Assembly (NCBI GenBank): GCA_010672925.1
Contig: JAAHFP010000012.1
Coordinates: 95,192-159,191 of the forward strand
DNA from: Symploca sp. SIO1C2
GTDB lineage: Bacteria; Cyanobacteriota; Cyanobacteriia; Cyanobacteriales; Coleofasciculaceae
Reading direction: 5' to 3'
Length of the DNA: 64,000 nt
Shown: piece by piece, positions 1-64,000 of the stretch
Numbering within the stretch: the first letter of the stretch is position 1
Layout: every line of letters starts with the position of its first letter
Translations under genes and position numbers: made by a program
The notes under the pieces: model-generated
Database searches by the model: none
The model's input: the letters and a program-made list of their open reading frames with translations, nothing else
Told to the model about the DNA's origin: nothing

Positions 1-1
1 A

Positions 2-1186
2 CACCTACCGGCAACCCCAGTAGTAATTGCCGATGTTTGGGTACGTGCCGGTGCGATCGCAGAACCAGGAGAATGGTCTGGTATAGCTCATTTCCTGGAG
101 CACATGATTTTCAAGGGTACTCCCACCCTGGCACCTGGTGAATTTGACTGGTTGATTGAGAGTCGTGGTGGTGCTACTAATGCTGCTACTAGTCATGATT
201 ATGCTCACTTCTACATCACTACCGCAGCTCAATACTTAGGAGAGACGCTGCCTTATCTAGCTGATTTACTCTTACATGCTGCGATTCCCGACGATGAATT
301 TGTCCGGGAAAGGGATGTGGTCTTAGAAGAAATTCGTGGCTCCTACGACAACCCAGACTGGCTAGGCTTTCAGGCACTGAATCAAAGCATTTATCAACAT
401 CACTCTTACGGACGTCCTGTTTTGGGAACAGAAGAGCATTTGCGATCGCAATCACCTCAGCAAATGCGCCACTTTCACCAACATTACTACCAACCGCAAA
501 ATATGACTGTAGTGATTGTTGGGGGAATAGACCAAGAATCAACGTTAAATTTGGTTAATAGTTCTTTTGAGCAGTTTGCTCCGGCAGTTGATTTACCAAA
601 AGTAGCAACAACGGCAGAACCACCAATTACCTTAGTCCGTCGTCAGGAGCTTTGTATCCCTCGGTTAGAGCAAGCCCGTTTATTGATGGGTTGGATTGGA
701 CCAGGAGTAGAGCAACTATCAGATGCCTACGGTTTGGATCTACTCTCTGTACTCCTAGCAGATGGACGGTCTTCTCGCTTAGTCCGAGAATTACGGGAGG
801 AAGAGCAATTAGTCTATGATATCAGCAGTAGTTTCTCGCTACAAAAAGATTCTAGTTTGTTTACGATTAATGCTTGTTTAGAACCCCAGTACCTTGAACA
901 AGTGGAAGAATTAATTTGTGCTCATTTGCGACAGTTACAGACAACACCAATTCCTCTAAGGGAACTCCAACGTTGTCAGCGGCTCCTCTGTAATGATTAC
1001 ATTTTTTCCACTGAGTCAGCTAGCCAACTAGCAGGTTTATATGGTTACTACAATACAATTGCGACAGCTGAATTAGCGGTTAGTTATCCCGATAAGATTC
1101 TCAATCTCAAGCCGTTAGACTTAATGCACTTAACTCAGCAGTATCTTTCCCCTGAGCACTACGCTGTTACGTTACTTAGGTGTTAG
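2..1186 (+). CDS. M16 family zinc peptidase, 5'-truncated by the window edge
   Basis: The open frame runs from base 2 with no start in the window, so the N-terminus lies upstream. The zinc-binding inverted motif HFLEH is encoded at 89-103, and the third ligand is the expected Glu in VVLEEIR about 75 residues later, so this is the catalytically competent subunit. The C-terminal half has the R/Y substrate-binding signature (LREEEQLVYDIS). M16B peptidases of this size degrade or process peptides as clamshell dimers. The next gene encodes a homologue without the zinc motif, so the pair probably forms an active/inactive heterodimer like mitochondrial processing peptidase (family knowledge plus inference). 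Confidence 0.93.
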   Translation, partial: HLPATPVVIADVWVRAGAIAEPGEWSGIAHFLEHMIFKGTPTLAPGEFDWLIESRGGATNAATSHDYAHFYITTAAQYLGETLPYLADLLLHAAIPDDEFVRERDVVLEEIRGSYDNPDWLGFQALNQSIYQHHSYGRPVLGTEEHLRSQSPQQMRHFHQHYYQPQNMTVVIVGGIDQESTLNLVNSSFEQFAPAVDLPKVATTAEPPITLVRRQELCIPRLEQARLLMGWIGPGVEQLSDAYGLDLLSVLLADGRSSRLVRELREEEQLVYDISSSFSLQKDSSLFTINACLEPQYLEQVEELICAHLRQLQTTPIPLRELQRCQRLLCNDYIFSTESASQLAGLYGYYNTIATAELAVSYPDKILNLKPLDLMHLTQQYLSPEHYAVTLLRC

Positions 1187-1311
1187 GGAGAATGGAGAAT
1201 GGAGAATGGAGAATGGAGAATGGAGAATGGAGAATTAACAAATAACCAACAACCAACAACAAATGACCAATGACAAACGACAAATAACAAACAACCAACA
1301 ACCAACAACAA
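1187..1311. repeat. Short tandem repeats between the two M16 genes
   Basis: Directly after the stop codon come about six copies of the heptamer GAGAATG, then AACAACC-type heptamers (aataaccaacaaccaacaac) that continue to the start codon of the next gene. This is the cyanobacterial STRR (short tandemly repeated repetitive) type of spacer. It leaves no ordinary ribosome-binding site in front of the second M16 gene. Confidence 0.85.
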
Positions 1312-2580
1312 ATGACAATTCAGCGTACAGTTCTAGATAACGGCATTGTCGTAATTAGTATAGAAAATTCAGCAGCGGATATTATTGCTAGTAGGATTTT
1401 TTTTAGGGTTGGTAGTCAGTGTGAGCCACTAGAAAAGATGGGTTTATCTCACTTACTCTCAGCTGTAGCTACTAAAGGGACAGAACAACTCTCATCCATA
1501 GAAATTGCTGAACGAGTAGAGTCGGTAGGCGCTTATCTCAGTGCGGATGCAGCTAACGATTATTTTGTACTTTCCCTGAAGACTGTTTCCACAGACTGGC
1601 CGGAAATGTTACAGTTGGCGGCAGAGATTTTGCGTTCCCCTAGTTTCCCAGAATCTGAAGTAGAACTGGAAAAACAGCTGACTATCCAGGGTATTCGCTC
1701 TCAAAAAGAACAACCTTTTACTGTTGCTTATGAACAATTACGGCGAGTAATTTATCCTAACCATCCCTATGGCACTTCAATTTTGGGAACAGAAGCAACT
1801 GCCTCTAGCCTAAACCGCACTGATTTGGAATGGTATCATCAAACTCATTTCCATCCCAACAATATGGTGATTAGTATCGCTGGTCGTTTGACTGCGGAAG
1901 AAGCAGTTGAGCAAGTAGAGAGAGTGTTTGGGGATTGGCAGCCTAAGGAGATACTTCCGACACAACCCCAGTTATCTTCCCTCACTGCCAACCCTTGTCA
2001 AGTTAAAATCCCCCAAGAAACTCAGCAATCAATTGTGATGTTGGGCTATCATGGCTCCTCTGTCCAAGAGAAGGATTATGCGATATTGAAACTGCTTAGT
2101 ACCTATCTTGGTAATGGCCTCTCTAGTCGCTTGTTTGTGGAATTGCGAGAAAAGCGGGGTTTGGCCTATGATGTCTCAGCATTTTATCCGACACGTCAGT
2201 TAGCATCGATGTTTGCTGTTTATATAGGTACAGCACCAGAAAATACGGAAACAGCTTTCGATGGTTTGCGTACAGAAGTAGAGAGGCTGGGCAATACAAA
2301 GTTGGGTTCTGAGGAACTCCAGACTGCTAAAAATAAGCTTCTAGGTCAATATGCCCTAGGCAAACAAACTAATGCTCAGTTAGCTCAAGTCTATGGTTGG
2401 TATGAAACCCTAGGATTGGGAATTGAATTTGATCTCAAATTTCAGCAAGATGTGGCTCAAGTTAACCCAACAGAAGCACAAGCAGTTGCACAGCAATATT
2501 TGATGGAGCCTTATGTCTCTGTGGTAGGTCCAGGGGAGGCAATTAATAGGCTGGATGAGGTGGTAGGTAGTAGGTTTTAG
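1312..2580 (+). CDS. M16 family peptidase-like protein lacking the zinc motif
   Basis: This 422-residue protein aligns by eye with the preceding peptidase along its length. Where HxxEH should stand it has SHLLSA, and the downstream Glu pair is not preserved in context, so it is predicted to be catalytically dead. The C-terminal domain keeps the R/Y motif (LREKRGLAYDVS). In known M16B pairs the inactive subunit helps bind substrate and stabilises the dimer, so it is probably the partner of the gene ending at 1186. The start at 1312 is the first Met and agrees with family N-termini (IQRTVLDNGIVV). The gene ends in a GTAGTAGGTTTTAG repeat that continues past the stop codon. Confidence 0.9.
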   Translation: MTIQRTVLDNGIVVISIENSAADIIASRIFFRVGSQCEPLEKMGLSHLLSAVATKGTEQLSSIEIAERVESVGAYLSADAANDYFVLSLKTVSTDWPEMLQLAAEILRSPSFPESEVELEKQLTIQGIRSQKEQPFTVAYEQLRRVIYPNHPYGTSILGTEATASSLNRTDLEWYHQTHFHPNNMVISIAGRLTAEEAVEQVERVFGDWQPKEILPTQPQLSSLTANPCQVKIPQETQQSIVMLGYHGSSVQEKDYAILKLLSTYLGNGLSSRLFVELREKRGLAYDVSAFYPTRQLASMFAVYIGTAPENTETAFDGLRTEVERLGNTKLGSEELQTAKNKLLGQYALGKQTNAQLAQVYGWYETLGLGIEFDLKFQQDVAQVNPTEAQAVAQQYLMEPYVSVVGPGEAINRLDEVVGSRF

Positions 2581-3048
2581 GTAGTAGGTTTTAGGTAGTA
2601 AGTGGCAGGGAGAAGCCAAAGAAATATCTTAATTGAAAGGAAGAGTTTTTATACAATCTCTTGTGGAACAGGCATCTTGCCTGTCTTAACAGTTGCTATC
2701 TGGGAAGATGCCTATTATAAAAAAAATAATAGCATAAAATAACAGCAATATCTTTAATCTCTAGTGGAACAGGCATCTTGCCTGTCTTAACAGTTGCTAT
2801 TTGGAAAGATGCCTATTATAAAAAAAATAATAGCATAAAATAGCAGCAATATCTTTAATCTCTCGTGGAACAGGCATCTTGCCTGTCTTAACGGTTGCTA
2901 TTTGGGAATATGCGAGCATCTAGGTTATTAACTAGCCCTAATCGTATTTTTTTACCTGACCAGACTCTACAGGCGCACACGTATCCCATTGTCCATAACA
3001 ATACCACCAAAAAGTAGATTGAGGGAAAATCAACTCATTATTCATTGC
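2581..3048. repeat. Non-coding spacer dominated by a 101-bp tandem repeat
   Basis: No gene is visible in this stretch. It begins with GTAGTAGGTTTTAG repeats, then holds the 101-bp tandem repeat described separately, and ends with about 130 bp of unassigned sequence before the propeller pseudogene. Confidence 0.7.
2658..2918. repeat. 101-bp tandem repeat, about 2.5 copies, with a perfect 7-bp hairpin
   Basis: The phrase GTGGAACAGGCATCTTGCC begins at 2663, 2764 and 2865, giving an exact 101-bp period. Each unit contains ACAGGCA-TCT-TGCCTGT, a perfect 7-bp stem with a 3-nt loop, followed by TTGCTAT and an A-rich run (attataaaaaaaataatagc). The hairpin core also occurs near 29281, 35167 and 40934, and the A-rich part recurs near 13370-13406, so the unit belongs to a dispersed repeat family. 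Confidence 0.92.
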
Positions 3049-3100
3049 TGGTTCGGCAATTCAGTAGCCATCAGTGTAGATGTGGCCATTGTCGGAGCAC

Positions 3101-3389
3101 GGTTAGCTGCATCCGTGTCAACTTAAGCCACAAGCCTTGCCAATTAATTGTTTCCAGCCGTTTGACTTTAACTGAGCGGGTGGCGTTACCCTACCCGATT
3201 AACAGGAGAAAGAGCCAGCGACAGGAGCATTCTCTTGCTCCCCCAGCTTCCCCAGCTTCCCCAGCTCCCACGGCTTCCCCAGCTTCCCCAGCTCCCCCGG
3301 CTTCCTCAGCTTCCCCAGCTTCCCCAGCTTCCCCAGCTCCCCATACTTCGAGCACTTTTCCGCTTAAGTTGACACCAATGGGTTAGCTG
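3101..3389. mobile_element. 271-bp MITE-like element with 9-bp target duplication
   Basis: The element covers 3110-3380. Its left end CATCCGTGTCAACTTAAGC (3110-3128) and right end GCTTAAGTTGACACCAATG (3362-3380) are inverted repeats matching at 17 of 19 positions. It is flanked by perfect 9-bp direct repeats GGTTAGCTG (3101-3109 and 3381-3389). It has no transposase frame, so it would be non-autonomous. The interior carries an array of the 9-mer GCTTCCCCA. A right-end-like fragment (16 of 19 matches) also lies at 8212-8230. Confidence 0.9.
3238..3346. repeat. 9-bp tandem repeat array GCTTCCCCA
   Basis: About twelve copies of GCTTCCCCA and close variants lie inside the MITE-like element. They produce the Pro/Ala/Ser-rich string of a spurious open frame. 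The array either expanded inside the element or was captured by it. Confidence 0.85.
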
Positions 3390-3445
3390 ATGCTCCTGGC
3401 CAACCTGATGCCGGGGCAGTCTATATTTTTCAGTCTGAGGACTAG

Positions 3446-3761
3446 TATCGCTACGGGAAATTAAGAATTAATAATCTTTATAAAGTAAGCATTCTATCGA
3501 CTTGTTTATAAGAATAACACCAATTCCTTGCACTTTAACCTAACAAGGGAAAGTTTAAGCAATGTATCAAAGTTGAAAGAATTATTAAATTTAGTTATTT
3601 GGGCAAAAATATTAACCTAAAATTCAAAGCCTAAATCCCGAAAAATGCAGTAGCATTCTCCACCCTAAGAGTGATGAATACGACTACAAAACTTAGTTAA
3701 AACTCCAAGAAAATATCTCTTGTGTAAAAATTTTCTACTTGGATTTAACAATATCAAACTG
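3446..3761. repeat. Spacer with a stop-codon-associated dispersed repeat
   Basis: Bases 3446-3510 match the sequence just after the intact propeller gene (13118-13190), after the amidase (from 54612) and, inverted, after the glycosyltransferase (60917-60982). The shared text is TAGTAYCGCTACGCGGAATTAAG, followed by GCTTATAGAGTAAGGATTCTATC. The rest of the gap is A+T-rich, with no recognised gene or leader. Confidence 0.75.
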
Positions 3762-5411
3762 ATGACACCCGTCGATTTGACTAAATGGACTGCTGAATCC
3801 TACGATCGCGCTCAGATTGGAGCCCTCAAATATAAAGCTCAGGAAGCGGAATGGCAGGTTTCCGCCGATGGCAAGTCAGTCACTCAACCGATGAATGGAC
3901 AACCCACTTTTTTCTATAGTGACTTTAAAAGTTTGGGGGCGAAAATCTCTGTTAAGGTTGATGTAGAAACCCGTGCTGACGATGACTTTATTGGTTTTGC
4001 GTTGAACTTCCAACCAGGGGATACTAGCAACCAAAATGCTGATTTTCTCTTGCTCAACTGGGACGCTGAAAAGCAACGAGAGGGACTGAAATTATCCCGA
4101 GTGCAAGGTATTCCCAGCTTCCTAGACTTTATTAAACTGCCAGAAGTAGCTAAGGGGAAAACTCTAGGCTCTAAAGCCTGGGAACACAAGACAATCTATC
4201 AGTTTGAGTTTATTTGCAGCAAAAACAAGTTGCAAATTTGGGTAGATGGAAGCTTGGAATTTGACTTGGATGGGGAGTTTGAGGATGGGCAGTTTGCCTG
4301 TTTCGATTGCTCTCAGCAAGGAGTGATTTTTAGCGATATTCAAGCTGATACCAAGGTCAGATTTATTGGAGGTGGCTCACCAACTAATATTAGCCGCAAT
4401 GTGGAATTCTCCGGTGGTTCAGAATATGGCGACGGTGACCTGCGGTTTAACCTCACCAATGGCACGACTAATGACCAGCTAAGCCTGACTAGTGCTGCTA
4501 ATCCTAACGCTAAAGGAGCTATCTCAGTGGATAGTTCTGGCTCCATTTTCCTGGGTAATGGTTCTGGCACTCGTCGCATTGGTTCGATTAACAGTAACGA
4601 AAATGGAACCAATGGTAAAGCCTTAACTATTAATTTCTCCAGTCCCCTCACTAATGGTGGGTTTGAAACTGGTGACTTGCAGGGTTGGACGGCTTTTGAG
4701 CAAAACTACAGCAGCGTCTACAACCTCAATGGTCAAAGTATTGCCTACCATTTCACTAATAGTAGGGGCGGTACAGGCACTGGTAGCATTATTGTTTCCA
4801 CCCCTTCTGGAACTCCGTCATATAGAGTCAGTATCGACAGCCAAACCGTGAGCAGCGGTAACTATGCCCTACGCTTAGTCAGTAGTGGCGCAATCACCGG
4901 TCCTTCGGGGCACGATAGTCCTTCGGGTAACGGCTCCCTCCACGGTCCTTACGTTCGTAGTGACCCCTTCCAAGCCTTCGCAGGCGATCGCATCGCGGTG
5001 GATTTTTCTGCTCAGCAGGGAAGTGATGCCTACGAAGTTTTCGGCTTTTTAGTCGAGACAGGCAGCAATACCCGCACTCAACTGTTTGCCAAGCGTGGTG
5101 ATCAAGTTCCTTTTAACCCAATCAACGGTACTGTTCCCGCTGATGGGGAGTATGAGTTTGAATTTGTCTGTGGCTCCTACGACAAAACCGGTGGACTTGC
5201 TCTTGGTGCCAGCTTGTTTGTAGACAATGTGCGGTTGGTTTCCGCTACTTTGATCACCGATGCTGTTATCCAAGCGATTACAGATCAGGTTACCTATAGC
5301 AACAATTCTCAAAATCCCCAGACTCACACCCGTCACCTCGAAATTACTCGCAAGACTGCTGACAAAGTAACGGATTCTACGACAGTGGATATTTTGTTTG
5401 GGACAGCTTAG
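3762..5411 (+). CDS. Thrombospondin-C-like N-domain protein with adhesin-like C-terminal modules
   Basis: The start is placed at the ATG at 3762 ([15 protein letters not shown]), because this matches the starts of the two propeller paralogues ([14 protein letters not shown]); the frame is open 42 bases further upstream only through a TTG. Residues 1 to about 205 form a thrombospondin-C-like jelly-roll domain ([36 protein letters not shown]). The C-terminal half differs from the paralogues: an [13 protein letters not shown] module typical of bacterial carbohydrate-binding or adhesin proteins, and a final stretch ([17 protein letters not shown]) like the cadherin-like repeats of large RTX-type adhesins. 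No signal peptide is visible. It looks like a chimaera of the cluster's N-domain and adhesin pieces. The exact function is unknown. Confidence 0.72.
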
Positions 5412-5728
<317 letters not shown>

Positions 5729-5748
5729 TAAGAGGATGAAAAAAACTG

Positions 5749-7584
5749 ATGAAACCCGTTGATTTAACTAAGTGGACAGTCGAAACCTATACTAAGAGGG
5801 ACATGCACGCAGAAAGGTATCTTAGTAAAAATCCTAGTAGAGGACTTCAGGAACAACCAAACTGGCATATCTTACCGGATGGCAAGTCAGTCCAACAATC
5901 TGTACAGTCTCTACCTACTTTTTTCTACAGTGACTTTAATGCCTTGGGTCACAAAATCTCCCTGACAGTTAATGCTGAGCAAAGTTTCATCAATAACTTT
6001 ATTGGCTTTGCTTTGAACTTTCAGCCAGGGGATGCTAAAGAAGACAAAGCAGATGCAGATTTTCTCTTGCTCAACTGGATGGCTAGAAGCGACCATAAAC
6101 CTGGACTGAGGTTATCGCGAATGAAGGGGCCTGTCTCCTATCTGGGTTTTTTTCGACTGCCGGAAGTAGTAGAGGCGAAAAACCTAGGTTCGGCAAAATG
6201 GGAACACGAGAGAGACTATCACTTCGAGATTGTTTTCACCAAAACTAAGTTGCAAATCTGGGTAGATAAGAGTCTAGAATTTGACCTTGACGATAACTTT
6301 GAGGACGGGAGATTTGCCCTGTTCGATTGTGCCCAGGACTTAATTGACTTTAAGGACATCCAAGCAGATCTTAAAGAAGACCCTCCTTCTTGGGAAAAAC
6401 TAACCCACCGCCAACTCCAACCCTCTGATTTAAAGACTAATGACGGTTTTGGCTGGTCTGTCGCCGTCAATAAGGAAACGGCGATTGTCGGGGCAGCTCT
6501 CAAAGAAGCTCCCGGCGGCAAAATGAATGCTGGAGCTGCCTACATCTTTCAACGAGAAGGGGGAACCTGGCAACAACAAGGAGGGCGGCTCCAACCCCCC
6601 CAATTACAGAGCAATGACATCTTTGGCTGTTCTGTGGCTATCAGTGAAAAGGCGGCGATTGTCGGGGTACTTGTAGGAGACCAAAAAAATCCAGGCTCAG
6701 CTTATATTTACCAATTAGAGGGAAAAACTTGGCAAGAAAAACCAGCACTCCAGCATTCTGATGGGGAAAAAGGAGATCAATTCGGCTGTTCTGTTGCCAT
6801 CAGTGGGGATATCGCGATTGTTGGAGCACAAGAAGCCGATGCTCCTGGCAAACCGCATATGGGGGCAGTCTATATCTACCAAAATCAAGGAGGAACCTGG
6901 ACACAACAAGGAGCGCCACTCCGACCCTCTGATGGGAAGAATGGGGATCGATTCGGCTGTTCTGTTGCCATCAGTGGGGATATTGCGATTATTGGAGCCA
7001 AGCAAGCTGACGTTGATGGTAAAGGTAATGCGGGAGCTGTTTATATCTTTCAACGGCAAGGGGCAACCTGGACACAACAACAGAAACTCACTGCTTCTGA
7101 TTTGGAGAGTCGGGACTTCTTCGGCTGTTCTGTTGCCATTAGTGGGGAGGTGGCAATTGTGGGAGCAAGCCAAGCTGCTGCTCCTGGGGGCAAAACCTAT
7201 GCTGGAGCTGCCTATATCTTTCAGTTGGAAGGGAAAACCTGGCAACAACAAGCCGGACCACTCCAACCTCCTCAATTACAGAGCAATGATGGCTTCGGCT
7301 GTTCTGTAGCTATTAGTAAGAAGCTGGCAATTGTGGGGGCAAACCAAGCGGATGCTTCTGGCAAAACCCATGCTGGAGCTGCCTATATGTATCAATGGGA
7401 AGGAGGAACTTGGCAACTATTAAAAAAACCAACACAACCACTCCAACCCCCCCAATTACAGAGCAATGACCTTTTCGGCTGTTCTGTGGCTATCAGTGAG
7501 GAAGTAGCGATCGTTGGGGCACAAGCAGCGGATACTGCTGGTACACAGGATACTGGAGCTGTCTATGTTTTTGAGGCTGGATAG
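5749..7584 (+). CDS. Thrombospondin-C-like domain plus 7-bladed FG-GAP beta-propeller protein
   Basis: Residues 1 to about 210 are the same thrombospondin-C-like domain as in the preceding gene ([36 protein letters not shown]). From about residue 220 to the end there are seven repeats of the form FGCSVAISGDIAIVGA followed by AGAVYIFQ, so a closed seven-bladed integrin-alpha-type propeller is predicted. Blade 2 is shorter than the others. There is no signal peptide or membrane segment, so a cytosolic or non-classically released binding protein is likely (inference). An upstream AAGAGGA may serve as the ribosome-binding site. A close paralogue lies at 11303-13117. Confidence 0.82.
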   Translation: MKPVDLTKWTVETYTKRDMHAERYLSKNPSRGLQEQPNWHILPDGKSVQQSVQSLPTFFYSDFNALGHKISLTVNAEQSFINNFIGFALNFQPGDAKEDKADADFLLLNWMARSDHKPGLRLSRMKGPVSYLGFFRLPEVVEAKNLGSAKWEHERDYHFEIVFTKTKLQIWVDKSLEFDLDDNFEDGRFALFDCAQDLIDFKDIQADLKEDPPSWEKLTHRQLQPSDLKTNDGFGWSVAVNKETAIVGAALKEAPGGKMNAGAAYIFQREGGTWQQQGGRLQPPQLQSNDIFGCSVAISEKAAIVGVLVGDQKNPGSAYIYQLEGKTWQEKPALQHSDGEKGDQFGCSVAISGDIAIVGAQEADAPGKPHMGAVYIYQNQGGTWTQQGAPLRPSDGKNGDRFGCSVAISGDIAIIGAKQADVDGKGNAGAVYIFQRQGATWTQQQKLTASDLESRDFFGCSVAISGEVAIVGASQAAAPGGKTYAGAAYIFQLEGKTWQQQAGPLQPPQLQSNDGFGCSVAISKKLAIVGANQADASGKTHAGAAYMYQWEGGTWQLLKKPTQPLQPPQLQSNDLFGCSVAISEEVAIVGAQAADTAGTQDTGAVYVFEAG

Positions 7585-7763
7585 AGAAAGGTGAAACTTT
7601 TGTCTTGGGGGGAAATTTAACCCCCTCTAACTCCCTTAGTAAGGGGGAGGACAAGAGTTCTCACAAGAGTAGGTTTTTTTCTTTCGGGTGGGGACAAGAC
7701 TTTCCCTCCTTAGTAAACAGGGATTAAGGGGAGTTTGTTCATTTAGCTTAAAAATGTAGGTTG

Positions 7764-8104
7764 GGTGAAACTAAGATCTTGCACCATTCTCAACAAACTC
7801 CAAAACCGCCGTGGACTTAAGTCCACGGCTAATAACTCAAGTCCACTCAAGTGGACTAAAACTCACATCTTGCACTATGCATCATAAATACTTACTAGGG
7901 TCAGTTACAACAATCAATTCCAATGCTGAAATCGTCAAATCTTATGACTGTTCCCTCTTCCCTAACGACCCAGGTCAATGTTCGACAGGCGTGCAAGATC
8001 TCAGTAAAACCTTTATCCAGTCGTCTTTAGACGACTTGGTTTATTAGACAGGGGTTTAAACCCCTGGCGGGTTATCGAGAATGGTGCAAGATTTTAGGTG
8101 AAAC
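7764..8104. mobile_element. 325-bp MITE-like element with 20-bp inverted ends and 8-bp target duplication
   Basis: The element is 7772-8096. The left end TAAGATCTTGCACCATTCTC (7772-7791) and right end GAGAATGGTGCAAGATTTTA (8077-8096) are inverted repeats with one mismatch in 20. Perfect 8-bp direct repeats GGTGAAAC flank it (7764-7771, 8097-8104). Excision would restore GTAGGTTGGGTGAAACGGAG, the normal sequence of the palindromic element it interrupts. The interior has stacked perfect palindromes: the 22-bp one at about 7808-7829, GTCCACTCAAGTGGAC, and CAGGGGTTTAAACCCCTG. Confidence 0.88.
7857..8010. mobile_element. Possible 142-bp element nested inside the 325-bp element
   Basis: Bases 7863-8004 begin TCACATCTTGCAC and end GTGCAAGATCTCAG, inverted repeats sharing ATCTTGCAC. 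They are flanked by 6-bp direct repeats TAAAAC (7857-7862, 8005-8010). About 96 bp from its left end recur at 28648-28743, starting at the same terminus, which supports this being a separate element. The ends are less perfect than those of the host element. Confidence 0.6.
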
Positions 8105-8234
8105 GGAGTGAAACCCAGCACAATGTACTCCGGCGTTGAGTTACGCGATCGCAACCCCCAACCTACTTACTCCACTATTTTAGCTGTGGTACAGCAGTAG
8201 TGGTACGGCAAGCTTAAGTTGAAACCCATCTCAC

Positions 8235-8296
8235 CAAATTTGTGAACAGACATTGCTTTCGTTGAAATTATTGACTAGAAAATTACGAGCAAAAAA
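8235..8296 (+). promoter_or_regulatory. Conserved cluster leader, copy 1
   Basis: The segment reads GTGAACAGACATTGCTTTCG and then TTGAAATTATTGACTAGAAA, and ends at the ATG at 8297. It matches the sequences ahead of 13653 (13591-13652) and 11303 (11248-11302). It contains TTGACT, and a purine-rich ribosome-binding region in the other copies (AATTAGGAA). It could be a shared promoter or 5' UTR, or simply a duplicated flank. Confidence 0.6.
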
Positions 8297-9634
8297 ATGA
8301 CTAGTAAACCCGTATACCTGATTAACAAAGACGCTTCTTACCGACTCGATAGTGAGAGAATACCAGGAGAAAAATTCATTTGTCTTACTATGGCTAGCTT
8401 GGCTAGGAGCACTCAACAATGGTTAATCACCGACGATAGGTTGATCACTACCCTGGATGGCTCTCAAGCCTTAACTTTTCAAGCTGGCAAATTAACTCTT
8501 CAGCCACCAAGAAATAACGATAAGAGCCAAAAATGGATAATCACTAAGGAAGGAGTGCTGCAATGTGAGTTAAATAACTATAGTTTGCAATCGGAACCAC
8601 TCATTACTATTTCCCCGTCTCTGCCGTTGAATGTTGCTCAGAGTGTAGTTTTTCGGACGTCCTCTTCTACTAGCGCACCTCTGGAGAAGGAAAAATGGAC
8701 AGTGGAGTATGTAGACGGCAGTGGCTCGGCTAATGATTTATTAGAGAAGAAAAAAATAGTTGACTACCGGCCATTAATTGCTAAAAAAGGTGATGCTGAG
8801 CCGAAAAACTATCGCTGTTTCGGTAGTAATGACGCTGGTTCATTTGACTATAATCCAGCGAAGGTGTCTTTCTATGGCAAGTTTTACAAAGAACCGAGAA
8901 TTAGTCATATTGTGTACGCCAGGAAGTCGTTTATGCGTATGCCGATGGACCTAGGATTAACTTGGCAAGAGCTTTATGCTGATACAGATATCAAACGTAA
9001 GCTAATACGAGACAAACTAGGAGAAGAATATGGTTATTTTCACCCATTATCTGGAGGTAGTCAATGTTCTTATACTAATTCAAGAGAACAGCAGTTATGG
9101 AATGCAGGGTCAATAAACCTTAAGAAGTATTTGACTAAAGTCACTGGCATTTGGTGTTGTATAGAGGCTCACAGAAAACAGGCTAACTACAGAGTAAGGG
9201 GTAGTATTTCCAACAACTATCCAGCTGTAACATTTTGTGGTTTTACCTCACTAAAATTTGAAGCTAATGACGGCTCTTTCTTATTATCTCCACCACCAGA
9301 AGCGGCATGTCATTCTGATACTAGTAGTAATAAGATGGCCTGTCCATACAGAAGGAATCCAGGAGACTATTCTCTACATTACAGTGCTTCTAATGTAGGC
9401 AATAGGGTTAGCGTTGGACAAACTGTTCCGTTACCTTACGCTGCTGGCGCGACTGCAACTCTTAAAGAGAAACATATCGTAATCTTAGAGGCCGATCCAG
9501 GTTATGAAATTGTCGGTTTCTATGGTAGGATGTCGCACTCTCATTCAGCCTTTAGGCAATTAAAGACTATTTCACAGTTAGGAATTTATCAAAGACCGGC
9601 ATCAACAGATGTTGATTTAGCAAGGTACTCCTAA
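8297..9634 (+). CDS. Lectin-like protein: ricin-type beta-trefoil plus jacalin-like domain (paralogue 1)
   Basis: The N-terminal ~140 residues form three lobes, each closing with a Q-x-W-like motif (TQQWLITDD, SQKWIITKEG, EKEKWTVEYVD), the signature of ricin-B-type trefoils. A variable middle region follows. The last ~150 residues carry TSLKFEANDGS and YEIVGFYGRMS with a final ISQLGIYQRP, resembling jacalin-like lectins (IVGFHG then GVYL). Two paralogues follow at 9819 and 13653. There is no signal peptide. Carbohydrate binding is inferred from fold signatures only. The start at 8297 is fixed by the conserved leader and by identity with the 13653 paralogue (KPVYLINKDASYRLDS). Confidence 0.65.
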   Translation: MTSKPVYLINKDASYRLDSERIPGEKFICLTMASLARSTQQWLITDDRLITTLDGSQALTFQAGKLTLQPPRNNDKSQKWIITKEGVLQCELNNYSLQSEPLITISPSLPLNVAQSVVFRTSSSTSAPLEKEKWTVEYVDGSGSANDLLEKKKIVDYRPLIAKKGDAEPKNYRCFGSNDAGSFDYNPAKVSFYGKFYKEPRISHIVYARKSFMRMPMDLGLTWQELYADTDIKRKLIRDKLGEEYGYFHPLSGGSQCSYTNSREQQLWNAGSINLKKYLTKVTGIWCCIEAHRKQANYRVRGSISNNYPAVTFCGFTSLKFEANDGSFLLSPPPEAACHSDTSSNKMACPYRRNPGDYSLHYSASNVGNRVSVGQTVPLPYAAGATATLKEKHIVILEADPGYEIVGFYGRMSHSHSAFRQLKTISQLGIYQRPASTDVDLARYS

Positions 9635-9818
9635 ATCTCATTCAATAATTGATAATGAACAATGGATAATGGATAATTACCTCTCGAAAGAAAAAAGAAG
9701 ATTGAATTTAAGGAAAATATTTTCTTGCATTTTTCAAGAGGTCTTAGACAAAATTAACCAATTATCAATGGATAATTGATAATTGATTTCATTGCACAAC
9801 AGGAGCGAACAATAAAAT
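9635..9818. repeat. Short AT-rich spacer with interrupted palindromes
   Basis: The repeated words AATGGATAATGGATAATT and CAATTATCAATGG/ATAATTGATAATTG form imperfect inverted repeats. Unlike its neighbours, the following gene is not preceded by the cluster leader; it has an ordinary ribosome-binding site (aggag). Confidence 0.6.
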
Positions 9819-11051
9819 ATGAGTACTAAAGCCATCAAAATCATCAATAAGGAACAGGGCTTTTTGCTGGATAGTAACCGCGAAGGTAAAGAAGTAATTT
9901 GTGTGGTTAATCCTGAAGTAGCCAAAACGGAAACCAAGGTTACTGATACACAAAAATGGTTGATTACCGACGAAGGATTAATTACTACCCTCGATGGTTC
10001 TCAAGCCTTGACTTTTCAACCTCCCTACCAAGTAAATCTCCAACCAATCAAGCAAAGTTACAGCCAAAAATGGGCACTTAATGACCAAGGGATACTGAAG
10101 TGTCGGTTAAATTACCATGCTTTGGAAACAATAGAAGACTATATTGAACAAGAGCTCCCAGATTTTTCCGAGACTAATGAATTCTCCGATAATGTAGTTT
10201 GTGACGAGCTACATTACCTAAGTGACGAGGAGCAGATTGAACCTTGCCAACAATGGGAACTACGCTATATCGACGATGACCAACTGTGTAATGATTTACT
10301 CAAGCCACAGCCTCTTGCCGTCGGTTCTGAACCAACTCCTGACTACAGTATCAAAAAATTAGAGCCATTACCTCCAGCAGCCCAACAGGGCGAAGTTCAA
10401 ACCACAGGAACATTCGATGCTCTTCCTCCTGAATACTACCCAGAGCCCAGATTAAAAGGCTTGAAATTTTATAGTAACAGGTGTCCAATTTCCTATGTTC
10501 CCCAACTTTTTTGGCAGGAACTGAGTGTGGATATACCGGAGATCTGTAACGATATCTGTCATCTGTTAAGTTTAGGGGATAGAGATGATACTAATACTGA
10601 GGCGAATGCTCCTGATAAGGTTGACGACTTGCGTCGAGAGATTGCCTTAGAAAAACATTTCACTAAAATTACCGGGGTTTGGATTCATGCAGAAACAACC
10701 CAGGGACAACGATTAGAATTTAGTGGTTTTCATACCCTCAAATTTGAAGCCAATGACGGCTCTTACTTGGAGATTCCTAGCTCTAGTCCATTAGATAAGG
10801 TGGCAGTGGGAGAGAGCTTTCAATTATTAACCTTACCTGCCAAACTTCTAGAAAAACAACTAGTCACTCTAGAGGCTCCAGAAGGTTGTGAAATTGTCGG
10901 TTTACATGGCACTTATACTACCTTTGCCGGAGATATCGCTAATGCTCCCCTACAGCAACGTTCTGCCTATCAGTATTTCCTGTTAAATCTCGGAATTTAT
11001 GTCAGACAGGCATCCAACTTTAACCCAGATAAATATTTTCAAGCTTTTTGA
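9819..11051 (+). CDS. Lectin-like protein: ricin-type beta-trefoil plus jacalin-like domain (paralogue 2)
   Basis: This 410-residue paralogue has the clearest trefoil: three closing motifs DTQKWLIT, YSQKWALN and PCQQWELR. The C-terminal jacalin-like part has HTLKFEANDGSYLEIP, VTLEAPEGCEIVGLHG and LLNLGIYVRQ. The middle region is shorter and more acidic than in the two 445-residue paralogues. It is the most divergent of the three and lacks their leader, suggesting an older duplication. No signal peptide is seen. It probably shares a transcript with the 8297 gene (184-bp gap, same strand). Confidence 0.65.
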   Translation: MSTKAIKIINKEQGFLLDSNREGKEVICVVNPEVAKTETKVTDTQKWLITDEGLITTLDGSQALTFQPPYQVNLQPIKQSYSQKWALNDQGILKCRLNYHALETIEDYIEQELPDFSETNEFSDNVVCDELHYLSDEEQIEPCQQWELRYIDDDQLCNDLLKPQPLAVGSEPTPDYSIKKLEPLPPAAQQGEVQTTGTFDALPPEYYPEPRLKGLKFYSNRCPISYVPQLFWQELSVDIPEICNDICHLLSLGDRDDTNTEANAPDKVDDLRREIALEKHFTKITGVWIHAETTQGQRLEFSGFHTLKFEANDGSYLEIPSSSPLDKVAVGESFQLLTLPAKLLEKQLVTLEAPEGCEIVGLHGTYTTFAGDIANAPLQQRSAYQYFLLNLGIYVRQASNFNPDKYFQAF

Positions 11052-11074
11052 TTGTTGATTAAACTTCAGGTCTG

Positions 11075-11092
11075 AGCGCACGTTGGTGCGCT
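11075..11092 (+). terminator. Terminator-like hairpin after the second lectin gene
   Basis: AGCGCAC-gttg-GTGCGCT is a perfect 7-bp stem with a 4-nt loop, 24 bp after the stop codon. It is followed by TTCAG rather than a run of T, so intrinsic termination is only a possibility. Confidence 0.4.
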
Positions 11093-11121
11093 TTCAGCAT
11101 TTAATGCCTAAGCCTAGTACC

Positions 11122-11246
11122 GTGGCACACCTAAAAATGTAGGTTGGGTCGAGGCAACGAGACCCAACACAGCTTCCTCCCATGTTGGGTCTCGCTATCG
11201 CTCTACCCAACCTACTTATTCCACTATTTTAGGTGTGTCGCGCCAC
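11122..11246. repeat. 125-bp inverted-repeat element of the GTAGGTTGGGT family
   Basis: The left arm GTGGCACACCTAAAAATG runs into GTAGGTTGGGTCGAGG and then CGAGACCCAACA. The right arm is its approximate inverse, ending ACCCAACCTACTTATTCC and TTTTAGGTGTGTCGCGCCAC. The whole can fold into a long hairpin. A related copy is split around 7745-8190, a decayed one lies near 13526-13575, and an end-like fragment is near 46100-46130. It has no coding content. It abuts the cluster leader at 11248. Confidence 0.75.
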
Positions 11247-11247
11247 T

Positions 11248-11302
11248 AGACATCGCCTTTGTTGAAATTGTTGACTAGAAAATTAGGAACAAAAAAAAAC
11301 TC
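11248..11302 (+). promoter_or_regulatory. Conserved cluster leader, copy 2
   Basis: AGACATCGCCTTTGTTG followed by AAATTGTTGACTAGAAAATT and AGGAACAAAAAAAA precedes the ATG at 11303. It matches the leaders at 8235 and 13591 although this gene encodes a propeller, not a lectin, so the leader is shared across unrelated products of the cluster. Confidence 0.6.
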
Positions 11303-13117
11303 ATGAAACCCGTTGATTTAACTCAATGGACAGTCGAAACCTATACTAAGGAAGCTATTCACGCACAAAAGTATGTTAGTAAATATCCTGGTAGAGGCAT
11401 TCAGGCTCAGCCCAATTGGGAAGTCTTAACTGATGGCAACTCAGTCGAACAATTGGAAGATTCCCTACCCACCTTTTTCTACAGTGACTTTAACGCCTTG
11501 GGTCACACAATCTCCGTTAAAGTTTATGCTGAACCGAGTAGGCACAATAACTTTATTGGCTTCGCCTTAAACTTTCAGCCAGGGGATACGGGCAGCCAAG
11601 ATGCTGATTTTCTCCTGCTCCACTGGGAGGCTAGAAGCGATCATTCCTATGGACTGAAATTATCCTCAGTGAAGGGCATTCCGACATTTCTGGGGTTTTT
11701 TCGCCTGCCGGAATTAGCAAAGGGGAAAACCCTAGGCTCGAGTAAATGGGAACACGAAAAAGACTATGAGTTCAAATTTGCTTTGAGCAAAAGCAAGTTG
11801 CAAATCTGGGTAAATAGCAGTCTGGAATTTGAGATCGACGGCAACTTCTCCGACGGGCGGTTTGCTCTGTTTGATTGCGCCCAGGAAAAAATCGACTTTA
11901 AGGAGATTCAAGCAGATCTAAAAGAAGATGTGTCTCCTTCTTGGGAAAAACTGAGTCAGACTAAACTCCAACCCTCTCAATTGCAGCGCTCTGGCTACTT
12001 CGGCCATTCAGTAGCCATCAGTGGGGGGCTGGCGATTGTCGGGGCACACTCTACCGATGCTCCTGGCAAACCCGATGCTGGGGTAGCCTATATTTTCAAG
12101 TTAGAAGGAGGAACCTGGCAATTACAACAGAAACTCCAACCCCCTGACTTGCACCGGGATGACTACTTCGGCTTGTCTGTAGCCATCAGTGGGAAGCTGG
12201 CGATTGTCGGGGCATATTGGAAAGATGCCTCTGGCAAACCTAATGCCGGGGCAGCCTATATCTTCAAGTTAGAAGGGGGAACCTGGCAACAACAACAGAA
12301 ACTCCAACCCCCTGACTTGCAGCACTCTGACTACTTCGGTTGGTCAGTAGCCATCAGTGGGGAGCTGGCGATTGTTGGGGCACTCTACACCGATGCTCCT
12401 GGCAAAGTTAATACCGGAGCCGCCTATATCTTCAAGTTGGCAGGGGCAACCTGGCAACAACAACAGAAACTCCAACCCCCTGACTTGCAGCGGGATGACC
12501 AGTTCGGCTGCTCTGTAGCCATCAGTGGGGAGCTGGCGATTGTTGGGGCACACTCTACCGATGCTCCTGGCAAACCCGATGCTGGGGCAGCTTATATCTT
12601 TAAGTTGGCAGGGGGAACCTGGCAACAACAGAAACTCCAACCCCCTGACTTGCAGAAGAATGACTACTTCGGTCATTCAGTAGCCATCAGTGGGGAGCTG
12701 GCGATTGTCGGGGCAAACCAAGCTGATGCTCCTGGCAAAGTTAATACCGGGGCAGCCTATATCTTTAAGTTGGCAGGGGGAACCTGGCACCAACAACAGA
12801 AACTCCAACCCCCTAACTTGCAGCGGAATGACATATTCGGCTGCTCTGTAGCCATCAGTGGGGAGCTGGCGATTGTCGGGGCACACCAAACTGAAGCTCC
12901 TGGCAAAGTTAATACCGGGGCAGCCTATATCTTTAAGTTGGCAGGGGGAACCTGGCAACAACAACAGAAACTCCAACCCCCTGACTTGCAGGAGAATGAC
13001 AAATTCGGCGATTCAGTAGCCATTAGTGAGGAGGTGGCGATTGTCGGGGCAAATACAGCTGATGCCCCTGGCATAGTTGATGTCGGGGCAGCCTATATTT
13101 TTCAGTCTGAAGACTAG
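11303..13117 (+). CDS. Thrombospondin-C-like domain plus 7-bladed FG-GAP beta-propeller protein (paralogue)
   Basis: The 604-residue product has the thrombospondin-C-like domain in residues 1-210 ([36 protein letters not shown]), then seven FG-GAP blades (FGHSVAISGELAIVGA then NTGAAYIFKL). Blade starts at 11999, 12167, 12335, 12503, 12668, 12836 and 13004 give a strict 168-bp (56-codon) period, with one 165-bp unit. Blades are nearly identical at DNA level in the linker (GGAACCTGGCAACAACAACA), unlike the more varied blades of the 5749 paralogue, so this array looks recently homogenised. No signal peptide is present. The C-terminal SED-stop matches the pseudogene ending at 3445. Confidence 0.83.
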   Translation: MKPVDLTQWTVETYTKEAIHAQKYVSKYPGRGIQAQPNWEVLTDGNSVEQLEDSLPTFFYSDFNALGHTISVKVYAEPSRHNNFIGFALNFQPGDTGSQDADFLLLHWEARSDHSYGLKLSSVKGIPTFLGFFRLPELAKGKTLGSSKWEHEKDYEFKFALSKSKLQIWVNSSLEFEIDGNFSDGRFALFDCAQEKIDFKEIQADLKEDVSPSWEKLSQTKLQPSQLQRSGYFGHSVAISGGLAIVGAHSTDAPGKPDAGVAYIFKLEGGTWQLQQKLQPPDLHRDDYFGLSVAISGKLAIVGAYWKDASGKPNAGAAYIFKLEGGTWQQQQKLQPPDLQHSDYFGWSVAISGELAIVGALYTDAPGKVNTGAAYIFKLAGATWQQQQKLQPPDLQRDDQFGCSVAISGELAIVGAHSTDAPGKPDAGAAYIFKLAGGTWQQQKLQPPDLQKNDYFGHSVAISGELAIVGANQADAPGKVNTGAAYIFKLAGGTWHQQQKLQPPNLQRNDIFGCSVAISGELAIVGAHQTEAPGKVNTGAAYIFKLAGGTWQQQQKLQPPDLQENDKFGDSVAISEEVAIVGANTADAPGIVDVGAAYIFQSED

Positions 13118-13652
13118 TATCGCTGCGCGGAATGAAGAATGAAGAATGCTTATAGAGTAAGGATTCTATCAACTCAAACTGGTGGGATGATGAGGTGTTA
13201 GGTTAACCAAAAAGTAGGTTAATCTTTCTCTTGATCTTCCCATCACCCTGTCTGATAGTTTATATCGTATTGAAAGCTCAGTTAATGTGCGGAATGGGGA
13301 ATAGGCAGGGTGCAAGTTGAATGTACTTCACACCAGAAAGAAAATTGCTATCTATATGTGCCTACACTTTCTCTATTATAAAAAAAATGATAGCACAAAA
13401 TAACCAAGGATTAGCTCTGACCGGATGCGAGTAGCTACGGTGGTGCTGTAAGCGATCGCAACTAAAAGGCGATTAGGTGATAAATGATTAAAAGCACAGC
13501 ATGGCATTGCTTCCATACTTATTCAGGACTCCGGCGTTGGGTTATGAAGAAAGCTTCAGCAAGCCTACTTATATGATGTCCGGTTGAATACAAATTTGTG
13601 AACAGACATCGCTTTTATTGAAATTGTTGACTAGAAAATTAGGAATAAAAAC
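13118..13652. repeat. 535-bp spacer with repeat relics and cluster leader copy 3
   Basis: No gene is seen. It starts with the stop-codon-associated repeat (13118-13190). It then has a relic of the 101-bp repeat's A-rich part (ctattataaaaaaaatgatagc, about 13370-13406) and a decayed GTAGGTTGGGT-family remnant (actccggcgttgggtta, from about 13527). It ends with the leader 13591-13652, which is close to identical to 8235-8296. Confidence 0.7.
13591..13652 (+). promoter_or_regulatory. Conserved cluster leader, copy 3
   Basis: CAAATTTGTGAACAGACATC, then GCTTTTATTGAAATTGTTGA and CTAGAAAATTAGGAATAAAA, ends directly before the ATG at 13653. AGGA lies about 10 bases before the start and may be the ribosome-binding site. 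Confidence 0.6.
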
Positions 13653-14990
13653 ATGGTTAGTAAACCCGTTTATCTTATTAACAAAGACGCTTCTTACCGA
13701 CTCGACAGTGTGAGGAAACCAGCAGAACATCTAGTTTGTATCACTATGCCCAGCTTGGCTAGGAATACTCAACAATGGTTAATCACCGACGACAGATTAA
13801 TCACTACTCTCGATGGTTCTCAAGCCTTAACTTTTCAATCTCCTAATAAATTAATTCTTCAGCCACCAAGAAATAACGATAACAGCCAAAAATGGCTAAT
13901 TAGTAAGCAAGGAGTGCTGCAATGTGAGTTAAATAAGTATAGTTTGCAATCGGAAGAAGACTTTATTGTTGCTCCGTCTCTGCCAAATGATTTTTCTGAC
14001 GGTGTAGTTTGTCAGACACCCTTTAAACCCAGCGCACCTCTGGAGAATGAAAAATGGACAGTAGAGTATGTAGACGGCAGTGGCTCGGCTAATGATTTAT
14101 TAGAAGAAATCAAGGACTACAGGACTAAAATTGTTAAACGAGACGCCTTGCCAAAAGGAGAAAATTACGGTTCTCGATTTGACTTCAACCCGGCTACTTA
14201 TCCTAGACAAAATAGAACTTACAAAGAGCCAAGGATTGCAACAGTTTTTACAGGAAAACATGTATGGACTGCCCCGGAAAATGTATATATATCATGGGAA
14301 AACCTTGCTGATGATACAATTTATCAACGTCAAAGAATGATTAAAATATTAAGGCAACAATCCTATGAATTGGATAGTACTTTGCCCCCAATATATCCAG
14401 GTCGCTCCAGGAGTGATTCGTCTTATCAGTATTTGAGAGATTGGAGAGAAAAGAACGATAAGAAATATTATTCCAGTTACTACGGACAATCTGTAATACA
14501 CCTACAGAGGTATTTGACTAAAGTCACTGGCATTTGGTGTTGCATAGAAGCTAACCACCCTAGTTATGGATTTGTAAGATTTCGTGGTTTCACCTCCCTA
14601 ACATTTGAAACTAATGACGGTAACGTCCTCGTATCTCCACGTCTTTATTTGGTTAGCAATATGTACAATTTATGTCCATACGCTCTTGACCAAAATTGGT
14701 ATTACTATCATACTGGTGCAGAGCGGAATCTGGCAGTGGGACAACAGGTTGTATTTCCTAATCATTTTTTCCAGCAAAGATATAGTTCCTCACGGCAGAA
14801 TTTCCAAGGAACTCTTAAAGAGAAACAGCTCGTAACTTTAGAAGCTAGTCCAGACCATGAAATTGTCGGTTTTCATGGTTATTCTTCCACTGCACCAAGG
14901 TTTAGGAGTTCACAGTTTTCCATGATTACACAATTAGGAATTTATGAAAGACCGGTATCAAAAAAAGTTGATATAGAAAGATACTCGTAG
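13653..14990 (+). CDS. Lectin-like protein: ricin-type beta-trefoil plus jacalin-like domain (paralogue 3)
   Basis: This 445-residue protein is closest to the 8297 product. The N-terminus is nearly the same (KPVYLINKDASYRLDS), with trefoil closings TQQWLITDD, SQKWLISKQG and ENEKWTVEYVD. The middle region has diverged strongly and is Tyr/Arg-rich (YYSSYYGQS). The C-terminal jacalin-like domain has TSLTFETNDGN, HEIVGFHGYSS and ITQLGIYERP. Conserved ends with a variable centre suggest the middle is where specificity or partners differ (inference). No signal peptide. This is the last + strand gene of the cluster; a tRNA on the other strand follows. Confidence 0.65.
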   Translation: MVSKPVYLINKDASYRLDSVRKPAEHLVCITMPSLARNTQQWLITDDRLITTLDGSQALTFQSPNKLILQPPRNNDNSQKWLISKQGVLQCELNKYSLQSEEDFIVAPSLPNDFSDGVVCQTPFKPSAPLENEKWTVEYVDGSGSANDLLEEIKDYRTKIVKRDALPKGENYGSRFDFNPATYPRQNRTYKEPRIATVFTGKHVWTAPENVYISWENLADDTIYQRQRMIKILRQQSYELDSTLPPIYPGRSRSDSSYQYLRDWREKNDKKYYSSYYGQSVIHLQRYLTKVTGIWCCIEANHPSYGFVRFRGFTSLTFETNDGNVLVSPRLYLVSNMYNLCPYALDQNWYYYHTGAERNLAVGQQVVFPNHFFQQRYSSSRQNFQGTLKEKQLVTLEASPDHEIVGFHGYSSTAPRFRSSQFSMITQLGIYERPVSKKVDIERYS

Positions 14991-15097
14991 TAGTCTTTCA
15001 GCTGTCAGCTTGACAAACACCTTGCACTTTTGGCAAAAAACAACTGAAAGCCTTGTCTGGTATAGCTTCCAAACTTATTCATCAAGCCCTATTTAAA

Positions 15098-15169
15098 CTG
15101 GGGTGCTAGGATTCGAACCTAGGAATGGCGGGACCAAAACCCGCTGCCTTACCACTTGGCTACACCCCA
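15098..15169 (-). tRNA. tRNA-Gln(UUG)
   Basis: Read on the minus strand it begins TGGGGTGTAGCCAAGTGG. It has a 7-bp acceptor stem TGGGGTG/CACCCCA, anticodon arm GCGGG-TTTTGGT-CCCGC (anticodon TTG), T-arm CCTAGGTTCGAATCCTAG and discriminator G. CCA is not encoded. All four arms pair. Confidence 0.96.
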
Positions 15170-15186
15170 TCGGTTTCGCCTCAACT

Positions 15187-15217
15187 ATCCTAACAGTTAC
15201 TACCTATTAACTGTCAA
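15187..15217 (-). promoter_or_regulatory. Likely promoter of tRNA-Gln
   Basis: On the minus strand TTGACA (15217-15212) is followed 19 bases later by TAGGAT (15192-15187). The implied start lies about 10 bases before the mature tRNA 5' end. The spacing is slightly long. Confidence 0.45.
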
Positions 15218-15305
15218 GTCCCAGGAGGAAAATTCCCAATTCCAGAAAAGATACACTCCCCAAGCAGAAAGCTGAAAGCCCAATCCCAGGGGAGTGTTGA
15301 GCTCT

Positions 15306-17135
15306 TCAAGCTGGGTAAATTCGTAGGCGTCGATTGGGTTCATCGCCAAAACTGTCAGATTTCAGCCGATAGTGCTCCACTAGTTCGTGTTGCATCTTAC
15401 GCACTTTTGGCGATCGCGGCAATAACTCCACTGGTTGCCCTTGGGGAATGACAATTTGCTCAACAGCAAGACGAGCTTCTTCTAGAGCTTCTATTTCATC
15501 ATCACTACCGTTATGAGCAAATAAGCGCAGATCGATCGCCTCAGGGTTTTTGGGGTCATCCATATGCAGCAGATACCGTAAAGCACGGCTAATCTGAGGC
15601 ATGGTACTGGATTTTATCCCGTGAATGGGCACATGACGCGCCCTGGCAATGGACCGAATCTTGGAGTGATTTTTAACATGCGATCGCAAACCCAAAACGA
15701 CATCAGCACTATCCATCTCCTTGGTGAGTATTACAGGTAGATTCAGTACCCGGATCACTTGCTCAAGTTGACTGCGACTAATGCCATAAGGATAAACATG
15801 TAAGGGTAAATCCTCACCATTTGGTCCTGCCATCTGGACAGTATTGCTAAATCCCGCTGGTTGATGCCAGGATTTATCGAGGAGTTGTTCAAAGTAGCTA
15901 GTTTCGGAATAGGGTTCTGAAGTAGAGCGAGAAAGGGGCTTCATCTGTCCAGATGAGCGCCAACCAGTTGGTTTAGTTGAGGTATCTGTAGCATTTTTAG
16001 CCTTCATTTCCCTACGATCCGATAATTGTCCTACCGGAGCACTAGGAAATTCGTGGGTGATGCTTACCTTACCTTCTTCGTTGACTGTCCTCACTTGGGG
16101 ATTGGGTTGACGTCCCCGCAGTAAATCATCAACTGTATCAGAAACACTCTCATGTACCACCCAGCGCTGACGTTCCAGCATTTCTACAGCAATTTCAAAA
16201 GTTGGGGGTGCTTTGCGTTCCAAAACTGTTTTTTGAGAACCTCGCCTTCTGGCTTCATCATCCCCCAAGGTAACAGCCTGGATACCACCAACTAAATCCG
16301 AAAGGGTAGGATTTTTAATCAGGTTTTCGATACGATTACCATGAGCAGTACCAACTAGTTGCACCCCCCGCTCGGCAATTGTCCGGGCAGCCAGGGCTTC
16401 GAGTTCAGTCCCAATTTCATCAATGACAATCACTTCCGGCATATGGTTTTCCACTGCTTCAATCATCACTTGATGCTGAAGTTCCGGGCGGGCAACTTGC
16501 ATTCTCCTAGCCCTACCAATCGCTGGGTGAGGTATATCCCCGTCTCCGGCAATTTCGTTAGAGGTATCGATAATTACGACCCGTTTGTGTAAATCATCTG
16601 CTAAGACCCTGGCAATTTCTCGCAAAGCAGTAGTTTTACCCACACCAGGACGCCCTAACATCAGAAGAGACTGACCAGTTTCCACTAGGTCACGAATCAT
16701 ACCAATGGTACCAAAAACCGCTCGACCAACCCGGCAGGTTAAGCCAATAACTTCTCCAGGGCGGTTGCGAATCGCACTAATTCGGTGTAAAGTACGCTCA
16801 ATTCCAGCACGGTTATCACTGCTAAAATGTCCTACTCGCTGGACACAGTGAGCCAACTGTTCCTGAGTTACAAGTATCTGGTCAAGGTATTCTGCTTGAT
16901 TGGGGAAACGCACTTCTGGATAGCGCCCTAAGTCCATTACTACTTCAATCAAGTTATCTCGCTGTGGGTGTTGCTCTATGGAGGAGCGAATTTTATCTGG
17001 TAAGATGTCCAGTAATTTATTGAGGTCATCGGTAGTTTGCATCCTGTTTGAACTGAGTTTTTCATCTGTAACTGGTGATTGTTGATGAAATAACAGTTGT
17101 TGATCAGAAGAATTGATACCGTTGGTATTCACCAT
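15306..17135 (-). CDS. ycf45: Ycf45-type AAA ATPase with C-terminal R3H domain
   Basis: This 609-residue protein resembles SpoIIIAA/Ycf45 ATPases. Walker A is GRPGVGKTT at about residues 165-173 and Walker B is EVIVIDEIGTE. The C-terminus has an R3H single-strand nucleic-acid-binding motif (MQHELVEHYRLKS then EPNRRLRIYPA). The family is conserved in cyanobacteria and red-algal plastids, and its role is not established beyond probable ATP-dependent nucleic-acid binding. The segment between the two domains (about residues 345-420) is Ser/Thr/Pro-rich and likely a linker. The gene is monocistronic, and a 16-bp palindrome lies just before the start codon. Confidence 0.8.
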   Translation of the reverse strand: MVNTNGINSSDQQLLFHQQSPVTDEKLSSNRMQTTDDLNKLLDILPDKIRSSIEQHPQRDNLIEVVMDLGRYPEVRFPNQAEYLDQILVTQEQLAHCVQRVGHFSSDNRAGIERTLHRISAIRNRPGEVIGLTCRVGRAVFGTIGMIRDLVETGQSLLMLGRPGVGKTTALREIARVLADDLHKRVVIIDTSNEIAGDGDIPHPAIGRARRMQVARPELQHQVMIEAVENHMPEVIVIDEIGTELEALAARTIAERGVQLVGTAHGNRIENLIKNPTLSDLVGGIQAVTLGDDEARRRGSQKTVLERKAPPTFEIAVEMLERQRWVVHESVSDTVDDLLRGRQPNPQVRTVNEEGKVSITHEFPSAPVGQLSDRREMKAKNATDTSTKPTGWRSSGQMKPLSRSTSEPYSETSYFEQLLDKSWHQPAGFSNTVQMAGPNGEDLPLHVYPYGISRSQLEQVIRVLNLPVILTKEMDSADVVLGLRSHVKNHSKIRSIARARHVPIHGIKSSTMPQISRALRYLLHMDDPKNPEAIDLRLFAHNGSDDEIEALEEARLAVEQIVIPQGQPVELLPRSPKVRKMQHELVEHYRLKSDSFGDEPNRRLRIYPA

Positions 17136-17439
17136 AAGTTTCTATCAAAGGCAGCGGATCCGCTGCTGTTGTCTGTGGATTTCTTGAAAATCGGTTTTTT
17201 TTAAGTTCAGGAGTTTAGGAGTAATCTTGAGAAACAAGGCAGAAGGCAGAAGGCAGAGGGCAGAGGGCAGAAGGTTCTGAGGGAAGCTAACTTGGCTCCT
17301 AAAGAGCTCTTCAAGAAGAACGTCCCAAATAGTACTATAGTACTATAAAAGAGAACACTTCCTTTGCCAACAGGAAAAATGGATTAAAAACTATTCCCAA
17401 TTCTCCATTCTCCATTCGACCTTCTCCATTCCCTATTCC
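17136..17439. repeat. Spacer upstream of the R3H ATPase with STRRs and a palindrome
   Basis: It holds GCAGCGGATCCGCTGC (17152-17167), GGCAGAA heptamers (about 17236-17275), TAGTACTATAGTACTATA near 17330-17347, and mixed CCATTCTCCATT/CCCTATT repeats (17395-17450) running up to the 3' end of ldpA. No gene is seen. Confidence 0.7.
17152..17167. promoter_or_regulatory. 16-bp perfect palindrome before the R3H ATPase start codon
   Basis: GCAGCGGATCCGCTGC is fully self-complementary and ends 16 bases upstream of the ATG at 17135. It could be an operator or an mRNA hairpin affecting initiation; no regulator is known. Confidence 0.4.
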
Positions 17440-18651
17440 CTATTCCCCATTCCCTGCAAAAGCAATAGCCTCTGGTAATTGTTGAGATGATTTAAGTTGG
17501 GAGACCAGAGAATAAGCCCTTGCCACAGCCTGCCAGAGTAGCGTAGGGAACTTTTCAAGATGTCTAAAAGAAGGATTTGGAGATGCTGCCATATGGGCTG
17601 CAACTTCTTGCTCATTGAGTTTTTCCAATTCATCTAAAATCGGTAACAGTAAAACACGAGCGTAACTACCATAAGCTACACCAGCAATATAGGGTGGGGA
17701 ATTGGGTATGGGGAAGGATGCATTTTGTTCTTCACCTCCTCTTTCCTTCTCCTCCCTTTCCTTTCCCTTAAGCAGTCCAGCTGCTTCAAGTTTGGCAACA
17801 GTATGGTGGTTTGTACCACCAGCCAACTGTACGTATCCCGGTAATTTGGCTGCTAGTACCTTCTCAGAGAGTTTTACAGTAGCACGAGTAGTGCCAATGC
17901 CAATATCTCCGCTCATGGGACGTCCATCAGTTTGCCAGACTAGTGCACAAGGTAGGGGTGCTATTAGTTGGTAGAGTGCCCACAAGTAGTCAATTAAACC
18001 CTCATCATCTGGGCAGCTGATAGCTATAAGCTTTAGCCGATATACCCAGGGGGCAATTACTCTCCAGAGTAGTTGAAAATCTGTAAAATGCCCAACTTGG
18101 GTGTGAATTTCTAGAGCATCGATACCAGTTTCCAGAATCAGTTGTGCAAGCGCTGACCTTGATGATACATAGGAGCGGGTATAAATTAGTTGACTAGGAC
18201 AAACTGGTAAGCAACGACCACAACCATAGCAGCGTTGCTCGATAACTCCAGAGGAAACCTCATTAGTATTCTGAAATACAATTGCTTGGGCTGGACAAAT
18301 TGTTTCACAAGGACGAGGACAGTCTGCCGGACACAAATTTGGGTTAAATTGTGCTTTGCGAAAATGTGGGTCTTCCCCATCATTTAAACTGACCATTAAC
18401 CAAGGTTTGCCAGGGATATTCAACCCTTGCTCTTGAGCTGCAGTAGTTAGTTTCCCAGCTACTTGTAAGGCTTCTTGAGCCATTTCAATAACTGCTGGAT
18501 CAGCTGCAACGTCAATACAATCTACCCCGGCAAGAGCGTAAGCCAAGGTGAGATTGCGGACGGCAGGGAGGTGTTGGAAACTGGCTCCGCAAATAAGCTT
18601 AAACCAGTTACCCTCCCTTAAGGAATTTAGGGGATAGTACAGTTGAGTCAC
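17440..18651 (-). CDS. ldpA: LdpA, iron-sulfur protein linked to circadian clock input
   Basis: The N-terminus (REGNWFKLICGASFQHLPAV, ALAGVDCIDVAADPAV) matches what I recall of LdpA, the light-dependent-period protein of Synechococcus that tunes clock period through redox sensing. There are two cysteine clusters for 4Fe-4S centres: CPADCPRPCETICP at about residues 107-120 and CYGCGRCLPVCP at about 141-152. A charged, low-complexity stretch (KGKEREEKERGGEEQNASF) at about residues 294-316 interrupts the conserved C-terminal part just before YIAGVAYGSYAR; its DNA is STRR-like and it looks like an in-frame insertion. At 403 residues the protein is longer than the ~350 I recall for the Synechococcus protein. 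Confidence 0.85.
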   Translation of the reverse strand: MTQLYYPLNSLREGNWFKLICGASFQHLPAVRNLTLAYALAGVDCIDVAADPAVIEMAQEALQVAGKLTTAAQEQGLNIPGKPWLMVSLNDGEDPHFRKAQFNPNLCPADCPRPCETICPAQAIVFQNTNEVSSGVIEQRCYGCGRCLPVCPSQLIYTRSYVSSRSALAQLILETGIDALEIHTQVGHFTDFQLLWRVIAPWVYRLKLIAISCPDDEGLIDYLWALYQLIAPLPCALVWQTDGRPMSGDIGIGTTRATVKLSEKVLAAKLPGYVQLAGGTNHHTVAKLEAAGLLKGKEREEKERGGEEQNASFPIPNSPPYIAGVAYGSYARVLLLPILDELEKLNEQEVAAHMAASPNPSFRHLEKFPTLLWQAVARAYSLVSQLKSSQQLPEAIAFAGNGE

Positions 18652-19205
18652 CTTTATATGCTAATGCGTTGACTCAAAAATTGGGAGGTAAAATTTAAAG
18701 ATTTGCTAGATCACTGAATAAAAGTTCCAGTTGCAGGGGGTGTGGGAGGAACGTTATTAGTACTAATTAAAATAATGTCAATTTTGTCAAGTCCTATATA
18801 TAGTGCTTGGTGTACTATAAAACACTATTTATCTTGGCTCATTCAAAATTCAAAATTCAAAATTCAAAATTTGCCGGACTTCGTCCCGCTGCGCTAACGC
18901 TTTGCTCACCTGAGCGTTTGCGGAGCATGGTGCGATAGCAGCATAGCATCCCGTAAGGGTATTGCTACGCAAACAAAATTGATGAATCGCCGAAAAAGAA
19001 GTAACAAGTAACAAGGAATGCATCGGTAGCTGTTGAATCAACAATCAGAGAAATTGCGAAGGGAAGAAACAAGCACCAATCTCTTCCCTCCTAATCTGAA
19101 AATAGACGCTGAGACGCGGGGACGCGGAGACACGGAGAGATGGATTTTCATGCATGGTGGTGAGATTTTCATCAAGACTGCCTCCTGCCTCCTGCCTCCT
19201 ACCAC
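18652..19205. repeat. 554-bp spacer with several repeat types
   Basis: No gene is supported. It contains TTCAAAA heptamers (about 18841-18872), a patch rich in short inverted repeats (cgctaacgc, gttagcgg-like words, 18875-18975), GACGCGGGGACGCGG repeats (about 19115-19135), a fragment of a dispersed repeat (tggtggtgagattttcatc, 19155-19175) and CTGCCTC heptamers (19180-19200). Both reverse-strand frames here are repeat-derived. Confidence 0.7.
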
Positions 19206-20558
19206 CTAAGAGGGCTTCATCCGCCAACCTTTTCTCTCCACCTGACGTGAACGAGCAACTACTAAGCAATCATCAGGAACATCTTTGGTGATGACTGAAC
19301 CAGCACCGACAGTGACATCTTCTCCTAGGGTTATGGGGGCAACCAAAACACTATTGGAGCCAGTTTTTGTGCGATCACCAATGGTTGTCTGATGCTTCTT
19401 GACTCCATCGTAGTTAGCGGTAATCGTACCACAACCGATGTTCACCTGATTACCTAAAGTGGCATCTCCCAAGTAAGATAAGTGAGCAGCATTAGTGCGA
19501 TCGCCTATTTTACTCTTCTTAACTTCCACAAAATTTCCAATGCGGCAAGCTTCTCCTACTTCTGCGTGACCCCTAAGATGAGCATAAGGCCCAATGCGAG
19601 TGTTATCTTTGACTACACTATCACTCACTACTGAGTAGAGTACTGTTACCTGTTGACCCAACTGGCTATTTTCAATTAGGCTTCCTGGTCCAACCCTAGT
19701 TCCAGAACCAATTTTAGTCTTACCCCGCAGATGAGTTTGGGGTTCGATAATGACATCTGGTTGTAATTCCACCGTATCATCAATAGTGATGCTATCTGGG
19801 TTAATTAAAGTTACCCCTGCTTTCATCCAAGTGTCTTTGACCCTGGTTTGCAAAATATCGTAAGCTGTCGCCAGTTGTTTGCGGTCATTGATACCGAGAA
19901 TCTCTTCGTAATCCTCCACATCAACTGCCATCACTGGATCCAGGAAATTAACCACATCTGTCAGGTAATACTCCTTTTGGTCATTGTTTGCTTCTAATTT
20001 CGGTAATACTGGTGCCAGTTTGGACCAATTGAAGCAATAAACCCCAGCATTAATGCGGTGATTCTGCTTTTGAGCCGCTGTGCAGTCTCGGTCTTCTATA
20101 ATTTGTGTTAACCGATTTTCACCATCGCAAAAAACCCGCCCATAGCCTTGGGGATTCGGCATTTGCGCAGTAAGGAGGGTCGCAGCATTTTGATGAGTTT
20201 GATGGGTTTCTAACAGATGCTTGATAGTGCTAGAGCGCAATAGGGGTACATCCCCATTCAACACCAGTAAGTCTCCAGTAAAATCTTCTAAGGAGGGCAA
20301 GAGTTGTTGAACAGCATGACCAGTTCCTAGCTGTTGTACCTGTTCAACAAATTCTACACCAGAATAGGTAGCCAAAGATTGTTGGACTCGTTCACGTTGA
20401 TAGCCAACAATTACCAGACGCCGCTGAGGTTCAACCCCTAGACAATTTTCCAGTACTCGTTCCACCATCGAAAGTGAACCCAATTTGTGGCAGACTTTAG
20501 GTAGGTCAGATTTCATTCGGGTTCCGCGTCCCGCTGCTAGAATTGCTACTGCAACCAT
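19206..20558 (-). CDS. glmU: Bifunctional GlmU: GlcNAc-1-phosphate uridyltransferase / glucosamine-1-phosphate acetyltransferase
   Basis: It catalyses the last two steps to UDP-GlcNAc for peptidoglycan and cell-surface glycans. The N-terminal pyrophosphorylase signature [16 protein letters not shown] is at residues 7-22. The C-terminal half shows the left-handed beta-helix hexapeptides ([30 protein letters not shown]). The catalytic acetyltransferase region is [20 protein letters not shown] with downstream [10 protein letters not shown]. At 450 residues it is full length. The extreme C-terminal residues (about 440-450) come from sequence adjoining a repeat. Confidence 0.97.
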
Positions 20559-20768
20559 AATTAGCTATCAGTTTTTAGCTACGAGTTTTCCAAGTTTTAT
20601 TAACTGAATCATAGCACTTGCTCTACACTAAGATGTCCATTCCCCTTTTGTATTATCTCTAATGGGATAGGTTGTAGCTTATTAGTTGAATCTCAAATAA
20701 TCTAAAATCTAAAATCTAAAATCTAAAATCTAAAATTTTATTTCTTCTGAAAATAGAAAGAATTATTT

Positions 20769-22286
20769 TTATTTTTTCAGCTTTTGAGATTGCGGTAAAA
20801 TTTCTTGAGTACTCCCAGATAATTTTGCCATCTTATTACTACTGTCCCGAATTAACTGAGTTAGATGCCCTGAAATTACACCTTGATTTTGAATCAGAGC
20901 AGTGAATCCTTTAGTGATCACTGCTCCTGCTGCACCAAACACTAAGCTCCAAAGCAATGATTGAGCCAAGGGATGGAGGTGGTGAGTAGAAAATGGTGGT
21001 AGGAGCGGCTGTCGTGGTTCTGGGGGAATTGCATAAGGGGCAACGGTCGCAGCAATTGCGGCTGTAGTTAAACCAACACCTACTATGGCTACTGTATTTT
21101 GCAAAGAGCGATCGCTTTCGGCTTGTTCTGTTTCCACAATTCCCCTGATGATCTCTATCATCTGCTGGAATAGTTGCCGACTGGGGATAAGATAAGATAA
21201 ATCTGTGGCAATTTGTTGAATAAATTTTTCTGATTTATAGCTAATAAACTGTTGCCATAGCTCCAGATTATCTTCCTTTTTCAGGCTAATCAATTTAAGC
21301 TGATTTAGCCAAAATTGATAATTTTTGTTATTCGTTTCAATGGTAATACGCTGAAGTTCTAAATCTCGCAGGTGGTTAGCGTAGGCAAAGGCAGTTTGAG
21401 AAAGTTCGGTAAGCCATGCTTTGAGGTGCTTCAGCCTTTGAGTAGGTTCTGATGGTAATTGCTGCAACCCTTTAACTTTATTATCTAATTCTCTGTAGAG
21501 TTTTCGTGCTTGCTGATTACACCATCGAGATTGGGAATAGGCATAGAGGATTTTACTGCGACAGCACAAGAGATTAATCAGGGGTTGATAGTAATTTCCT
21601 GCTGTTTCTAAGGTTTCTGTTTGGGGGTGGTAATTGATCCAAATGAGAATATGGTTTGGTTGAGTCGGATTTTCTTGATGATTGTTATACTCAAAAATTG
21701 GACTGCCTAAAAATTTACCTTGAGCAGCAAGCCAGTAGTTTTGTCTGTCTGAATCTGGCACAATGGCGGTCAGCCAGTCATCTATAAATGTTGGAATATC
21801 GTTAAGTTTACCTTCTGGCTGGGCAAATAGTACTAGAGTTTGTCCCAGTAAAGAGTGACTTGGAGTAATTCCCAGACAACCTTGAGGATTTAAGTCGGCT
21901 AAATGTTCAATTTCAAGATGAGCATAAGGATAGCGTAAGGTAATGTCAATGGCATAGGTATCGTGGATTTGGAGGGGATAAACTTCGCCTCTGAGTTGGA
22001 GTGAACTGTCACGGGAAATAGCAGAAAAGCTGAGCAGACTCTCTGGTTGGAGTAATTCTAGATAGTCGCTTTCTTTATCCCAACTTGGAGTTATTCCCAC
22101 ATTGCCCTGGCTATCTTGGAGACGATCAAACAAAGATTCAAGTCTAGGAATATTGAGTATTTTTCCCAATTGCTGACAGTACTCCCACAGGTGATTTGCA
22201 TCTTCAACAGGTTCTTCTTCACCTTGAGCTAAGTTGTTACGCAAATGAAAGGCGTATAGTGTTAGTTTGGGGTTGGCAATTTTCAT
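20769..22286 (-). CDS. Conserved-looking hypothetical protein with two C-terminal membrane segments
   Basis: I do not recognise this 505-residue protein. The N-terminal ~330 residues are soluble and mixed in character (KLTLYAFHLRNNL near the start, many aromatic residues). Near the C-terminus lie two hydrophobic segments, IVGVGLTTAAIAATVA and LWSLVFGAAGAVITKGF, separated by a Pro-rich linker, so it may be anchored in a membrane. The start codon overlaps the stop (TGA) of a tiny upstream frame. 40-bp CTAAAAT heptamers (20699-20738) lie just past the 3' end. Confidence 0.7.
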   Translation of the reverse strand: MKIANPKLTLYAFHLRNNLAQGEEEPVEDANHLWEYCQQLGKILNIPRLESLFDRLQDSQGNVGITPSWDKESDYLELLQPESLLSFSAISRDSSLQLRGEVYPLQIHDTYAIDITLRYPYAHLEIEHLADLNPQGCLGITPSHSLLGQTLVLFAQPEGKLNDIPTFIDDWLTAIVPDSDRQNYWLAAQGKFLGSPIFEYNNHQENPTQPNHILIWINYHPQTETLETAGNYYQPLINLLCCRSKILYAYSQSRWCNQQARKLYRELDNKVKGLQQLPSEPTQRLKHLKAWLTELSQTAFAYANHLRDLELQRITIETNNKNYQFWLNQLKLISLKKEDNLELWQQFISYKSEKFIQQIATDLSYLIPSRQLFQQMIEIIRGIVETEQAESDRSLQNTVAIVGVGLTTAAIAATVAPYAIPPEPRQPLLPPFSTHHLHPLAQSLLWSLVFGAAGAVITKGFTALIQNQGVISGHLTQLIRDSSNKMAKLSGSTQEILPQSQKLKK

Positions 22287-22582
22287 GAGCCAGAGTTTGA
22301 TGACTTAGTCTCCTGGGAAGAGGAGCTTTGCTGAATGACATTTTGGAGAGTTTGTGATTGGGGCAGATTTACGAGGATTGCATTGGTTAAAGTAGAAGAT
22401 GCGATCGCGGATAAGTTGGCAGTGCGATCACAACTTAACAATTATCTTGTAATTGACGATTTTTTTAAATGATTCTACCCGTGATGTGGTGCGTTACGCT
22501 GCGCTCTAAGCGGAGCATCCCGAAGGGTATACACACCCTACGATAGGTACATTTTTTCGGAGGAAATTACAGCGATCGCGTC
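22287..22582. repeat. Spacer with a palindromic GTAGGGTGTG-type repeat
   Basis: At 22489-22543 the sequence GTGCGTTACGCTGCGCTC ... ACACACCCTACG forms an imperfect inverted repeat related to copies at 42297-42337, 51888-51920 and 63007-63046. HIP1 sites occur at 22401 and 22572. No convincing gene is present. Confidence 0.65.
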
Positions 22583-23194
22583 CTAAATCCACACTCGTCT
22601 TAATTTTAAAACAAACCCAGGCAAAATATCTTCTCCTGACAAACTGCTAGGATGTTCTAACACTTCCACTTCTCTCCCAGCACGATAAATCTCTACCCGT
22701 TGGTTTTGTGGATCAATTAGCCATCCCAATTTGGCTCCGTTATCAATATATTCCCGCATTTTTGCTTGTAATTTCGGGAGACTATCTGATTCAGAGCGTA
22801 ATTCAATCACAAAATCTGGACAAAGGGGAACAAAGCCTTTTCTTTGTTGAGGAGTAAGGGATTCCCAACGTTCTCTAATTACCCAAGCGGCATCAGGAGA
22901 ACGATCCCCTCCGTTAGGAAGTCTAAATCCAGTAGAAGAGTCAAAACCTTCTCCTAAATCTTCATGCTCTTCTTGCCAAAGTGCAAATTGCCCGGTAATA
23001 CTGAAATTTCTCCTACCCGATTCGCCTCCTGTAGGGGGATTCACGATTAATTCTCCTGCTGCTGTACGTTCTAATCTTAAGTCTCGGTTAACTGCTGAGA
23101 GTGCCTCAAACTGTTCTTGGGTAACCTGGAGGAAGAGCTCATGGGGTAATTCAAGGGTGAGGTTATTTGTTGTTTGTTGTTTGTTGTTTGTCAT
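22583..23194 (-). CDS. Uma2 family (DUF820) PD-(D/E)XK nuclease-like protein
   Basis: This 203-residue protein has the family pattern: GGDRSPDAAWV followed by CPDFVIELRSESDS (active-site D and E with a non-Lys third position), then MREYIDNGAKLGWLIDP and LSGEDILPGF. Such genes are greatly expanded in filamentous cyanobacteria; their biological role is unclear. The N-terminus (MTNNKQQTTNN) is encoded by an AACAAAC repeat, so the functional start may be a little further in. A 5'-truncated relative lies at 42413-42751. Confidence 0.9.
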   Translation of the reverse strand: MTNNKQQTTNNLTLELPHELFLQVTQEQFEALSAVNRDLRLERTAAGELIVNPPTGGESGRRNFSITGQFALWQEEHEDLGEGFDSSTGFRLPNGGDRSPDAAWVIRERWESLTPQQRKGFVPLCPDFVIELRSESDSLPKLQAKMREYIDNGAKLGWLIDPQNQRVEIYRAGREVEVLEHPSSLSGEDILPGFVLKLRRVWI

Positions 23195-23387
23195 TTTTCA
23201 TTGGTTATTGCTCATCTTCTGTTAGTTATTCTCCATTCTCAATTCTCTTACTGTTCTTATTGTATAATGAGAAGTATAAACTCAAGGGATAAGTGCAATT
23301 GCCTACGACACCAGCAAAGCTGATCCCTAATCTTGCAAGTTGGATTAAGGAAATCTAACAAACTACTGGAAACTGGAGTTTTTTTTA

Positions 23388-23579
23388 ATGACTGCTCTAA
23401 CTCAAATGACAGTAACAGAATTAAAACAATATTTATCAGAGCATCGCAGTGATGATGATAAATTTAGTGCAGCATTACAAGAATTATTAAAGCGAGAGCC
23501 AAATCCTGTTATTTATTCTAAAGATATGCCTTTAGAAGAGCAAGAGCAAATTTTTATGGAAAAAATTGCTCAACATTAG
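23388..23579 (+). CDS. Small DUF6887-like protein
   Basis: This 63-residue protein (MTVTELKQYLSEHRSDDDKF) resembles short cyanobacterial DUF6887-type proteins, often found beside a second small ORF as a possible toxin-antitoxin-like pair. No partner follows here; the downstream sequence is repeat (tgtttgtcgcttgtcattgg). A TATAAT box at 23263-23268 lies upstream. Function unknown. Confidence 0.6.
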   Translation: MTALTQMTVTELKQYLSEHRSDDDKFSAALQELLKREPNPVIYSKDMPLEEQEQIFMEKIAQH

Positions 23580-23634
23580 GTTGTTTGTCGCTTGTCATTG
23601 GTCATTTATTGTTTGTTATTCCCAATTCCCAGTT

Positions 23635-24831
23635 CTAAATTACAAAATCCAACAAACAGTGAGCCATCTCTAACTTAGTGCAGGGGGCAATTTGTTGCTG
23701 GCGTCCTTGAGCATCGAGAAAAATGGCTTGATTGGTATCACTGCCAAAACCACTTCCTGGTTGATCAATGGGATTAGCTGCGATCGCGTCTAATTGCTTC
23801 CTCTTCAATTTCTCCCAAGCTGGTGTTACAATATCTCCTGTTTGAGCGGCAAATCCAATTAAGCGTTGATGAGGTTGCTTTCTTTTGCCTAACTCTACCA
23901 AGATATCTGGTACTGGTTCTAGGGTGAGGGAAGAAGGGAGTAAACGCTTAGGTAACTTTTCTTGGGCATAGTCAGCTGGCTTCACATCTGCCACTGCTGC
24001 TGCCATGATAATCAAATCCGCATCTGAACAATGGGATAGCATCGCTTGTCGCATTTCCGCTGCACTGACTACTGGTATTGTCTGAATACCTAAGGGTACT
24101 TCCCAGGTTGCTGGTGCATGTACCAAAGTCACCTTTGCTCCCCGATACTTAGCAGCTTGTGCTAAAGCTAGTCCCATCTTGCCAGTGGAAGGATTACCAA
24201 TAAAGCGTACTGGATCTAGGTATTCTCTAGTACCGCCAGTACTAATTAATACTTCCTTTCCAAGTAAGTCTCGCTTCCCGCCACTGTGCAACAGAGATGT
24301 CACCCCTGCCAGGATCTCCCCTGGTTCCGCCATACGTCCCATACCAACTCGGTCACAGGCCAACAGTCCTGAACCTAGCCCCACATTATGATACCGGGAA
24401 TCCTGTAACAGTTGCTGCCAGTTCCTCTGCACTGATTGCGCTTCCCACATGTCAGTATTCATTGCTGGTGCTAACAGGATTGGACAACGAGAAGCTAAAA
24501 CGGTATTGGTCAGTAAGTTATCGGCTAAACCATGAGCTAACTTACCCAAAGTATTGGCAGTCAGGGGAGCAATGAGCAATAATTGAGCCCATTCTCCCAA
24601 TTCAATATGTACGGGACGTTGATGGATTGGTTTCCAGAAAACCTCATCTGTATATGCAGGATGGCGGGAAAGGGTGGTTAAGGTGAGGGGAGTGATAAAT
24701 TCAGTAGCTGCGGAGGTGAGAATTACCCTAACCTCTACTCCAGCTTTAAAGAGAGTCGAAACAACTTCACAAACTTTATAGGCGGCGATGCCGCCGCCTA
24801 TACCAATTAGAACTCGTTTACCTTCATTCAC
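23635..24831 (-). CDS. coaBC: CoaBC: phosphopantothenoylcysteine decarboxylase / phosphopantothenate-cysteine ligase
   Basis: This enzyme carries out two successive steps of coenzyme A synthesis. The flavin-binding N-domain has GGGIAAYK and the catalytic His region [11 protein letters not shown], plus APAMNTDMW. The ligase domain starts near [17 protein letters not shown] and has NPSTGKMG and the conserved AAVADVKP. I place the start at the GTG at 24831 ([19 protein letters not shown]), because family members begin 3-6 residues before this strand; the frame is open 63 bases further upstream to an ATG. The length then is 398 residues, the usual size. Confidence 0.95.
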
Positions 24832-24905
24832 ATCGAAGCAACACAAAGCGACTTTACTTTTGGTTATTATTTTGTTGGGGAAAACAAATAACAAACAACA
24901 AAAGC

Positions 24906-25118
24906 TTAAGCTTCATCATAAGCCTCTAAATCTAATAAATAGAGGTAGGGTTCCGCCAACTCTGGGCGCTGAAACGCCAGGGCACGCAGCAGATGCCAAT
25001 CGTCTAGCCCTTCAAAGGCATTAGTATAATCATCCTGCTCAAGACGCACAGCCAACTCTGCAACGTCTTCTACAGTGAAAGTAGACAAATCACGCTCTCG
25101 AATAGCCAAAGTTACCAT
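24906..25118 (-). CDS. DUF2555-like small cyanobacterial protein
   Basis: A 70-residue acidic protein ([38 protein letters not shown]) that I match tentatively to DUF2555. It is in the same orientation as coaBC, 74 bp upstream of its chosen start, so the two may be cotranscribed. Function unknown. Confidence 0.75.
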
Positions 25119-25296
25119 AGCTCACGCCTCCCTATGATTAGCATCCTTGTTAAGCGCTGCGTTACTTAGACAGCCACTCCTTATATTATTGCCCTAGCTT
25201 GGGGACAATGGAGCAAAAAATAAGAACTGTTACGTGAATTTCTGGTAAATCATCCTTTAAATAGATTGATCAATTTTCCATTTTCTTATCCTTATT

Positions 25297-25854
25297 TTAG
25301 GTGTTCAACAAAATAAAGTCCCTAATTACGGCCAAAGCTTCTGGTATCACTTCATGACCCATATCAAACTCTTTGTACTGCATTGGCGCTCCCAGGTTCA
25401 TTAAATAATCCCGTAATTCTTGAGTGACACTCAAGGGTACAACAGTATCCTGCGTACCATGAACAATGAGGACAGAAGGCAAGGGAGGCTCCACCTTTTC
25501 AGGCGTCCGATGCAGATAACCACTCAAAGAGATGATACCTGCTAGCTCTAAATGTAACCCTACATCCAAAGCCATGGCTCCACCCTGAGAAAAACCCATC
25601 AAAATGGTGGATGAGAGGGGAATGCCAGTAGTAGCTTTTAAAGATTGAAGCCAGGTGGTCAATTGAACCTGGCTTTCTGCTACTCCGTAATAATCTTCTT
25701 TTTGCAAGTCATACCACATTCTGCCACCCCATACTTCGGGGTGACGGAAGGGGGCTTCGGGCAGGAGAAATTGGTAATTGGGAAGATTTAAGGCTGCTAC
25801 CAAAGATTCTAAACTTTGAGCATTGGCACCCCAAGTATGTAAAACCACAATCAA
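25297..25854 (-). CDS. Alpha/beta hydrolase of the carboxylesterase/phospholipase type
   Basis: The 185-residue product has the nucleophile elbow GFSQGG, the Asp in HGTQDTVVP and the His in DMGHEV, a complete triad. It resembles small acyl-hydrolase/phospholipase-type esterases. The start is uncertain: the frame continues upstream (SIPSTTGEDPAG) without an ATG or GTG, so the TTG at 25854 is the annotated option but trims the conserved LIVVLH strand. The substrate is unknown. Confidence 0.85.
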   Translation of the reverse strand: MIVVLHTWGANAQSLESLVAALNLPNYQFLLPEAPFRHPEVWGGRMWYDLQKEDYYGVAESQVQLTTWLQSLKATTGIPLSSTILMGFSQGGAMALDVGLHLELAGIISLSGYLHRTPEKVEPPLPSVLIVHGTQDTVVPLSVTQELRDYLMNLGAPMQYKEFDMGHEVIPEALAVIRDFILLNT

Positions 25855-26002
25855 CCCAGCAGGATCCTCACCCGTTGTTGATGGAATTGAAATAGTGTTG
25901 AGAGACAGGGATCTACTCCTGTAGAATACAACTTATCGAATCAATGACATTGGTCAAGCTGTTATTCTCCTAGGATAATGTGGTAATCACAAAAATCAAT
26001 CA

Positions 26003-26638
26003 CTAATTATTAAGATTGTTGAAGCTATCGTGCTTCAGGATGATGTAACGCTCGGCATCGAAGGCAATCATACCCTCTTGTTTAAACTTGTTGAGTAGTC
26101 TGGTAATGGTCACTCGGGTAGTACTAATCGCATTGGCTAGGTTCTGATGAGTGAGACGTACCCCTAGGCGAGTATCTTCTGCCACCGGTTGACCAAATTC
26201 CTGCTTCATCAACAGTAGTAGTTGTCGTAAGCGTTCTTCGACCCGGCGTTGACCGGATATTGCCAGTAATGCTTCTGTTTGTCGCATCCGGCGTACCGTC
26301 TGCTGTAAAACTGTCTGTGCTAGATGGGGGGATGCATTGATTTCTGAGAGGGAAAACCAAGTGAGATAGACATCAGACAGAGCAATACCTTGATAAGCCG
26401 GTAGCAGGGAAAACCATTGCCCGAAGAAAGTTGAAGGTGCTGCCCAACCAAGCCACACCTCTTCACCACCTGGGTGAAAAGTGCTCAATTGCACTATACC
26501 CTGGCAAACTTGCCAAACACCTTGAGAAACAAGAGGAATCTTTTCCCCTTTCGCATAGAAATGTAAGCGGCGCTCTTCGATTGGTTCCTCGTGAACAATC
26601 TCTAGAACTGTTCTGGAAGCTTGGGGCATAATCTGCAA
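26003..26638 (-). CDS. Crp/Fnr family transcriptional regulator
   Basis: The 211-residue protein has an N-terminal cyclic-nucleotide-binding-like jelly roll (YAKGEKIPLVSQGVWQVCQG), a dimer helix, and a C-terminal winged helix with recognition region HQNLANAISTTRVTITRLL. The pocket residues are not typical enough to predict cAMP binding. It resembles NtcA in the HTH but is shorter and diverges at the N-terminus, so it is probably a paralogue. Regulon unknown. Confidence 0.88.
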   Translation of the reverse strand: MQIMPQASRTVLEIVHEEPIEERRLHFYAKGEKIPLVSQGVWQVCQGIVQLSTFHPGGEEVWLGWAAPSTFFGQWFSLLPAYQGIALSDVYLTWFSLSEINASPHLAQTVLQQTVRRMRQTEALLAISGQRRVEERLRQLLLLMKQEFGQPVAEDTRLGVRLTHQNLANAISTTRVTITRLLNKFKQEGMIAFDAERYIILKHDSFNNLNN

Positions 26639-27010
26639 CTCTTTCAGGGCTTTGCCAAAACTAACTTTGATTAATAATTCTAATTTAAACTACTAAGGTA
26701 AAGCCTTGGTGATCATCAGATTAAACATCTTCCTACTTTTTGCCTCCTGACTTGAAAGTAGACGCGGAGACGCGGGGACGCGGAGACGCGGAGAGAGAGA
26801 TTTTTATTCTTTGTTGTGAGGTGAAAGTTCATGGGATTCTGACTTGTAAGTGGGGAATGGGGAATGGGAAAGACTCTACTTTCATCCTCTGGTGGTGAAA
26901 AAATTTTTTCATCGGGACTGCCTCCGGTTCCCCTCCTGGGAGGGGTTAGGGGTGGGTTCTGCCTCCTGCCTCCTGCCTCCTGCCTCCTGCCTCCTGCCTC
27001 CTGCCTCCTC
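26639..27010. repeat. 372-bp spacer with dispersed repeat and CTGCCTC array
   Basis: It contains GACGCGGAGACGCGGGG repeats (26761-26793). From about 26870 to 26962 there is a dispersed repeat (CTACTTTCATCC, GGTGGTGAAAAAA, GGGACTGCCTCCGGTTCCCC, GGAGGGGTTAGGGGTGGG). An array of about seven CTGCCTC heptamers follows, ending at 27008. No gene is supported. Confidence 0.8.
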
Positions 27011-28048
27011 CTAAGAGATTACCCTCAGTTGTTCCTTTTTAGGTAATTCATCACTTACTGCTTCCTCCTTAACTATAAGAGGAGTTGGTGTTAACAATGT
27101 TTGATGGAAATCCCTTCTAACTTGAGCATTGAGGTATCGCTGCTGTAGAAGCTGCCATTCTTGCCAGGATTGGTAGCGAGTTGCAGTCAATTGTGCAGCA
27201 AGAGTTGGCATTTGCTCCCTTAGGTTAAATTTAAGAATATCTGTGAGAAATGCCGCCAGCACAAAACTATCTTGAATCTCTCCGACAACCCTCTGAATTG
27301 CTTTGATATCCCGAACATAATTCTTATAGGTAGAGTCGTAGAAGTCGGTAAATAGCTCCATTTGATAGCGTACTCCCTTGGCTTGCTTACGCAGGCAATG
27401 AAGACTTTCTCCGTGAGTATCTAGTAAATGTGCCACTATTTCAGCATTTAGGGCAATGGGGACATCTATTTTTCCCGCTTCGACTTTAATACCTACTAGC
27501 CAAGCCGGATGCAGCAATAGTTTACTTAATAACGGTGATAACAAATCTGGCAGGATATCTTCAATTGCCCTTTGAGCCAGTAATCCGTAGGTAGGTTGCT
27601 CTAGCCAGTTTTGCAATGCTTGCTTGAATGAGCAATAGTCTGGCTGCTTGAGAGTTGCTTTAACTTGTTCTAGTGACTTGTGACGCCGTTTCTTCAGTGT
27701 TGCTAAAACTTTTTTGAGAATATCTTGTTCTTTAGTTGGTAGCCCTGGGAGATACCGATGTTTGAGGGTGTCATTGAGGACATCTAAATCCCTGAGCTCT
27801 CCTAGTATACGGGCAATTGCCGCAATTTTCTTTTCTTGAGCAGCTTTTGGTAGTGAGATAGCTCCCTCAAAACTGGTAACCGTTGTACGCAAACGCCGCA
27901 TCCCTACACGCATTTGGTGTAATTCTTCGGGATCTTTGTCTTTGATAACTTCGATTTCGTGCTTGAGAATTTTCTGGAAGTGTTTTTCAACTGCCAGGTA
28001 GCCCCAATGACCAAAAGTCTTTGGGTCTAGCATCTTACTATGAGACAT
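27011..28048 (-). CDS. CHAD domain protein
   Basis: The 345-residue product has the CHAD hallmarks: conserved His and Arg in EELHQMRVGMRRLRTTV near residues 40-57, LGELRDLDVL, and later LRKQAKGVRYQMELF. CHAD domains form helical bundles that bind polyphosphate and often travel with CYTH phosphatases; no CYTH gene is in the window. The first residues (MSHSKMLDPKTFGHWGYLAV) look native. It is divergent from folB. Confidence 0.9.
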   Translation of the reverse strand: MSHSKMLDPKTFGHWGYLAVEKHFQKILKHEIEVIKDKDPEELHQMRVGMRRLRTTVTSFEGAISLPKAAQEKKIAAIARILGELRDLDVLNDTLKHRYLPGLPTKEQDILKKVLATLKKRRHKSLEQVKATLKQPDYCSFKQALQNWLEQPTYGLLAQRAIEDILPDLLSPLLSKLLLHPAWLVGIKVEAGKIDVPIALNAEIVAHLLDTHGESLHCLRKQAKGVRYQMELFTDFYDSTYKNYVRDIKAIQRVVGEIQDSFVLAAFLTDILKFNLREQMPTLAAQLTATRYQSWQEWQLLQQRYLNAQVRRDFHQTLLTPTPLIVKEEAVSDELPKKEQLRVIS

Positions 28049-28225
28049 ATGCTATTTGCCAAAGCCCCTAAATGTACCATGAAAGTAAATTAATGTTAGC
28101 GTACAATAATACTTTCTTACTTCCTATGTCAGGTGAACGAAATTTTGGGTGGAATTTCCTAACTAATATCGAGTTCGGATAAATAGTGCTATAGACTAGA
28201 TAGGAATCAAAATTAGAGAGCTTAA

Positions 28226-28582
28226 ATGGATTGCATTCAACTGAGCGGCATTCGTTGCTATGGCTACACAGGGTACTTGCCAGAAGAAAAGGTGTTAGGA
28301 CAGTGGTTTGAAGTTGATTTGACCATCTGGCGAGATTTGTCAGCATCAGGAGAGAGTGATGATATTGCTGATACTCTTGACTATCGCAGTGCGATTGAGA
28401 CAGTTAAGCAGTTGATGAAGAACTCAAAATGTGACTTGATCGAAAAATTAGCCGCTACGATCGCTAATGCTATTCTCAAATTAGAGGCAGTCCAACAAGT
28501 TCAGGTGCGGTTAACTAAGCCTACTGCTCCTATCCCTGACTTTGGTGGCAAAATTACTATCGATATTACTAGATCTAATTGA
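28226..28582 (+). CDS. folB: FolB, dihydroneopterin aldolase
   Basis: This 118-residue enzyme cleaves 7,8-dihydroneopterin in folate synthesis. Family features are the opening DCIQLSGIRCYGYTGYLPEE, the Tyr/Glu region DTLDYRSAIETV, LIEKLAATIANAIL with the catalytic Lys position, and the ending VRLTKPTAPIPDF. It is full length and starts at the only reasonable ATG. GAGAATG heptamers follow its stop codon. Confidence 0.94.
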   Translation: MDCIQLSGIRCYGYTGYLPEEKVLGQWFEVDLTIWRDLSASGESDDIADTLDYRSAIETVKQLMKNSKCDLIEKLAATIANAILKLEAVQQVQVRLTKPTAPIPDFGGKITIDITRSN

Positions 28583-28764
28583 GAATGGAGAATGGAGAAT
28601 GGAGAATGGGGAATGGGGAATGGAGAAGGTCGAATTGTTGCTATACTCACATTCTGCACTATGCATCAAAAATACTGAATAAGGTTAATCAGAACAATAA
28701 ATTCTAATGCTGAAGTAGTCAAATCTTATAACTGTTCCCTGTTGCCTGTTCCCTGTTCCCTCTC
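28583..28764. repeat. STRR array and partial copy of a nested element
   Basis: GAGAATG/GGGAATG heptamers (28583-28628) are followed at 28648-28743 by a roughly 96-bp copy of the left part of the 142-bp element at 7863 (CACTATGCATCA, CTAATGCTGAAGTAGTCAAA, AACTGTTCCCT). It then breaks off into CTGTTCC-type heptamers where the other end should be. Confidence 0.72.
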
Positions 28765-29166
28765 TTACTTCATCTCAAATAAATCCAGGGGCAAATGACC
28801 GTACATATCATTAATGCCATTTTCGTAGGCAGATTGACAAGAGACTAAGACGCCACGATGGGTTCCTGTATAGGAATCGAGGTAACATAGTCCGGAGTTA
28901 GGATTATATTTGATATAAACTGAACCATCAATAGGGGTAAGGTCGAGATTAGGTTGGTAGCCTAAAGCCTCGGAATAGGTTTTTAAGGCGGATAAACCCT
29001 GAGCTACTGTATCAGCACAAATCCCTAGGATTTGGTAGTCGGAATGTTGGGTGAGTAAAAGTATTGCTTGACGGATCAGGGCTTTTTCTGCTTCTGAGTC
29101 AATCGATTTGTTCTCAATGCAGTTGAAGGGTTTTAGGAGTTCTTGCGCTTCTTGAATAGTGGTCAT
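28765..29166 (-). CDS. DUF1824-like conserved cyanobacterial protein
   Basis: A 133-residue protein (MTTIQEAQELLKPFNCIENK, ILGICADTVAQGLSALKTYS, VYIKYNPNSGLCYLDSYTG) that I match tentatively to DUF1824. No catalytic motif is evident. It is soluble. The start is followed upstream by GTAGGTGGTAG repeats. Confidence 0.75.
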   Translation of the reverse strand: MTTIQEAQELLKPFNCIENKSIDSEAEKALIRQAILLLTQHSDYQILGICADTVAQGLSALKTYSEALGYQPNLDLTPIDGSVYIKYNPNSGLCYLDSYTGTHRGVLVSCQSAYENGINDMYGHLPLDLFEMK

Positions 29167-29542
29167 TGATTAGGTGGTAGGTGGTAGGTTTTAGGTGGTA
29201 GGTATGTAGTGCCATCGCTTACCTGTAGTTGGATTAGCCACAAGTATTCTCGCAGCCTTATCCAAAAATAACATTACTGTGGAACAGGCATCCTGCCTGT
29301 CTTTTTCTAACTTGTCTACCGGGTTAACATCAGGGCGGGTTTTGTATTAAGGTTATCTTGAATATTCCCAGATTATCCCTAAACCCGCCCCTACAAATCT
29401 TGGTCTACCGGGTTAACATCAGGGCGGGTTTTGTATTAAGGTTATCTTGAATATTCCCAGATTATTCCTAAACCCGCCCCTACAAATTCAATTCCCAATT
29501 CCCAATTCCCAATTCCCAATTCCCCATTTTGAATTTTGAATT
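29167..29542. repeat. 376-bp spacer with an 89-bp direct repeat and STRRs
   Basis: GTAGGTGGTAG repeats (29171-29205) are followed by a palindromic ACAGGCA hairpin copy (29285-29301). Next come two tandem copies of an 89-bp unit beginning GTCTACCGGGTTAACATCAG (29314 and 29403), then ATTCCCA heptamers (29488-29525). Each 89-bp unit has inverted ends AGGGCGGGTTT/AAACCCGCCCCT. No gene is seen. Confidence 0.85.
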
Positions 29543-32500
29543 CTAAAAATCTCCACTCAAAGCAGGAACACAACGATCGCATAATGTGGGATGTTCAGGA
29601 TTAGTGCCAACCGAGGTGGAGTAATTCCAACAGCGCTCGCATTTTTCTCCTTCTGCTTTGACTACACCAACCTGGAGTATCTCTGACTGGGAGTTGTACT
29701 CGGTATCTTGTATGGCTTCGGGGGAGTCCAAAAGTTCTACTTGAGAGGCTAAAAATAGATAGCGTAATTCGTCTACATGGTTAGTTGGTTCTGATACTAT
29801 CTCAGTAGTTATCTGGGGAGTCTCTTGTACTTCTTCAGGCTTTTCTGGCTGGCTTGTTTCTGGAAATGCAGCGACAGCTTCTGTAGTTTGAACATCTACT
29901 ACTACAGCATTAGATTCTCCCACCGTAATGGTTTTGAACTCCTGAATTTTCTCCGACAACTCTTGGCGATTAGCGGCAAAGAGTACATAACGCGCTAGAA
30001 ACCAGCTGGTGTAACCAGTACCAACCATAAAGAAGAAAGGCTGCACTAGGGGAAGGTGATTGAGTACCCCTAGGACTCCTAGCATTACTTTGGCAAAGAT
30101 GAATAATCCTAGGAAAAAGGTAACTGTTGCTAGTAAGCTTTGATTGTTTTGGTAAGATTTACTTATTTCAAGGGTTAAATTGTTCAACCACTGAACAACT
30201 GTTGGCTGCTGCTTTGGTTCTGTTTCTAAGACAGTTGGCTCAGTTAAGGTTTCTGCTGGGGGTTCTGGAATAACTGGCTCCTCTGGTTCCTCTGGAGGGA
30301 CTTCTACAGCTATCTTCTGGGGATTGAAACTCCGTAACTTTTCCCTTAACTCCTCATTCGGAATATATAATAGTACTTTAGCTTCCAAGGAAGAGCCAAT
30401 CATCTTTTGTTCCCTGGCTTGTTCGAGTACTTTGTTAACTTCAGTACGGATAGTGCGTAAGGTATTCCAGGAAGTAGCTAACTCAGGATTATGCCACTGC
30501 TCCTCTAGTTTCACCCAACCAGATTCAAACACAGACTGGTAAGGTTTGTTATAGGGGAGGTATTGCCAGATATCTTCTGCTAAGTGACACAGTACCGGTG
30601 CGATCGCTACTGCTAAATTTTCCAATGCTACTGCTATGACTGTCTGACAGCTGCGACGGCGTGGGGAGTTGAGGGAACTGATGTAGAGTCGGTCTTTGGC
30701 AATATCTAGATAGAAGTTAGACAAATCTACTACACAGAAGTTTTGCACTGTCTGGAAGAAGCGGAAAAACTGATAACTTTCAAAGGCTTCTTTGATCTCC
30801 GCAAACACTTCCGTAATCCGGTGCAGCATATACTGGTCTAATTCCGGTAACTCCTCGTAAGGTACTTGGTGCTGTGCTGGATCAAAATCATGGAGATTAC
30901 CTAACAGAAAGCGGGAGGTGTTGCGAATCTTGCGATAGACATCCGATAGTTGCTTCAGAATACTGTTACTTAGGGGAACATCGGAAGAATAATCTACCGA
31001 AGATACCCACAGGCGGAGGATATCTGCACCGTAAGGGGGCTCTGCTTGCTTATTTTTTCCTCCCTCAATTACCATCTTCGGGTCAATGACATTACCCAAA
31101 GATTTGCTCATTTTACGCCCTTGTTCATCTAGGGTAAAGCCGTGGGTTAAAACCGTTTTGTAGGGAGCGTAACCGTTAGTGGCAACACTAGTAAGTAAAC
31201 TGGATTGGAACCAACCTCGGTGTTGATCTGAACCTTCTAGATAGACATCTGCTGGATATTGTAGTTCACTTCTTTGGTTACTTACCGCTGCCCAAGAGGA
31301 ACCGGAGTCAAACCAGACATCCATCGTATCAGTTCCCTTGCGGTAAGATTTGCTCTGGCTACGATATTTTTCTGGCAGAAGTTCCGCTACTGACAATTCC
31401 CACCAGGCATCAGAACCTTTTTCAGCGATAATTGCTTGGATATGGGCAATAGTTTCTTGGTTGAGCAGTACTTCCCCCGTCTCTTGTTCATAGAATACGG
31501 GAATCGGCACTCCCCAACTCCGTTGACGGGAAATACACCAATCCGAGCGGTCTGCTACCATTGGGGTAATGCGGTTTTCTCCTTGAGCTGGAATCCACTT
31601 AACCGAAGCGATCGCTTTTAGTGCTTCTTCCCGGAATCCTTCTACTGAGGCAAACCATTGCTCTGTTGCCCGGAAGATAGTCGGTTTTTTGGTACGCCAG
31701 TCGTAGGGATATTTGTGGTTGTAAGGTTCTTCTTTCAGTAAGGAACCAGCCTTAGTCAATGCTTCGATTACTGCTCCATTCCCTTCTTTTAAGACATTCA
31801 ACCCATTAAACTGTTCTGCTTCCTTGGTAAAATTCCCTTTAGCATCGACTGGTGAGAGGATTGGTAAACCATAGCGTTGACCAACGGCAAAGTCTTCCTG
31901 TCCGTGACCAGGGGCCGTATGTACTAAACCCGTACCAGACTCAGTGGTAACATAATCACCACCAATGACAATTTCACTTTCCCGGTTAAAGAGGGGATGT
32001 TGGTAGGTGCAATGCTCCAAATCCTTACCTTTAATAGTCGCTTTTACCACCAACTGACTTTCCAGCTTTTCTGATAACTGTTCCACCAAGTCAGCGGCTA
32101 CTAGTAAGTATTGAAGCTGTTTCGGAATTGCCGCTGGGGGCTTTTCCTGCTTACTCTTGCCAAACCCCTTTTTGCCTTTAGAGTCAGTTTTTGAAGCTCG
32201 AATACTGGCTAAAGCATCTCCAAAAAGCTTAGATTTACCGGTAGGTGTCTCAGTTGCCGGTTTGCTATCCTTTTCTGGAGTAGGGGCAATTAAGGGAGAA
32301 GGAAGTTCTACTACCGCATAATTCAGTTCCGGATTCACTGCCACTGCCAGGTTACCAGGAATAGTCCAAGGAGTAGTCGTCCAAATCGCGACCCCTAAAT
32401 AAGGTAAAAATGGCTCTAATACCTCTTGCACTGCCGCTGCGGGCTTAGTCATCCAGAAAGCAGCATAGATACTGCGGGAGATATGTCCTTCCGGATACTC

Positions 32501-33109
32501 TAACTCCGCTTCTGCCAAGGCTGTCCGGGAACTGGGACTCCAGTGTACCGTCTTCAAACCCCGGTAGATATAGCCTTTCAAAAACATCTCACCAAAAACC
32601 CCAATCTGAGCTGCCTCATATTCCGGGTTCAAGGTCAGGTAAGGATGTTCCCAGTCTCCCCAAACACCAAAGCGTTGGAAACCTTTACTTTGCTCTTCTA
32701 CTGTTTTGAGGGCAAACTGCCGAGCTTTTTGTCGCAGTTTCAGGGCTGTCAGTTCCTGCCGCTCCTTTGACTTCATTGCTTGTAGGACTTTAAGTTCAAT
32801 CGGCAAGCCGTGGCAATCCCAACCAGGGACATAACGTACCTTGCGTCCTTGGAGCAACTGATACTTATTAATAATATCCTTGAGGACTTTGTTCAAAGCA
32901 TGACCCATATGCAGGGAACCATTAGCATAAGGTGGTCCATCATGCAAGATAAAAATTTCGCCAGGATTATTCTGTGACAGGCGATCGTAAATTTGCTGTT
33001 CTTCCCAATATTTTTGCAGTTCCGGTTCCCGCTTGACAGCGTTCGCCCGCATGTCAAACTTAGTCTTGGGTAGATTTACGGTATCTTTGTAGGTGTTGGG
33101 TGCTGCCAC
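29543..33109 (-). CDS. ileS: Isoleucyl-tRNA synthetase with a CAAD membrane-anchoring domain
   Basis: Class I synthetase charging tRNA-Ile. HIGH-type motif [11 protein letters not shown] is at about residues 59-69, KMSKS ([10 protein letters not shown]) is present, and the C-terminal zinc finger is CERCWNYS...CDRC. At 1188 residues it is longer than the usual ~940. Between the anticodon-binding region and the zinc finger, about residues 935-1110, lies a Pro/Glu-rich linker, two membrane helices ([20 protein letters not shown] and [19 protein letters not shown]) and [12 protein letters not shown]. This is the cyanobacterial aminoacyl-tRNA-synthetase-appended domain, known to anchor synthetases to thylakoids. 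A second insertion of about 60 Lys/Ser/Pro-rich residues ([20 protein letters not shown]) lies in the editing domain near residues 275-335. Confidence 0.97.
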
Positions 33110-33399
33110 AGTCTAACGCCAAAGTATAGTAGAGCAATATTTAACCCATCTATTATCTACGACAAGTTCCCCTAAGTTCAACCATCCTGAGAAACTTACA
33201 CAAATTTACATATTCCACAGCAAGAGCCGGATGTATGAGGGTTGACTTTCAGGAAACAAGGGAATTGGGAATTGGGAATTGGGAAGAAGATTTGACAAAA
33301 GTTGCTTTGCTTACTTTTGAGTATACGCTTGAAAATTATATAATAAGGGACTTAGGGCAATTCTAAATTCTAAATTCTAAATTCTAAATTTCAATAAAA
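33110..33399. repeat. Spacer between ileS and a Uma2 gene
   Basis: It contains GGGAATT heptamers (33254-33275), a good promoter match (33317-33344) and CTAAATT heptamers (33363-33392) that reach the start codon region. No gene is visible. Confidence 0.7.
33317..33344 (+). promoter_or_regulatory. Likely sigma-70 promoter of the Uma2 gene
   Basis: TTGAGT (33317-33322), a 16-bp spacer, and a perfect TATAAT (33339-33344), about 55 bp ahead of the ATG at 33400. The CTAAATT repeat would lie in the 5' UTR. Confidence 0.55.
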
Positions 33400-34083
33400 A
33401 TGACTATCTCTCCTCTTCAAACACCCGTTGTTTACCCTGAACCAGACGGCTCACCTATGGCAGAAAGCGATCCTAACCGGGACTATTTAGTTTATGGGGT
33501 CGAATCCCTCAAACTCTATTTTCAAGACTCCTCGGATGTCTACGTTTCCGGCAATCTTTGGCTATCTTATGAGCAAGGAGTCTCCGATGCGGCTGTCTCT
33601 CCGGATGTGTTTGTGGTCTTTGGAGTAGAAAACCGTCCCCGCAGAAGTTACAAAGTTTGGGAAGAACAGGGAAAAACACCGGATTGGGTTTTGGAAGTGA
33701 CTTCAGGTAGCACTCGCAGTAAGGACGAACGAGAGAAACCAGTGATTTACGCTCAAATGGGAGTCTCGGAGTATTTTCAGTACGACCCCAGTGGAGATTA
33801 TCTGACACCTGCACTTAAAGGAAGGCGTTTAACACAAAATGGCTATCAAATAATCACTCCCAATTACCTAGAAAACGGAACCCTGGTTATTCCTTCATTG
33901 GTGTTAAAATTAGAATTGTGGTTACTTACTAACGGTCAGTTAAGGTTTTTCGACCCTCAACAAGGAGAGTTTTTAAGAACTTATCGTGAAGAGCGAGAAC
34001 GGGGGGATTACGAGCAGAAACGAGCTGATATCCTTGCCGCAAAGTTAAAGGAACTCGGAATCGACCCATCAGATTTATTGTGA
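33400..34083 (+). CDS. Uma2 family (DUF820) PD-(D/E)XK nuclease-like protein
   Basis: This 227-residue member has DAAVSPDVFVVFGVE followed by PDWVLEVTSGSTRSKD (active-site D...E-x-x) and the typical KPVIYAQMGVSEYFQYDP. The C-terminus has a charged helix (YREERERGDYEQKRADILAA) common in this subfamily. It is only distantly related to the Uma2 proteins at 22583 and 42413. Biological role unknown. Confidence 0.93.
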   Translation: MTISPLQTPVVYPEPDGSPMAESDPNRDYLVYGVESLKLYFQDSSDVYVSGNLWLSYEQGVSDAAVSPDVFVVFGVENRPRRSYKVWEEQGKTPDWVLEVTSGSTRSKDEREKPVIYAQMGVSEYFQYDPSGDYLTPALKGRRLTQNGYQIITPNYLENGTLVIPSLVLKLELWLLTNGQLRFFDPQQGEFLRTYREERERGDYEQKRADILAAKLKELGIDPSDLL

Positions 34084-34221
34084 TCTTTCAAGAAACAAGG
34101 CAGAGGGCTCCAAGGCAGAAGGAAAGAGGGTTCTAATGTCCAAAATTGATTGTAATTGGGATTATTGTTTGCTATCATCAAGGGCCTATCCAAAACTTGT
34201 ACTATTTCTGGTAAAACGATC

Positions 34222-34494
34222 ATGAAAAAGATTCTGCTCAGTTGTTTGTTAAGTATTTTCTTACTGGTAGCGTTTACTGTTCCTGCTGCTGCTCAAGATA
34301 TTAATCAACTTTACTTTGCTTGCGAAGATAGTGGTGGTTTTTTTGATTATCTAATACGAGATCACCTGGCCATGTGTGAAGTTAATGGCGATCAAGCTAA
34401 AGCCCAGGCATTTGTGAAAGCATGTGAAGTAGAATTCGGACAATATAACGGTAGTTGGTATGAAGAAGATGGAAATTTTTATTGTGAATTCTGA
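34222..34494 (+). CDS. Small secreted Cys-containing protein
   Basis: The start is set at the ATG at 34222, because the following residues form a clean signal peptide (MKKILLSCLLSIFLLVAFTV then PAAAQ); the frame is open 66 bases upstream but encodes no leader-like sequence. The mature part is about 65 residues, acidic, with four Cys (ACED, MCEV, ACEV, YCEF) that could form two disulfides. I do not recognise the family. Periplasmic or extracellular location is predicted. Confidence 0.7.
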   Translation: MKKILLSCLLSIFLLVAFTVPAAAQDINQLYFACEDSGGFFDYLIRDHLAMCEVNGDQAKAQAFVKACEVEFGQYNGSWYEEDGNFYCEF

Positions 34495-34883
34495 GCCAAA
34501 TTAGACTCTATTTTCGTAGCGACTGCTTTATTCTCAATTTTTTGATTGATCCCCACCCTAAAATTTGCCCTCTTACTTATGACCAACTGAAGAATGGGCA
34601 TTATTAGGAAAATCAGCTCGAAGCTGTTCTATCTTCAATAAAATGTTCAGCAAAGCAGTTGGCGATCGCAACTTGGCCTATTCAGATGCTCGATTTCTTG
34701 AGGAAGTCGGGCATCTTAGGTATTCCACAGACACAATTTTGGCTATTTTTGTGATATTATTTCATCATGGGAAAATGTGCGCACATATATACTGGCATTT
34801 TGGTTGCTCACAGTGAGGTAGCTAATCTAGAAATGCGATTACTTACGGCATTCACCTAACACCTATTCAACCGCTCGTACTTA
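34495..34883. other. 389-bp region with a hairpin and a possible coding relic
   Basis: A 14-bp imperfect hairpin GATGCTCGATTTC-ttga-GGAAGTCGGGCATC (about 34685-34716) is of a type common in cyanobacteria. On the minus strand, about 34575-34675 reads as a 30-codon protein-like frame (LLNILLKIEQLRADFPNN) ending in a stop and without a start, perhaps a gene relic. Nothing else is recognised. Confidence 0.4.
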
Positions 34884-35123
34884 TTACCAACCGAAGAATT
34901 CTGTGATTAGAGGGAACAAGTTAGTACAAGTTTTCACAAGGTCAACCGTTGATGGTAAGTCGGCAATGGTTCCTTTGAGAAACTTAATTGCCCTTTTTGC
35001 CAGCTTCTGCATCGCTCCATCGTCCGGCTTTTGTCCCGCTTCCGCAAGAGCCTGCACTTCAAAAATATTCTTGGGTAGGTGGGCAGCAAACAACGTACAT
35101 GGGTAAGGTGGGTTTTGCAGCAA
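34884..35123 (-). pseudogene. Probable C-terminal gene fragment
   Basis: The last ~60 residues of this frame (EVQALAEAGQKPDDGAMQKL, AIKFLKGTIADLPSTV, LFPLITEFFGW) look like a genuine amphipathic C-terminal domain of larger cyanobacterial proteins. The first residues do not, and there is no ATG (only a TTG just after a stop). It is followed upstream by a palindromic ACAGGCA repeat. I read it as the 3' remnant of a lost gene; family not identified. Confidence 0.35.
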
Positions 35124-35161
35124 TGAAACAGCTTTAGCTTAGACGCATTCACCTTACATGT

Positions 35162-35191
35162 TTAGGATGACAGGCAAGATGCCTGTTCCAC
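35162..35191. repeat. Dispersed ACAGGCA hairpin, inverted copy
   Basis: GGATGACAGGCAAGATGCCT followed by GTTCCACAAGG is the inverse of the hairpin core in the 101-bp repeat (2658-2918). The following sequence (tcgacttaagctattagccg, gtttaaactccgggcgg) resembles a decayed version of the palindromes in the 7772-8096 element. Confidence 0.7.
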
Positions 35192-35339
35192 AAGGAACTA
35201 AAAAATATAATCCACTTCAGTCGACTTAAGCTATTAGCCGGTCGTTTAAACTCCGGGCGGATTTGGCAAGTTATTGAGAGTGTTGCCAGAGCTAATGTGC
35301 GATCAGCTTCGCTGGTGCCGTAGGCAATCGCTTAACCTG

Positions 35340-36500
35340 TCACATACCACCTAATACTCTAACCAATTGTTCGAGGTGAGCCATTTCATGAGTAGCCATA
35401 ACGGAAATGCGAAGGCGACTAGTGGGAACAGTGGGAGGACGGATTGCGGGAACAAATATACCTGCTGCTTTTAGCTGTTCCCCAAGTCTGATAGCGGCAG
35501 TAGCACTAGCTAGGGGCAGGCACAGAATTGGTGAGTCGGAAGGCAACAGTTGGAGATGGGGGAGCTGCTGTTGGATTAATTGCTTGAGCAAGTTAACATT
35601 GTGCTGGAGTTGCAAGCGTCGCTCCGGCTCTTGTTGCACAATCTTAATTGCGGCTAAGGCAGCAGCAGTGTCAGCAGGGGATAAACCAGTGGTATAAATC
35701 CAGCTAGGAGCACGATTGCGCAGGAAGTCAATCAGCGCAGCGGAACCGGCTACATAACCTCCCAAACTCCCCAAAGCTTTACTGAGAGTACCGACTTGAA
35801 TCAAAGTTTCTCCCGTACAACCGAAATGCTCCACACCACCAGCTCCCGTTGCTCCCAAAACTCCAGTGGCGTGAGCTTCGTCCACTAGTACCATACAGTT
35901 AAACTGGTGAGCGATCGCTAAAATTTCCGGTATGGGACAAAGATCTCCATCCATACTGAAGACGCTATCGGAAACAATCAAGCAGCGGCGGTAGAGTTGG
36001 CGGTGTTGCTCTAGCTGACGTAACAAATCAGCCATGTCATTATGAGCATAATCTAAAACTAACGCCGAGCTCAAAATAGCACCATTTTTCAAGCTAGAAT
36101 GATTATACTGGTCTGCCAAAATCAAATCCCGCTTGCCGACAACCGCAGCGATCGCTCCTAAGTTGGCTAGATACCCGGAACTAAATACTAGAGCATCTTC
36201 AGTTTGTTTTAAAGACGCGATCGCTTCTTCTAGTTGTCGATGTAGTTCCCGATGTCCTGTAAGTAGTCGGGAACCAGTGCTACCAGTACCGTATTTTTGA
36301 GTAGCGGCAACTGCTGCTGACCTCAAGCGCTGATCCCCTGTCAATCCCAAATAATCATTACTGGCAAAATTGATCACTTCCCTACCTTCAAGTTGCACCA
36401 CCGCACCAGGCTGACTGGTAATAGTTTGCACTGAACGATACCAGTTAGCTTTGTGGATAGTAGCCAGGGATGATTCTAGCCAAGCGTAGGGGTTTGACAT
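35340..36500 (-). CDS. bioF: BioF, 8-amino-7-oxononanoate synthase
   Basis: PLP enzyme condensing pimeloyl thioester with alanine in biotin synthesis. It has [43 protein letters not shown] and the PLP lysine in [13 protein letters not shown]. The start is placed at the ATG at 36500 ([12 protein letters not shown]); seven residues upstream of it are unlikely to belong. At 386 residues it has the normal length. No other bio genes are adjacent. Confidence 0.93.
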
Positions 36501-36521
36501 TGGAGAAGTAATAAGTAACAA

Positions 36522-36637
36522 GTAACAAGTAATAAGTAAGAAGGAATGCTGTTGCGCATTTAAACTGTTAAAAACGATAGCCCCAGGTTTCCTGTTGCCT
36601 ATTGCCTGTTGCCTGTTGCCTGTTGCCTTTTAGCTTA
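36522..36637. repeat. STRR spacer between bioF and the hydroxylase gene
   Basis: AAGTAACAAGTAATAAGT heptamers (about 36508-36540) and GTTGCCT heptamers (about 36590-36628) occupy most of the gap. Confidence 0.75.
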
Positions 36638-37165
36638 TCAGCGCCACCGAAGTTGTAAATAACCCTTTTCCGGCTGCTGGAGTTCTTCTTCCGTGAGCCA
36701 TTCCACTGGCTTATAAGTACCAAAAATATGGTCCCACCAGTCTACACCTAGACCAAAGTTGTGATGCCACATATTGTACTTGTGATGGACATAATGAACT
36801 GGCATCTTCATCCAAAAGCATTTTCTGGGGTTATCGTGTTGTAGCTGATGAGCATAAGCGGAAAAGGCAGCATAAGCTAGGGCTCCCAAGAACCAACCAA
36901 TGCCAGCACTCCAGGAGTAGAGGAACATGATTAACATAGCAATGGAACTACCCCGGATATAGTCCCTAAACTCCCAGAGTACTCCTTGTCCCTCGTTACG
37001 GCGGTGGTGATCACGGTGACGTTCACCAACGCGAGGGGAAAAATGCATCAGGCGATGCATCCAGTATTCCACGAAACTGGCGAAAATAAATGCTAGGGTA
37101 AAAAAGATGATTCCCATTCCTAGGGGAAAGGCTCCACCAACAGCAAGCTGGGCTAAAAAAGTCAT
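36638..37165 (-). CDS. Sterol desaturase / fatty acid hydroxylase superfamily membrane protein
   Basis: The 175-residue protein has the superfamily's histidine boxes: HRLMH, HRDHHRR, HQLQHDNP and VHYVHHKYNMWHHNFG, which bind a di-iron centre, interleaved with hydrophobic segments (FPLGMGIIFFTLAFIFASF, AMLIMFLYSWSAGIGWFLG). It probably hydroxylates or desaturates a lipid or carotenoid in a membrane. The substrate cannot be told from the sequence. Confidence 0.88.
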   Translation of the reverse strand: MTFLAQLAVGGAFPLGMGIIFFTLAFIFASFVEYWMHRLMHFSPRVGERHRDHHRRNEGQGVLWEFRDYIRGSSIAMLIMFLYSWSAGIGWFLGALAYAAFSAYAHQLQHDNPRKCFWMKMPVHYVHHKYNMWHHNFGLGVDWWDHIFGTYKPVEWLTEEELQQPEKGYLQLRWR

Positions 37166-37314
37166 CGATCAAATAATTAAGGTTTAAGGGCACAATAGAA
37201 TTAGCTGTTGTGTATTCTATCTGTTGAATTGGTGCTACTGCACCAGACGTCGAGATGATTACTCAACAATTTCCCTAGCTCTGAGCATATCGATATCAAT
37301 ATAGAACGAAGCAA

Positions 37315-39921
37315 GTGACTACTGTTGCCATTGACTTTGGAACCAGCAATACAGTTGTCTGTATCTTGGATAATACAACTCAAACCCCAAAGACACTGAA
37401 GCTGAATCCCATTTCACGCTGTTTTGAGACTAATAACGGTGCTACTGACGTGGTACCGAGTCTGGTATTTGTCCAAGGAGAGGAGCAATTCCTTGTGGGT
37501 GAACCAGTGCGAGGACAGCAGTTGGGTATTGAGCAGCCGGAGCGACTTTTTGCGGCTTTTAAGCGAGATTTAGCAGCAGACTACCGCTCACCGGATCGCC
37601 AAATTGATGGTACAGTATATAGTCCTGAATCCATTACCGAAGTTTTTCTCCAGCAGATTTGGCAACAAGTAGTCGCTCAGCCCCAACAACCAAGTCGGGT
37701 AATTTTCACTGTGCCAGTAGGAGCTTTTAACCGCTACCTAAGTTGGTTTCAAGAGTTACAACAAAAACTCCAACTCCCGGTGGTGCAGATTGTAGATGAG
37801 TCCACTGCTGCTGCTTTTGGCTATGGGGTGAGCAAGCCAGGAGCAGTGGTATTGGTGGTGGATTTTGGTGGTGGTACTCTGGATTTGAGTCTAGTGAAAA
37901 CCGCTGCTCCTAGTAAAGGCCAAAAGATTTTGCAAGCAGAAGTTCTGGCAAAGGCGGATGCTTATATCGGTGGAGTTGATATTGATAACTGGATTGCTCA
38001 GCATTACCTCCAGCAAATTGGTTCCTCAAGGAGGGAACTAACTAACAAGAGTTGGCAGAAGTTATTGGAGGCGGCAGAAAAGGTAAAAATCCAGCTATCC
38101 ACCACTACGGAAGCGACGGCTAAGTGGCGGGATACGGAAACAGCTATCTCTCACCAACTACAACTAACTAGGAAAGAATTGGAGCAGATTTTGCGCTCCC
38201 ACCAGTTACTTCCCCAGGTACAACAAGCCTTAGAAGAAGTACTCTCAATAGCTCTCAATAAAGGTATTAGCCAAGAAGAAATTGAGCAAGTATTACTAGT
38301 GGGGGGAAGTTGCCAAATTCCTGCGGTGCAGCAGTTAATAATCTCCCGATTTGGACAAGATTCTGTGTCTCTCCATCAACCCTTAGCGGCAGTTGCTCAG
38401 GGAGCCTTAGCCGTTGGGCAAATAATTGGAGTTGATGATTATCTCCAACACAGTTATGCTATCCGTCTCTGGGATGCTAAAGCACAGACAACTATCTATT
38501 TCCCCTTGTTTGAAAAAGGTAGTCCCTATCCCAGCCAAAGACCAAAAACTGTTCACCTGCAAGTCCTTACCAATGAGCAAAAGGAAATACGGCTCCAGAT
38601 AGGAGAACTTAGGGAGCAGGCATCGGTGGAAATTACTTACAATGAACAAGGGGCAATTACCAGCAACCAGCTGCCTCAAACCACAGAATTTCGTCTATTG
38701 GAACTGCGATCGCAACAGCCCTGTGTTATTCCCCTTACTCCTACAAGTGAGCCAGGAGTAGACCGTATTCGACTGACCTGTGAAATTAATGCCCACCGGG
38801 TCTTACTGTTAACAGTAACAGATTTGCTGACAAAAAGGGTCTTATTACAACAGGAGGTAATGAGAGCCAATCCTCACCAACTAAGAGGGCTGACGGAAAG
38901 CCCTAGTTCAGCTCCTCCTAACAGTGCTATCTTGGGAGGACTCGCAGGAGCCAAGAAGCGATTGGAAACCATTTTGGAGGAATCAGCGCCTAGAGGAGAA
39001 TCATCCACCGCTGAACCTCCTATACTCCAGCCAAAAATCAATTGGCATTTATTGCAATACCGTTACCAACTCCCTAGTTATCAAGGCGAGGTTACTTCCC
39101 TCGCTATTAGTCCTGATGGAACAACCCTTGCTAGCGGCGGTAGGGACAAAACCATCCGTCTGTGGAATTTACTAACAGGTCAATTTTTACACCTGCTCAC
39201 CAGTCATAATGATGCGGTTTCCGACTTAGCAATTAGTCCTGATGGCAAACTCCTCGCCAGTAGTAGCCAAGACAAGACTATCCGCCTATGGCACCTACGT
39301 TCCGGACAATGGTTACGTACAATAACCGGACATAGAGCCCCTATTTTTGCCGTCAACTTCAGTCCCGATGGACAAATCCTCGCCAGTGGGGGTTGGGAAG
39401 AATTCGTTACCCTAAGACAGTTATTTACCAAAACACCACCCAGTAGGCTGTTTGCTCACCAAGGAGGAGTTGCCGCGATCGCTTTTTCTCCCGACGGGCA
39501 AACTTTAGTTAGCTGTGGAGACAATACCATCAAACTGTGGCATCTGGAAACCACGGAATTACTCCACACTTTCTCTGGACATTCTGATTTAGTGTTAACA
39601 GTTGCTATCAGTCCCAATGGACAATTGCTTGCCAGTGGTAGTAACCAAACCATCAAATTGTGGGATTTAGCGACAGGGGAACTAATCCATACCCTAAGTG
39701 GACTTTCTAGTAATATTTTATCCCTAGCTTATAGTCCCGATGGACAGATTTTAGCCAGTGGCTCTCACAAAAAACTCTCCCTTTGGGACTTAGGTTCAGG
39801 AGAGCTTTTACGTAATCCTTTAGACCATCAAGGAGATGTTGTATCTGTTGCCTTTAGTCCCCAAGGACAAACTCTGGTAAGCGGTAGTACCGATGGGACA
39901 ATTACAGTTTGGGGAATTTAG
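37315..39921 (+). CDS. Hsp70-like ATPase fused to a seven-bladed WD40 propeller
   Basis: The N-terminal ~360 residues are an Hsp70/actin-type ATPase: phosphate 1 IDFGTSNTVVCI, connect IVDESTAAAFGYG, phosphate 2 VVDFGGGTLDLSLV and adenosine VLLVGGSCQIPAVQ. About residues 390-560 resemble a reduced substrate-binding beta domain. From about residue 588 to the end there are seven WD repeats (DGTTLASGGRDKTIRLW and similar), enough to close a propeller. The start is the GTG at 37315, right before TTVAIDFG. DnaK proper has no WD40 tail; the propeller may target the chaperone to a partner (inference). No DnaJ or GrpE gene is adjacent. Confidence 0.93.
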   Translation: MTTVAIDFGTSNTVVCILDNTTQTPKTLKLNPISRCFETNNGATDVVPSLVFVQGEEQFLVGEPVRGQQLGIEQPERLFAAFKRDLAADYRSPDRQIDGTVYSPESITEVFLQQIWQQVVAQPQQPSRVIFTVPVGAFNRYLSWFQELQQKLQLPVVQIVDESTAAAFGYGVSKPGAVVLVVDFGGGTLDLSLVKTAAPSKGQKILQAEVLAKADAYIGGVDIDNWIAQHYLQQIGSSRRELTNKSWQKLLEAAEKVKIQLSTTTEATAKWRDTETAISHQLQLTRKELEQILRSHQLLPQVQQALEEVLSIALNKGISQEEIEQVLLVGGSCQIPAVQQLIISRFGQDSVSLHQPLAAVAQGALAVGQIIGVDDYLQHSYAIRLWDAKAQTTIYFPLFEKGSPYPSQRPKTVHLQVLTNEQKEIRLQIGELREQASVEITYNEQGAITSNQLPQTTEFRLLELRSQQPCVIPLTPTSEPGVDRIRLTCEINAHRVLLLTVTDLLTKRVLLQQEVMRANPHQLRGLTESPSSAPPNSAILGGLAGAKKRLETILEESAPRGESSTAEPPILQPKINWHLLQYRYQLPSYQGEVTSLAISPDGTTLASGGRDKTIRLWNLLTGQFLHLLTSHNDAVSDLAISPDGKLLASSSQDKTIRLWHLRSGQWLRTITGHRAPIFAVNFSPDGQILASGGWEEFVTLRQLFTKTPPSRLFAHQGGVAAIAFSPDGQTLVSCGDNTIKLWHLETTELLHTFSGHSDLVLTVAISPNGQLLASGSNQTIKLWDLATGELIHTLSGLSSNILSLAYSPDGQILASGSHKKLSLWDLGSGELLRNPLDHQGDVVSVAFSPQGQTLVSGSTDGTITVWGI

Positions 39922-40300
39922 TGTTTTATAGCAAAAGGCAGAGGGCAGAAGGCAGAAGGCAGAAGGGAAGAGGTTGACAGGTATAGCAACGAGCGCTCGT
40001 GTGTTTACAGATTGACCGTGGTTAATAATCACCAAACCTTTATTTAACAGTACTTTTGACCCCCCTAACACCTAACACCTAACACCTAACACCTGCGCGA
40101 AGCGCTATAAAGGTTTACGGCATAAGGCAATTGTCCTAATCGCCTTGGCGATTGCTATACCAAAGCTAATTTGGTGGGTTAGGATAATATCTTGATGTAG
40201 GGGCGCAATGCTTGCGCCCAACAGTATATTTTTGTATTACCTACGACCTAAAACCTAAAACCTAAAACCTAAAACCTACCACCTACCACCTATATCAACT
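39922..40300. repeat. 379-bp spacer with several STRR families
   Basis: It holds GGCAGAA heptamers (39932-39966), CACCTAA heptamers (40068-40094), a GGGCGCAATGCTTGCGCCC hairpin (40201-40219) and CCTAAAA heptamers (40246-40280) that run to the next start codon. No gene is seen. Confidence 0.8.
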
Positions 40301-40900
40301 ATGCCATACAGTAGTTTCACCTTAGCTAAAGCCAAAAAAGATTTTAGCCTAACAACTGTTGAAGGAGGAAGGTTTTTGCCGCCTATTGAGCCTATAGCAC
40401 CCAGTTTGCGCCTACAAGAAGCATTGAAAGATTTACCCTGGGCGATCGCTGTTGGCTCGGAAAAGGCTAAGTCAGAAGGAATTATTTACCCAATTCTACA
40501 AGAAGTAAGACGAATTTTAAACAACGAGGTCAGTCTTTTCTCAGGTAGAGATTTTACAGTGGATACGAGTAAAGGGTTGAATGGCTATATTGATTATTTA
40601 ATTAGTCGTTCTCAAGAACAATTGGAGATTGAAGCACCAGTGGTAGTGGTAGGAGAAGCAAAGCGGGATAACCTGAATGAAGGTTTGGGGCAGTGTATTG
40701 CAGAAATGATTGCTGCTCAAATATTTAATCAAGCTAATCAGGTGGATATTCCGACAATTTACGGATCCGTGAGTAACGGAACTCAATGGCGCTTCTTAAA
40801 ATTAGAAGGGACAACAGTTACTATCGATTTGATGGATTATGCTCTACCTCCGGTTGACCAGATTTTAGGTTGTTTAGTCTGGATGGTTGGAGAAGGTTAA
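40301..40900 (+). CDS. PD-(D/E)XK nuclease-like hypothetical protein
   Basis: The 199-residue protein contains GYIDYLISRSQ followed ~20 residues later by VVVVGEAKRDN, a D...(E)-x-K arrangement on adjacent strands typical of PD-(D/E)XK nucleases, then a helix (GLGQCIAEMIAAQIFNQ). It may be a restriction- or repair-type nuclease, or an inactive member; nothing adjacent looks like a methylase. The family name is not recognised. It starts right after an STRR array. Confidence 0.65.
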   Translation: MPYSSFTLAKAKKDFSLTTVEGGRFLPPIEPIAPSLRLQEALKDLPWAIAVGSEKAKSEGIIYPILQEVRRILNNEVSLFSGRDFTVDTSKGLNGYIDYLISRSQEQLEIEAPVVVVGEAKRDNLNEGLGQCIAEMIAAQIFNQANQVDIPTIYGSVSNGTQWRFLKLEGTTVTIDLMDYALPPVDQILGCLVWMVGEG

Positions 40901-40924
40901 ATTATACCAGCGAGTGTTTTAAAA

Positions 40925-40957
40925 GTCTCTTGTGGAACAGGCTTCTAGCCTGTGTGA
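40925..40957. repeat. Dispersed ACAGGC hairpin, degenerate copy
   Basis: TCTTGTGGAACAGGCTTCTA and GCCTGTGTGAATG repeat the 101-bp unit's opening, with a shortened stem (ACAGGC/GCCTGT). Confidence 0.7.
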
Positions 40958-41041
40958 ATGTGGTCGCGTTTTTTATCTGTTGCTTCTTGCCTCCCGACCC
41001 AAGTCAATTTTCGATAAGCGTCTAAGCATACTAAGCTTTTC

Positions 41042-41669
41042 TCAATTAGAATCCCGAAAACGAGCTAACAACTCCTCACGGGACAATTGCAGCAGCATAG
41101 GAGTAAATTCCTCCGGTGGTAGTGCCAGTAATGGCTCAATAATTTTTGCTAGTTCCTCATCCACACTACCAAAGCGCACTTGCAGCAAATTTTGTACTAC
41201 CAAGCGCTCTCCTTGTTGAATGCCTCGTTGCTCTCCCTGTTGAATGCCCTGTTGAATGCCTCGCTGCTCTCCTTCCAGAATCGCTTGTTCTCGGTCTTGT
41301 TGATAAAGTGGTGCTAAACGCATAATGATCTCTCTATCTCCTTCCTCTAGATCTTGATCTTGTCTTACTTCTAAATTTTGCCGCAAGTTATACAATAACC
41401 TCAGAGTATTGGAACATAGGGGATTGTTCTGTGGCAGTGCCTCCAATTCATCAATTGCTTGCTGTTGTACTCTTCCCCTTCCTAGCATCCTTAACCATAA
41501 TGTTTCTTGGCTACGGGGTAACTGGTGGATAACAATGATCACTGTTCTAAAATTCTTGGGTGCAAAATATACACCATCTAACCAACTTTCATCAACTTTT
41601 GCTCCAAAATCTTCTAAGAGTGTTGCCGAGGCAGTTGGGGGATGAGGTATTTGTTTTGCTTACAGAGCA
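41042..41669 (-). pseudogene. 5'-truncated Rpn/DUF4351-type gene relic
   Basis: The 166-residue frame starting at a GTG (41542) is only the C-terminal part. In the same frame further upstream the DNA reads SPTASATLLEDFGAKVDESW and LDGVYFAPKNFRTVIIVIHQ, as in full-length cyanobacterial proteins of this type that I recall. The frame then meets a stop at 41672, and the N-terminal ~130 residues of the nuclease-like domain are missing. The C-terminus (EQAILEGEQRGIQQGIQQGE, then LLQVRFGSVDEELAKI) is typical of DUF4351-containing proteins. Confidence 0.75.
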
Positions 41670-41754
41670 TTAATCATTAAATCATTTTTAGGGCTGAAGC
41701 AGTCTTAAAAAATTAATCACACATTCACTTTCGGTGAAACCCATCAAGCAATCT

Positions 41755-42222
41755 TTACCTCTCATCAGGATTGAGACGAATCATATCCCAAGTAACATAT
41801 GTACCTATAGGACTCCAAATAATATAAGGTAAGAGTAATAATCCAGCTGTGAGAGAAACGGGAAACACATTCCCAATGAGGATAATTCCTAAAATTGAAC
41901 CAATAGCGCCAATGATTGTCCCTACTAGCAAACTGCGTAACCTAAACATGATTGGTGTGTAGGCCATAATAGCGATTTCTACACAGAGATAAAATCCCAT
42001 CAAAAACCAACTCTTACCGCTACCAGGAGCACTTTCCCACACCAAGTAAGCAGAAATTGCGCCGCAGATAAAAATAGTTGTCCAAATTAAAGGTATCGCC
42101 CATTCAAAGGTTAACCAACGAGGACGACGTAACCGTCGGAACCAACGGCTATTGGGGGTAAGGATACTGCCAGCAAAAGCAATGGCAAATGCTACAGCAC
42201 CAATGAGCATCCATGACTTCAC
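41755..42222 (-). CDS. TspO/MBR family membrane protein
   Basis: The 155-residue protein has five hydrophobic helices and the TspO-like core FEWAIPLIWTTIFICGAISA and LLLLPYIIWSPIGTYVTWDM. TspO proteins bind porphyrins and sterol-like ligands in the membrane and take part in stress responses; the normal W-x-P-x-F motif is altered here (RPRWLTF). It sits between two truncated genes but is itself complete. Confidence 0.8.
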   Translation of the reverse strand: MKSWMLIGAVAFAIAFAGSILTPNSRWFRRLRRPRWLTFEWAIPLIWTTIFICGAISAYLVWESAPGSGKSWFLMGFYLCVEIAIMAYTPIMFRLRSLLVGTIIGAIGSILGIILIGNVFPVSLTAGLLLLPYIIWSPIGTYVTWDMIRLNPDER

Positions 42223-42296
42223 TCTGAATTTGTATTTATTGGTTTGCAGTTAAGGGGAAAAGCTAAGATTAACTTGATCATAACGCCAGCAAACCC

Positions 42297-42337
42297 TGTA
42301 GGGTGTGTTAGCGTAACGAAGTGGAGCGTAACGCACC
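42297..42337. repeat. Palindromic GTAGGGTGTGTTAGC repeat
   Basis: TGTAGGGTGTGTTAGCGTAA then CGAAGTGGAGCGTAACGCACC forms an imperfect inverted repeat. Related copies lie at 22489-22543, 51888-51920 and 63007-63046. Confidence 0.75.
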
Positions 42338-42412
42338 GAACCGACGAACACACTACATTCTTGACTGGGATACTCCCGATGGCGATCGCCTACAAGAATC
42401 ACCTAACCATAA

Positions 42413-42751
42413 CATATATATGGTGGCAAACGTTCCCCTGATGTGGCTTGGATTGCCAATGAAAGCTGGGAAGCCTTAACTCCAGAAGAACAAGAAAAAT
42501 TTGCCCGCATCTGCCCTGATTTTGTCAGTGAGTTGCGTTCTCGCACTGATTCTTTGAGCCAACTGCAAGAGAAAATGCAGGAATACCTTAATAGTGGTTT
42601 ACGGTTAGGTTGGTTAATTAATCCCCAAAAGCAACAAGTAGAAATTTATCGTCAAAATCAAGAGATGGAGATTGTGAAATTACCCACTACTTTATCAGGA
42701 GAGGACGTTTTACCGGGATTTGTTATAGAATTACCTATTTTCTCTAATTGA
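42413..42751 (+). pseudogene. 5'-truncated Uma2 family gene
   Basis: The frame opens after a stop at 42410-42412 and enters the Uma2 fold in mid-domain: GGKRSPDVAWIANESW, then CPDFVSELRSRTDSL and LSGEDVLPGFVIELP. It aligns by eye with the second half of the Uma2 protein at 22583-23194. The first ~90 residues are absent and there is no plausible start (a GTG at 42443 is internal). It is a gene relic, although the active-site region is partly intact. Confidence 0.85.
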
Positions 42752-43339
42752 AATATACCTGGGTTGAGCTTGTACTCGTTGTAACCAAGCTTGGATAGCA
42801 GGGAAGCTTGCTAGGTTGAATCCTCCTTCCTCGGCGACATGGGTGTAAGCAAATAAGCTAATATCGGCAATTGTATAGCGATCGCTAACCAAAAACTGAT
42901 GATTGGTTAGATGCTGTTCCATAACTGATAAGGCAGCATAACCAGGTTCTCGTTTTTGCTGAAGCGCTTCTCGATATGCATTTTCCTTACCCAGAATCGA
43001 AATCCAATACCTGGAAGTGGCAATATAAGGTTCATGGCTATATTGTTCAAAAAATAACCATTCCATGACTTTTGCCCTGGCAAACGGCTCTTGAGGAAAA
43101 AACTCAGTCCCTTGACTTAAATAAAAGAGAATAGCGTTGGATTCCGCCAAAAATTGACCATTTTCAGTTTCTAAAACCGGAATGCGCCCGTTGGGATTTT
43201 TACTTAAAAATTCCGGTGTCCTACTTTCTCCTTTGAGGATATTAACTTCGATTCTCTCGTAGGGAATCGCAAGTTGGGCTAATAAAAGACGAGCTTTGTA
43301 GCAATTGCCAGAGGGCAAAAAACTATACAGTCGTAGCAT
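42731..43339 (-). CDS. Glutathione S-transferase family protein
   Basis: The 202-residue protein has a thioredoxin-fold N-domain (MLRLYSFLPSGNCYKARLLL, NGRIPVLETENGQFLAESNA with the cis-Pro and Ser-Asn GSH contacts) and the helical C-domain (QFLVSDRYTIADISLFAYTH). Gly-Asn-Cys at residues 11-13 near the active-site position suggests a Ser/Cys-type GST. Its 3' end overlaps the Uma2 relic's 3' end by 21 bases on the opposite strand. Confidence 0.92.
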   Translation of the reverse strand: MLRLYSFLPSGNCYKARLLLAQLAIPYERIEVNILKGESRTPEFLSKNPNGRIPVLETENGQFLAESNAILFYLSQGTEFFPQEPFARAKVMEWLFFEQYSHEPYIATSRYWISILGKENAYREALQQKREPGYAALSVMEQHLTNHQFLVSDRYTIADISLFAYTHVAEEGGFNLASFPAIQAWLQRVQAQPRYISIRENR

Positions 43340-43369
43340 AAATTATTGCAAAATATAGTGTTTTGAAGG

Positions 43370-43475
43370 CAGAAACCCACCCCTAACCCCTCCAAGGAGG
43401 GGAACCGGAGGCAGAAGGCAGGAGGCAGTCCCAATGAAAAAATTGTTTCACCATCAGGTGATAAAAGTAGGAGCA
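43370..43475. repeat. Dispersed repeat, inverted copy of the 26870 repeat
   Basis: Read in reverse this segment gives CTACTTTTATCACC, GATGGTGAAACAATTTTTTC, TTGGGACTGCCTCC and CCCCTCCTTGGAGGGGTT, matching 26870-26962. Shorter versions occur at 52743-52785 and 19150-19200. Confidence 0.75.
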
Positions 43476-43614
43476 CTGCAATTCCCAATTCCCTACTTTC
43501 AAGTCAGGAGGCTCCGAGGGAAGAAAGCAAAGTACTTGGTTTTTGGGCATAGGGATAGGATCATCAAAATTGGATGTATCTCACAGATGCAAGAGCTGCT
43601 ACAAATAACATATT

Positions 43615-45981
43615 GTGGAAAATTTCTACTCCCTAGAACAAATTCTACCTTCGGAACAACCCTTCGTCGGCAATCGAGCCTTTAACCTTAGTCGGCTATG
43701 GCAGCGTAACTACCCAGTGGTTCCCAGTTTTGTGGTTCCAGCAATGGCTTTTTGGGAATTTATCGATACTTTAGGGGAGTCGGAACCGCTTTTAGCTGAC
43801 TTGCCTTATTCTTCTTTTCGTGTAGATGTGGATAATCCTCAGCAGTTGCAGCAAATTGCCCAGCAAATTCGCCGAGTAATCGCAGAAGCTGTTTTGCCGC
43901 CAACTTGGGCATCAGCACTTCTGGATATAGCGGAGATGGTGCAAGCACCGGCAATGATTTTACACCCTTCCCTATCGGTACAGTCCGCCATTGAGGATAT
44001 GGCTCATTACCCCCTCAGTACACCAGAATTACCTGAATTTTTACCCCAAGGAATTTTGGGGTCTCAGATTTGTCCAAAACAGCCAGAAGCTTTAGCAACA
44101 GCCTTGAAGGGAGTTTGGGCAGAACTGTTTCGTGCCCGCAGTCTATTTTATTGGCAACGTCAAGGTATTGAACTACAGCAGTTGAATCTGGCAATTCTGG
44201 TACAACCAATTTGGGGAGCGATCGCTTCTGGTATAGTTCAGATGGAGCCAACTGAGGGGAACATTCAAGCTACTTGGGGTTTAAGTACTGCTCTGACTTA
44301 TGGGGAAGTATTGCCAGATTACTACCAATTACAACCAGACACAGGTAAAGTGCTTACCTCAAAACTAGGTAGTAAAACCCGTGCTTATCGTTTGGAAACA
44401 GCACAAGACTCATCATCCTCCGCAGGAAGGAGTGGCTTGCAGGTATATGTCCCCAGCAAAGAGCAACAGCAACAGTATGCCTTAACAGAACAATACCTCC
44501 AACAACTGATTGAAATTTCCCAGAACTTAAGAGTCGAAGTCGAAGCAGCTTTTTCTTTAGAATGGACAATTTATCAAATCTCAGCAAGTTCAGAACCACG
44601 ATTGTATATCACCCAATTTACTCCTGAACTCATAGCTCGTACTCCTGAGTTAATTAGAGGATTAGCTGCAGCAGGAGGAAGAGTTACTGCACCGGCTCAA
44701 GTAATCGTTGGTGAGCAGCACAACTTAGAAGCGATAATTCCAGGAAGAATTTTAGTAACCCAGATGGTTACTCCTGATTGGATACCTTTGCTCAAGAAAG
44801 CCGCTGGTATTGTTACGGAAAGGGGGGGAATAACTAGTCACGGTGCGATTATTGCCAGAGAATTAGGGATTCCTGCTGTTGTTCATGCTATTGGTATTAC
44901 CCAACTAATTGACAACGGGGAGTTAATTTTAATCGATGGCAACCAGGGAGAAATTCATAAGTTGAGTAAAAACAAAGAGGTACAGCAACAGAGTCAGGCA
45001 AACACTTCTCATGCCTCATTCCCTATTTCCTTCCCTCCCAGGGAGAACATAGGAGGGGTTTCCCCATTCCCCATTGCGACTAAACTCTTGGTTAATCTCA
45101 GCCAACTGCAATCCTTAGAACAAGTAGCGGAGTTACCTGTAGATGGAGTAGGGTTATTGCGCTCAGAATTGATGATGCTGGAGGTGCTAGAAAATAAACA
45201 TCCCCAAGAGTGGGTACAACAAGGCCGCAAACAGGAGTTGGTAGAACGTCTTGCCCAGCAAATTATTCAGTTTGCGGCCACTTTATCACCAAGACCTATA
45301 TTTTATCGTTCATCGGATTGGCGATCGCCGGAATTTCAGTTTTTGGCAAGTGAAACCTCCACTACTCTATCAGAAGTTAATCCGATACTTGGTTTACGAG
45401 GCACTCTTCGCTATAGGCAAGACCCTGCCAGTTTTGAAGTAGAATTAGCAGCTTTAGCCCAAGTTCACTCCCACGGCTATTCCAATGTCCAGCTCATGTT
45501 GCCCTTTGTCCGTACAGTCGAAGAATTTACCTTTTGCCGCCGCTATGTAGAACAAGTTGGACTTACTGACAATCCTTACTTCCAACTGTGGATCATGGCA
45601 GAAGTGCCTTCAGTACTGTTTTTGTTACCAGATTATGTCCAAGCTGGGGTTCAAGGTATTTCTATTGGCACAAATGATTTGACTCAACTGTTGCTAGCAG
45701 TTGACCGGGAACAGATGTTGTCTAATTCTAGTTTAAATGCTCGTCATCCTGCTGTGTTGCGAGCTATCCAGCAACTAATTGTAGCAGCAAGAACTGCTGG
45801 CATCCCTTGTTCAATTTGTGGTCAAGCTCCAACTTTGTATCCTGACATTATTGATTGCTTAGTAGAATGGGGCATTACGTCAATTTCTGTAGATGTGCAT
45901 GATGTCGCAGTTACTTATCAAGCGATTGCCCGTGCTGAGCAGCGTCTGCTTTTGGAAGCAGCGCGGCAGGATAGGAGTTGA
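43615..45981 (+). CDS. PEP synthase-like (pyruvate, water dikinase family) protein
   Basis: The 788-residue protein has an N-terminal PPDK-type ATP-binding domain (VGNRAFNLSRLWQRNYPVVP), the swivelling phosphohistidine domain (TERGGITSHGAIIARELGIP near residue 400) and a C-terminal PEP-binding TIM barrel (SIGTNDLTQLLLAVDREQ, CSICGQAP with the catalytic Cys). Ligation of phosphate to pyruvate-like substrates is the family reaction. Start is a GTG at 43615. Between the swivelling domain and barrel, about residues 462-488, lies low-complexity sequence (ASFPISFPPRENIGGVSPF) whose DNA resembles CCCCATT repeats, probably an insertion. The N-domain is somewhat shorter than in PpsA, so the substrate is uncertain. 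Confidence 0.87.
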   Translation: MENFYSLEQILPSEQPFVGNRAFNLSRLWQRNYPVVPSFVVPAMAFWEFIDTLGESEPLLADLPYSSFRVDVDNPQQLQQIAQQIRRVIAEAVLPPTWASALLDIAEMVQAPAMILHPSLSVQSAIEDMAHYPLSTPELPEFLPQGILGSQICPKQPEALATALKGVWAELFRARSLFYWQRQGIELQQLNLAILVQPIWGAIASGIVQMEPTEGNIQATWGLSTALTYGEVLPDYYQLQPDTGKVLTSKLGSKTRAYRLETAQDSSSSAGRSGLQVYVPSKEQQQQYALTEQYLQQLIEISQNLRVEVEAAFSLEWTIYQISASSEPRLYITQFTPELIARTPELIRGLAAAGGRVTAPAQVIVGEQHNLEAIIPGRILVTQMVTPDWIPLLKKAAGIVTERGGITSHGAIIARELGIPAVVHAIGITQLIDNGELILIDGNQGEIHKLSKNKEVQQQSQANTSHASFPISFPPRENIGGVSPFPIATKLLVNLSQLQSLEQVAELPVDGVGLLRSELMMLEVLENKHPQEWVQQGRKQELVERLAQQIIQFAATLSPRPIFYRSSDWRSPEFQFLASETSTTLSEVNPILGLRGTLRYRQDPASFEVELAALAQVHSHGYSNVQLMLPFVRTVEEFTFCRRYVEQVGLTDNPYFQLWIMAEVPSVLFLLPDYVQAGVQGISIGTNDLTQLLLAVDREQMLSNSSLNARHPAVLRAIQQLIVAARTAGIPCSICGQAPTLYPDIIDCLVEWGITSISVDVHDVAVTYQAIARAEQRLLLEAARQDRS

Positions 45982-46189
45982 CACAGCTAAAATGGTGGCG
46001 AGAGAAACGGGTTTTGAAGTAATAAGTAACAAGTAATAAGTAATAAGTAATTTATCCTATTGGTTATAGTGCTTAGAAATAAAGGATGTATGCCAACAAT
46101 CTATTCCCTCATTTTAGCTGTGCTACGCCACTACCCTTGAACTCGTGATCATTCCTAAAACCTAAAACCTAACACCTACCACCTACCAC
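45982..46189. repeat. Spacer with STRRs and a palindromic-element end
   Basis: AAGTAATAAGTAACAAGT heptamers (46017-46052), CATTTTAGCTGTGCTACGCC (the right-end motif of the GTAGGTTGGGT family, near 46110) and ACACCTACC heptamers (46160-46200) fill the gap and enter the 3' end of the cyclase gene. Confidence 0.7.
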
Positions 46190-47245
46190 CTAACACCTAC
46201 GACCTACAAGCCAATAAGTGGTCATTTCTCCTTTACTTTTAACGTTAATTACACCCCGCTTTTGTAGTTGATACTTGTCTTGCAACTGTTCATAAGTAGC
46301 AGTAGTAACATGAATCCTTCCAGGCGCTCCTTGAGTCTCCATCCGAGAAGCAATATTTACCGTATCTCCCCAAACGTCATAGGCAAATTTTTTGGTACCT
46401 AGTACTGCTGCTACCACTGGTCCCCCGGTATTAATGCCGATCCTCAAAGCCAGGGGTTGTCCATTCGGCCACCTGAATTGCGCGATCGCTTGTTGCATAT
46501 CCAGGGCCATTTCCGCGATCGCTGCTGCATGATCTGGACGAACTAAAGGCACTCCCCCTGCCACAAAATAGGCATCCCCAATGGTTCTAATTTTTTCAAC
46601 ACCGTGGTGCTGTGCCAGCTGGTCGAAAGCCGAAAATACTTGATTTAATAAATCAACGACTTCTGTAGGAGGCATTGAGCTAGAATTGGCAGCAAATTCA
46701 ACTATATCACTAAACAGAAACGAAGCCTCGTCATATTCTTTCGGAATCGCTCTTTGATGCTGCTTCAACTCCTCAACAATTGTCTTAGGTAAAGTATTTA
46801 ATAATAAGTTTTCTGATTTTTTCTGCTCTTGTCGTAGGGCATTATTTAGGGCTTGAATATTCAGATGATTTTCGACACGGGCTAGTACTTCTTCCCTTTG
46901 AAATGGTTTAGTGATATAATCTACACCACCAATTTGAAATGCTTTGACCTTATCTAAAACCTCATCAATAGCACTGATAAAGATTATAGGAATTTGTTTA
47001 GTTTGGTCATGAGATTTCAACTGTTGGCAAACCTCATAACCATTCATTTGGGGCATTTTGATATCTAGTAAAATTAGATCCGGTGGTGCTGCTTGTGCCG
47101 ATTTTATGGCTAGTTGACCATTCAGTGCCTTACCGACTTCATACCCCTGCTCCGTTAGGAGTGTTGACAATAGACGCAAGTTATTGGGTGTATCATCAAC
47201 GACAAGAATATTCGCCCTTGGGGACTTAGTTGGATTGCGATTCAT
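46190..47245 (-). CDS. Response regulator with class III adenylate/guanylate cyclase output
   Basis: The N-terminal REC domain has ILVVDDTPNN, phospho-acceptor LILLDIKMPQMNGYE and a KPF lysine. A short coiled coil leads to a class III cyclase: metal Asp in FLFSDIVEF and IGDAYFV, Lys in VEKIRTIGDAY and Asp in YDVWGDTVNIASR, the combination expected for ATP, so cAMP is the likely product. The start overlaps the stop of the upstream kinase by 4 bases (ATGA), giving translational coupling; the kinase probably phosphorylates this REC domain. The last codons lie in an ACCTACC-type repeat. Confidence 0.93.
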   Translation of the reverse strand: MNRNPTKSPRANILVVDDTPNNLRLLSTLLTEQGYEVGKALNGQLAIKSAQAAPPDLILLDIKMPQMNGYEVCQQLKSHDQTKQIPIIFISAIDEVLDKVKAFQIGGVDYITKPFQREEVLARVENHLNIQALNNALRQEQKKSENLLLNTLPKTIVEELKQHQRAIPKEYDEASFLFSDIVEFAANSSSMPPTEVVDLLNQVFSAFDQLAQHHGVEKIRTIGDAYFVAGGVPLVRPDHAAAIAEMALDMQQAIAQFRWPNGQPLALRIGINTGGPVVAAVLGTKKFAYDVWGDTVNIASRMETQGAPGRIHVTTATYEQLQDKYQLQKRGVINVKSKGEMTTYWLVGRRC

Positions 47246-49398
47246 GCTGTAACCTGAACTCGTTGAATTAACTCTATGACTTCCTCAAAAAGAAAGTTAT
47301 TTGCCCAATTACTTAAGGTATTCGCTAAAGGAGAATGAACTTCGGGAATTTGGTCAACCAACTGAATGATTTCGTGATCCAGGCATTTAATAGCTGCCTT
47401 ATTTAGGCTTTCCAGCCATTCCCTTGGCATACTAGATAAGTGAAAATCGAGGGATGGATCCGTAATAGTCTCTAACCCTTCTTGACTTTTTTCATCTTTT
47501 TTCTTAACCACTGAATTTTGGTAGAGATAGCGAACTCCTAAATGTTGAGCTATTTTTTCCCAGAGCACTTGCTCTCGGAATGGCTTACTCAGAAAATCAT
47601 CACAACCTGCTGACAATACAGCAGTTTGCTCCTCTTCAAAAACGCTAGCAGTCAGAGCAATAATGGTTGTTTGTTGTTGGTTGTTTGTTGTTGGTTGTTT
47701 GTTATTTGGGAATTGGGAATTGCTTCCTTGTCTCTCCTTATCTCCCTTGTCCCCCTTGTCCCCCTTGTCCTCCCATCTCCCCATCTCCCCATCTCCCTCT
47801 CTCCCCATCTCCCTCTCTTGTTCCTTAATTCGCTTGGTTGCTTTATATCCATCCATCACTGGCATCCGCATATCCATGAAGATGAGGTGTGGTGAATAAC
47901 TAGACCAAATTTCAATAGCTTCTTGACCATTTTCGGCTTCACGAACCGAGAAACCCATAAGTCTCAACAGTTCCATTAAAAAAAGGCGGCTTTCAGGACG
48001 ATCATCAACCACCAGAATGCGATACTCTGGCTGATTTGGAGCTAAACCAATTACCCGGCCAATTTGCTGCGATGCTTGGATATCTCTAGCCTCAGCTAGG
48101 TTAACTTGGATATCAAAGGTAAAGGTTGTTCCCTTTTTGGGAGTACTACTGACATTGATTTTTCCTCCCATCAATTGCACAATTGTCTGGCTAATTGCTA
48201 AACCTAATCCTGTTCCTTGATCTAACTTATAGCCTGTCTCTGTTTGTCCAAAAGCAGTGAATAATTTATTCATTTCCTCTCGAGCAATACCAGGACCAGT
48301 GTCTTCAACTTCAAAATTGATTGTTATTGGTTGTTGGTTGTTGGTTGTTGGTTGTTTGAGAATTTCTTCCTTGTCTCCCCTTATCTCCCTTCTCTTCCTT
48401 GCCTCCCTTGTCCCCCTTCTCCTCTTGCTCCCCAATCCTACCTGCAAGGTAACACAGCCTTCTTCCGTAAATTTGATGGCATTGCCTAGGAGATTAATCA
48501 AAATTTCACGCAGCTTACCCTCGTCTGCTTGTATGTATTGGGGAACATGGGGAGGACAATCAAAAATTAGTTTTAATCCTTTAGTTGCAGCTTTGAGTTG
48601 TAGCATCTGTTGGAGATTTTCCAGAAAGCAGTACAAGTCAAAGCTTTTGTTTTTCAAGGTGCTTCTACCTGCCTCAATTTTAGACATTTGTAGAATATCG
48701 TTGATTAATTCCAGGAGATGTTTGCCAGAGAGATTGATGATACTCAGGTATTGCTGTTGCTCACTAGAGAGTGAGGAATCGCGGACCATCACTTGGGTAA
48801 AACCCAGGATGGCATTGAGGGGAGTACGCAACTCATGACTCATGTTTGCCAGAAATTGGCTTTTGGCTCTGTTGGCGGCATCAGCAGTAGTTTTGGCAAG
48901 GGCAAATAACTTTGATTGAGCTAAAACTAGAACTCGCGTATCTAGTAACCGCCACTGTCCATTAAGTCCTTTGATGATAATGGGTTCATAAGCAGTCGAA
49001 TCGGGACGTTGGAGTGCTAGCTCTACTGCTTTGTCGATGGAGCAAGTTACACTCAGTACTAGGTACTTTTGCAAAAAAGTTTTCCGGTCTATAATCCCTT
49101 CAAAATCAGCAATTGAACTCCACATCGCCCGAATCGGCTCTCTCAAGTAAATTTCTAAACCATGGGGACCTGACTCATAGGGACGACTTAGCCACTCAAA
49201 AAATTGATTCCTGGAGATCATACCGATTAGTTGACTATCGGTAGTAATGAGAACTCCTGGTAACTCTAGCTGCTGCTGAAACTTTTTGGCTACAACCTTA
49301 CCCAAAGTTGTCAAGTAAACTTGAAAGTCATGACTGGGGAGGTCTGCTAGACTGGAATCAAGAGTGAGCTTATCTAGTTTTTGTACAAGCACAATCAA
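47242..49398 (-). CDS. Hybrid sensor histidine kinase with CBS-like sensor and two STRR-derived inserts
   Basis: Order: an N-terminal CBS-like sensory region (residues ~1-175; GVLITTDSQLIGMISRNQFF), HisKA with phospho-His in ANMSHELRTPLN (~188), HATPase (LLGNAIKFT, EDTGPGIAREEM, GTGLGLAISQTIV) and a C-terminal REC (ILVVDDRPESR, LIFMDMRMPVMDGYKA). Two low-complexity stretches break conserved domains without shifting frame: about residues 320-358 in the HATPase (RRRGTREARKRREIRGDKEE then QPTTNNQQPI) and about 523-580 in the REC domain ([20 protein letters not shown]). Both are encoded by the same repeats found between genes. No membrane segment is visible. It is coupled to the cyclase gene downstream. 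Confidence 0.92.
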   Translation of the reverse strand: MIVLVQKLDKLTLDSSLADLPSHDFQVYLTTLGKVVAKKFQQQLELPGVLITTDSQLIGMISRNQFFEWLSRPYESGPHGLEIYLREPIRAMWSSIADFEGIIDRKTFLQKYLVLSVTCSIDKAVELALQRPDSTAYEPIIIKGLNGQWRLLDTRVLVLAQSKLFALAKTTADAANRAKSQFLANMSHELRTPLNAILGFTQVMVRDSSLSSEQQQYLSIINLSGKHLLELINDILQMSKIEAGRSTLKNKSFDLYCFLENLQQMLQLKAATKGLKLIFDCPPHVPQYIQADEGKLREILINLLGNAIKFTEEGCVTLQVGLGSKRRRGTREARKRREIRGDKEEILKQPTTNNQQPITINFEVEDTGPGIAREEMNKLFTAFGQTETGYKLDQGTGLGLAISQTIVQLMGGKINVSSTPKKGTTFTFDIQVNLAEARDIQASQQIGRVIGLAPNQPEYRILVVDDRPESRLFLMELLRLMGFSVREAENGQEAIEIWSSYSPHLIFMDMRMPVMDGYKATKRIKEQEREMGREGDGEMGRWEDKGDKGDKGDKERQGSNSQFPNNKQPTTNNQQQTTIIALTASVFEEEQTAVLSAGCDDFLSKPFREQVLWEKIAQHLGVRYLYQNSVVKKKDEKSQEGLETITDPSLDFHLSSMPREWLESLNKAAIKCLDHEIIQLVDQIPEVHSPLANTLSNWANNFLFEEVIELIQRVQVTA

Positions 49399-50090
49399 CT
49401 TTTGGTAGCTAGGGTGTCTTCAATGAGTTGTGTTCAAGATCACCATTCCTCACCTCTCTAGGAGAGTTGAAGAATAGGCACTGGTGAAATTAGGGATGGG
49501 AAGAACTTCTTAGTTGTCCAAGGGAAAAGTACAACTCTTTTGCTTCTTGCTCCAGTCCCCTGGAACTTTCGTTAATTGATGCGTTTCCCTGACTTAATGC
49601 TCAACACGAAACATCACTGACTTTGATGATGTGATGTTGGCATTGAGGAACATAGTTATTTTGATTCTAACCCTCTCCCAAGCTAAAGTCAGGGTCATAA
49701 TCGATGATTTTTGTGGTATTACGCTGGCTTACAGTAACTTACAAAAAATTAGGTTCGGAGTTAGGAGTTGGCTGCGCAAGTATGAAAGTGCTGTCTGGTA
49801 TGGATCTCAAGCTTTTTTCTCTATTTTTTTCCAAGTAAGTTATATCTTTTAACTCCAGAAACCTTGCACTTTTACTGAAAAATTACTCCTGAACACATTA
49901 CTTATTACTCACCGTTCACCTATTTGGAAATAAGGTGCGTGAAAAGTATGAATTGTTGATTGTTGTGATCTCAACATTGGCAATTTGTATGCCATTACTT
50001 TTATTTTCTGGTATTAAACATTATCTGTATCATACACTTTGGATTTATATTCTAAGTTTCCACCATGTTGCTTCAATATTTTCCTTAATT
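49399..50090. other. 692-bp gap without a convincing gene
   Basis: The stretch is AT-rich, with no STRR arrays or recognised repeats. A 73-codon + strand frame at 49631-49852 lacks any family resemblance or start signal. It separates the kinase operon from the ATPase/ELKG pair and may hold the kinase promoter. Confidence 0.55.
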
Positions 50091-50507
50091 TCACCACCTT
50101 AGATCGACTTTGATAACTTCTGGTTTAGAAACTTTACTGAGTACAATTCTAGCAAACAATTTTCCATTAACTTGAGATTTAAAATCATTAATGGTTTGGG
50201 TTAACTGATCGACAGCATGAAGAAAATCTCTCCCTTTCAATTCAACAAAATATACATTGTCACAAAATTCTCTATTACTGCTATCTTCTTGTTTTTGAGT
50301 ATTGCAGACTATTATAATATAATCACATTTGGCTTTACCTTGACTCTGAATTAGACAGCCATCAACCGTCACCTTACACACTTTTTGACCGGATCGATTA
50401 TGAAGAATATATTTTCGATTATTTTCTACAACTTGGATCTTGGAGTCGTGGGAGCAAGATGTGCAGTTTGGGTATTGTTCTTGAAATTCTTGACAGCTAC
50501 AGATCAT
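50091..50507 (-). CDS. Small Cys-rich protein with an ELKG nuclease-like motif, coupled to an AAA ATPase
   Basis: The 138-residue protein starts with Cys3, Cys5, Cys15 and Cys18 (MICSCQEF, NCTSCSH), a possible zinc site. It then has CDYIIIVCNTQ followed by VYFVELKGRDFLHAVDQLTQ, a D...E-x-K pattern on predicted strands like a minimal PD-(D/E)XK nuclease. The start codon overlaps the ATPase stop (ATGA), so the proteins are made in a fixed relation. I do not recognise the family. An effector to the ATPase sensor is the natural hypothesis. Confidence 0.7.
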   Translation of the reverse strand: MICSCQEFQEQYPNCTSCSHDSKIQVVENNRKYILHNRSGQKVCKVTVDGCLIQSQGKAKCDYIIIVCNTQKQEDSSNREFCDNVYFVELKGRDFLHAVDQLTQTINDFKSQVNGKLFARIVLSKVSKPEVIKVDLRW

Positions 50508-51850
50508 GCTTCATCCTCAAGTTCAAAAAGTTGATTAAATGTATCAACGATAATATCAGAAGCTCTATCTATCTCTGCTGATTCAATAAGTCCCATCTCT
50601 GAATCCATGATGGAACGAGCTTTCCCCTGTTCTAAGATAAATGTATTTAGCCTCTCCGGATTGATCCAGAGATGATGATTTACTACTTCCTCAACTGCTT
50701 GAGCTTTTGCTAAACCTAGTTGATGAGCATAAAGCAGATTATTAAATGAGGAAAGGATATAAGGACTATGAGTTGTTAAAATAATTTGATTCTCAGCTTG
50801 ATTAGCAAGCAGGGCTATCAAATCAATCATTTCTTTTTGTGCCACGGGAAACAGGTGTGCCTCCGGTTCTTCAACTACCAGAAATACTTTCCGCTGATTA
50901 ATAATCAATAGCAGAATAAGTAGCAGAATCCAGACTACCTCTTGTTGTCCTGATGAAGCAAAATTGATCAGAGTATTTTGACCATTGCCAAAATCAATTT
51001 GCTCCGTACCATTTTGATAACGGTAAGAGCCTTTGAGAATCGAATTAACCAGATTTTGGGCTAGGTAGACTACTTGCTGAACTTCAGAGTCACTGCAAGT
51101 AGCAATTTGTTCTTGTATAAAATCAGTAAAAGCTTGATTAAAAATCGGTTTTGCATCATCAATCCGATTAATAAAACTCTGCATCAAATAGTCTAATTTG
51201 ACTCCTACATCGGTTTCACTAGATATCCATTCATCTCCCAGGTCAATATTATATCGCTGTTGGGATAATATAGTAATCAGGCTACGACCTGCTGGCAAGA
51301 ACAATAAATCTCTATCATCGTTGAAAAGTTCATTGACCTCCTTTTCAATATTTTGAAATAAAGTTGCTTCTTTAGCTTTGATTGCACTAATTTCCCGAGA
51401 AGAAGAAAATTTCAAAATTTGCTGTTGTAATTCATCGCTCAAATACCTAGATTGCTCTGTTAGTTGACAAAATTTTTGCTTGAAATTATCATCAAACCTG
51501 ATACTGGTGAAACGATTATCTTCAGAGGAATAAACTACTACTTCCATATTATTCCCATATTGGTATCTTAGTTCCATTTCCGGGAATTGCAGTACTGAGC
51601 CATATATTTTGATAAATTTCTGTTTTGAGCGCTTGGCAAAATTACTGATAGAGTCTTCAAATTTTTTTTGTTCGTAGCATTGATATAAATAGCTGATTAA
51701 ATCATCTCTCAAAGACTTAAAGAAGAATATCGCTTTACTAACAGTACTTTTGCCACTTGCTTGTGAACCAATGAAAATGAGCAGATCCTTAAGGTCAAGC
51801 TGTATTTCCGTTACAGGACCAAACTTATAGATAGTTAGCCTCTGATGCAT
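50504..51850 (-). CDS. AAA/ABC-type ATPase of the OLD/RecF-like class
   Basis: The 448-residue product has Walker A FIGSQASGKSTVSK at about residues 30-43, an ABC-like signature ASSGQQEVVW, Walker B FLVVEEPEAHLFP, and a switch His in LTTHSPYILSSF. A variable middle region (residues ~60-270) replaces the long coiled coil of SMC proteins. Such ATPases occur in many two-gene defence systems (for example Septu, PARIS, AbiL types), each with a different nuclease partner. It overlaps the 138-residue ELKG gene by 4 bases. No TOPRIM domain is fused, which separates it from Gabija-type GajA. Confidence 0.85.
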   Translation of the reverse strand: MHQRLTIYKFGPVTEIQLDLKDLLIFIGSQASGKSTVSKAIFFFKSLRDDLISYLYQCYEQKKFEDSISNFAKRSKQKFIKIYGSVLQFPEMELRYQYGNNMEVVVYSSEDNRFTSIRFDDNFKQKFCQLTEQSRYLSDELQQQILKFSSSREISAIKAKEATLFQNIEKEVNELFNDDRDLLFLPAGRSLITILSQQRYNIDLGDEWISSETDVGVKLDYLMQSFINRIDDAKPIFNQAFTDFIQEQIATCSDSEVQQVVYLAQNLVNSILKGSYRYQNGTEQIDFGNGQNTLINFASSGQQEVVWILLLILLLIINQRKVFLVVEEPEAHLFPVAQKEMIDLIALLANQAENQIILTTHSPYILSSFNNLLYAHQLGLAKAQAVEEVVNHHLWINPERLNTFILEQGKARSIMDSEMGLIESAEIDRASDIIVDTFNQLFELEDEA

Positions 51851-51887
51851 AAAGCAAGATTCTATAATTTCCGTATTTTATCCAATC

Positions 51888-51920
51888 GTAGGGTGTGTTA
51901 GCACAGCGTAACGCACCAAA
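51888..51920. repeat. Palindromic GTAGGGTGTGTTAGC repeat
   Basis: CGTAGGGTGTGTTAGCACAG followed by CGTAACGCACC lies between the ATPase gene and the PIN module. Confidence 0.75.
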
Positions 51921-51954
51921 TCCTGGGTACAATCATTTTTTAAAATCGCCTAAG

Positions 51955-52116
51955 TTAACTAGATTGACGTTTGATTGGAAGTCTTATCAGTCTATCTTTA
52001 TGAACTAGCTGCTTTTGTTTCAAGTCATTAAAAATAGCTCTTAAATCATACTGAAACGAGCGAGCATACTCGTCTCTATACTTGTAAATCTCATCAAGAA
52101 TTTCGTTTTTATACAT
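51955..52116 (-). CDS. 53-residue probable antitoxin to the PIN toxin
   Basis: The frame reads MYKNEILDEIYKYRDEYARS, then FQYDLRAIFNDLKQKQ, and ends RLIRLPIKRQSS. It starts 2 bases after the PIN gene stop codon (TAACTATG). Short proteins with the pattern EI..YRDEYA..F.YDL..IF.DLK commonly accompany PIN toxins in cyanobacteria. It is too short for a standard 60-codon ORF cutoff. Order here is toxin first, antitoxin second, the reverse of classic VapBC. Confidence 0.72.
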   Translation of the reverse strand: MYKNEILDEIYKYRDEYARSFQYDLRAIFNDLKQKQLVHKDRLIRLPIKRQSS

Positions 52117-52118
52117 AG

Positions 52119-52604
52119 TTAGACCTCAAAGTTATATCCAATAAGCTCATAGGGAGTGCAAATCACAGGTAATGCATAACCTAAATTGGAACTGATCTGG
52201 GCTAGTTTCCTTTGAATTTGGGCATTTGCCATATGTTTACAATTCCAAGTTAGCAGATAATCTAAGCTATAGACAGTTGCTAGTGCCATGTGTAAAGCAT
52301 CATTAGACGCTTTTGGGGGTAGGTTGCTTTGATGAAGAAACGCTTGAGAAAGCTCAAATGATTCTTCCGTAAGTTCAAGAAGCATCAGAGACTGTAGCAA
52401 ATTTAATCGTTGAGCCGCCATCACTGAATCTCCCTTAGCCGCCTCAACTTCGACAATCTCTGACGCATAAAGTGTAAATGAGCTACTACATTCGTCCCAC
52501 CAGTCTTGAGTAATCTTGATGTTGGCAGCAACGATCAGGTTGTCTGTTGGTCTTGCAGTTAGATGCCCCAAGATACTCGTTTCAATGTAAACACTGCCAG
52601 TCAT
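52119..52604 (-). CDS. PIN domain (VapC-like) toxin
   Basis: The 161-residue PIN protein begins GSVYIETSILGHL, with Glu where the first metal Asp is usual. It continues YASEIVEVEAAKGD and ASNDALHMALATVYSLDYLL, with LLTWNCKHMAN near the end. These place the acidic residues of a metal-dependent RNase, although the first-position substitution might weaken activity. It is followed at once by a 53-residue partner, so a type II toxin-antitoxin pair is likely. It lies next to the ATPase/ELKG pair. Confidence 0.85.
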   Translation of the reverse strand: MTGSVYIETSILGHLTARPTDNLIVAANIKITQDWWDECSSSFTLYASEIVEVEAAKGDSVMAAQRLNLLQSLMLLELTEESFELSQAFLHQSNLPPKASNDALHMALATVYSLDYLLTWNCKHMANAQIQRKLAQISSNLGYALPVICTPYELIGYNFEV

Positions 52605-52742
52605 ATTAAGAAATTGCTCTAGTAAATTAAATTGTGTTCACCGTTTTTATTGCTGTCAAGTGCATATAACTGGTTAAATGCAAGATTATAGATAATAATA
52701 AGCATAGTTTTTCCGTATTTTCTCCAACTTATCAGATCCAAG

Positions 52743-52790
52743 GCAGTCCCTAGGAAAATTTTTCACCACCAGGTGATGAAAGTAGCTTCT
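52743..52790. repeat. Dispersed repeat fragment before the amidase
   Basis: GGCAGTCCCTAGGAAAATTT then TTCACCACCAGGTGATGAAA is an inverted fragment of the repeat at 26870. It is followed by CTATTCC heptamers to 52820, which generate a false N-terminal extension of the amidase frame. Confidence 0.7.
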
Positions 52791-52853
52791 CCCCTATTCC
52801 CTATTCCCTGTTCCCTACTTTCAAGACAGTTTTTTGGTAAAGTACACTTGGGT

Positions 52854-54629
52854 ATGTTGAAAATAAGTCGGTGTATGAGAAATATTCTGGGATTAGCTCT
52901 ATTAGGTTCGATGATTACTTCCCCCGCTTGGGCGCAACAACCCCTATTCCTCGCCTATCCACCAAAGGTGCATCAGACGAGGGCTAGCCAAATTTTCTTG
53001 ATTGGTACCGCTTCTCCAGAGGGGGAGGTGTTGGTGAATGGTAAGGTAATCCCTCGTAGTCCGGCTGGTAATTTTGCTCCTAGCTTTCCTCTCCAACTGG
53101 GAGATAATCAGTTTAATGTGCGCTATCAAGGCCAGGAAATTAAGGTCAAAGTTAAGCGCTTGTCAACGGAACCAGTAGTACCAGTGGGATTAGCTTTTGG
53201 TGAAGATTCCTTGAAACCAGCGGTAGATATTGCCAGATTACCAGGAGAAAGAATTTGTTTTGGAGCGATCGCTTCCCCAGAGGCTACCGTTTCTGTTAAA
53301 CTGGGTAATCAAACTATCCCGTTGAAACGGCAATCTTCAGATTTCCAGCTACCTCCTAATTCTGCCGCCTTGACTTCACAAAATCAACCAGATGTGCAAT
53401 CAGCAATCGGTAAATACGAAGGTTGTGCCATAGCAGAAGCAGCAGCTAATTTAGGACAGCCTCAATACCAACTAAACTTAAATGGACAAACCATTAGTCA
53501 GTCAGCACCAGGAAAAGTAGCCATTATCTCCCCAGTAGAATTAGAAGTAGTAGAAGTTACCGTGGAAGCTGGGGTAGCACGTACAGGACCCAGTACTAAC
53601 TATTCTCGCCTCACTCCCTTACCTCAAGGAACTAGAGCAGCGGTTACTGGTAGGGAAGGAGAATGGGTACGGTTGGACTATGGTGCTTGGATTAAGGCGG
53701 CAGAAGTACGTACTATTCCCAATGCTGTACCCCCTCACTCCCTGATTCGCAGTATTGTTTCCCGTCAAGTTGAGGGAGCAACGGAAATTGTCTTTCCTTT
53801 AGAAGTACCAGTACCAGTCAGGGTACAGCAGGGAGAGAAAACTTTGACCTTGACCTTGTACAACACTACCGCTCAAACGGATATTTTTCGCCTGGATGAT
53901 GACCCAGTAATTAAACGCTTAGATTGGCAACAAACCATACCAGGACAAATAGACTATACCTTTAACCTCAAATCAGAGCGGCAGTGGGGTTATGATTTGC
54001 GCTACGAGGGGACTACTTTGATTCTCTCTTTGCGCCATCCACCAAAAGTTAGCACTCAATCCCTATCGGGAGTTAGTATTCTCCTCGATCCTGGACATGG
54101 AGGGGACGAGTTTGGTGCTAGGGGACCCAATGGCTATCCAGAAAAGGACATTAATTTAGTAATATCCAAGCTGTTGCAGCAGGAACTCAAACAGCGGGGA
54201 GCCAGAGTTTATCTGACGAGGGAAACAGATAAATTTGTCTCTCTCGGCGATCGCGTTAAGATGATCAATGAACTTAAACCGACTCTCGCCTTTTCCGTTC
54301 ACTATAATGCTCTACCAGACAGTGGTGATGCTATTAAGACTGCTGGTATTGGTATGTTTTGGTACCATGCTCAAGCTCATGATTTATCAGTATTTCTGCA
54401 AGAATACCTAGTTACCAAACTCAATCGTCCTCATTATGGTATCTTTTGGGATAACCTAGCCCTAACCCGTCCCCATACTGCCCCAACAATCCTCTTGGAA
54501 CTAGGATTTATGATTAATCCCCTAGAATTTGAGTGGATTACCAATTCCCAAGAACAGCAAAAACTAGCAGCTGCGCTCGCTGATGGCATTATGGAATGGT
54601 TGGGTGGTAGTGCCGCTACGCGGAATTAA
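52854..54629 (+). CDS. amiC: N-acetylmuramoyl-L-alanine amidase with SH3-type domain
   Basis: This periplasmic peptidoglycan hydrolase cleaves cross-wall peptides. The start is set at 52854 because the residues after it form a signal peptide (MLKISRCMRNILGLALLGSM then ITSPAWAQ); the frame is open to 52773 but that part is repeat sequence. After an N-terminal region with an Ig-like look, an SH3b domain is near residues 235-290 (GVARTGPSTNYSRL, GTRAAVTGREGEWVRLDYG). The Amidase_3 domain from about residue 400 has zinc ligands in LLDPGHGG, PEKDINLV and SVHYNA, and the catalytic Glu in LLELGFM. The final residues (SAATRN) and stop are written by a dispersed repeat. The gene symbol is by analogy. 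Confidence 0.9.
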   Translation: MLKISRCMRNILGLALLGSMITSPAWAQQPLFLAYPPKVHQTRASQIFLIGTASPEGEVLVNGKVIPRSPAGNFAPSFPLQLGDNQFNVRYQGQEIKVKVKRLSTEPVVPVGLAFGEDSLKPAVDIARLPGERICFGAIASPEATVSVKLGNQTIPLKRQSSDFQLPPNSAALTSQNQPDVQSAIGKYEGCAIAEAAANLGQPQYQLNLNGQTISQSAPGKVAIISPVELEVVEVTVEAGVARTGPSTNYSRLTPLPQGTRAAVTGREGEWVRLDYGAWIKAAEVRTIPNAVPPHSLIRSIVSRQVEGATEIVFPLEVPVPVRVQQGEKTLTLTLYNTTAQTDIFRLDDDPVIKRLDWQQTIPGQIDYTFNLKSERQWGYDLRYEGTTLILSLRHPPKVSTQSLSGVSILLDPGHGGDEFGARGPNGYPEKDINLVISKLLQQELKQRGARVYLTRETDKFVSLGDRVKMINELKPTLAFSVHYNALPDSGDAIKTAGIGMFWYHAQAHDLSVFLQEYLVTKLNRPHYGIFWDNLALTRPHTAPTILLELGFMINPLEFEWITNSQEQQKLAAALADGIMEWLGGSAATRN

Positions 54630-54900
54630 GAATTAAGAATTAAGAATTTAGAATGCTTATAGAGTAAGGATTCTATCGATTTCAAACTGGTTATATCGTT
54701 TCCGGTAGCATTGGAATGATATATTTTTGGTGAAGTAATCTGGAATCGTAATGCCAGTGTGCTATATAATTCCGATGCACCCGGATTTGATATTACTTAT
54801 TTCCGCCGCGCTGCACTAGGTGTTAGGTGTTGGAGAATTTTCCACTCTGTGAGGTACATCTTCTATTCCCAATTCCCAATTCTCCATTCTCCATTCCCCA
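54612..54900. repeat. Stop-associated repeat and STRRs after the amidase
   Basis: The dispersed repeat (GCCGCTACGCGGAATTAAG, GAATGCTTATAGAGTAAGGA, TTCTATCGATTTCAAACTGG) starts inside the amidase gene's last codons. GTTAGGTGTT repeats and CCCAATT/CTCCATT heptamers follow (54868-54902). Confidence 0.75.
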
Positions 54901-56919
54901 TTACTCGTTTAACAACTTAAAGCTCACGCGATCGCGTCCCTGTGCTTTAGACTGATAGAGAGCTTCATCTGCTGCACGCACGATGATTTCTGGGTGAGAT
55001 TGGGGTGCAGGAATAATGCTAGCAACTCCCAAACTGATGGTAACTGTAGGACTAGTTATTGGTAGTTGACGACTCAAAGCATCATTAGGTAAGCCTTTGA
55101 CTCTCTGTCTGATTTTTTCAGCAACATGGACAGCACTGGTTATATCTGTACTCGGGAGAAGCACAGCAAATTCTTCACCTCCATAACGGGCTACTAAATC
55201 AGCTTGACGGTGTGCTACTTGACGGATGGCGCTAGCGACTTGAAATAAACAGATGTCTCCTGCTTGGTGTCCATGAGTGTCATTGAAAACCTTAAAAAAG
55301 TCAATGTCACACAAAATTAGGGATAATATTGCTCCTTCTTCTGCTAAACGCTGCCACTCTTTGAATAGGCGTGAGTCAAAGCAGCGTCGATTGGCTAGTT
55401 GGGTTAATCCATCTAGATTACACAAGCGCTTTAACTCTTGGTTTTCTTTAGTCAATTGCTGCAGGCGTTGGCTGCAAGTAACGCCATTAATTTCTTGGAA
55501 ATTTTCTCCTCGAAGTAGCTGTTCGGTAAAATATTGACGATAGAGTTGGCAGCTGGGGGTAACAGCAATCCCTCGTAAATTCACTAGTCCCATGCTGTGC
55601 AATTTAAACCCTAGCAACTGATCTAAGGCTATTGGTGCTGTTGACTTTACCACTTGCTTATAGGCTATGGCTAACTCTGGGAATTTTTGCAAATTCCCTA
55701 AATGCCGTTGTAGGTAGTGGCGATAAATGCCAGCATCTGTGGCAGCGGTTTGCATTAATTCTTCCCAAGTGATATCCTCCAAAGCTAGATGATACAGTGC
55801 TAGTCGCACCAAATAAGGATGACCTCCCAATAACTGCATCAGCTGCTCTAGCTGTTGTAATGAGAAATTTAATCCATGACGCTGAGCTAAATCCTGTACT
55901 TGTTCAAGAGTAAATCGCGGTAATTCAATCGTCATTCCCACGTTGAAGGGTGCTTGATTGATCTCCCAAGGGAGATAAGCTTCTGTAGAATGAACAATCA
56001 GCAATCGTAGGTTTTGCCAAAATTTACTACTAGGAGTTCCGTAAGCGGCTTCTTCATGCCAAGAATGCAACAGGCTAAAGAAATCTTTGGCAAGCTGGGG
56101 ATAAGCAAATACTTCATCAACTTGATCTAAAGCCAATACTAAAGGAGTATCTATTGCTGACAACAAGCATTCCTCAAAATAAGCAGTGCATTTACTTTTA
56201 CTACCATAATTTTGGTTCCAATAATCATCTACTTGGTATGGTAGCTTTAACTGGCGAGTAATTTCAGCACAAAACCACTTTAAGAATTGATCTAAGTTAG
56301 TGAAAACTGAACTATCAGCTCGTTGTAAGCTTAACGCCACAACCCGTAAGCCTTGTTGCTTAGCATAATCGAGACAAAAGAGCATTAGGGAGGTTTTACC
56401 CATCTGCTTGGGAGCACTGATGCGTATCAGCGCTCCTGGCTGTTCTAGCTTCCGGCAAGCAAGTTCTTCTATGGGGGAGCGCTTGATATAAAAAGCTGAA
56501 GAAGGAGAAACTAACTGCTTAGGAGAGTCGAGTTTTACTTCTGGGGGTAGTTGGATGGCTAATGAAGGGAAAAGCTGTAACGGAGGATTCCTCCTCTGCT
56601 CCCTTGCTCCTTGGTTCCCTATCTCCTTCTTATATTGCACTTTAGAGGCAGCATACTGGGTTAAAACTGCTACCAAGTTATTTTTACTAACTTTTTCCCC
56701 CAGAGATAGTGAAAGCAACTTCCATAATTTCGGACCGACATTGTTTTTAAGATACTCAGTATTATAACCCAGCTCTGCTGCCATATCCTTATACTTCTTA
56801 CCTTGCCAAGCACCTTTTATAACCAGCAATTCGATATTATTCAGATGCTTGGCGCTATTGTTGAATAAAGCGGCATCTGCAACCTGAACTGCGACTTCTA
56901 CAGGTAAACTCCTGTCCAT
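54901..56919 (-). CDS. vMAP/AAA-like ATPase protein with GGDEF diguanylate cyclase domain
   Basis: About residues 1-95 resemble the vMAP-type N-domain of cyanobacterial signalling ATPases (NIELLVIKGAWQGKKYKDMA). About 120-420 form an AAA-like domain of the AAA_35 type with a degenerate Walker A (RISAPKQMGKTSLM) and DTPLVLALDQVDEVF. From about residue 490 there is a GGDEF domain: DGLTQLANRRCFD, CDIDFFKVFNDTHGHQAGD and active ARYGGEEFAVLL, with an RQAD inhibitory site five residues before it, so c-di-GMP synthesis with product feedback is predicted. A short charged stretch (GNQGAREQRRNPP) near residues 98-112 is repeat-like. No membrane segment is visible. Confidence 0.9.
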   Translation of the reverse strand: MDRSLPVEVAVQVADAALFNNSAKHLNNIELLVIKGAWQGKKYKDMAAELGYNTEYLKNNVGPKLWKLLSLSLGEKVSKNNLVAVLTQYAASKVQYKKEIGNQGAREQRRNPPLQLFPSLAIQLPPEVKLDSPKQLVSPSSAFYIKRSPIEELACRKLEQPGALIRISAPKQMGKTSLMLFCLDYAKQQGLRVVALSLQRADSSVFTNLDQFLKWFCAEITRQLKLPYQVDDYWNQNYGSKSKCTAYFEECLLSAIDTPLVLALDQVDEVFAYPQLAKDFFSLLHSWHEEAAYGTPSSKFWQNLRLLIVHSTEAYLPWEINQAPFNVGMTIELPRFTLEQVQDLAQRHGLNFSLQQLEQLMQLLGGHPYLVRLALYHLALEDITWEELMQTAATDAGIYRHYLQRHLGNLQKFPELAIAYKQVVKSTAPIALDQLLGFKLHSMGLVNLRGIAVTPSCQLYRQYFTEQLLRGENFQEINGVTCSQRLQQLTKENQELKRLCNLDGLTQLANRRCFDSRLFKEWQRLAEEGAILSLILCDIDFFKVFNDTHGHQAGDICLFQVASAIRQVAHRQADLVARYGGEEFAVLLPSTDITSAVHVAEKIRQRVKGLPNDALSRQLPITSPTVTISLGVASIIPAPQSHPEIIVRAADEALYQSKAQGRDRVSFKLLNE

Positions 56920-57613
56920 CTAACCTTGAATAACTTGAACAGCTGAAATATTTCATGAAATTAGCACCCTTGGAATTAACTATGCCTAAACCATAATCAT
57001 TGAAGTCCTTGCCGGGTAATGATTATTGGACTCATCGGCAATGAGCTAGCTTTAGCTGAGATTAGTTGTCTTGAGCAAAAACTTAAGTTTGACCAGTGTT
57101 TGCTGATTAACTTGCTGACATCTCCACTAAATAGTTTTTAACACAGTAAGAATATCTCCAGCTGCAATTTAATTGATAAAAATTTATCCGCCAAAAGCTC
57201 TGGAGTTACCCACAATAATACGCAAGTGACTATATCTACACAAATTTACTGATAATTTCAGGAAAAATTTACATAACTTGACGAAATTAGTTACCTTTTG
57301 TAGGTTGACATTTTTATTAAATATGTTAACAGAAATGGTAATCCTTAATTTTTATCCCTTAAGTAGTTAACTTTTGTATACTGACATTTGGGAATAAATA
57401 AAATTTAATAGAGTATAACAATTTTAAATATAGTAGTCTAATTGACCCTGTAAAAAATGGAGAAAAAGACAAGCAAAGCTATTAAATATGGTTTGCTGAC
57501 AAAGTAAGAGTTATGGATTGCTACAACAGCTTAGTAACTTATATATTTACTATTAGGACAACTATTTATTTTAAAAAATAGCAGAGTATCCACAATAAAT
57601 TGCCAAACTATCA
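56920..57613. other. 694-bp AT-rich intergenic region
   Basis: The region between divergent genes has no supported ORF. It includes an inverted repeat TTGCCG ... CGGCAA (about 57008-57050), two TGACATTT words (57306 and 57382), and AT-rich stretches likely to hold promoters for the PatA-like gene. No STRRs are present, unusually for this genome. Confidence 0.5.
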
Positions 57614-58813
57614 ATGACAACTACAATGAATTCTGCTAAACCCAATTCCCCGCTTCTCTCCATTGGTAATTTTACTGCTTCCAGAAGAGCTAGATTTTTC
57701 ACAACATTGCAGCAGCTAAAGTTTAATGGGCAACTTCTATTGAAAGATGCACACAACAGACAATGGGTCTTTTATCTCAATCGTGGCGACATTGCCTATG
57801 CGACAGGAGGCAGTACTCCAGTAAGACGGTGGGCAAGAAACTTAGCAACTTACTCTTCTCAGCTACCTCCTTATCTTCCTAATTTGCAAAAGGAGCTGTC
57901 TAGTATAGAAGCTGCTATCTTCACTACTTGCTGGGAATATGAGACCCTTTGTTTATGGATAAAACAGCAAAAAATAACCCTCGATCAAGCTACCAAAATA
58001 ATTAAAGCTATTACTATTGAGGTGTTGTTTGATATCGCCCAAGCTGGAGATGTTACTTATCAAATTAAACAAGATAATTCCTTATCTTCAGAACTTATCT
58101 TAATCGATTCTCAGCAAGCCATTGCTGCAACTCAAAAACTCTGGCAAGCTTGGCAAAATGCGAAGTTAATCAACTACTCTCCTAACAATGTCCCAATAAT
58201 TAAGCAACCAGAGCAACTTCAAGCTAGGACATCCCCCCAGGTTTACCAAACTTTGACCCGTATCCTCAATGGGCAACGCACCCTGCGGGAGCTGGCAGGA
58301 CAAATGAAGCGGGATATATTGTCAGTAACTTGTTCACTCCTGCCCTATATTCAAGCAGGTTTGGTTGAACTGGTTGCTGTTGCTGATTTTCCAGCTCCAA
58401 TATTCCCGTCTGTTCCTGAACAACCATCTATAGCTACAATTAGCCAAGATTTACTGATTGCTTGTGTGGATGATGATATTTGGGTTTGTAAGACAATGGA
58501 AAAATTGCTTACCGCAGCAGGGCATCAGTTTATGTGGATCAATGATGGTCTGCGGGCTCTGGCAACTATCCTAGCCCGAAAGCCGGATCTAATCTTCCTC
58601 GATTTAGTGATGCCCCAAACTAACGGCTATGAAATTTGTAGCAAGTTACGTAAGATTCCTTCTTTCCGTGATACCCCAATTATTATCTTAACTGGCAATG
58701 ACGGTGTTGTTGACCAAGTTCGGGCTAGGCTGTTTGGAGCTTCAGATTTTATCAGTAAACCTATTGATGCTGAGACAGTATTAAGCGTAATCCATAAACA
58801 CGCGACCGAATAG
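57614..58813 (+). CDS. PatA-like response regulator (DUF4388 domain plus C-terminal REC)
   Basis: The 399-residue protein has an N-terminal PATAN/DUF4388 region (LQQLKFNGQLLLKDAHNRQW, FYLNRGDIAYATGG), a middle linker, and a C-terminal REC domain with phospho-acceptor LIFLDLVMPQTNGYE and KPID. The layout matches PatA and PixG-type regulators of pattern formation and pilus-based phototaxis. The next gene is a CheY-like PixH-type protein, but no CheW, MCP or CheA gene follows, so the system is incomplete here. A start at 57614 fits the domain's beginning. Confidence 0.9.
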   Translation: MTTTMNSAKPNSPLLSIGNFTASRRARFFTTLQQLKFNGQLLLKDAHNRQWVFYLNRGDIAYATGGSTPVRRWARNLATYSSQLPPYLPNLQKELSSIEAAIFTTCWEYETLCLWIKQQKITLDQATKIIKAITIEVLFDIAQAGDVTYQIKQDNSLSSELILIDSQQAIAATQKLWQAWQNAKLINYSPNNVPIIKQPEQLQARTSPQVYQTLTRILNGQRTLRELAGQMKRDILSVTCSLLPYIQAGLVELVAVADFPAPIFPSVPEQPSIATISQDLLIACVDDDIWVCKTMEKLLTAAGHQFMWINDGLRALATILARKPDLIFLDLVMPQTNGYEICSKLRKIPSFRDTPIIILTGNDGVVDQVRARLFGASDFISKPIDAETVLSVIHKHATE

Positions 58814-58826
58814 TAAATAGTGGTAA

Positions 58827-58870
58827 AATCTTGAGGAAGCTGGGGAAGCTGAGGAAGCTGAGGAAGAAGA
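58827..58870. repeat. GAGGAAGCT-type 9-mer repeat
   Basis: Several copies of GAGGAAGCTG/GGGGAAGCT follow the PatA-like gene, and AATGACC/AATGACT heptamers lie at 58978-59015, just before the CheY-like gene. Confidence 0.8.
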
Positions 58871-59051
58871 ACCACAATTTTTCTGAATCCTTGGTTGTTT
58901 CTATATATAGTTTTTGCGAGAGTGCCCAAACGCTATATATGGGAGTTGACAAAATGCGCGATCGCTTAACTTGTCACCAATGACTAATGACTAATGACCA
59001 ATGACCAATGACCAATAACTCTTGACCACTTTCAACTGTAAGGTAAATATT

Positions 59052-59417
59052 GTGAGTACTGCCCTAGTTGTTGACGATTCCTTAACGACAATGGTAATTC
59101 TTAGCTCTTATCTGAAGCAAGAGGGGCTTGATGTCCTCACTGCCAAGAATGCAGTAGAGGCTTTAGCTAAAATTAATAGAACTAAACCGGATGTTATTAT
59201 CTTAGATGTTGTACTACCTGATCGCAGTGGTTTTGAGATTTGTCGCGAGCTCAAAGCTAAAGCAGAAACTCGTAAGATTCCTATAGTTATGTGTTCTACT
59301 AAAGCAACTGAGATGGATAAGTTTTGGGGAAGGAAACAGGGAGCAGATGCTTACCTAGTCAAGCCAGTTGATCAAGAAGAATTTGTAAAAACTGTTCAAA
59401 GATTTATTGGGAGGTAA
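59052..59417 (+). CDS. CheY-like response regulator (PixH/PilH type)
   Basis: A single REC domain of 121 residues. It has acidic pocket VVDDS, phospho-acceptor VIILDVVLPDRSGFE, CSTKATEMDKFWGRKQGADA typical of PilH-like proteins, and the Lys in LVKPVDQ. The start is placed at the GTG at 59052 (VSTALVVDDS); the frame is open to a TTG 30 bases earlier but those residues are repeat-flanked. It pairs with the PatA-like gene 239 bp upstream. Confidence 0.9.
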   Translation: MSTALVVDDSLTTMVILSSYLKQEGLDVLTAKNAVEALAKINRTKPDVIILDVVLPDRSGFEICRELKAKAETRKIPIVMCSTKATEMDKFWGRKQGADAYLVKPVDQEEFVKTVQRFIGR

Positions 59418-59426
59418 GTAGTATTT

Positions 59427-59482
59427 TGAAGGCAGAAGGCAGAAGGCAGAAGGCAGAAGGCAGAAGGCAGAAGGCAGGAGAA
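59427..59482. repeat. GGCAGAA heptamer array
   Basis: About seven copies of AAGGCAG follow the CheY-like gene. The same heptamer occurs at 17236, 39932 and, inverted as CTGCCTT or CTGCCTC, at 19180, 26962 and 62285. Confidence 0.85.
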
Positions 59483-59600
59483 ATCAAGTGAAGAAAGCTT
59501 GTACAGTAAACTTTTTTAACCTTTTTTCACGCTTTCGGTTATTTCCACGCCCGCTGCACTAGGCAACTTCGGAAGAACCTACTTTCATTACCTTGATAGG

Positions 59601-59825
59601 TTATCCAAGCAACTCAAATGACTGGACTTCCAATACTGGGCCAATCATCGCCATGGTCATGATATCATCTCGGATTTGTCCTGCTACTTTTACTTTGAGT
59701 TGTGGTTGCTGTAATTCGGGCGGTGCATCCTTCAGTTCATAGGTTTCCCCGGATTCGGCAACTAAAGTCCAAGCACCTGTTCCGATGTCTTGGTGTTCGA
59801 TAACACCAATAACTTGAATACTCAT
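59601..59825 (-). CDS. Small conserved-looking protein of unknown function
   Basis: The start is placed at the ATG at 59825 (MSIQVIGVIEHQDIGTGAWT), since the 21 codons upstream look like spacer sequence. The 74-residue product is beta-rich (LKVKVAGQIRDDIMTMAMIG) and may be a small OB-like fold. Family not recognised. Confidence 0.65.
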   Translation of the reverse strand: MSIQVIGVIEHQDIGTGAWTLVAESGETYELKDAPPELQQPQLKVKVAGQIRDDIMTMAMIGPVLEVQSFELLG

Positions 59826-60301
59826 CCTTGTTTTTCCCCGGTTTTGGTAGTGTGGAATTCTCTGGGCTCTTGGTTCTAGGTTACCCAATATTAGAGAAGC
59901 GATCGCATCTTTATGTTAAATCCGGTTATTATAGGGTAATTTCAAAAAATGCTAAATCCTCATCGATTGTCATGGGATTCCACGATCCAAATGCTCGTCG
60001 TTTGACGGAATTTTCTGCCGTGTGAGTTGCTCTCCCAAGAGGAATAACGCGACATGGTCAAAACTCTGAGATGAAGACATATCAATGATTCATGTCAACT
60101 AAGTCTCCAGCTAATTTTGGTCAAAAGTATTACCTTGTCCGAATAATTCTGAATAACTCTTTTTTCTCCATTTTGTACAACTGGCAGATCATATATTGCT
60201 TCCTTCCCGTAGTCTTTAGTAAATTATATTACCCCAAAATAGTATAATTTAAGGTTAGTATTATAGCCCAAAAGCTTGATATACCTAAGTTTTGATTGAA
60301 A
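59826..60301. other. 476-bp gap before tRNA-Gly
   Basis: No gene, STRR array or known repeat is evident. A 65-codon + strand frame at 59828-60025 overlaps the small protein's upstream region and has no support. Confidence 0.5.
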
Positions 60302-60372
60302 AGCGGGCGACGAGAATCGAACTCGTATCATTAGCTTGGAAGGCTAAGGTTTTACCACTAAACTACGCCCGC
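60302..60372 (-). tRNA. tRNA-Gly(UCC)
   Basis: On the minus strand it starts GCGGGCGTAGTTTAGTGG. The acceptor stem is GCGGGCG/CGCCCGC, the anticodon arm TTAGC-CTTCCAA-GCTAA (anticodon TCC), and the T-arm ACGAGTTCGATTCTCGT. CCA is not encoded. Confidence 0.96.
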
Positions 60373-60399
60373 AGCTGTGGCTCAAATGTCACTCTTTTC

Positions 60400-60424
60400 A
60401 GTATAGCACACATTTGATAAATTG
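60400..60424 (-). promoter_or_regulatory. Possible promoter of tRNA-Gly
   Basis: On the minus strand TATACT (60405-60400) lies 28 bases before the tRNA. A weak TTGCTG stands about 19 bases further upstream. The -10 is good, the -35 poor. Confidence 0.35.
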
Positions 60425-60456
60425 CAGCAAACCCTAACGAGCTCTTCTAAACTCCT

Positions 60457-60837
60457 TCAGTTCTCAATCTGCTTAACCGAAACATCCACTGCTTCCACGT
60501 CAATTGTACCAGGAGGGTTGAAACGGACAAAATGCCCCTGTTCTATTTTCAAAGTCTCCCCACAACTAGGACACTGGCATTGAGTTTGATTCACGGCAGT
60601 GAAGTTATAACCACACACTGGACATTGATCCTTGATTAAGTTGCGATCCAACCACCAGCGCAATCCTAGCCAGCCAATCACTGGTAAGATCAACAATAAG
60701 CCAATCACAAATAAAATACTTTTGACCACAAAGCCTAAACCAACGGTTCCTACCAGCAAAAATGTTGCTAATAGAGTGAGCCAACAGCCTGCACCAGATA
60801 GATTTAATTGCAATAAATTTGGATTGTTTTGGTTCAC
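60457..60837 (-). CDS. Membrane protein with C-terminal zinc ribbon
   Basis: The 126-residue protein has two adjacent hydrophobic helices (WLTLLATFLLVGTVGLGFVV and ILFVIGLLLILPVIGWLGL) and then a zinc ribbon (CPVCGYNF ... CQCPSCGETL), ending in a short beta tail. It is probably anchored with the ribbon in the cytosol. Family not named; function unknown. Confidence 0.75.
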   Translation of the reverse strand: MNQNNPNLLQLNLSGAGCWLTLLATFLLVGTVGLGFVVKSILFVIGLLLILPVIGWLGLRWWLDRNLIKDQCPVCGYNFTAVNQTQCQCPSCGETLKIEQGHFVRFNPPGTIDVEAVDVSVKQIEN

Positions 60838-60916
60838 AGTAATTTTTAATAATGCATAGAAGATTGCTATAGTTCTATCCTAGTACAAGAATGTAGAAGG
60901 CCGTCTCATTCTTTGA

Positions 60917-60980
60917 GAGCGATAAAATCCTTACTCTATAAGCATTCTTAATTCTTAATTCTTAATTCCGCGTAGCGGTA
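60917..60980. repeat. Stop-associated dispersed repeat, inverted, at the 3' end of the glycosyltransferase gene
   Basis: Read on the minus strand it begins right after the glycosyltransferase stop (ACTAGTACCGCTACGCGG), then GAATTAAGAATTAAGAATGC and TTATAGAGTAAGGATTTTAT. This is the fourth copy of the repeat also seen at 3446, 13118 and 54612. Confidence 0.8.
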
Positions 60981-62105
60981 CTAGTTGGTTTCCTCCAGAA
61001 GCTGTTTTAACCTTTGGGTGAGAGCATCTTTACTAAAGGAAGCCAGACACTGCTCCCTTAGCCACATGCCATCACAGCGTTGCTCTCCACCTTGAAGAAT
61101 TTCAATGCAAGCACCGGCAACAGCTACAGGGTCTCGATGGGGAACTTGCCAGCCGAGATGCCCATCCTGTAAGGGATCAGCGGACCCATCCGCATCACCC
61201 GCTAGCACTGGTTTACCACAAGCCATTGCTTCTAGATAAACAATACCAAAACCTTCTTGGGAAGGCATGATGTAGGCATCGGCAAGGCGGTAATGTTCTA
61301 CTAACTCAAGTGTGGGAACAAAACCAGCGAAAATTACATTCTCAGCAATATCTAAATCTTGAGCTAGTTGAGCTAGTCTCGGTTGATCATCACCACGACC
61401 AATTACTAAGTATTTAACATTGGGGATAACTTTAGCGATCACAGGGAGTGCCCGAATGGTAACATCTACTCCTTTATAAATATCCCCAGACCATAACCGT
61501 GCTACAGTCATCAGCACTTTAGCATCCGCTAAGCCGTATTTTACCATTAATTCTGGTGACTTCGGGCCAGGAGTGAAAGCTTGCCCATCCACTACACAAG
61601 GTAACATTCTCACCTTATTGGAGTCTAAGCCATTAGCAGCACAAAGGCGATCTCGACTGTAGCGGCTGATTGTCAAAATTCCTGCTGCTGAAGTAAGAGC
61701 TAGCTGCTCTAGCTTGGGTAAGGTACTCCAGACTTCTTTACCATAGGTTAAAACTGTGTAAGGAATACCTCTGAGCTTACACAGTACCATAATCAGTAAA
61801 GCTAGTTTAATATGACCGCAGAAAACATGACTCGGAGGTTGTTGCCAGAAACAGCGCCCTAATGCTAGTACCATTTTCAAACGTCCCAGCATTTGATTTG
61901 GACTTTTCAGGTAATGAAATTGAAAAGGGTCAGCTGCCAAGGGATTGTCGCATTCAGGACTATCCCTGAGTAAAAACACCTCTGCACTACTACCAGTCTC
62001 AGTTGCTAGGGACTGATAAGCTTGCAAAACGTCTTTAATATAAGACTGAATACCCCCTTCATGCTCAAAAAGCTCTAGAAAAACGAATACGTGTTTAGCT
62101 GACAT
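60981..62105 (-). CDS. Family 4 glycosyltransferase
   Basis: The 374-residue GT-B protein has LFEHEGGIQSYIKDVLQAY near the N-terminus, KVLMTVARLWSGDIYKGVDV in the middle, and the E-x7-E nucleotide-sugar motif in SQEGFGIVYLEAMACGKPVL. It probably builds an exopolysaccharide or lipid-linked glycan. No signal peptide is seen, as usual for this family. It is a lone gene with no visible capsule cluster in the window. Confidence 0.93.
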   Translation of the reverse strand: MSAKHVFVFLELFEHEGGIQSYIKDVLQAYQSLATETGSSAEVFLLRDSPECDNPLAADPFQFHYLKSPNQMLGRLKMVLALGRCFWQQPPSHVFCGHIKLALLIMVLCKLRGIPYTVLTYGKEVWSTLPKLEQLALTSAAGILTISRYSRDRLCAANGLDSNKVRMLPCVVDGQAFTPGPKSPELMVKYGLADAKVLMTVARLWSGDIYKGVDVTIRALPVIAKVIPNVKYLVIGRGDDQPRLAQLAQDLDIAENVIFAGFVPTLELVEHYRLADAYIMPSQEGFGIVYLEAMACGKPVLAGDADGSADPLQDGHLGWQVPHRDPVAVAGACIEILQGGEQRCDGMWLREQCLASFSKDALTQRLKQLLEETN

Positions 62106-62305
62106 GTTGGAAATTTAGAATTTAGAATTTAGAATTTAGAATTGGGAATGTCTTCTTTATCTCTTCTTTCCCAGTTTTCTTGCTATCCTTACCGCTAATA
62201 TACCTGCTCTAGCTATGCAGCGTGGCGAAAATAACTCACCAGTTAAAAAAGCTGAAAAAGCTTACTAGAAAATTTTTCTTCCCTCCTGCCTCCTGCCTTC
62301 TTACT

Positions 62306-62908
62306 CTACCTAGACAGATTATATGCCCAAAACATAAAACAGGCTGAAATACTAGGTAAACTCAGGAGGGCAACTCGCATCTGATGTGGTGGGAAAAGAC
62401 GGTAACGAATAATGATAACTAAGGATAATATTGGTAACAGCACCCCCATCTCAATCAAGAGGTTGCGATACAAGTAGTAATTACCTAAGTCTAGTTTCCC
62501 GGCGCTAGGCAAAATACCCCAAGGAAGTTTAAAATTTTGCCGACTGAAGGGATAAAACAAAGGTATGCCAACCACTCCCACTAACAAATCGAGTAAAACT
62601 TGAGAAAGACCAGCTAAGATTACTTGCCAACTATACAGTTTAAGTTTGCTTCCCCTAATTCCTATAGTAGTTAGGATAAAGATGGTGCAAATAGGGAGAA
62701 TCAGAGCAAATGTTAAGGAATGGGTAATGCGAGATTGCTGGTGTGCTGATTGATGCAACCAAGGGATAAAATGATCTAGGTCGGGGAAAGAGGAAATTAC
62801 GATTAACCAGAAATACCAACCCAAACGATACAGAGATGGCTTTCTGGGAGAATTAAAAACAATACCAATAGTTACAGCAGTTAAACTGTGACCAATAAAC
62901 GAGGACAT
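62306..62908 (-). CDS. Membrane-bound metal-dependent hydrolase, DUF457/YbcI-like
   Basis: The 200-residue protein has the family's motifs near the N-terminus (FIGHSLTAV, SSFPDLDHFIPW, RITHSLTFAL), placing His and Asp residues for metal binding, and about five membrane helices (LPILSLVIIIRYRLF, ILAGLSQVLLDLLVGVVGIP). The substrate is unknown. CTGCCTC heptamers lie just past the 3' end. Confidence 0.8.
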   Translation of the reverse strand: MSSFIGHSLTAVTIGIVFNSPRKPSLYRLGWYFWLIVISSFPDLDHFIPWLHQSAHQQSRITHSLTFALILPICTIFILTTIGIRGSKLKLYSWQVILAGLSQVLLDLLVGVVGIPLFYPFSRQNFKLPWGILPSAGKLDLGNYYLYRNLLIEMGVLLPILSLVIIIRYRLFPPHQMRVALLSLPSISACFMFWAYNLSR

Positions 62909-63006
62909 ATTTGTTTGGAAATGGGGAATGGGGAATTGAGAAGACAGTTCAGTATATTTGTAGGGGCTGGTTTAGGGTCACCGTTAACGCAATCCAATAA
63001 TTGAGC

Positions 63007-63046
63007 GGTGCATTACGCTTCACTTTGTTTCGCTAATGCACCCTAC
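63007..63046. repeat. Palindromic repeat related to GTAGGGTGTGTTAGC
   Basis: GGTGCATTACGCTTCACTTT, then GTTTCGCTAATGCACCCTAC, forms an imperfect inverted repeat upstream of the TPR gene. Confidence 0.75.
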
Positions 63047-63112
63047 AAAAAGTGCGATCGCGGCTATTGCTATTATAGAATGCGTTATGCTGGAGCTGAT
63101 GCACCACGAGTT

Positions 63113-64000
63113 ATGAAATGGTTGAAAAAAGGCTATAGTAAGCGAATATTATTTCTGGGATTGGTCTTACTAACATTCTTGGTAGTCAAGCTGGTTACTC
63201 CTGTAACTGCACAGCCTCAGCTCAAGGAAAGAGTTAAGGAGAATAGCCAAAATATACCAGTAACTGAGGCATCAACTCTGCTCATCCAAGGCAAAACTAA
63301 CTATGATGCTGGACGTTTTACCGAAGCTGCGATCGCTTGGGAACAAGCAGTCCAAGCTTACCAACAAGCGGGGGACTCCATCAACCAAGCCCTGAGTTTA
63401 AACTACCTCTGCTTAGCCTATCAAGATTTGGGACAATGGGAACCGGCAACAGCTGCAATTAATCAAAGCCTCAATTTACTGCAAACTCAACCTGATCTCG
63501 GTATCCTTGCTCAAGCATTGAATACCCAAGGTAGCCTTTTCTTAGCAACTGGAAAAAACGAAAGAGCACTCAAAACTTGGCAAGAAGCAGAAAAAATTTA
63601 TACTCAAGCTGGGGATGAAAAAGGAGTATTAGGAAGTAAAATTAATCAAGCCCAAGCTTTGCAAAGCTTGGGTATGTTTCAGCGAGCTCAAAAAATTTTA
63701 GAACAAGCGCAGCGACAACTCCAAGCCCAACCAGATTCCCTAGTAAAAGCTACAGGTTGGCACAACCTAGGACTTGTTTGGCAAACTATCGGTAATCTCC
63801 AACAATCTCAGCAAGTCTTGGAAAAGAGTTTAGCCATTGCCCAAAAGCTTAACTCTCAGCGGGATATCAGTACGACCCTCGTTAGCTTAGGCAATACCGC
63901 ACGAGGTTTGGGAGAAACAGCATTAGCCCTACAGTATTATCAACAGGCAACGGAAGCTGCCACTAATCCCCTGAGCCAACTAGAAGCACAACTCAATCAC
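63113..64000 (+). CDS. TPR repeat protein with signal peptide, 3'-truncated by the window edge
   Basis: The frame is open from 63113 to the end (296 codons). After a signal peptide or membrane anchor (ILFLGLVLLTFLVVKLV then TPVTAQ) come tetratricopeptide repeats (GRFTEAAIAWEQAVQAYQQA, ALSLNYLCLAYQDLGQW, GLVWQTIGNLQQSQQVLEKS). An in-frame ATG at 63080 is an alternative start but places non-hydrophobic residues first. In cyanobacteria such N-termini often precede a CHAT protease-like domain; that part would lie beyond the window. Confidence 0.85.
   Translation, partial: MKWLKKGYSKRILFLGLVLLTFLVVKLVTPVTAQPQLKERVKENSQNIPVTEASTLLIQGKTNYDAGRFTEAAIAWEQAVQAYQQAGDSINQALSLNYLCLAYQDLGQWEPATAAINQSLNLLQTQPDLGILAQALNTQGSLFLATGKNERALKTWQEAEKIYTQAGDEKGVLGSKINQAQALQSLGMFQRAQKILEQAQRQLQAQPDSLVKATGWHNLGLVWQTIGNLQQSQQVLEKSLAIAQKLNSQRDISTTLVSLGNTARGLGETALALQYYQQATEAATNPLSQLEAQLNH

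Follow-up and report, generated by a model that had tools for sequence, protein, structure and literature searches.

Insertion of a MITE in a remnant FG-GAP repeat

The window, a stretch of 64,000 nucleotides from Symploca sp. SIO1C2, holds a cluster of FG-GAP genes in its first part. The N-terminal parts of three paralogues (3720-5411, 5749-7584 and 11303-13117) look alike by eye, and FG-GAP-like repeats are found in those at 5749-7584 and 11303-13117 and not in the one at 3720-5411. Between paralogous genes of the cluster, positions 5410-5700 are occupied by long minisatellites of 7-bp (GGGAATT) and 9-bp (TCTCCCTTG) units; a BLAST search with this segment also matched a minisatellite adjoining an M16 gene in a genome of the same genus (G002). 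Another repeat lies at 2701-2902, just upstream of the feature described here, where a 101-bp unit with internal dyads (ACAGGCATCTTGCCTGT) occurs twice in tandem, the two copies being 96% alike.

A 271-bp element interrupts a short FG-GAP reading frame between two perfect copies (9/9) of the 9-mer GGTTAGCTG (Table 1). Its inverted arms, each of 19 nt, pair at 17 positions (89% complementary), and its right end agrees at 17/17 positions with the GTGTCAAC-type end of the family described below. The element is short and without a transposase gene. The sole ORF of at least 80 aa across it is a 9-bp minisatellite of 12 units translated as a Pro-rich protein, and this 113-aa ORF is spurious. The original prediction, made from the DNA letters alone, had correctly warned that the frame crossing the insertion would be annotated as a false Pro-rich gene.

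Table 1. Features of the insertion and its surroundings, in positions of the window
Feature	Position	Strand	Basis
Spurious 113-aa Pro-rich ORF across the element, TTG start	3045..3386	+	ORF list
5' part of FG-GAP repeat remnant (FGNSVAISVDVAIVGARLA)	3052..3109	+	frame joining, paralogue alignment
Left arm (GGAGCA) of 6-bp target-site hairpin	3094..3099	+	stem search, folding
Left copy of 9-bp target-site duplication (TSD) GGTTAGCTG	3101..3109	+	repeat search
271-bp MITE (GTGTCAAC-ended family, minisatellite-bearing subfamily)	3110..3380	+	arms, TSD, family copies
Left terminal inverted repeat CATCCGTGTCAACTTAAGC	3110..3128	+	repeat search
Internal 9-bp minisatellite, 12.0 units of GCTTCCCCA	3237..3343	+	TRF
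Right terminal inverted repeat; outer 17 bases on the - strand exactly CATTGGTGTCAACTTAA	3362..3380	-	end match
Right copy of 9-bp target-site duplication	3381..3389	+	repeat search
3' part of FG-GAP repeat remnant, stop codon 3443-3445	3390..3445	+	frame joining
Right arm (TGCTCC) of target-site hairpin	3391..3396	+	stem search, folding

Removal of the element together with one flanking 9-mer restores the FG-GAP frame exactly, as had been proposed. The flanks joined over a single 9-mer give one frame, FGNSVAISVDVAIVGARLADAPGQPDAGAVYIFQSED, followed by a stop, and the frame is lost when the join is shifted by one or two bases in either direction. Aligned with the paralogue at 5749-7584 the joined frame scores 124, whereas the best of 300 shuffles scores 44. 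The residues around the join had been described as the same as those of the intact paralogue, but they are merely similar (IVGARLADAPG vs IVGANTADAPG and IVGAQEADAPG). The repeat that closes the gene at 11303-13117 matches the joined sequence best, with 28/37 residues identical and the ending YIFQSED-stop in common; the best repeat of the gene at 5749-7584 is identical at 25/37.

The interrupted piece is the C-terminal remnant of a paralogue rather than a whole gene or a split intact one, because just 37 codons and a stop are recognisable and the 151 bases upstream (2901-3051), translated and judged by eye, hold no FG-GAP-like sequence. The earlier claim that the insertion splits an FG-GAP gene is thus right about the frame and wrong about the gene, and the additional propeller gene that it placed in the cluster is supported as a relic. 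The empty sites that were sought in relatives did not appear: no allele without the element spans the site among the matches listed for 37 genomes, with at most 16 candidates scored in each. Flanks of up to 1.5 kb at 17 loci in 16 relatives, where the M16 gene found upstream in the window is present, contain no FG-GAP motif, and the only match of window 2581-5760 in a BLAST search against these M16 loci is a minisatellite at one locus.

A MITE family in the window's genome

The element belongs to a MITE family, of which about 270 ends can be recognised in the genome. The assembly (8.67 Mb, 245 contigs, 97.9% complete) has 273 sites within two mismatches of CATTGGTGTCAACTTAA, compared with 3 for a reversed-pattern control. 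From 102 loci, many of them overlapping, 46 non-redundant pairs of ends were recovered at separate sites, each with a 9-bp TSD that agrees at 7/9 or more positions. The pairs are 110-776 bp long, the longest covering two elements, and four of them have GTGACAAG-type ends (L003, L010 twice and L021). Another 58 rows of ends with at most one mismatch were left unpaired in the same loci, a number that includes single ends seen in overlapping loci and two-ended copies whose TSD is lost or shifted.

The same ends are found on copies with several different interiors. In the subfamily of the window copy (GCCACAA...) the interior carries a 9-bp array whose length varies widely. A genome search with the element, in which 40 of 468 first-look candidates were scored to give 92 matches, gave one copy at 95% and another 18 places similar to the element's left part. 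Among those scored, the copy most like that of the window is L002 (95% over its match); it sits in a palindrome and is flanked by a TSD of its own, CACCGACGT; its array has 5 units and that of the window copy 9 by the same count (TRF gives 12.0 for the window copy). The difference in unit number between these close copies most likely reflects slippage after transposition.

The inverted arms, the TSD and the copies elsewhere in the genome bear out the MITE-like insertion that was first proposed, and also its forecast that other copies would have the same ends and 9-bp duplications. The expectation that GGTTAGCTG itself would surround them was mistaken, as every copy duplicates its own target. 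A segment that had never moved might owe its ends and 9-mers to chance, or be a recombination product of minisatellites, and it is true that the 9-bp array by itself matches many places in the genome and that short tandem repeats are frequent in the loci we read. Ends, interior and TSD nonetheless recur together elsewhere, L002 included, and removal of the segment restores the FG-GAP frame exactly. We give immobility of the 271-bp segment practically no credence, and for the family it is refuted, because copies elsewhere have their own duplications.

Target sites

MITEs with GTGTCAAC ends are preferentially found in short palindromic repeats tagged with GTAG; this preference was absent from the original prediction. 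Empty sites were built in scripts by joining the flanks of 41 de-duplicated copies with a TSD of at least 8/9, of which 38 have GTGTCAAC ends and 3 have GTGACAAG ends. The palindrome was defined as TAGGGGCGC-N4-12-GCGCCC and takes the form GTAGGGGCGC...GCGCCC, also written GTAGGGGCGCACCGACGTGCGCCCTC. With up to three mismatches it is matched by 24/38 of the GTGTCAAC copies and 0/3 of the GTGACAAG copies, fractions that apply to sites selected for intact TSDs and may not hold for decayed copies. At 0, 1, 2 and 3 mismatches, 11, 18, 23 and 24 of the 41 sites match, compared with 0, 0, 7 and 24 of 20,500 control positions (0.12% at three mismatches). In each of the 24 palindrome sites, TSD and dyad centres are at most 1 nt apart. 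For the 41 copies the longest perfect stem across the site has a mean of 4.98, vs 2.98 for control positions in the same loci, and stems of at least 8 bp are present at 12/41 sites vs 0.33% of control positions.

The same palindrome also occurs unoccupied. The genome holds 67 such copies with exact arms at scattered places, where a reversed control gives 0, and the cores of many are identical to MITE TSDs; one copy lies in the window at 40198-40219. The repeat is short, palindromic and multicopy, with GTAGGGGCG at one end in many sites, as in GTAG REPs. When 27 loci from genomes of relatives were read by eye, nine distinct copies with a TSD of at least 6/9 were found, seven of them in GTAG-type palindromes.

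Prokaryotic MITEs are described as normally intergenic (PMC10969869), and random insertion followed by survival in intergenic repeats could in principle yield a palindrome preference as a by-product of purifying selection. This we consider very improbable: control positions from the same loci lie in a palindrome in 0.12% of cases, against 24/41 of the actual sites, TSD and dyad centres coincide to within 1 nt, and the sister MITE class and its ISs, to which we return below, have no such preference.

The window copy is one of the 14/38 GTGTCAAC copies that lie outside a palindrome. In its reconstructed empty site the duplication lies at the centre of a perfect 6-bp stem (GGAGCA/TGCTCC); a stem of this length or longer is found at 2.1% of control positions, and DNA folding of the site gives z = -2.07, with 9/200 shuffles as good. 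Taken together, the 14 off-palindrome copies have stems no longer than control (p = 0.38) and a folding energy of -11.8 vs -6.2 for control (p = 0.0001). These values are no more than suggestive of hairpin reading at off-palindrome sites, and the short hairpin may be the reason that the element landed at this position in the window.

IS4-family ISs with the same ends

IS4-family ISs of about 1.4 kb in other cyanobacteria share the MITE family's 17-bp ends, TSD length and palindromic target, and so provide what the original prediction had called for, a transposase whose elements have these ends and make 9-bp duplications. Both ends agree at 17/17 positions in seven IS loci, all outside the window's genome (L255, L256, L268, L269, L270, L274 and L275); L267 deviates at a single position of one end, L266 and L271 match exactly at one end, and genome G056 carries 8 copies of CACTGGTGTCAAGTTAA. 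TSD lengths, assigned by hand for each locus, are full in 12 of 16 IS sites (9 bp; 10 bp in G056), 8/9 in one, and none or partial in three. Stems of at least 5 bp are present at 12/16 sites (control 7.6%), and GTAGGGGC or GCCCCTAC lies within 35 bases of 13/16. Both TSD and palindrome are absent at L256, and a full TSD is missing from L274 and L275. The 16 rows represent fewer than 16 events, because 8 copies come from the single genome G056 and L268 and L269 have look-alike inverted flanks.

The transposase carries the DDE_Tnp_1 domain (Pfam PF01609) of IS4-type DDE enzymes and scores 186 and 196.4 bits against the IS4-family model NF033592 of NCBIfam (cut-off 115). The Y(2)R(3)E(6)K motif is present as YRRRWKIEEAFSLTK in L255 and L256 and as YRQRWRIEEAFLVTK in L258, and the duplications, 9 bp or in G056 10 bp, are about one helix turn. 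Elements of the IS4Sa subgroup have ends that begin with CA, in the form CA------T, and duplicate 8-10 bp (PMC2266710, Table 1); the ends here, CATTGGTGT, with duplications of 9-10 bp, conform to this description. By eye, MITE and IS have only about the terminal 18 bp in common.

Apart from L274 and L275, the exact-end ISs come from a search of 195 genomes of the order with the transposase of an IS with CATTGGTGACAAGTTAA ends, which gave a match at E 1e-20 in 54 genomes, the window's genome not among them, and from stretches fetched around more matches. A pattern-based scan of named genomes found four relatives, each with exact ends: in Oscillatoriales cyanobacterium S07.Bin090 (100% identical to the query L255), Cyanobacteria bacterium SBLK (89%), Microcystis wesenbergii FACHB-1317 (75%, L274) and Nostoc sp. 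NMS7 (partial, L275). The S07.Bin090 and SBLK copies look to be L255 and L256 themselves and were not recounted. A search with the L255 transposase at E 0.001 gave no match in either the window's genome or G001, and six in G002, 35-51% identical and on three contigs, and the locus read from each of these contigs has a GTGACAAG-type end. A collapsed multi-copy IS could be missing from the window's genome, because the assembly is 97.9% complete in 245 contigs. We infer that the driver IS has been lost from this genome or lies unassembled in it.

Other candidate drivers were rejected. The four PF01609 proteins of the window's genome are without matching ends. IS1 ends, GGTGATGCTGCCAACTTA, are similar in look to the MITE ends. 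The IS1 domain PF03400 is absent from G000, G001 and G002, and among 27 IS1-type loci elsewhere none has an end with one mismatch or fewer, three having a single distant match with two. Nor do the unpaired MITE ends appear to be halves of full-length ISs: inspection of the ORFs of L041, L044 and L054 by eye revealed no transposase, and the own-genome regions checked gave no TSD-flanked pair longer than 776 bp. Beside single ends in the loci of relatives, no transposase was recognised in the first 70 residues of each ORF.

Target choice and end type

A related end, CATTGGTGACAAGTTAA, is found on IS4-type ISs in genomes of the same family. ISs or remnants of this GTGACAAG type occur in G002, the genome of the same genus, and in G011, G013 and G018. 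Among the sister ISs the ends are mostly GTGACAAG, with GTGACAAC and TTAGAAG among the variants. We compiled 17 sister sites (7 from 9 with a duplication, then L244, L257 and L279, then 7 more, with the result unchanged). TSDs of at least 8 bp are present at 11/17, stems of at least 5 bp at 0/17, and an adjoining GTAGGGGC at 0/17. Target choice therefore follows end type, as the sister ISs with other ends do not lie in the palindrome.

A tree of 17 transposases (of 19 chosen, L268 and L274 were left out, being too short or not recovered) groups the rows with GTGTCAA ends at 100/100, apart from 12 rows with other ends, a grouping that rests on three GTGTCAA rows in a tree whose branch at L258 is marked by the program as long. 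The nearest row to this group, L243, has an in-between end, GATGGGTGACAACTTAA, and no palindrome.

The sister clade, with GTGACAAG ends (CATTGGTGACAAGTTAA), might itself be the source of the MITE in the window. It is present, as ISs or remnants, in the four genomes named above, one of them of the same genus; 15/17 end positions are shared, and many sister ISs have 9-bp duplications. We nevertheless judge a sister-clade origin improbable. The element's right end agrees with the GTGTCAAC end at every one of 17 positions, the window's genome has a separate class of GTGACAAG-ended MITEs, and palindrome use is 0/3 for that class and 0/17 for the sister ISs. One GTGACAAG element of the window's genome (L010) and one IS of the same class in G002 (L279) have look-alike sites, GGTATTAGG and GGTGTTAGG, and one GTGTCAAC copy, L105, lies in GGTGGTAGG; it may be that the sister class has a target preference of its own.

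Proposed mechanism

We conclude, with a probability that we put at about 85%, that a MITE was inserted in the last FG-GAP repeat of a paralogue now decayed, with a 9-bp TSD, and that its family was most likely moved in trans by the IS4-family transposase of ISs that share its 17-bp ends, TSD length and preference for GTAG palindromes. The IS clade of the L255 type is the most likely driver. An IS4-type DDE transposase would bind a MITE copy at its two ends, which after cleavage would attack the target about one helix turn apart, leaving a 9-bp duplication. The GTGTCAAC clade would prefer the middle of GTAG palindromes, and we propose that the MITEs follow this preference because they carry GTGTCAAC-clade ends. 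The window copy would then be a rarer insertion outside a palindrome.

A more specific version is speculative, and we think it unlikely. One IS4 clade might read hairpin geometry together with GTAGGGGC and make a staggered cut around the dyad centre; the MITEs would inherit this through end type alone, and off-target copies like that in the window would land in look-alike genic hairpins. If this is true, the GTGTCAAC and GTGACAAG sister clades, whose transposases have near-identical ends and opposite target preference, form a natural pair for mapping target choice.

Relationship to known systems

Nezha, a MITE of Anabaena, is reportedly driven by an IS4-type IS. By description, the family studied here can be likened to it as a cyanobacterial MITE; Nezha is named in PMC10969869 and PMC3733652. 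Cut-and-paste transposition by IS4-type transposases has been described (PMC4907049, PMC2266710). ISRm22, an IS4-family element of subgroup IS4Sa in Sinorhizobium meliloti, is inserted in REP palindromes (10/10 copies in a table and nine in the text of PMC1525189). The likeness to it, again by description, lies in an IS4-family transposase and REP-palindrome insertions, and the ends and duplications here conform to the IS4Sa pattern of CA ends and 8-10 bp direct repeats. ISRm22, however, is a full IS of another phylum, whereas all elements found with these ends in the window's genome are non-autonomous. The IS4Sa-like ISs of Anabaena sp. WA102, IS4 elements of another cyanobacterium, have a reported end, CCGCCTTGTCACCCGTTAAG, that is similar to the MITE ends without being the same sequence (PMC4907049); in its account of these ISs, that paper describes no target preference.

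GTAG REPs occur in cyanobacteria (PMC3733652), and the target palindrome is like them by description, being short and multicopy with GTAG at one end. Section 7 of that source deals with REPs inside other palindromes, not with MITEs inside REPs. In a literature search of limited depth we noticed work on IS-to-REP targeting and none on MITE-to-REP targeting, and the end sequence as a text string had no literature match. MITEs, minisatellite-bearing MITEs and REP-targeting ISs are each known, and it is the combination that is new: a REP-targeting MITE family, with a driver known only from other species and a sister end type without targeting, for which the same limited search revealed no precedent. 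The implication is that one insertion in a pseudogene opens a tractable system, in which the driver can be named by three hallmarks though it was not found in the host genome.

Shared minisatellite units and nested elements

BrickBuilt of Porphyromonas gingivalis is a MITE with an internal minisatellite of a 23-nt unit and is reported as always intergenic (PMC4596501). The window's MITE resembles it in having an internal minisatellite but differs in its 9-nt unit, which is present in other MITE classes of the genome too, and in its unrelated host. The 9-bp unit (CAGCTTCCC and near variants) is common to three MITE classes with different interiors, which have GTGTCAAC ends, the related GTGACAAG ends, and unrelated GGGTGAGCGAAA / TTTCGTTCACCC ends on a nested element. 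It can be seen in L010 and L021 (GTGACAAG class), in the nested element of L110, and in the window at 3237-3343. Ten array loci were checked (L020 and L028 overlap); six are bounded by GTGACAAG or GGGTGAGCG ends and four by none of the three. A further part of the window, 58790-59000, between two response-regulator-like genes, has a sister-class interior with a short 9-bp array and an exact GTGACAAG-type end at 58966-58982; its opposite end was not found.

The locus and its relatives set two traps for annotation, the false Pro-rich gene and repeats nested in repeats. The second MITE class, with GGGTGAGCGAAA / TTTCGTTCACCC ends and a length of 139-147 bp, is nested in GTGTCAAC MITEs at L024, L012, L025 and L110, and a 9-bp duplication was seen by eye in 4/4 of these.
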